A stretch of 22,500 bases of DNA from contig NW_003124911.1 of assembly GCF_000003605.2 (NCBI RefSeq), positions 82,838 to 105,337 on the forward strand, read 5' to 3'. The notes beneath the pieces were generated by a model that made no database searches, was not told the origin of the DNA, and saw only the letters and a list, made by a program, of their open reading frames with translations. This DNA is from Saccoglossus kowalevskii. Lineage: Eukaryota; Hemichordata; Enteropneusta; Harrimaniidae. Position numbers and translations under genes: made by a program. Each line of letters starts with the position of its first letter. Within the stretch, counting starts at the first letter, position 1. This document shows, one piece after another, positions 1-22,500 of this stretch.

Positions 1-64
1 CTTGCGGTTTTCAACAAGAAGTCGGAAAAGTAAAACATTGACACTGACGACACCGGACACTCAC

Positions 65-103
65 TCATATGATAAGCTCCGCTCGACAAAGTCGACAGCG
101 GAG
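65..103 (-). CDS. Very tentative second exon of the TISU-start gene
   Basis: On the minus strand a pyrimidine-rich stretch ending in TTTTTTAG precedes position 103, and a strong GTGAGT donor begins at 64. The 39 nt between them stay open when joined in phase to the candidate first exon at 435..341, giving about 13 residues beginning SSAVDFVERSLSY after the junction. Without the donor, the frame stops at once with TGA. The interval overlaps an inverted repeat, so the apparent exon may be chance. No protein family is recognised. Confidence 0.15.
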   Translation of the reverse strand, partial: LRCRLCRAELII

Positions 104-105
104 CT
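75..105. repeat. Short hairpin-forming inverted repeat
   Basis: The arms AGCTCCGCT (75-83) and AGCGGAGCT (97-105) are exact reverse complements. Inside them CGAC (84-87) pairs with GTCG (91-94), leaving a 3-nt AAA loop and a 2-nt AC bulge. An A-run follows on the plus strand. It does not match the histone 3' stem-loop pattern. Its function is unknown, and it could be a remnant of a repeat. Confidence 0.6.
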
Positions 106-340
106 AAAAAAGTTGAATATCATCTGAATTGTAACGTCTGGAGACTGGAAAGATTGTAACAACAAATTAAAACAGTTTCATTCAAAGTTTGAAATGAAAA
201 ACTAGCTTGTTTCCGATCGGTACTTTACTATCGATTCCCAGCCGGCCAGCAGCACTTCTCGCACATGAAATGCAAATTCCCCCAGTCTCGAAAACAAGAA
301 AAATTAACCAGCTTTATTAAATGAGAGATGTTTTATTTAC

Positions 341-435
341 CTTGTCGACATGAAATATCCAAACAAAATAATAAAACATTCGTTTATTTCGTTTTTATCG
401 CGGGATTGCAAAATCCGACCTATTTTGGCCGCCAT
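341..435 (-). CDS. Candidate first coding exon of an unidentified gene, starting in a TISU motif
   Basis: The minus-strand ATG at 435 opens a frame of 31 codons plus 2 nt. It begins MAAKIGRILQSRDKNEINEC and ends GYFMST before a good donor (ACAAG|GTAAAT) at 340. An in-frame TAA lies a short way upstream, so translation would begin here. The start codon sits in a perfect TISU consensus, which in known genes marks mRNAs with very short 5' UTRs. The surroundings are richer in CpG than most of the window, as expected of a promoter. I do not recognise the protein. The main problem is position: it would start inside, or just downstream of, the reticulon gene on the same strand. A nested gene, an assembly join or coincidence are all possible. 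Confidence 0.35.
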
Positions 436-439
436 GTTG
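428..439 (-). promoter_or_regulatory. Perfect TISU / YY1-type element at a start codon
   Basis: Read on the minus strand this is CAACATGGCGGC, which matches the TISU consensus SAASATGGCGGC at every position and also the YY1 core (ATGGCGGC). In characterised animal genes TISU directs both YY1-linked transcription and scanning-free initiation on short 5' UTRs. If active, the transcription start would be expected roughly 5-30 nt upstream, near 440-465. Activity is inferred. Confidence 0.5.
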
Positions 440-1211
440 TTTGTTGTTGATAGTTATAAATTATGCTAATGAAGCTAGCGCATGGGAAAAACGTATTGTT
501 ACTGAGGGGTCATCTCGGGGTGATTCTCAACGAAAGATGTTTTCTATTTTGATCTTTTTTTTTTATACGGTAATATCAATAATTCGCAATCGAGAAAATT
601 TGTTTTGTTTGGGCAGTTTTGACACGTCGATGCTTGCAACAAATAACTGTAATATTGCGTGTACGATGATAGTGTTTCATTTCCGGTTTGTTTGACTTTC
701 TGATTCAACACCGACAGTTGGAGCAATCGTTATGAGTTTGGTAAATTTTGTTTATTACCAATGCTTCTTCATTTTTAATGCCTGTTTTTTCAAACATGGC
801 AACGTTGCCTGTACATTTTGTCATAGTGTACAATCGACAATACTAATGATGGGACTGATTACCGCCTGCGATGAAATATGTGTAAGAGACTGGGGAATAA
901 GACTGCATGGCGAGAGTGTGAAAGTCTGAGCTGAAACGCCAATGCGGCCGATCGTTGACAATCGTTCTTATGCATTAAATACACCAATGAATCACTTGGT
1001 TTCAGTGAATTTACATGATATAATTTGTAGTAAAAAAGTAAAGCTGTGTAATTATCCAGATGAAAATGAGTGACTTTTATTAAACAAGACCTGTTCATTG
1101 TACAATGTGTAGGTTTGTTTTTATGTTTAGCTTATGATCTCCCTTAAAATTCCCGCCCTAATTAATATTCATGATTGAATGAATAAATTAGGCCACCTCC
1201 ATATAAAGACC

Positions 1212-1268
1212 ACCTGTCTATAAAAGGACAGTTTGGCTCAGTCCACTGACTGTCCTTTATAGACAGGT
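1212..1268. repeat. Foldback (palindromic) interspersed repeat
   Basis: The left arm 1212-1232 (ACCTGTCTATAAAAGGACAG then T) and the right arm 1249-1268 (ACTGTCCTTTATAGACAGGT) are reverse complements apart from one extra A, with a 16-nt loop. Foldback sequences of this kind are common in marine invertebrate genomes and probably come from a small non-autonomous DNA element. Only one copy was seen in this window. Confidence 0.7.
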
Positions 1269-1448
1269 TTGACTGTAGTAGTACAATCCAGGAAAGACAC
1301 TGAAACATTAGCTTTTTATGGTGCAATTCACCTTTGAGCATGTTATGAGTTTATGAACAGTATGCTTGGATATTTAATAGACCTCTTCCGGGGAAATTGG
1401 CATACATATAACCTTGCTCATGCTCAGTAATTATCATACCACTCGCCA

Positions 1449-1633
1449 AAAATTAATTATTCACTGGGTTTCGCTATTTTTGCCAATAAATAAAATCCAC
1501 TAAATTATATCGGCATGAACATGTAAAATAATAAAACTCCTTGACATATTTGTGAAATTAAAACACAGTGAATATGTTCAAAACATCAAAATAGTGAAAT
1601 TAAACGTCAGTGAAATTCAATGATTTTACAGTA
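1449..1633 (+). mobile_element. MITE-like element, copy B (left end degraded)
   Basis: This shares an ordered series of blocks with 12743-12936: ATTATTCACTGG, then TTTGTGAAATTAAAAC, CAAAACATCAAAATAGTGAAAT, CAGTGAAA and a terminal TTTTACAGTA. The left terminus TACTGTAAA is not preserved. It has no coding capacity and is most simply a non-autonomous DNA transposon relic in the reticulon intron. Confidence 0.7.
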
Positions 1634-1894
1634 TGCCAAGTTTACTTTCAACAGGTCTTATCACTTGGTGTTTATAAACTTCTAAAATTAATACTCAAGA
1701 ATTTTGAATTCACTATCACTTGGAATTCTGTTTCACTGAAAGTAAAATACTCAAAATTCTCCACTCCAACATTCCTGTGGATTGCACATGTACAACTACA
1801 AATCAGTACATCGACCCCCTTCTTGCATTTCTCAGAAATCACAGACCAATTTTTTTTAATCAAGATTCAATTGATTTACATCAGAGGTACTTAC

Positions 1895-2102
1895 TTGAAA
1901 GGGTTGGAGTCTCCGGTCTTCTGCACAGCCTGTAGGACTGTCTTGTACACACGGAAACTGATAGTGACGGTGAGAACGGCCAGAGAAAGGTACGCCACTA
2001 CACTAATGAGAGAGTTGAAGCTGAGAGACAATAGAAGGAACAGACAGCTGCCGAACACAATTCCACTCTTTTTAGGATCACGCCAATAGATCAACTCAAC
2101 CA
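1895..2102 (-). CDS. Reticulon homology domain, first exon
   Basis: The protein from the splice junction reads [18 protein letters not shown], then about 35 mostly hydrophobic residues (the first membrane hairpin, including [19 protein letters not shown]), then [20 protein letters not shown] and SNPF. This aligns without gaps to vertebrate RTN sequence around LLYWRDIKKTGVVFG and ISFRIYKGVIQAIQK. The acceptor is TTGTTCACAG|TG and the donor CAA|GTAAGT. The exon is 208 nt with phase 1 entry and phase 2 exit, the size and phasing I recall for vertebrate reticulons. Antisense ORFs over this interval are shadows. Confidence 0.96.
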
Positions 2103-5100
2103 CTGTGAACAAAGATAAGATGACACACACACAAAAAAAAAATGATAATTACAATTTTATAAAATAAAATGAAACGAGAAAGCAGGGAATTATCATTGAA
2201 TTAGGGCGAGGGATTGTGCGCAACAAAACGAACACCTACCTGCAGAAATGCAATGTGGGTAAAAACAAGAATACATAATTGATGATGGCAAACATTAAAT
2301 TAAGTCATGCATCTCTATGCTACTGCTTGCAATATTGATAAAGATGCATTGCTTGAGCGATATTTCATGCACACCGTTTAGCATCCCAGTTTAAACATCC
2401 AACTTGTAATCTAATTGTCCATAAAATATACGCTTTCTATACACTGATTATCATTAATAACAATTTCAAACCTTCATTAATTGGTGATATTATGATTGTA
2501 TATAACGTGATTGATTTTGAAGATTATATCCCAACATCCTTGTCTAAAAACTCGCTCGATATAACAATTACTCATTGATAATGAGATCCTGACAGTTGTA
2601 TCTCTATACAATGAAACTGAATTATTCAAACTCCACTTAGGCATATTTTATGAAGATTAGTATTTTGTGACACATCATTTTTTTATATATATATTCATTC
2701 AAACACTTCAAATAATAAACTCAACTTGTGTAAATATGAATGAGACAAAGCAACTGCAAATCTCTTGCCAATTTAATATTGTATTCAATAATGTATTTGA
2801 ACTCAGTAGAATTTGTTCAGCAAGATAGCATATACTGACAAAAATTTTAGTTATTGAATCTTGATTTGAGAGAAAACAAATAATAAATAAAGTATAAATT
2901 CTAACAAATAAATAATACTAAAATAACAATAATAACACAAACCATCGTCTAAAATTCCGGGAGAGCATGCAGAGAAAAACAATAAACAAAATACATGCAA
3001 ATGAACTCTGGCAATGTTAAAATATTGATTGCTAATAATAACAGTACTGCGAAAGAATAAGAATTGAATGGTGATGTGATCTTTCCTAGAAGATAAAATT
3101 CATGTTTAGTAAATTATAAAAGATACTATCTAGTGAAATGAACAAGAATAACAAGAGCAGAGTTGATGCAAAAGGGAAGGCAGGCAATAGAAGACGTGGA
3201 CAGAAGACACATCATGAAAAAAAACATAGATGTCCATGTATCAAGGCAGGGACAGGGAAACTTGGGGGGAAAAATAAATCATTTAAACATTTTTTTTTTT
3301 TGCTAATAATTTGAATACATTGAAATTCCTTAGATATGGGCACTACCCCTTGAATTGAATTACAAAAGCTGGAACAACAGATGCTTTAAGATGATTTCAC
3401 TGAATGTCTTAAATCCAAGAAAATTTTTAACAAGTTATTTTTAAACACTAGGAAATAAAAACCTTGAGCTACAATTACAAATATGAATTTTGCAGAATTA
3501 CAATAATTCAGTGGAAGTCCTAAGGGCTTCCAGGTCACTGTCTATTGTAAGAATATAGCTAATGTTTTTTACTGATATTAGCAGTGAGCTAGGAGGCCCA
3601 GGTCAAGGTATTCCCATGTCTTGTCAAGAGACACACCTATTTCTGATGCAGCACATATACAACAACCTACGTGCCACTTCAAATAAAAACAATTGCTTAT
3701 ACTTGAATATGCAGGAACCATTTCATATTTCTCATTCAAATAAATATTATATTAAGCTTCACAACAAATTTTGCCATTTTTTCAGCAACAATGGCAATTA
3801 CAGCTTTGTATGAGAGAATAAATGATATTTGTCAGTGTTATACACACATTTTGCTTCCATATTTCTGTGTAAAAACACTGTATTTCACTAAATAATTATT
3901 AACAGTTGTCAACACTGATCAATATCACAAATACCACATTAACTGAAATGAACAACAACCAAATACTGCCTACACAAAGACTACACATAATTAACCAATT
4001 AATGTCAAACATGTCCAGTTTTCGATCATCGCACTCCAGAACACCATCACATTTCAATTTAAAGTAACAGGTTAAAATATTTGCGAATTATTTCAAGCAC
4101 GAAAAGAACGATTGCGCGTTTCATTAGGACCCATTCAGCCGAAATTCTGCAAGAGTCTTTTGCCAACATCCTCTAAACGCGAATTCTATTGCCAGCATGC
4201 ACGCACTTTTGACGTTATTAATTTGCATATCAAAGTATAGAGAAAAACAATTCTTCAGTTTTTACTTTTTTTTGTCTGTAATGACTCGTATGTCAACAGC
4301 ATTTCAGTTGAAATATTGTAACTTTTTATTTTTCAAATTTTGAATAATCATAATATATTTGCTTTAAGCTAATTAAGAAATATATAAATGTCTAAGACTG
4401 AGGGTTATTAGTCTGGCAAAATGATATACTATACCAAAAATACATAAAAAGAAAAAAAATAGTCTAATTGCTAAAAGACCTGAATAAGTTTTTGATTGCA
4501 GTTGAAACACAGCTGTTCCTCTCCTTACTAGGAGCAGGTGCAATCTGTTCAACAGGGGACTAATCAGACTAACATATTAAACATGCACTAATTTGATGAA
4601 AAATTATCATCCTCCTGGCTGAAGGCGATTTTTAAAATATGATGCAATACAAAAAAAACAAAAAAACTGCAGTTAGAAACAGAAAACCAAATACCACACC
4701 ACAAAATAGGGAGGAGGCACTCACTACTTCTTCCTAAAAGTAAAGAACTGGGTAACTAAGCTGACAAATTTGAAACCTAATATTTGTACAGCCAGAAAAT
4801 TCCAGGAAATGAATCAACAAAATTATATTTGGCTGGTCGTTGAAATTAATCGATCATCCACTTACCTTGCTTGAGGGGAGTTTTACTAAGACACTCAGAT
4901 TGTAAAAGACGACCGGAGTCTTTGACTTGCATGACAGCTGACATAATTGCATGGATCTCGAAAGGAAAGTAGATGGGAATACCATACATGGTTATGGGAG
5001 CAAGTCGGTTTTATAAAGTGTGGTGATCACCTCGCGAACACGGCTAGTTATGAATTCTATTCTTAGCAAATGCGCGATATTTTATATTCTGTATGCGCGT

Positions 5101-8100
5101 TGGCAAAGACCAGCGCATCATGTTTATTCCATCCATTAGTTCATCAACATTAATCCCAGATGGGTTCGTCTGCTATTTTTGAACCGTGGCCAACCACATG
5201 TCTGCCAAACAGAGGTCATAAAGGTCATGCTAACATGCTAAAGCCTTTGTACAAAAGAAACTACAGACACTGAAACAATCCCTCCCATACTTTTCACTGT
5301 AGTGTAAAAACAAGGGGACAAGCAACAATTTAACATTTGCATGACTTTTAAGTTATCTAAATTTTGTTGTCAAATTTAATATTGGAGAATCAGGCAACCC
5401 TACATTATGCCACTAAAAAACGTGCACACTCTACCTAAATCTGAGGTGAAACATAGGACAAGCAGTCATCGTCTATTTCACTGGTAGCTCAAAACTCAGA
5501 TTAAATTGTAACCACATTTTTATTTACAGTAGCTAAATGCAAATCATAACCAGAACGTGCGAAATTGGATGCATGTATTACAATGATCATGCTAAGATAT
5601 CCAAGCTAACTTTAAATTACAAGTAATTGTGCTATAGAAGGTACATTGAGCAGTCGAGTCACACCCGCTGTCTGCCTCGGTTGAACTAAAAACATTAATC
5701 AACATTCAAGTGAAAGCAGGAAAATTCAACAATTAACTTAAAATACGACTATAGCATGCATATAATTAAACAAAATTAATTATGTATGACTAACAATATT
5801 AATTATTTCATTCTGTGACAACTCAAGTGATTAAAATGCCAGAGAAGTTATCTCACAAAACAAAAATTCACAGCACGTTGAATGCAAAATTCATTTCCTA
5901 TTTGTTCGTCCATCCGCAGTGTCTTGCTCACTAGCTAGTCCTACTTACATACATAATAAATATGGCTGCTTGCTTACGCAAAAAAAACAACAACCACAAA
6001 ATCAATTTTGGCATACACGCATGCTAAACACGAAAATCACAAAAAGCTTTTAGGAAGGGGATGGAAAAACAGTAGTCAAAATTTTCTAAATCTGACATTT
6101 TTTTGTAAATTAAAAAACAGCTTTGAAGCAAGCAAGCCATTCGAAGATGCATTTTTTTTTCACTATTACCTTTGTGTTGACTACAGCTATTACTAGTCAC
6201 CACTGCTTCATCCCCAACACACTCCTCAACAGTGTCCTCTGTAATTTTACCATCAAAGTCACTGGCTTCCTGCATCTCTGATAATATGAAAACAGTTCTA
6301 GAATATCTAACACTAAAAAGCACTGAAACTGGAGCGTATCAGGATATCATCTCAGGTGAGAGATTTCACCTTGAACAGCCCTGGCCTTGATTATAGTATC
6401 CGCAGTCAGTCGCTAGTAAATAACATGATAATGTATGTATCATTTTATATATGCACACTGACGAGTTACCTGTCCCATTTACCTATTGTTATTCATGAAC
6501 TCAATGCATCTCAGGGGCTCCTTAAAGGTAATCTGAATTTTCAGCCACAAGCTGACAATTTCTTTCTTCATTATTTTAGCACAAGTGCAAGGGACATGTA
6601 ACAAATATTTAAACAGTATTGAATTTCAGCTGAATGGGATAAAAATTTCCCAGACTCAAATTAGAAATCTACATCCCGACTTTTGATGTAAATAGGCTAA
6701 TTTGCCTAACAATGCTTCATGAATAAAGGCTTATTTGAAAAAAGAAAGACAATCTGCCACAGGATAACAATGATATATTACTAAATTAAGCACATTCCTA
6801 ATGTGCCTTGACTACAAAGATATTCAAACACAAAAAATGAAAACTACCAACAGACACTTAGCAGGACTTTATCACCAGCCTCTGTTTGATTTAATCAACA
6901 TACCACCAAATAGTCATTCCTTTGTCTGTGAGTAGAACTCCTAGCACAAAGACCATATTTATGAGTAATATGCAAAACTGTTAGGTCAAAAAAAGGATTA
7001 CTCAAAATAGTGCAAAGGTCAGAGTCCTTTATTTGATACATATTTTTATTTTAGTCAAAAAAAAAAATTGTATAATAAATAATGTTTTGCATCATAATGG
7101 GTTGAGGAAATGAAAGCACTGAGACTGTAATCAGGGTCATTAGCATAAAAAATGGTGTGTGAAAGTGTGTCTGGGAAGAGGCTGAACAAGTGGAGCATCA
7201 TAAAGGATTAAATTAACCAACTGCAGCTGAAATTAAGTGGTGAATGATAACGTAATAAAAAAATGTTCCCATTTTTAATTACAAAATGAATAATACAGAT
7301 ATTTGATAGACTCCTTTCTGCTAAATACTGATAGATATCCCAATGCCCAATATAACTTAGCACCAACACCAATGATGCACTTCCTATGACCTTGCTAAAT
7401 AAATACCCAGTTTGCATGCACAAAAGGCAGAACATATCTATCAATAAGAGTATTTTATATGAATGTTTTAATGACATTACCTCTGGTGTCCATTTTTTGC
7501 AATCCATCGAATATGCCTCCTAGAATTAAAAAAATATAAAAAGAACCTAGATTAGGGTCAATTTTACTGAAATCAACAGTTCTAATTTGCATATGTAATG
7601 ACGTACAACATTACCATCGTTCCGCAGTATCCACACCTATTGTTTACAAGGGTTCATGACCAGTGCATGACGAGTACATGATAAATTTCATTCAATCACT
7701 GAGTCATTCAGAGTGATATCTTTTTTTCAGATTACTTCATGTTTCGCATGAAAATCTGGTAAAGCAAAATCTGCATCAACCATATAATTTCTAAAAAAAC
7801 AATCGCGTTGTTCATTGTAATGGATGCAGTGCATTAAATGATACGCCAGACAATGTTTTAACCAGTTTATTGAAACACATGTCATTGTCACATGGATTGA
7901 ATGATGAAATTTTGTCAAGAATGGCATTCCGCATTATACCGATGATAGTTTTAATTTACATACAATGTAATATACAAGACCGATCGATATTTCCTGCCTC
8001 CCAACAGAGTTACACTGCAGTCACACTTCGATTATTAGTAATACATTACCTGTTTTGGCAGGCTCTTTGGTTTCTTCTGGCGGGTCTGTTAACGAGAAAC

Positions 8101-8428
8101 CCGTATCTTCTACGGGTTCGGTAACATTTGTATCTGGGATTAAACATTCGGGCTCCTCGTTAATAAGGTCAGTCGTAGAAGAAATTGGTTCTTGATCTTC
8201 AAATCCACCTCCTAATAAATTTGCTGTAGGAACAGAGGGCTCCGCTTCGGAACTTTGCAGAGGAGCGCCTGTGTACAGATCTTCTTCTGCAGCCTCATCA
8301 TCAAGCCTCGACGAGGTAACGGCCTCTCCTTTCGGTGTGTCTAGTTGAACAAAATCATCATTATCGAATGGTGCGCCGCTCTGTATTGGTTGCTCAGAAG
8401 AAGCGAAAGTGGGGTCAAATTCGTCCAT
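1895..8428 (-). CDS. Reticulon family gene, 5' part (3' exons outside window)
   Basis: This is the partial gene span on the minus strand. Firm coding exons are 8428..8050 (N-terminus, 126 codons + 1 nt) and 2102..1895 (first RHD exon). Supported but less certain exons are 7519..7481, 6277..6170 and an alternative first exon 4989..4866. Reticulons are integral ER proteins whose RHD has two long hydrophobic hairpins that wedge into the outer leaflet and curve ER tubules. The N-termini vary by isoform and the RHD is conserved. Joining 8050 to 2102 gives [18 protein letters not shown] with intact frame. Every 5' exon ends in phase 1. The exons for the rest of the RHD and the C-terminus are not in the window. 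Vertebrates have RTN1-4; I cannot assign a paralogue, and invertebrates often have a single gene. Confidence 0.92.
2103..4865 (-). other. Reticulon intron upstream of the RHD exon
   Basis: This is AT-rich intron sequence with no conserved coding block. It contains a juxtaposed acceptor/donor motif at about 2240, a speculative 9-nt microexon at 4733..4725, homopolymer runs such as T10 near 3291, and a slightly CpG-richer patch at about 4080-4210. The open frame at 3562-3813 on the plus strand has no recognisable domain. Confidence 0.8.
4725..4733 (-). CDS. Speculative 9-nt reticulon microexon
   Basis: On the minus strand a pyrimidine-rich acceptor (CTTTACTTTTAG) is followed by GAAGAAGTA and then a consensus donor GTGAGT. 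The 9 nt keep phase, and inserted before the RHD exon would add three residues (GRS) and change the first RHD residue from V to M. Such closely spaced sites can occur by chance, and nothing else supports splicing here. Confidence 0.2.
4866..4989 (-). CDS. Alternative first exon of a short reticulon isoform
   Basis: The minus-strand ATG at 4989 has A at -3 and an in-frame TAA 27 nt upstream. It opens 41 codons + 1 nt beginning [16 protein letters not shown] and ending SKTPLKQ, and runs into a near-ideal donor CAAG|GTAAGT. The exit phase is 1, exactly what the RHD exon needs, giving ...PLKQ-V-VELIYW. A TATAAAA box lies 20 nt upstream of the first ATG, so the start may instead be Met16 (4944) or Met20 (4932). 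Vertebrate reticulons likewise have short C-type isoforms with a private first exon spliced straight to the RHD. There is no convincing acceptor upstream, so a first exon is favoured over an internal one. Confidence 0.6.
4990..6169 (-). other. Reticulon intron between the cassette exon and the alternative first exon
   Basis: The part nearest 4990-5120 is the proposed internal promoter. The rest is AT-rich with no recognisable exon, RNA gene or repeat family member. A donor-like GTAAGT on the minus strand near 5951 lacks an upstream acceptor with an open frame. Confidence 0.7.
5009..5015 (-). promoter_or_regulatory. TATA box of the internal reticulon promoter
   Basis: TATAAAA on the minus strand lies 20 nt upstream of the first ATG of the alternative exon. 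Transcription would be expected to start about 25-30 nt downstream of it, near 4980-4990. The flank upstream on this strand (5020-5120) has several CpGs (CTCGCGAACACGG, ATGCGCGAT, ATGCGCGTTGG), unlike the surrounding intron. This suggests a core promoter but does not prove it. Confidence 0.45.
6170..6277 (-). CDS. Reticulon cassette exon, acidic 36-residue insert
   Basis: The acceptor is TTTTCATATTATCAG|AG and the donor CAAAG|GTAATA on the minus strand. The exon is 108 nt with phase 1 at both ends, so it can be included or skipped without a frame change. Including it adds [19 protein letters not shown] then [17 protein letters not shown]. Ten of its 36 residues are acidic and two are lysine, a composition like the disordered acidic N-terminus from exon 1. 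An open frame extends past both ends but the splice sites and phase set the limits. No domain is recognised, as is usual for reticulon N-terminal regions. Confidence 0.62.
6278..7480 (-). other. Reticulon intron
   Basis: AT-rich sequence without recognisable exons. Acceptor/donor pairs near 6480-6530 on the minus strand hit stops in the required phase. No structured RNA or repeat family member was seen. Confidence 0.7.
7481..7519 (-). CDS. Reticulon 39-nt microexon
   Basis: The minus-strand acceptor (a T-rich run ending TTAATTCTAG) and donor (CCAGAG|GTAATG) enclose 39 nt. In phase 1 they encode [13 protein letters not shown] with no stop, and the exit is phase 1. Spliced directly to the RHD exon it gives ...QKMDTR-V-VELIYW, and it also joins in frame to exon 1 and to the cassette exon. 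It would form a short linker immediately before the membrane domain in some isoforms. The support is splice-site quality and frame only. Confidence 0.58.
7520..8049 (-). other. First intron of the reticulon gene
   Basis: 530 nt between exon 1 and the microexon. No coding block, repeat or RNA feature was recognised. Short ORFs overlapping 7727-8124 on both strands have no domain. Confidence 0.75.
8050..8428 (-). CDS. Reticulon exon 1, acidic disordered N-terminus
   Basis: The minus-strand ATG at 8428 has a strong context (ACC ATG G), with an in-frame TAG seven codons upstream. It opens 126 codons + 1 nt: [20 protein letters not shown] at the start, with acidic stretches such as [12 protein letters not shown] and [19 protein letters not shown], ending ETKEPAKT. 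The region is rich in D, E, P, S and T and lacks membrane segments, as in the cytosolic N-termini of reticulons. The donor is ACAG|GTAATG and the exit phase is 1. The assignment rests on the correct-phase junction with the RHD exon and on composition, because reticulon N-termini are barely conserved. It lies 503 bp from the divergent SPT start codon. Confidence 0.85.
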
Positions 8429-8600
8429 GGTTATGTTAAATGTGGGCTACTGGGATAAATGTGAAATTCTTGGCCAATACAGTTCCCTATGAAAAATTTG
8501 TGCAATGCTATCGGATTGCAATATGGCGTTCAGGAAATTTATGAAGAAGGAGAAGTGACGCAATGAGGTCAGGGGCTACTACACATGCGCAGTTGTTAAA

Positions 8601-8608
8601 TGACGTCA
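8601..8608. promoter_or_regulatory. Palindromic cAMP-response element
   Basis: TGACGTCA is the full CREB/ATF palindrome. It lies 172 bp upstream of the reticulon ATG and 323 bp upstream of the SPT ATG. Being symmetric, it could serve both genes. Occupancy is unknown. Confidence 0.55.
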
Positions 8609-8788
8609 TTTATATTTTTAATTTTTTTTTTTACTTGTTTCATTGAAATACACGTAATTTTACCTTTGTTTGAATTATAATCATCAAATTCTTATAATAA
8701 AAAAATTAACAAGTGAAAAAATATGTGACTCGTATGCTTCGTCTGTGTTGTTACGGTACTGCTCAACGTTATCAGTATGAGCCCTGTG

Positions 8789-8793
8789 ATTGG
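8789..8793 (-). promoter_or_regulatory. Inverted CCAAT box (NF-Y type)
   Basis: ATTGG in the context TGTGATTGGTCAG matches the extended NF-Y preference (GATTGGTCAG). It lies about 140 bp upstream of the SPT start codon, the usual distance range once a short 5' UTR is allowed. Confidence 0.5.
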
Positions 8794-8931
8794 TCAGCCG
8801 ACAAATATGTTGATATAATGGACCACTCAGTTACGACTACATCTCATTGAGCTAACCCCCCGTGCCAGCCCGCGAGAGCTATCTGACAAGTGGAATCCCT
8901 TATCAGTAACCTCAGACTAGTATTAACAGAA

Positions 8932-9057
8932 ATGGCTTTCGACGAAGGGGTTGTTCGAAACGGCGATGTGAAAAAAAGAAAACATCACAACCAGGGCGCT
9001 GTCGCCAACGGCATCCGTAACGGCCATACTATATGCAAACAAGTACCGACTTCAAAG
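8932..9057 (+). CDS. SPTLC2: SPT exon 1
   Basis: This encodes residues 1-42, from [15 protein letters not shown] to KQVPTSK. G at -3 and +4 give a good start context, and an in-frame TGA lies 48 nt upstream (8884-8886). The segment is basic and polar, with NG repeats ([13 protein letters not shown]) recalling the NGxVxNG pattern at the human N-terminus. The donor is AAG|GTATGA, phase 0. Confidence 0.9.
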
Positions 9058-10699
9058 GTATGATATTTATTCGGGTGGAGATTCGTTTCTAAAATGCATT
9101 ACCAAACATCTACATTTACCACTCTCATCCACCTGCTCATATGTTATAGCAATGTTGGTATGTCATCGACACAGAACGTCTTTCACGAACCACAACTTTG
9201 AGTTTGAGTGTTTGTTTGACCTTCGTGTTGTGTGATCATAGTCCGCGTTACTAGTAAAGAATTTAGTACATGTATTCGTGCTTTGTCATATACCAGGGGA
9301 AGGTTCGGTGGTATGTAGATGCGTTTTAATTCCCGCCACACCCAAAGGGCTATAGGAATAAACAAAACACAAAACACTCCCGATGTAGTCTAGCAATAAT
9401 ATACTATTACTACAGCGGAATTTCTTTAGTTCATTTTGGTTGATGAGTGATTTTGATGTTCCCGTTTTTTCCCTAGTTGAAAATTTCAACCTTTACTCTG
9501 CTCCTTCTAGAATTTTCTACCTTCATATGTACATGTTGTCAGAAATAAATCTAATCTATGGAGATTCTAACCTGTTAATCCCTCGATTATTTTTGAGAGA
9601 CAAAATACAATTTTTTTTACTTCAAAACAGCCGGGCATATAGTCATCGCAGTATATACTTTACTTTTTTGAGAAACGAATTTGTTTACAACTTCATCCTT
9701 CACAACAAACTGCTGAAGTCATCATTTTTAGTGGTTAGAAGTTTTATGATTTAAATTTTTTTATATCAGTAAGACCATATTTTTAATGTTGCACAAAATA
9801 AAACCTGCATATTTTTTCAGATATTTTACACAAATTTTGATCAATCAAAATTTATGTTCATATCGTCCAAAATGATGCAAATTATTATAGAAAAGTAGCT
9901 TTATTTAACATGTTCACATAGATTTAATTTAGCAAATTTTACTTATGCGAAAACAGCAAAATTGAAACCCAGTGAATAATTAATGCATTTACAGTACTGA
10001 CAGTACTTTGTGATCAGTGGTTCTGACCTATTTTGTAGATGATCACACCTTTTGTTGACTTTGTGTATACAATTTATGGTGTTTATGTGAGTTGAATTGT
10101 TCATCTTCTACATTTCTCATGGATTTGCATATTAAAGAGGTGGACTGTTTGGTGGAACTTGTGCATCTTGAAATGAAAAGTTGTTTAAACTGACTTGTCC
10201 AGGAGAAATGTCAACCACAATAGATTTGCTCAAGTAAAATTCAGATGTTCAGGATTTCAATTTGCTAATCTTATTTTCTACCAAGCTTGACCTTTTCACC
10301 ACTAGTTCTCTCTTTTCATCACAAATTTACAAATAGTCCCGTTTATAGTCTGCCCTTTCCTTCAGAAGATAAAAATGTTTCGAGTAAAAAATAAAAATTG
10401 ACTCAAATTTTGTCTGTTGGTTCCATAATTAGAGCTTATTTCCAGAAATATTGAAGAATATTACTGATATAAGAAAAAAAAGTGCAGAAAAATTTGGGCG
10501 ATAAAGTCTGGTGGTGAAAATGTTGAATGCTCTACATGTACTTTGTTTTGCTCATGACGTCTTCAACTAATGAGAAATTATGAAATCCCAAAAAAAACAT
10601 TTCTGGGAATAACAGGCTTATTGGATTTTTCTCAAATATTGAATATCTGAAGCTTTCCAATTGATTTTTAAGTTTTCTTTTTTTTTTTTGTTCAGCTAT

Positions 10700-10794
<95 letters not shown>

Positions 10795-13700
10795 TTGATA
10801 TACAATGTAAGTGACAGTTTTGAAAACATGCTTGCAATGTTTTTTAATAATGTATTGTCTACAGGTTAAGTATACAAAGAAGAAATCATGTGAATCGTTT
10901 GAGGAAGCTCCTATGCTGATAGCAATAGTTACCTACATGGCATATGCCTTACTTGTGGTAGTTGGCCATGTCAGAGACTTCTTGAGGAAGCTTTGTGGAG
11001 AAAAAAATAGTGCTGCAAAAGAATTTGGAAATAAGGTTGGTTTTTGTTTGTGTTACACCTTTTGATCTGTTCAGGAGTGTGCAGTTGACATGTACACATT
11101 CATGACATGTACTAAAATACTACTTCCTCTCTTTGTAACAATAACAATGGTTAGTACCCCCTAAGCTGTTCATGATTTTTTGCTTTTCAATGGTGGGAAT
11201 TCTTCTATGTAAGGTGTAAATAAATGTAAACAAAAGTCTAGTGCAGTTGAATAGGATACTGCAAACCGCTCTACATGTAATTTCATGATACAAATTTTTG
11301 CAAATCAGTAAAAAATGATAACCCTTGTATCAAGATTATATAATCTTACATTGGTTGATAAACAATGCCTCAAACTATGCGCATGTAAATTTAATGCTTT
11401 TAGATAATTTTTGGATTAACCATTACTGATGCTATAATTTTCAGTTGAAGTTGTTTAAACCTTTTCTCGCCATAATTTTTTCCGCCATAATTTTTCCCGC
11501 CATAATTTTTCCCACCAAAATGTTGGTGATACATTTTGCCTATTTTTAAGTGTTTTTCTATAAAATGGACATTTCATATTGCCTAAGGGTCTTGAGCAAA
11601 ATTTTGAAAAAAAATATTGAAAAAATGTCAACATGTTTTATTTTGTAAATGGCCGGTGACAGAAGTTGACTTAACTCAAAGATTTAACACAGTGACGAGG
11701 AATAGTACAGCAGTATTGTCTTAACAATTACATTTAGAAAATACTACTAATTTCATTAAAAAAGGTATTACTGATAGCAAGATTGTGTCTGAAACATTGA
11801 GTAAATCGATAAATTCTGTACAATTCAGGTTATACTGGGTTCCATTGCCAAGTATTCTTGTAGTAATCAGCACTTTTCAATTGGTAATCTATGTTTGGGG
11901 AGATTCTTTAGTTTTGTAAAAAGCTTGTAATTTGTGCTCTGTAGCTGCAGTCCAGTAGTTCTCAAATTTGTAATTTGTTCAATTCTTGGTGTGTCATCTT
12001 TATTATTATCTATTTCTTGACATAAATTATTTTCAACTTTCAGATTTGTATTAGCTTTCCCGAGTTTTTTTACAATTAAGTGTGGTTAACCATTTTCAAA
12101 TGAATGTTGTAAATAATCTTGTTGCCTTTAGCTTTATGTAAATAAGTCTCACTTTAAAGTGCAAGTTTAATTAATGATGTGTTAGTGTTACTTTTCGTCC
12201 ATGCCCAGACTGCGAAAACACTATCGCTAGAGGTTAATGCCCAAATTATATTAATATCTCCTGCTTTCCTACTACAGGGTTTTGTTCCATTATATTCCGA
12301 TTTTGAAAGTTTTTATACACGCAATCTTTATAGACGTATCCGAGACTGTTGGAATCGACCAATATGCAGTACTCCGGGTGGATGGTTTGATATCATGGAA
12401 AGAACTAGCAGTGATTACAACTGGCACTTAGAGTGAGTATTGATACTTTCATCGATGTAGGGTACTGTCTGATCTAGGGATCACTCTATCGTTCTAAAAC
12501 TAGAATGCCTTAGATCTTGGTACGAATTAGGGCTTGTATCAATAAAACAAACTACCTTTGAATGACGCTCTGTAGATATTTTCGCTCTTATCCCCATCCT
12601 ATAAACAAACATAGTATTCTTAAAAAAAATTTTAAAATACAAGTGATTAAAAATGAATTGAAAAACTATTGAGAAAACTATTTTTAAAAATTTAGTCTGG
12701 TTTCAGATAACTCCTTTGTGGTTTGTCCACACAACCTTTACATACTGTAAATGCCTAAATTATTCACTGGTTTTTAGTTTCTTTATAAATTTCTCTTAAA
12801 AGCACATGAACATGCATGCGAAATAACAATAGAAATCATTGTTTCCCTGCGTTTGTGAAATTAAAACCCAGTGAAAAAGCTCAAAACATCAAAATAGTGA
12901 AATGAAATTTCAGTGAAAATAAATGGTTTTACAGTATTGGTTTAGCTTGATATTTATACAGCTGAAAATACGATCTACGGTAGATGTTGAGGAATTGCGA
13001 AATTAATCTTGATATGAGTCAGTGTTGAGGACTGTAATCAATGTAACAATTATCAATGCATGTGGAGTGACGTAGTTTCGTTTTCAAGTAAGTTGAAAAA
13101 ATAAAAATATATGTGGTCCCAACAAAACTGAAAAAACTGCTGTCTATTTAAGGACTAGCTGATATTTTATTCAAATTAGTTGGTCGGTTTGATCGGCTAC
13201 CAGTTTATTTCTAGATCTGTGATGTGGATGACACGTTGCAGGTTTAGAATATCCCAAAAGCCAACATGTAACATTGTTGGCCCACTCGCTCTTGTAATAT
13301 GGTCATGTGACGGGGATAATGTGTGAATAAACATAGGGGATTAAACAAATTCTTTATTGAAATAGCACGCAGAGTGAAGTTGAACAACACATGAAAAATT
13401 ACTTTTAAATTTTGCGACGCTAATAATTTTCAAGCCGTAAATTAAAGTGGTTTTCATTGAAAAATCAAGATTGATCTTTTAATCAAGACAGTTTTAATTA
13501 TTTCAATGGACACATCTGCTATACTTTTGCGCACCCTTTGCAACATAAAATGATTAGTTATCATTTTAGACAAAGTCTGGGACTATTGGCTTAGATTCTG
13601 TTTGTCCGATATCAGTTTTTACTTCCGGAGCAATTTCTCAGACATGCTTTGATCGATCACAATCTAACTAAACACAAGGATTATGTATGATGACTTACAT

Positions 13701-16700
13701 ACGTACATTGATTTACATTACTATTTGATTTAGACTGACTGGTTTTTTACTAAAACTATTTGTCATGGTCATGTTGGGTTTTGAGTGCATGTCATATTTT
13801 TTTTGAGATTTGAACAATAATGGCAGACTGTTTTTTTTATTCATATTCATGCTGATTTCTCACTAATATATCATCTAATTCAGTGTAGCTTCATCAAATT
13901 TGTCGACAACCTGAAATTTGCAGTCTGTAAATGTTTCTGGAATCATTTCTTGCAGATGAACAGATTGACATCATTTTATAAAATTTTTTTTTCAGAGATA
14001 GCTTGCATAATTTCATTCACACTCATTTTTGTGTGATTCAGTCAACTATGCTTAGCCCATTACATTTGTAAAACACATTGACAGCCGAATGATTGCTTCA
14101 TAGCTCTATTTTAGTTGAAAGAACACCCACACTCTTGGATTGCTGCTAGTGATGAAATCAATGCTTGTTACATTGTAAAAAGTATCCAAGTAAAAATTTT
14201 CAAAAGGAAAAAAACCTCCTGTAGAGCATTTCATTTTCGCTACAAGTCATTTGATGCTGTTTGGTGGACAACATTTTGCACATATTACTGTGAATTCATG
14301 CCCCTAGTTTCAATTTGACCCCAGTTTATTTTTCACATCTGCAAAATTTTGTGTTTTCACTGATTCTTGGTTCTCTCACAATTTTGTGTAGTTAAAATTT
14401 CTTGGATCATGCTTCCTAAGTCTGTGTGCTTGTCCGTGTATCACAAATACTGCATACTCGCTTACCTGTATGCACAGTCTGACGATAAATCATATGTCAG
14501 ATATCAATCTTTGCTTGTTTTGAATGACTTTTTTTTCAGTATTCTAAGTGGGTCTTTTTCATTGTTTATATTTGCTTGTTTTGAATGACTTTTTTGTCAG
14601 TATTCTAAGTGGGTCCTTTTCATTGTTTTCACTGTTAATCACCTCCCTTTAATCCATTAACACCTAGAATCCATTAAACCCTTTACTGATAATGATTTCA
14701 ATGGTGTAACTGATGAACCCATTGCCCCCCCCCTCACTTATTAAAACTATCGGTATGTTAAGGAGCCCAATACTAATTTGCATACTTCAACCCTAAAAAC
14801 TTCCCCACAGCACCATTATTGCAAGGTAGGTTGAGAAGCAAAATTTAAATGACGGTTGGTAAAGAACTTGTTTTGTGCCACAAAACACATTTTATAACCC
14901 TACCCCCATTTTGTGCGTGCTGTTACTGTACAAAATTATTTAGAATATTTTATTTTCCCACAAATGAATGAATTCTCATCAGAACCCTATTTTGTTTGTA
15001 TTCTACTCAACATAGAACAAATATGGCCGCTAACTCTTTGTGATTGTGTTTGTTGATTTGGAGATCTTAAAATATATTTCTCGTCAACCAATGTGATTTG
15101 TAACATTTTCATTCTGCTGTCACATTTCTAACATTACATGTACACAACTAGATCTAATATACATATATTTATACTTGGCATTTCATTTCAGTATTACAAC
15201 GAGGGCTATGTCATGCAAATGAATGATTTTCCTCTTAAAGGGTAGCTCAGGAATTGTGACATGAAAATCAAAGTCAAAGTGTATTAATGAAAAAAAAATG
15301 TTAAATCTTTATTTATTCTGACTTATAATTTAGTCTGCAGAACTAATGTCTTAGGTAATCTAGCTGAGTCATCCACACACTAAATGAGCACTTCAGTTAA
15401 TGCGATTACTGTATTTGATCTATTAGTAGTGAATGCGATTACGGAAATAATAGATGTGAGTCTGTGGTCAAATATCAATAAATCAGCATAAAATAAAAAC
15501 AATTTTTGGTTTATATGAGCCTCTTACAGCAACAAATTTATTGCTTGTGTATGTATTCAATATCTGATTCTCTTAAGGTAAAATCTGATTCACACAGGGT
15601 AAAATCTGATTCACACAGGGTAAAATCTGATTCACACAGGGTAAAATCTGATTCTCACAGGGTAAAAACTGATTCACACAGGGTAAAATCTGATTCACAC
15701 AGGGTAAAATCTGATTCTCACAGGGTAAAATCTGATTCTCACAGGGTAAAATCTGATTCTCACAGGGTAAAATCTGATTCACACAGGGTAAAAACTGATT
15801 CACACAGGGTAAAATCTGATTCACACAGGGTAAAATCTGATTCACACAGGGTAAAATCTGATTCTCACAGGGTAAAATCTGATTCTCACAGGGTAAAATC
15901 TGATTCTCGTAAGGTAAAATCTGATTCACACAGGGTAAAATCTGATTCACACAGGGTAAAATCTGATTCACACAGGGTAAAAACTGATTCTCATAAGGTA
16001 AAATCTGATTCTCACAAGGTAAAAACTGATTTTTGTAAGGTGAAAACTGATTCTCATAAGGTAAAAACTGATTTGCGTAAAGTATAGATTCAGATTCATG
16101 AATTTATTTTTACCTATTATGTAAAATAATAAAATACGTTATTTGTATAACAGACCAGACTAAGCTAACAACGCCCAAGATAAATGCCTTATGATGAGAA
16201 TCTGTATTTAATTAATATTTTTTGTAGCGTTACTGGGAAATCAAGTCGGTGTATTAACCTTGGGTCGTATAACTATCTGGGTTTTGCCGAGGACTCTGGA
16301 ACTTGTGCTGAAGCTTCTCAAGAAACTTTAATTAAATATGGTGCCGGAGTGTGCAGCACCAGACAGGAACTTGGTGAGTTCTTAAAACACTGACCTGATT
16401 TTGTCTCAATGGCATGTATTTCGGTCATGAATATCTTTATGAAAATATTATTGTTTGTGCATGTATCTCCTTGCTAAAGCTTATAGTATCACCAATTATG
16501 TTGACTTGTTCAATGAAAATACACATTACCACATTTGCTTTATTATTAGCACATGCATGCTTCATTGAGTAAATGAGTGGTGTATCTGTCTTCAAACTAA
16601 GTCATAATTTAATGATTCTACATGTGTATGTAATAAATAATTTTGTCATTATTTTGTATTTCTAATATAGCAAATTCACTACTTTATAAAATAAGTTAAA

Positions 16701-19700
16701 ATATAATTTTTAGTAGTTACTTAGTCGTATGTTTGACGTTAACTTAACTATTTTGTTCTGCTATTTTTTTTTTTTTTTTGCTAGGCAATCTCGATATCCA
16801 CATAGAATTGGAAAAACTAGTAGCTCAATTCTTAGGGTTAGAGTCTGCTATGGTATTCGGTATGGGCTTTGCTACTAATGCTTTGAATATCCCAGCCCTT
16901 CTTGGCAAGGTGAGACCTTGTGTCATTTTAGTTGTTGTGCAGTTTCTATTAATTTTGTTTTTCAAAAATAACACTCCAAACCTGTATTGTTCTGCTCAGT
17001 GTGGCTTTATTAGATGCATAATATGGAAATCAGAAATCCATAAATCTTTTACCAAATTTATTGGAATTTGGATTCATGTTTTACAATAAATATTTTTCTT
17101 GTATTATTGACTGAATTTCTTGAATGAGTGTACCTTGTGAACTGATTTGCATCCACTTTTTTTAACCTATGTAAAACTAAGTCAGAATGATTTTTGGTAC
17201 TAATGAATACAATATGAAGATGCTCATACTACTATACACAGCTGCAAAATAAATTTTCATTCAAACAAAAAATAATTTTTCCATCTGTTTGTATGTTAAT
17301 ATCAGTAAGGCAATGTAGTACAACAAATTACCCTGCCGTGTGTTTATTCATTATGTACCACAAATATTGATCTGGCTCAGATGGATTTGATAATAAGATA
17401 AAAGTTTTTTTTTATCTTGCAAATAACTGTCAATGTCAGTGAAGTTTCCATTCACAGATAAGCATTATACGTCACTTAGAAAAAGATGAATACCATACAT
17501 GATAAGATCTACGAAGATCGCCAATCATCAAATGTGCATTCATTATGTCAGGAGGTTGTTTTTCTTTATACCCAATTTAGTGCTAGCAGCTGATAACAAA
17601 GACAAATACAAGACAAATAAATACTATCTGTACCATGGGACTCCATGGCACAGATTAATAAAAATTAGTTGACAAAATGGGTGTGTATGTTATTTCTGGA
17701 CTTTGACACGTCTCCCGTCTCTTACTAATAACAGGGCTGCTTAATACTGAGTGATGAGTTAAACCATGCATCATTGGTGTTAGGATGTCGCCTCTCAGGT
17801 GCTTCAATAAAAACTTTCAAGCATAATGGTAAGTAGATTTTTTTTTTTTTCTTCGGAGAAAGAGCCATTAATTATTCAGCTCATATTTCTGCTTTAATAA
17901 ATATTTGCTATGCTTCAGTGGAGATATGTGTGGAGCGTTTTTACTTTATTATATGATGCATATCATTCACAGTAGCGATGCTTAGTGTAAGTATCACTAA
18001 CTGATATTTCACACTAAAAGTGGCGTTAGGCATGAAAAACATCATCAGTCTCTGTGTGCTTGAACAATACACGTAGAAAACCCAAATCCCACAATGGTAC
18101 TGTATTTTATCCTTGCGATATGATAATGATTGGGTAGCAACAGTTACTTGCATCATGAAATAACAACCCATATTATTGATGACTGAATGTTTATGGAAAC
18201 TATTACCTAGAAGCATGATATTTCTTCAAATTTTGAAAAAACCATCGGCCGTAACTGTAAAATTGTATCCGCAGATGCTCTTAGAGGTCACAACCAATTG
18301 CATATGATTGGTAGCTGAAATTCCATGTGATCACTGTTTCTTGGCCATTTTGAGTTGGTCATGTGATAAAAAGGTTATCACCTGATATCACTTATTCATA
18401 TAGCTTATTGATATTCGTGGATCATGGGCTATATTTATATTATCCAGTCACCTTTAACCTATGACATCACTCTTATCAAACAGTTCTATGAATATCAAGT
18501 GATAACCTTGTATGTTGTCGTGACCATTTTCCGTACACTGCGAGAGGTCATAGCGTCGTAGTCGCGTCAAACATCGCGTGGGATTCGACAAACGCGAAAG
18601 TATTTGGGGGGACATTTCCATGCTTAATAATGTGCTGTCCACATTTGATGATAGGCAATTTCGATTAAGTGAGGGTATTCGGAAGCAATATTCCTCTGTC
18701 GAAGATCGGCCGGTCGATGTGAGTTACGAAATAAAGAAATTCTAGTTCAAAATCAAAGCGTTCGATTTTTGCGGCAGACGTTCGACGCGCGTCTTTCATG
18801 CATCTTGCGAGATCTCGCAATTATACGGAAAATCATCTATTGAAACAGTTTTATTCTACAAATAAATTTCCTGCATCATTCAATGCAAAATATACATTAT
18901 TCAGCTGGTCCTACTTTCTGTTGAGTGTCATATATATATACATTATTCAGCTGGTCCTACTTTCTGTTGAGGGTCATATATATCATTTTAAAAATATGAT
19001 CAAAACTAATGTACTGTAAAATTTATTTCTTAAAAAAAACAACATTTTTTTACCAATTCTTTAGACTTATGGTTCCTTGAATGATAATTTCAGCTGTGTA
19101 GGTGCTGGTTGCATATGCGTATTGGTAAACTAGCATTCTATTCTCAATATATTCATTTGACACAACAAACATGAACCATCATTTTGTCAGAGGGCGTTTA
19201 CAAGTTTCAAATATTTTCATAAAATTAAATATCTAAGTGAAGGTCATTAAAGTTTATTAGTTTTAATTGTTATCTTTATTGTTGACAGATATGAAGAGCC
19301 TTGAAAATGTCTTGCGAAATTCAATCATTGACGGTGAACCAGGCACTTACAGGCCTTGGAAAAAAATACTTATTATTGTGGAAGGGATATACAGGTAAGA
19401 GGCTAGCGATCACTCTTGTGTTTTGTTATAATTTTATACATGCAAAATTATTTTTCAACCCATTGAAATCATAACTCACCTCAGTGCTTTTTAGGAGAGC
19501 TATTTTTAACTTAAAAGACATTTTCAAAATGAAGGCCTGAAAAGGAGAGTCATAACTTTATAACCAGTTAACTTTATGTTTCACTTCTGTTTTCAGTATG
19601 GAAGGTTCTATTGCCAATTTACCTGAATTAGTGAGACTGAAGAAGAAATATAATGCATATCTTTATCTGGATGAAGCACACAGTATTGGAGCTTTGGGTC

Positions 19701-21056
19701 CAAATGGACGAGGTGTTGTAGACTATTATGGGATGGATCCCAGGGATGTGGATATAATGATGGGAACATTTACAAAGAGTTTTGGAGCAGCTGGCGGGTA
19801 TATTGCAGGTACTAAGGTAAGGCCAAAAAAATGTGTTATTATTAATTTTAGCGCAATACAGGAGATCAGACTTATCTGGGATCTGAAATATAAGGAATGT
19901 ATAGTCAAACTGAATTAACATACAGAACGAAACAATGGCCGAATCTGAGATGAGTGTGAACTTGTGTATATAAGCGATCACTTTCTGAGTGAAATAGAGT
20001 AAAAAACCATATAAAGTTTTTTGAAAACATGCACCATTAAAGAAATGCCATTACATTTAGCATACATGTATTTACTTTGCCAGAAGCGCATGAAAGTCGC
20101 AACCATCAATAAATTATTTATGAATATTTGCATACTTGTATGAATAGAAAATGGCATAAAATTAACACTCCCAAGATGTTGACATAAGCACATGATAATA
20201 CCTTAAAGAGAAAATTGTCTTTATAATGTATACCAATAAAACTGATTGGAATATTATTGGTTTATTATGCACGATTTCACACTACACAGAGAGTGCAAAC
20301 TTTTAACTTTATTGTCTTTTCATTATCAGGAATTGATAGCACATTTAAAATTCCATTCTCACAGTTCGGTATATGCTATCTCGATGTCTCCACCAGTGGC
20401 ACAACAGATTATATCAAGTATGCAATGCATCATGGGATTGGATGGAACTAATACAGGTAAATAATCATCTACATATCATAGGTGCCTGGAAACCATGCAC
20501 CTGTAGATTATTTCTGTGTCACTAGCCTGTCCTTGGTCTTTTGTCTTCGGTTTCGAAGTTAATGGTATTCGCCTGTTATTTCATGGAAATGTAAGACATA
20601 CAAACGCTCATGACTTATGACAGACTGACTGACAATGAGATATCATCTGTATCAATACTTGTATAAAAGATTGTTGCAAGGTCAGTTATTTGTGTCCTCC
20701 AGTGTTCTTTCAATACTTTATCAGCCCATTACTTTTATGTGACCTTATTCAGCACTGTGATTTCACAAGACCTTTTCAGCACAATGTTTTGTTAGACGTT
20801 TTCGGGCTGAGGTTATAACAAAATAAATATGCAATTCAGATAAAAATATTTTGCAAGTTAACCGCTATGCTTCGGCATTTACAGACAGACACTGATATCT
20901 ATATGGATTTGTTTTTCCAGGTCGCCATCGTCTCCGCCAGTTGGCATGGAACACTCGATACTTTCGCCGCCGGTTACATGAAATGGGTTTCCTCATTTAT
21001 GGTAGTGATGACTCACCAGTTGTTCCACTCATGTTGTACATGCCTGCAAAAATAGG
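8932..21056 (+). CDS. SPTLC2: Serine palmitoyltransferase catalytic subunit, SPTLC2 type (exons 1-10; 3' end outside window)
   Basis: This is the PLP-dependent alpha-oxoamine synthase that condenses L-serine with palmitoyl-CoA to 3-ketodihydrosphingosine on the ER membrane, as a heterodimer with SPTLC1. Exons are 8932-9057, 10865-11035, 12278-12432, 16228-16373, 16785-16909, 17735-17828, 19289-19394, 19597-19816, 20330-20456 and 20921-21056. Every junction has GT-AG sites and keeps frame, giving 468 codons + 2 nt. Landmarks are a transmembrane helix at about 60-80, [25 protein letters not shown] with the PLP-stacking His (about 252), DEAHSIG (about 333-339), and [11 protein letters not shown] with the PLP Schiff-base Lys368, equivalent to human Lys379. 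About 82 residues expected after PAKIG are beyond the window. The similarity fits SPTLC2/3; invertebrates usually have one such gene. Confidence 0.97.
9940..9996 (-). mobile_element. MITE-like element, copy C (terminal fragment, inverted)
   Basis: Read on the minus strand it starts TACTGTAAATGCATTAATTA, then TTCACTGGGTTTC. This matches the left end of the element at 12743 and the interior left part of the copy at 1449. Only the terminal 50-60 bp are recognisable. Confidence 0.6.
10697..10796. repeat. (TTTA)25 microsatellite
   Basis: Twenty-five uninterrupted TATT/TTTA tetranucleotide units (100 bp) lie 68 bp upstream of SPT exon 2. A perfect array this long is expected to be length-polymorphic. 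Confidence 0.97.
10865..11035 (+). CDS. SPTLC2: SPT exon 2 (transmembrane helix)
   Basis: This encodes residues 43-99. After [13 protein letters not shown] comes the hydrophobic run [17 protein letters not shown], the single N-terminal membrane anchor, and then the basic HVRDFLRK. It matches human FEETPMLVAVLTYVGYGVL and YLRDFLR. The acceptor is CTACAG|GTT and the donor AAG|GTTGGT, which is not the strongest consensus. Phase 0 at both ends. Confidence 0.95.
11036..12277 (+). other. SPT intron 2
   Basis: 1242 nt, AT-rich. The only distinct structure is a short 15-bp tandem array at 11468-11512. Confidence 0.85.
11468..11512. repeat. Three-copy 15-bp tandem repeat
   Basis: Units starting CGCCATAATTTTT begin at 11468, 11483 and 11498. 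A degraded fourth start (CACCAAAA) is at 11513. It is a small local expansion. Confidence 0.8.
12278..12432 (+). CDS. SPTLC2: SPT exon 3
   Basis: This encodes residues 100-150 and two bases of 151: [20 protein letters not shown], then [20 protein letters not shown] and [11 protein letters not shown]. The human protein has the matching [23 protein letters not shown] and DIMERQSHDYNW segments. I place the donor at LGA|GTGAGT (12433) because this gives both a consensus site and the phase needed by exon 4 (GA|C = Asp). Confidence 0.96.
12743..12936 (+). mobile_element. MITE-like element, copy A (complete ends)
   Basis: This is a 194-bp unit from TACTGTAAATGCCTAAATTA to a terminal TTTTACAGTA. The two ends form imperfect inverted repeats over roughly 25 bp: left TACTGTAAATGCC...ATTCACTGG, right inverted TACTGTAAAACC...TTTCACTGA. 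The outermost TA on both sides could be a Tc1/mariner-type target duplication flanking CTGTAAA termini, which is inference. No coding capacity. It shares sequence blocks with 1449-1633 and 9940-9996. Confidence 0.75.
14511..14632. repeat. 61-bp tandem duplication
   Basis: Two nearly identical copies (14511-14571 and 14572-14632) begin TTGCTTGTTTTGAATGACTT and continue through CAGTATTCTAAGTGGGTC. They differ at a few positions, so the duplication is fairly recent. Confidence 0.9.
15578..16081. repeat. 21-bp minisatellite, about 24 units
   Basis: The 21-nt unit begins GTAAAATCTGATTCACACAG plus G. Seven codons long and free of stops, it leaves open frames on both strands (VKSDSHR repeated on plus, NQILPC-type on minus), which explains the long artificial ORFs. 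Variants are TCA/TCT at the fifth codon and AAATCT/AAAACT. Units 1-19 are homogeneous, and the last five are degenerate (CATAAG, TGTAAG, CGTAAA). Units 5-9 and 11-15 show a similar variant order, suggesting a larger duplication. It ends 146 bp before SPT exon 4. Confidence 0.97.
16228..16373 (+). CDS. SPTLC2: SPT exon 4
   Basis: This completes Asp151 and encodes [20 protein letters not shown], then [20 protein letters not shown] and VCSTRQEL, with the first base of Gly200. GSYNYLGF and [10 protein letters not shown] are hallmark blocks of SPTLC2 and the alpha-oxoamine synthases (active-site and substrate-pocket region). The acceptor is TTTTTTGTAG|C and the donor CTTG|GTGAGT. Confidence 0.97.
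16374..16784 (+). other. SPT intron 4
   Basis: 411 nt of AT-rich sequence ending in an uninterrupted T run before the acceptor GCTAG. No other feature seen. Confidence 0.9.
16785..16909 (+). CDS. SPTLC2: SPT exon 5
   Basis: This encodes residues 200-241: [20 protein letters not shown], then [20 protein letters not shown] and GK. It aligns to human [20 protein letters not shown] and GMGFATNSMNIPALVGK. GMGFATN is part of the PLP-phosphate environment in this fold. The donor is AAG|GTGAGA, phase 0. Confidence 0.97.
16910..17734 (+). other. SPT intron 5
   Basis: 825 nt, AT-rich. Exon 5's reading frame runs on to 17089 without a stop, but that extension has no similarity to SPT and the donor at 16910 is clear. 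A small palindrome (CCATGGGACTCCATGG) lies near 17634. Confidence 0.85.
17735..17828 (+). CDS. SPTLC2: SPT exon 6
   Basis: This encodes residues 242-272 and one base of 273: [20 protein letters not shown], then [18 protein letters not shown] carries the histidine (about 252) that stacks on the PLP ring in alpha-oxoamine synthases. The human protein has Ala where this one has Cys in LGCRLSG. Too short for most ORF callers, but the splice sites (TAACAG|GGC and AATG|GTAAGT) and frame are unambiguous. Confidence 0.96.
18371..18509. mobile_element. Inverted-repeat element
   Basis: Left arm 18371-18388 (AAGGTTATCACCTGATAT) and right arm 18492-18509 (ATATCAAGTGATAACCTT) are reverse complements at 17 of 18 positions, across a 103-bp spacer. 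It could be a small MITE or the internal palindrome of a larger repeat that includes the CpG-rich sequence to its right. Confidence 0.55.
18515..18830. other. CpG-rich block inside SPT intron 6
   Basis: CG dinucleotides are dense here (for example GCGTCGTAGTCGCGTCAAAC, GGCCGGTCG, ACGTTCGACGCGCG, GCGAGATCTCGC), while the rest of the intron has almost none. It may be a recent insertion that has not lost its CpGs, or an internal regulatory element. No conserved protein was recognised in either strand. Confidence 0.5.
18889..18980. repeat. 46-bp tandem duplication
   Basis: Two copies, each with TTCAGCTGGTCCTACTTTCT then GTTGAGKGTCATATAT, separated by (TA)n. They are offset by 46 bp and differ at one clear position (GAGTGTC versus GAGGGTC). 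Confidence 0.9.
19289..19394 (+). CDS. SPTLC2: SPT exon 7
   Basis: This completes Asp273 and encodes [20 protein letters not shown], then [14 protein letters not shown], with the first two bases of Ser308. RPWKKILI(I/L)VEGIYS is near-identical to human SPTLC2. The acceptor is TTGACAG|AT and the donor ACAG|GTAAGA. Confidence 0.96.
19395..19596 (+). other. SPT intron 7
   Basis: 202 nt, the shortest intron in the gene. Nothing else recognised. Confidence 0.9.
19597..19816 (+). CDS. SPTLC2: SPT exon 8 (PLP-lysine exon)
   Basis: This encodes residues 308-381, starting with the Ser308 codon's last base, then [27 protein letters not shown] (Asp about 333, which contacts the PLP pyridine nitrogen) and [18 protein letters not shown] follow. 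Lys368 (codon 19775-19777) is the Schiff-base lysine. The Gly three residues later corresponds to human Gly382, a hereditary sensory neuropathy site, and is conserved. The donor is AAG|GTAAGG; an internal AGGT at 19808 would break the frame with exon 9. Confidence 0.98.
19817..20329 (+). other. SPT intron 8
   Basis: 513 nt, AT-rich, no recognised repeat. Overlapping minus-strand ORFs at 19628-20193 are shadows or noise. Confidence 0.9.
20330..20456 (+). CDS. SPTLC2: SPT exon 9
   Basis: This encodes residues 382-423 and one base of 424: [20 protein letters not shown], then [20 protein letters not shown] and NT. The human segments HSHSAVYATSLSPPV and CIMGQDGT match. The acceptor is TTATCAG|GAA and the donor ACAG|GTAAAT, phase 1. 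Confidence 0.97.
20457..20920 (+). other. SPT intron 9
   Basis: 464 nt. No feature beyond a good polypyrimidine tract (GTTTTTCCAG) at the acceptor. Confidence 0.9.
20921..21056 (+). CDS. SPTLC2: SPT exon 10 (last exon in window)
   Basis: Joined in phase 1, this reads [20 protein letters not shown], then [20 protein letters not shown] and MPAKI plus two bases of Gly469. It matches human [29 protein letters not shown] and [10 protein letters not shown]. The longest naive ORF over this exon uses a different, wrong frame. The donor is ATAGG|GTAAGC. The next expected block (AFGREMLKRN in human) is not found to the right. Confidence 0.96.
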
Positions 21057-22500
21057 GTAAGCTTTATTTGTTAATTTCTATGCTGCGTCTCCTCTACATA
21101 CTAATTTAATAATTGGGAGCTGCAGTTGCATCAACTTCTCTAGAAAAAGGAAAAGTACGAAATGTAAAATTGAAAACACTGTGGGTTAGTTCAGAATTTG
21201 AAATTGAAGTGTTGAACAAAAAACCATCATCGAGCACCTGATCTTCCATCGTTATCATTTGCCTTGCTTAATTTCAGTACTTATGGGTGTCTGTCACTGA
21301 CTGTGAAAACATTGTATCCTGCAAGACTGAAAGACTGAAATGGATAAACAGTTTAGTTAAAAACTTTACCTTTTACTATTTACGGGATCATGAGCTGCAT
21401 TTTTTCAATATTTTCAGAATGTAATACCTAAAACAAAAAGTTACTGGTACTAGTCAACTTAATGTTTTGTCGGCATGCTTTCTCTACTTTTAACACCACT
21501 GCACAGCACCCTCTGTTGATAAATTGATTAAATCTGCTGTATCTGTGCACAGTAAATATTGGGGGGGGGGGGGGGGCTAACACTACTCTCATCAAAAAAA
21601 GAAAATAACAAAAACTTGGTATTTTACACTATAATAGAAAAATCTGGGGTTATGGAGCTATGTGTAAAGATTTGTAGCAAATACTTTTCTTTCTGCTTTT
21701 TCTCGAAGTCTTTAGAGGCAGTATTGCAATATTGCTAGCAAAACAGTGTTGTCGTTTTATTCTTTCTGCCATGTAAAAGTTGAGGTATTTGCTGAGACAT
21801 TTCTGTTCTGAAGGCGTAATTTGCTCATACTTTCTTTTTTTTTGGCATTGACCTTTCAATTAAATTGTTGGATGACAGATACTGTTTTGTCGTGCGATAG
21901 CTAAAAATTTCATCAGGCCTGGCAGATGTGCAGTGGGGGTGCTAAAACTAAGTTTAGTAGTTTCTGTAATAATTTTATAAAAACTGCAGCTCATAACCTA
22001 TTATTATATAACATTATTTTTTTTCTAGTTGACCTGGTTTATATCAGGATATGTTTGTTTACTAATGATTCCTGATTCCTGAAATACTGACATATACATA
22101 ACCTCATTAGCCCTGAGTGAGGGTAGGACAAAAATATTAAAGGTCAAAATAACAATGAATATTAAACCCCTGAAAAAGGCAGCGGTATATTTGAAACTAT
22201 TTTTAAAATATTTTGGAGTAAGTGTGGGTGGAAACAAAAAAAGGCCAGGTAGAAGAACTATATATTAAACAGCTGAGAAACATAGATTACCAGTTGAAAA
22301 AAGATGATTTTTGCAGAAAAAATAAATATGACCATGACAGTTTTTCAACCAAAAATTACAATAAATTTGCACATTTTTCTATATCGGCAGAATGGTGTGC
22401 AAATTTTTAGAGACTAATATGAGTTAGCTTAAAAATGCTGCCACTTATTTAAGGCGATTTTTTTTTTCGCACTGCGAGTTAGGAACATGGAAGAGCAGTG
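21057..22500 (+). other. SPT intron 10, incomplete
   Basis: At least 1444 nt with no SPT exon in any plus-strand frame. It contains a G16 run (21561-21576). Short ORFs on both strands (21650-22410) have no recognisable domain. Confidence 0.85.
21561..21576 (+). repeat. G16 homopolymer
   Basis: Sixteen uninterrupted G residues in an otherwise AT-rich intron. It could form a G-quadruplex in DNA or in the pre-mRNA, and its length may be misread by sequencing. Confidence 0.9.

Follow-up and report, generated by a model that had tools for sequence, protein, structure and literature searches.

Head-to-head reticulon and serine palmitoyltransferase genes in Saccoglossus kowalevskii and the 503 bp between them

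In the hemichordate S. kowalevskii, the gene for a reticulon, a protein that shapes membranes, and the gene for the catalytic subunit of serine palmitoyltransferase (SPT), with which sphingolipid synthesis begins, start close together on opposite strands, which raises the question of whether an enzyme and its potential inhibitor are expressed from one promoter, or whether two genes simply lie side by side. We examined the whole stretch of 22,500 nucleotides that contains the pair (the window), and all positions below refer to it.

Gene models on the two strands

The reticulon start codon is at 8428 on the minus strand and that of the SPTLC2/3-type SPT gene is at 8932 on the plus strand. The two genes are neighbours with their heads facing, and exactly 503 bp (8429-8931) separate the divergent start codons; from its coordinates and composition, this region is a putative divergent promoter. 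The first in-frame stop upstream is at 8884 for the SPT start and at 8449 for the reticulon start, with no ATG between stop and start in either case. The gene identities, orientation and spacing given in the original prediction are correct. The distance is within the 1 kb used to define divergent pairs when it is counted between start codons, and the transcription starts lie inside the gap only if there is no upstream non-coding exon. Among the matches listed in our literature search, no paper on a reticulon-SPT head-to-head pair was found. By term search, SPTLC was absent from one gene-order paper, in which reticulon occurred only as 'reticulon-4-interacting protein'; in a paper on divergent pairs, a whole-word search for rtn, sptlc2 and reticulon found nothing, although it would have overlooked 'RTN1'; and PMC8605320 named reticulon solely in a reference.

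The SPT model on the plus strand consists of 10 exons. Exon 1 (8932-9057) carries the start codon and ends with a GT donor in phase 0, and it is followed by exons at 10865-11035, 12278-12432, 16228-16373, 16785-16909, 17735-17828, 19289-19394, 19597-19816, 20330-20456 and 20921-21056, the last one found, which is also supported by the match to 7k0i chain B. With 9 AG acceptors, 10 GT donors and consistent phases, the model encodes 468 amino acids without a stop. Among solved structures, the best match is 'Serine palmitoyltransferase 2' (7k0i chain B, residues 6-468, E 1.5e-200), with 670 bits vs approximately 170 bits for the chains of SPT subunit 1. Exon 8 encodes the segment GTFTKSFG (residues 364-371), and its K368 is what we take to be the PLP lysine. 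Judged by the similarity to subunit 2 and by this segment, the gene is an SPTLC2/3-type SPT catalytic subunit. The match extends to residue 479 of 544 in 7k0i chain B, leaving about 65 C-terminal residues of the model missing, and no C-terminal exons beyond 21056 were found in the window.

On the minus strand, the first exon of the reticulon homology domain (1895-2102) matched PF02453 above the cut-off (E 2.7e-15; positions 1-64 of the 157 in the profile). The remainder of the domain, including the second long hydrophobic stretch, was not found in the window. To pick up any stray animal contigs, this exon was also compared with prokaryote genome contigs and viral contigs, where 590 and 204 pattern matches, respectively, included no confirmed relative. 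Exon 1 of the long form (8050-8428) carries the start codon and encodes an acidic N-terminus, and its phase-1 end fits the later exons. Two further candidate exons are predicted, one of 39 nt (7481-7519) and one of 108 nt (6170-6277), both open, flanked by AG and GT and running from phase 1 to phase 1. The three N-terminal exons together contain 44 D/E in 175 residues and, scanned jointly against Pfam, gave no match at E 0.1; exon 8050-8428 is assigned to the reticulon because of its strand, splice phase and acidic N-terminus.

A candidate alternative first exon for a short reticulon lies at 4866-4989 on the minus strand. It begins with ATG, is open, and ends at a GT donor in phase 1, the phase needed by exon 1895-2102. 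An in-frame stop is located upstream at 5013, and a motif search detected a TATA-like sequence, CACTTTATAAA, at 5010-5020 on the same strand. Because only about 20 bp lie between the end of the latter and the first ATG of the exon, that ATG may be unused. The predicted exon, its TATA box and the right splice phase suggest that a short reticulon arises from a separate promoter inside the gene. Short forms of this kind would not use the 503-bp region, so that solely the long, Nogo-A/B-like form would share it with SPT. For alternative reticulon promoters, the matches listed held nothing decisive on the pair, and PMC3897714 uses 'alternative promoter' solely in a reference, to zebrafish Rtn4 promoters.

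Composition and motifs of the gap

The gap has a GC content of 0.372 vs 0.338 in the window and a CpG observed/expected ratio of 0.87 vs 0.59, and this ratio is higher still at 1-700 and 18301-19000; raised CpG is thus not special to the gap. Within the gap, an AT-rich spacer of 132 bp (8609-8740) has 18.9% GC, a level that was reached in 213 of the 22,369 windows of this length, and the two ends that flank it have GC contents of 0.411 and 0.461. With 41% and 46% GC ends parted by a 19% GC spacer, the gap looks more like two half-promoters than one. It should be noted that the spacer bounds, as well as the motifs described below, were picked after looking at the sequence.

The window has a single copy of the cyclic AMP response element (CRE), TGACGTCA at 8601-8608, and this copy lies inside a perfect 16-bp palindrome, TAAATGACGTCATTTA (8597-8612), so the palindromic CRE that had been predicted is indeed present. 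When the whole window was shuffled 100 times, 13 of the shuffles had at least one CRE copy, which corresponds to about 0.003 copies expected per 503 bp, and the window has three 16-bp palindromes, this one included, vs 0.75 expected. Measured from its centre, the CRE is 176 bp away from the start codon of the reticulon and 327 bp away from that of SPT. A further CRE-like sequence, TGACGCAA, at 8556-8563 on the plus strand is the only match in the window and is presumably a composite CRE-C/EBP-type half site. On the SPT side, a CCAAT box at 8787-8795 on the minus strand, the only RRCCAATSR match in the window, stands in what we assume to be an NF-Y-type context. A TATA-like match on the reticulon strand overlaps the CRE, which makes the layout of the reticulon-side half ambiguous; divergent pairs in D. 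melanogaster tend to be without TATA. The original prediction of one short promoter is not established, as the composition divides the gap into two ends around the spacer and the CRE lies towards the reticulon end.

In the motif search, the gap was without ERSE, UPRE, E-box, Sp1, GABPA and the NRF1 core GCGCAYGC, and a model of ER-stress regulation was dropped since neither ERSE nor UPRE is in the gap. The gap also has an NRF1 half site, a YY1-type match and Inr-type matches, to which we give no weight. A bacterial promoter scan returned 2 promoter-like sites vs 2.0 expected, and its bacterial model is irrelevant to animals.

Explanations for the arrangement

We consider this locus an ordinary divergent (head-to-head) gene pair, with two close core promoters, a separate start for the short form and loosely correlated expression, and we give this reading a probability of about two in three. 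It draws on the gene models and spacing, the GC-richer ends with their spacer, the CpG ratio, the substantial base rates of such pairs, the higher correlation in expression of D. melanogaster pairs relative to random ones (PMC2670823, available part), and the phase-compatible internal first exon with its TATA box. Within the 503 bp, a pair of core promoters for RNA polymerase II would lie close together. The SPT-end promoter (about 8741-8931), with the CCAAT box, would fire rightward, and the reticulon-end promoter (about 8429-8608), with the CRE palindrome and the second half site, would fire leftward and make only the long, N-terminally extended reticulon. The short reticulon probably has a TATA promoter of its own, near 5010. 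With open chromatin and factors of broad action, the two genes may show loosely correlated, housekeeping-type expression, and the pairing need not reflect reticulon action on SPT. As for the base rates, the available part of PMC11676430 gives divergent-pair shares of 1.9-25.6% in insects, 13% in medaka and 9.4% in human; about 8% is reported for other mammals, and 31.6% of D. melanogaster genes are in divergent pairs according to the available part of PMC2670823. Head-to-head gaps below 1 kb are not rare, and singling this one out as notable was a post hoc choice.

That the promoters are fully independent, brought close by chance in a recent rearrangement and uncorrelated in expression, appears fairly unlikely. 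The AT-rich spacer that parts the two ends and the predicted internal reticulon promoter would agree with it, as would the finding, from a table of PMC2670823, that human divergent pairs are rarely shared with flies, only 12 of 1427 being fully conserved in D. melanogaster; however, 84.8% of the fly pairs with data are significantly correlated in expression, a figure that by the definition used takes in negative correlation. That two loci were wrongly joined in assembly between the genes is extremely improbable, as the window contains no non-ACGT bases and the gap has no significant repeat copy within the window that would favour misjoining: in self-comparison, its best match beyond itself was its own 16-bp palindrome, and the rest had E values of at least 0.03.

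In our estimation, it is clearly unlikely that a shared bidirectional promoter keeps enzyme and inhibitor in step. In that case, CREB/ATF-type factors bound to the palindrome with the CRE would drive up SPT and the long reticulon jointly, and restraint of SPT by the reticulon would act as a feed-forward brake on sphingolipid synthesis. The CRE palindrome and the second half site speak for such a promoter, and in D. melanogaster the two members of a divergent pair resemble each other in function more than randomly paired genes do (PMC2670823, available part). It is also the long form, with a layout like Nogo-A/B, that adjoins SPT, and Nogo-B has been reported to regulate SPT negatively in vertebrates, as the original prediction held: excerpts from three papers state this, all citing Cantalupo 2015, one of them writing of a 'potential' inhibitor and one coming from the original discoverers. 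None of these excerpts mentions binding, which the original prediction also named. Against it, the CRE lies closer to the reticulon, and the well-established SPT inhibitors, in the excerpts available, are the ORMDL proteins. In arteries affected by pre-eclampsia, Nogo-B in the endothelium and SPT activity in the whole artery are both up, which the authors, in the part available, found hard to relate. Among the matches listed, judged by title and the opening of the abstract, there was no report of an invertebrate reticulon acting on SPT, and the matches listed for Nogo-B binding to SPTLC1 held nothing decisive on the pair; a 2013 reticulon review, older than the Nogo-B work, contains no sphingo, ceramide or palmitoyl. 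An enzyme/inhibitor circuit is possible; the proposal of both on one promoter is supported in part, namely in the gene identities, orientation, spacing and CRE.

It is highly doubtful, though worth stating, that the pair is of ancient origin and conserved as a divergent unit, with a CRE-controlled promoter driving the joint expression of SPT and an A/B-like reticulon, and that vertebrates split it after genome duplication. Human RTN1 and SPTLC2 are both on 14q. The literature search brought up no ancestral-linkage explanation; its sole partial match was, by title, a mouse uterine study. If the unit were real, sphingolipid synthesis would be set jointly with its brake, or ER membrane supply jointly with ER shaping. 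Should the pair prove conserved and co-expressed, gene order would be independent evidence that reticulons control sphingolipid synthesis in animals other than mammals, and it would tie the shaping of the ER to its lipid supply; otherwise, it would be one more among many animal divergent pairs.

Comparison with known systems

Like RTN4/Nogo, with its long (A/B) and short (C) forms, the reticulon described here combines a long form whose N-terminus is acidic with a predicted short form, and a single reticulon-domain exon would serve both. In mammals, RTN1, RTN2 and RTN4 have very short N-termini alongside long ones (PMC3918113, available part). Unlike RTN4/Nogo, the N-terminus here has no detectable Pfam match and the neighbour is SPT; no vertebrate RTN adjoining SPTLC2 appeared in the literature among the matches listed. 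The inhibition of SPT by Nogo-B in mammalian endothelium involves the same two protein families as this pair, but what is reported is an effect on SPT activity in mammals, and any such effect in this animal or on gene regulation would be hypothetical. For bidirectional promoters in invertebrates and for the evolution and synteny of the reticulon family, the matches listed held nothing decisive on the pair. With divergently paired animal genes in general, this locus shares the opposite strands, start codons less than 1 kb apart, and a gap that contains a CCAAT-type motif and is raised in CpG. Unlike the typical pairs with a bidirectional promoter, its gap looks split into two halves.

Two divergent genes and their start codons

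We re-derived both start codons, the exon boundaries and the reading frames from the sequence, and the figures of the original prediction, divergent starts 503 bp apart, were correct: the minus-strand reticulon gene has its start codon at 8428 and the plus-strand serine palmitoyltransferase (SPT) gene at 8932, with the gap (8429-8931) between them. Upstream of each start, an in-frame stop (8449 for reticulon and 8884 for SPT) is present with no ATG between, and the window contains 0 ambiguous bases.

The SPT model comprises 10 exons, from 8932-9057 to 20921-21056, and encodes 468 residues, with AG acceptors, GT donors and agreeing phases; the final exons were not found within the window. Its top solved relatives, 7k0i_B and 6m4n_B, which we take to be human, are both named Serine palmitoyltransferase 2 (~670 bits, residues 6-468), followed at 456-474 bits by Long chain base biosynthesis protein 2a and Serine palmitoyltransferase 2 8c80_C. 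Judged from its sequence, the product is the catalytic subunit (SPTLC2/3-type), since the subunit 2 matches score far above SPT subunit 1 (~170 bits), the Pfam match is Aminotran_1_2, and the 12 NCBIfam matches, all under cut-offs, are mostly to bacterial alpha-oxoamine synthase families.

The SPT introns also hold a perfect TATT microsatellite of 25 copies (intron 1, 10697-10796), a tandem array of 24.4 copies of a 21-bp unit (intron 3, 15562-16073) and the highest CpG of the window (intron 6, 18301-19000, o/e up to 1.6), a stretch that includes a 16-bp palindrome (18805-18820) and might represent a further start site or a mobile element. In addition, a dispersed 86-bp repeat (1549-1634 and 12852-12937, 88% alike) and a separate weaker repeat pair (1452-1531 and 9901-9984) were observed.

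The region between the start codons

A palindromic CRE had been proposed in the gap, and TGACGTCA is indeed found at 8601-8608, as a single copy in the window, inside the 16-bp palindrome TAAATGACGTCATTTA (8597-8612). Shuffling the whole 22.5 kb 100 times gave at least one copy in 13 cases, and therefore ~0.003 are expected per 503 bp, although gap motif rates are not clean probabilities because the motif list was picked after viewing the sequence. The window has three 16-bp palindromes versus 0.75 expected, and one containing ACGT appeared in 0 of 40 simulated windows. TGACGCAA (8556-8563) and the RRCCAATSR match (8787-8795) are each the sole match in the window; the factor names attached to these two motifs and the CRE are presumed. 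A motif scan of 8429-8931 found no Sp1, GABPA, E-box, ERSE, UPRE or tested NRF1 core. The CRE also overlaps a TATA-like match of the reticulon strand, possibly a chance one, since such matches have a density of 0.65 per 503 bp.

The GC content changes across the gap from 0.411 (8429-8608) to 0.189 in an AT-rich spacer (8609-8740) and 0.461 (8741-8931); among all 22,369 stretches of 132 bp, only 213 are as AT-rich as this spacer, whose bounds were set after inspection. The CRE is centred 176 bp from the start codon of reticulon and 327 bp from that of SPT. From the GC split and the CRE position, we read the gap as two probable half-promoters lying side by side, but the same picture would arise from a nucleosome-free, AT-rich centre with a start region on either side.

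Meaning of the arrangement

PMC11676430 reports divergent pairs <1 kb at 9.4% in human and ~8% in other mammals, with 13% for medaka and a range of 1.9-25.6% across insects, and PMC2670823 places 31.6% of D. melanogaster genes in such pairs. A table in the latter paper lists 12 of 1427 human divergent pairs as fully conserved in fly, so that cross-phylum conservation of any single pair is unlikely a priori. Compared with random pairs, fly divergent pairs show more correlated expression and more similar functions in the same paper, which by analogy mildly favours co-regulation. The proposed regulation from one promoter has partial support. The reticulon-SPT pair is not reported among the open-licence literature matches listed, and scanning prokaryotic genome and viral contigs with the reticulon-domain exon found no stray animal contigs.

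The original prediction also paired an enzyme with a potential inhibitor. PMC12594915, PMC8167824 and PMC7037072, all citing Cantalupo 2015, call Nogo-B a negative regulator of SPT or a potential SPT inhibitor, and the last comes from the group behind the original Nogo-B/SPT work. In the same paper, arteries with raised endothelial Nogo-B show raised SPT activity, two findings that its authors consider hard to relate. Among the open-licence literature matches listed, titles and abstract openings gave no report of a reticulon acting on SPT in flies. The putative enzyme-inhibitor reading is possible, and is dispensable for explaining the arrangement. We consider an ordinary divergent gene pair the main reading, with a probability of roughly two in three, and a meaningful conserved unit improbable.

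Long and predicted short reticulon forms

The reticulon domain starts in the exon 1895-2102 on the minus strand (PF02453, E 2.7e-15, profile 1-64 of 157); the rest of the domain did not turn up in the window, and RTN4 fragments (E 0.28-1) are the only matches among solved structures up to E 1. The upstream exons on the same strand (8050-8428 and the candidates 7481-7519 and 6170-6277) end in phase 1, and therefore each can be joined or skipped before the domain exon with the frame kept. Phase and strand make it likely that 8050-8428 belongs to the reticulon gene. A CpG-rich stretch at the window's left end (1-700, o/e up to 1.5) is inside the gene on this reading. Of the 175 residues encoded by the three exons, 44 are D or E; their Pfam scan gave no match, in agreement with PMC3918113, where the N-termini of the long mammalian reticulons are described as non-conserved.

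A candidate short-form first exon (4866-4989, minus strand) opens with ATG, has no stop and runs to a phase-1 GT donor, in frame with the domain exon; TTATAAA lies just upstream within 5010-5020, with an in-frame stop at 5013. Together, exon and TATA predict that an internal promoter yields a short reticulon. Because just ~20 bp separate the end of the TATA from the first ATG, the next in-frame Met may be the translation start. Should this form exist, only the long reticulon would use the region shared with SPT. The predicted short form resembles the short forms of the reticulon family, and in layout the long reticulon corresponds to Nogo-A/B.
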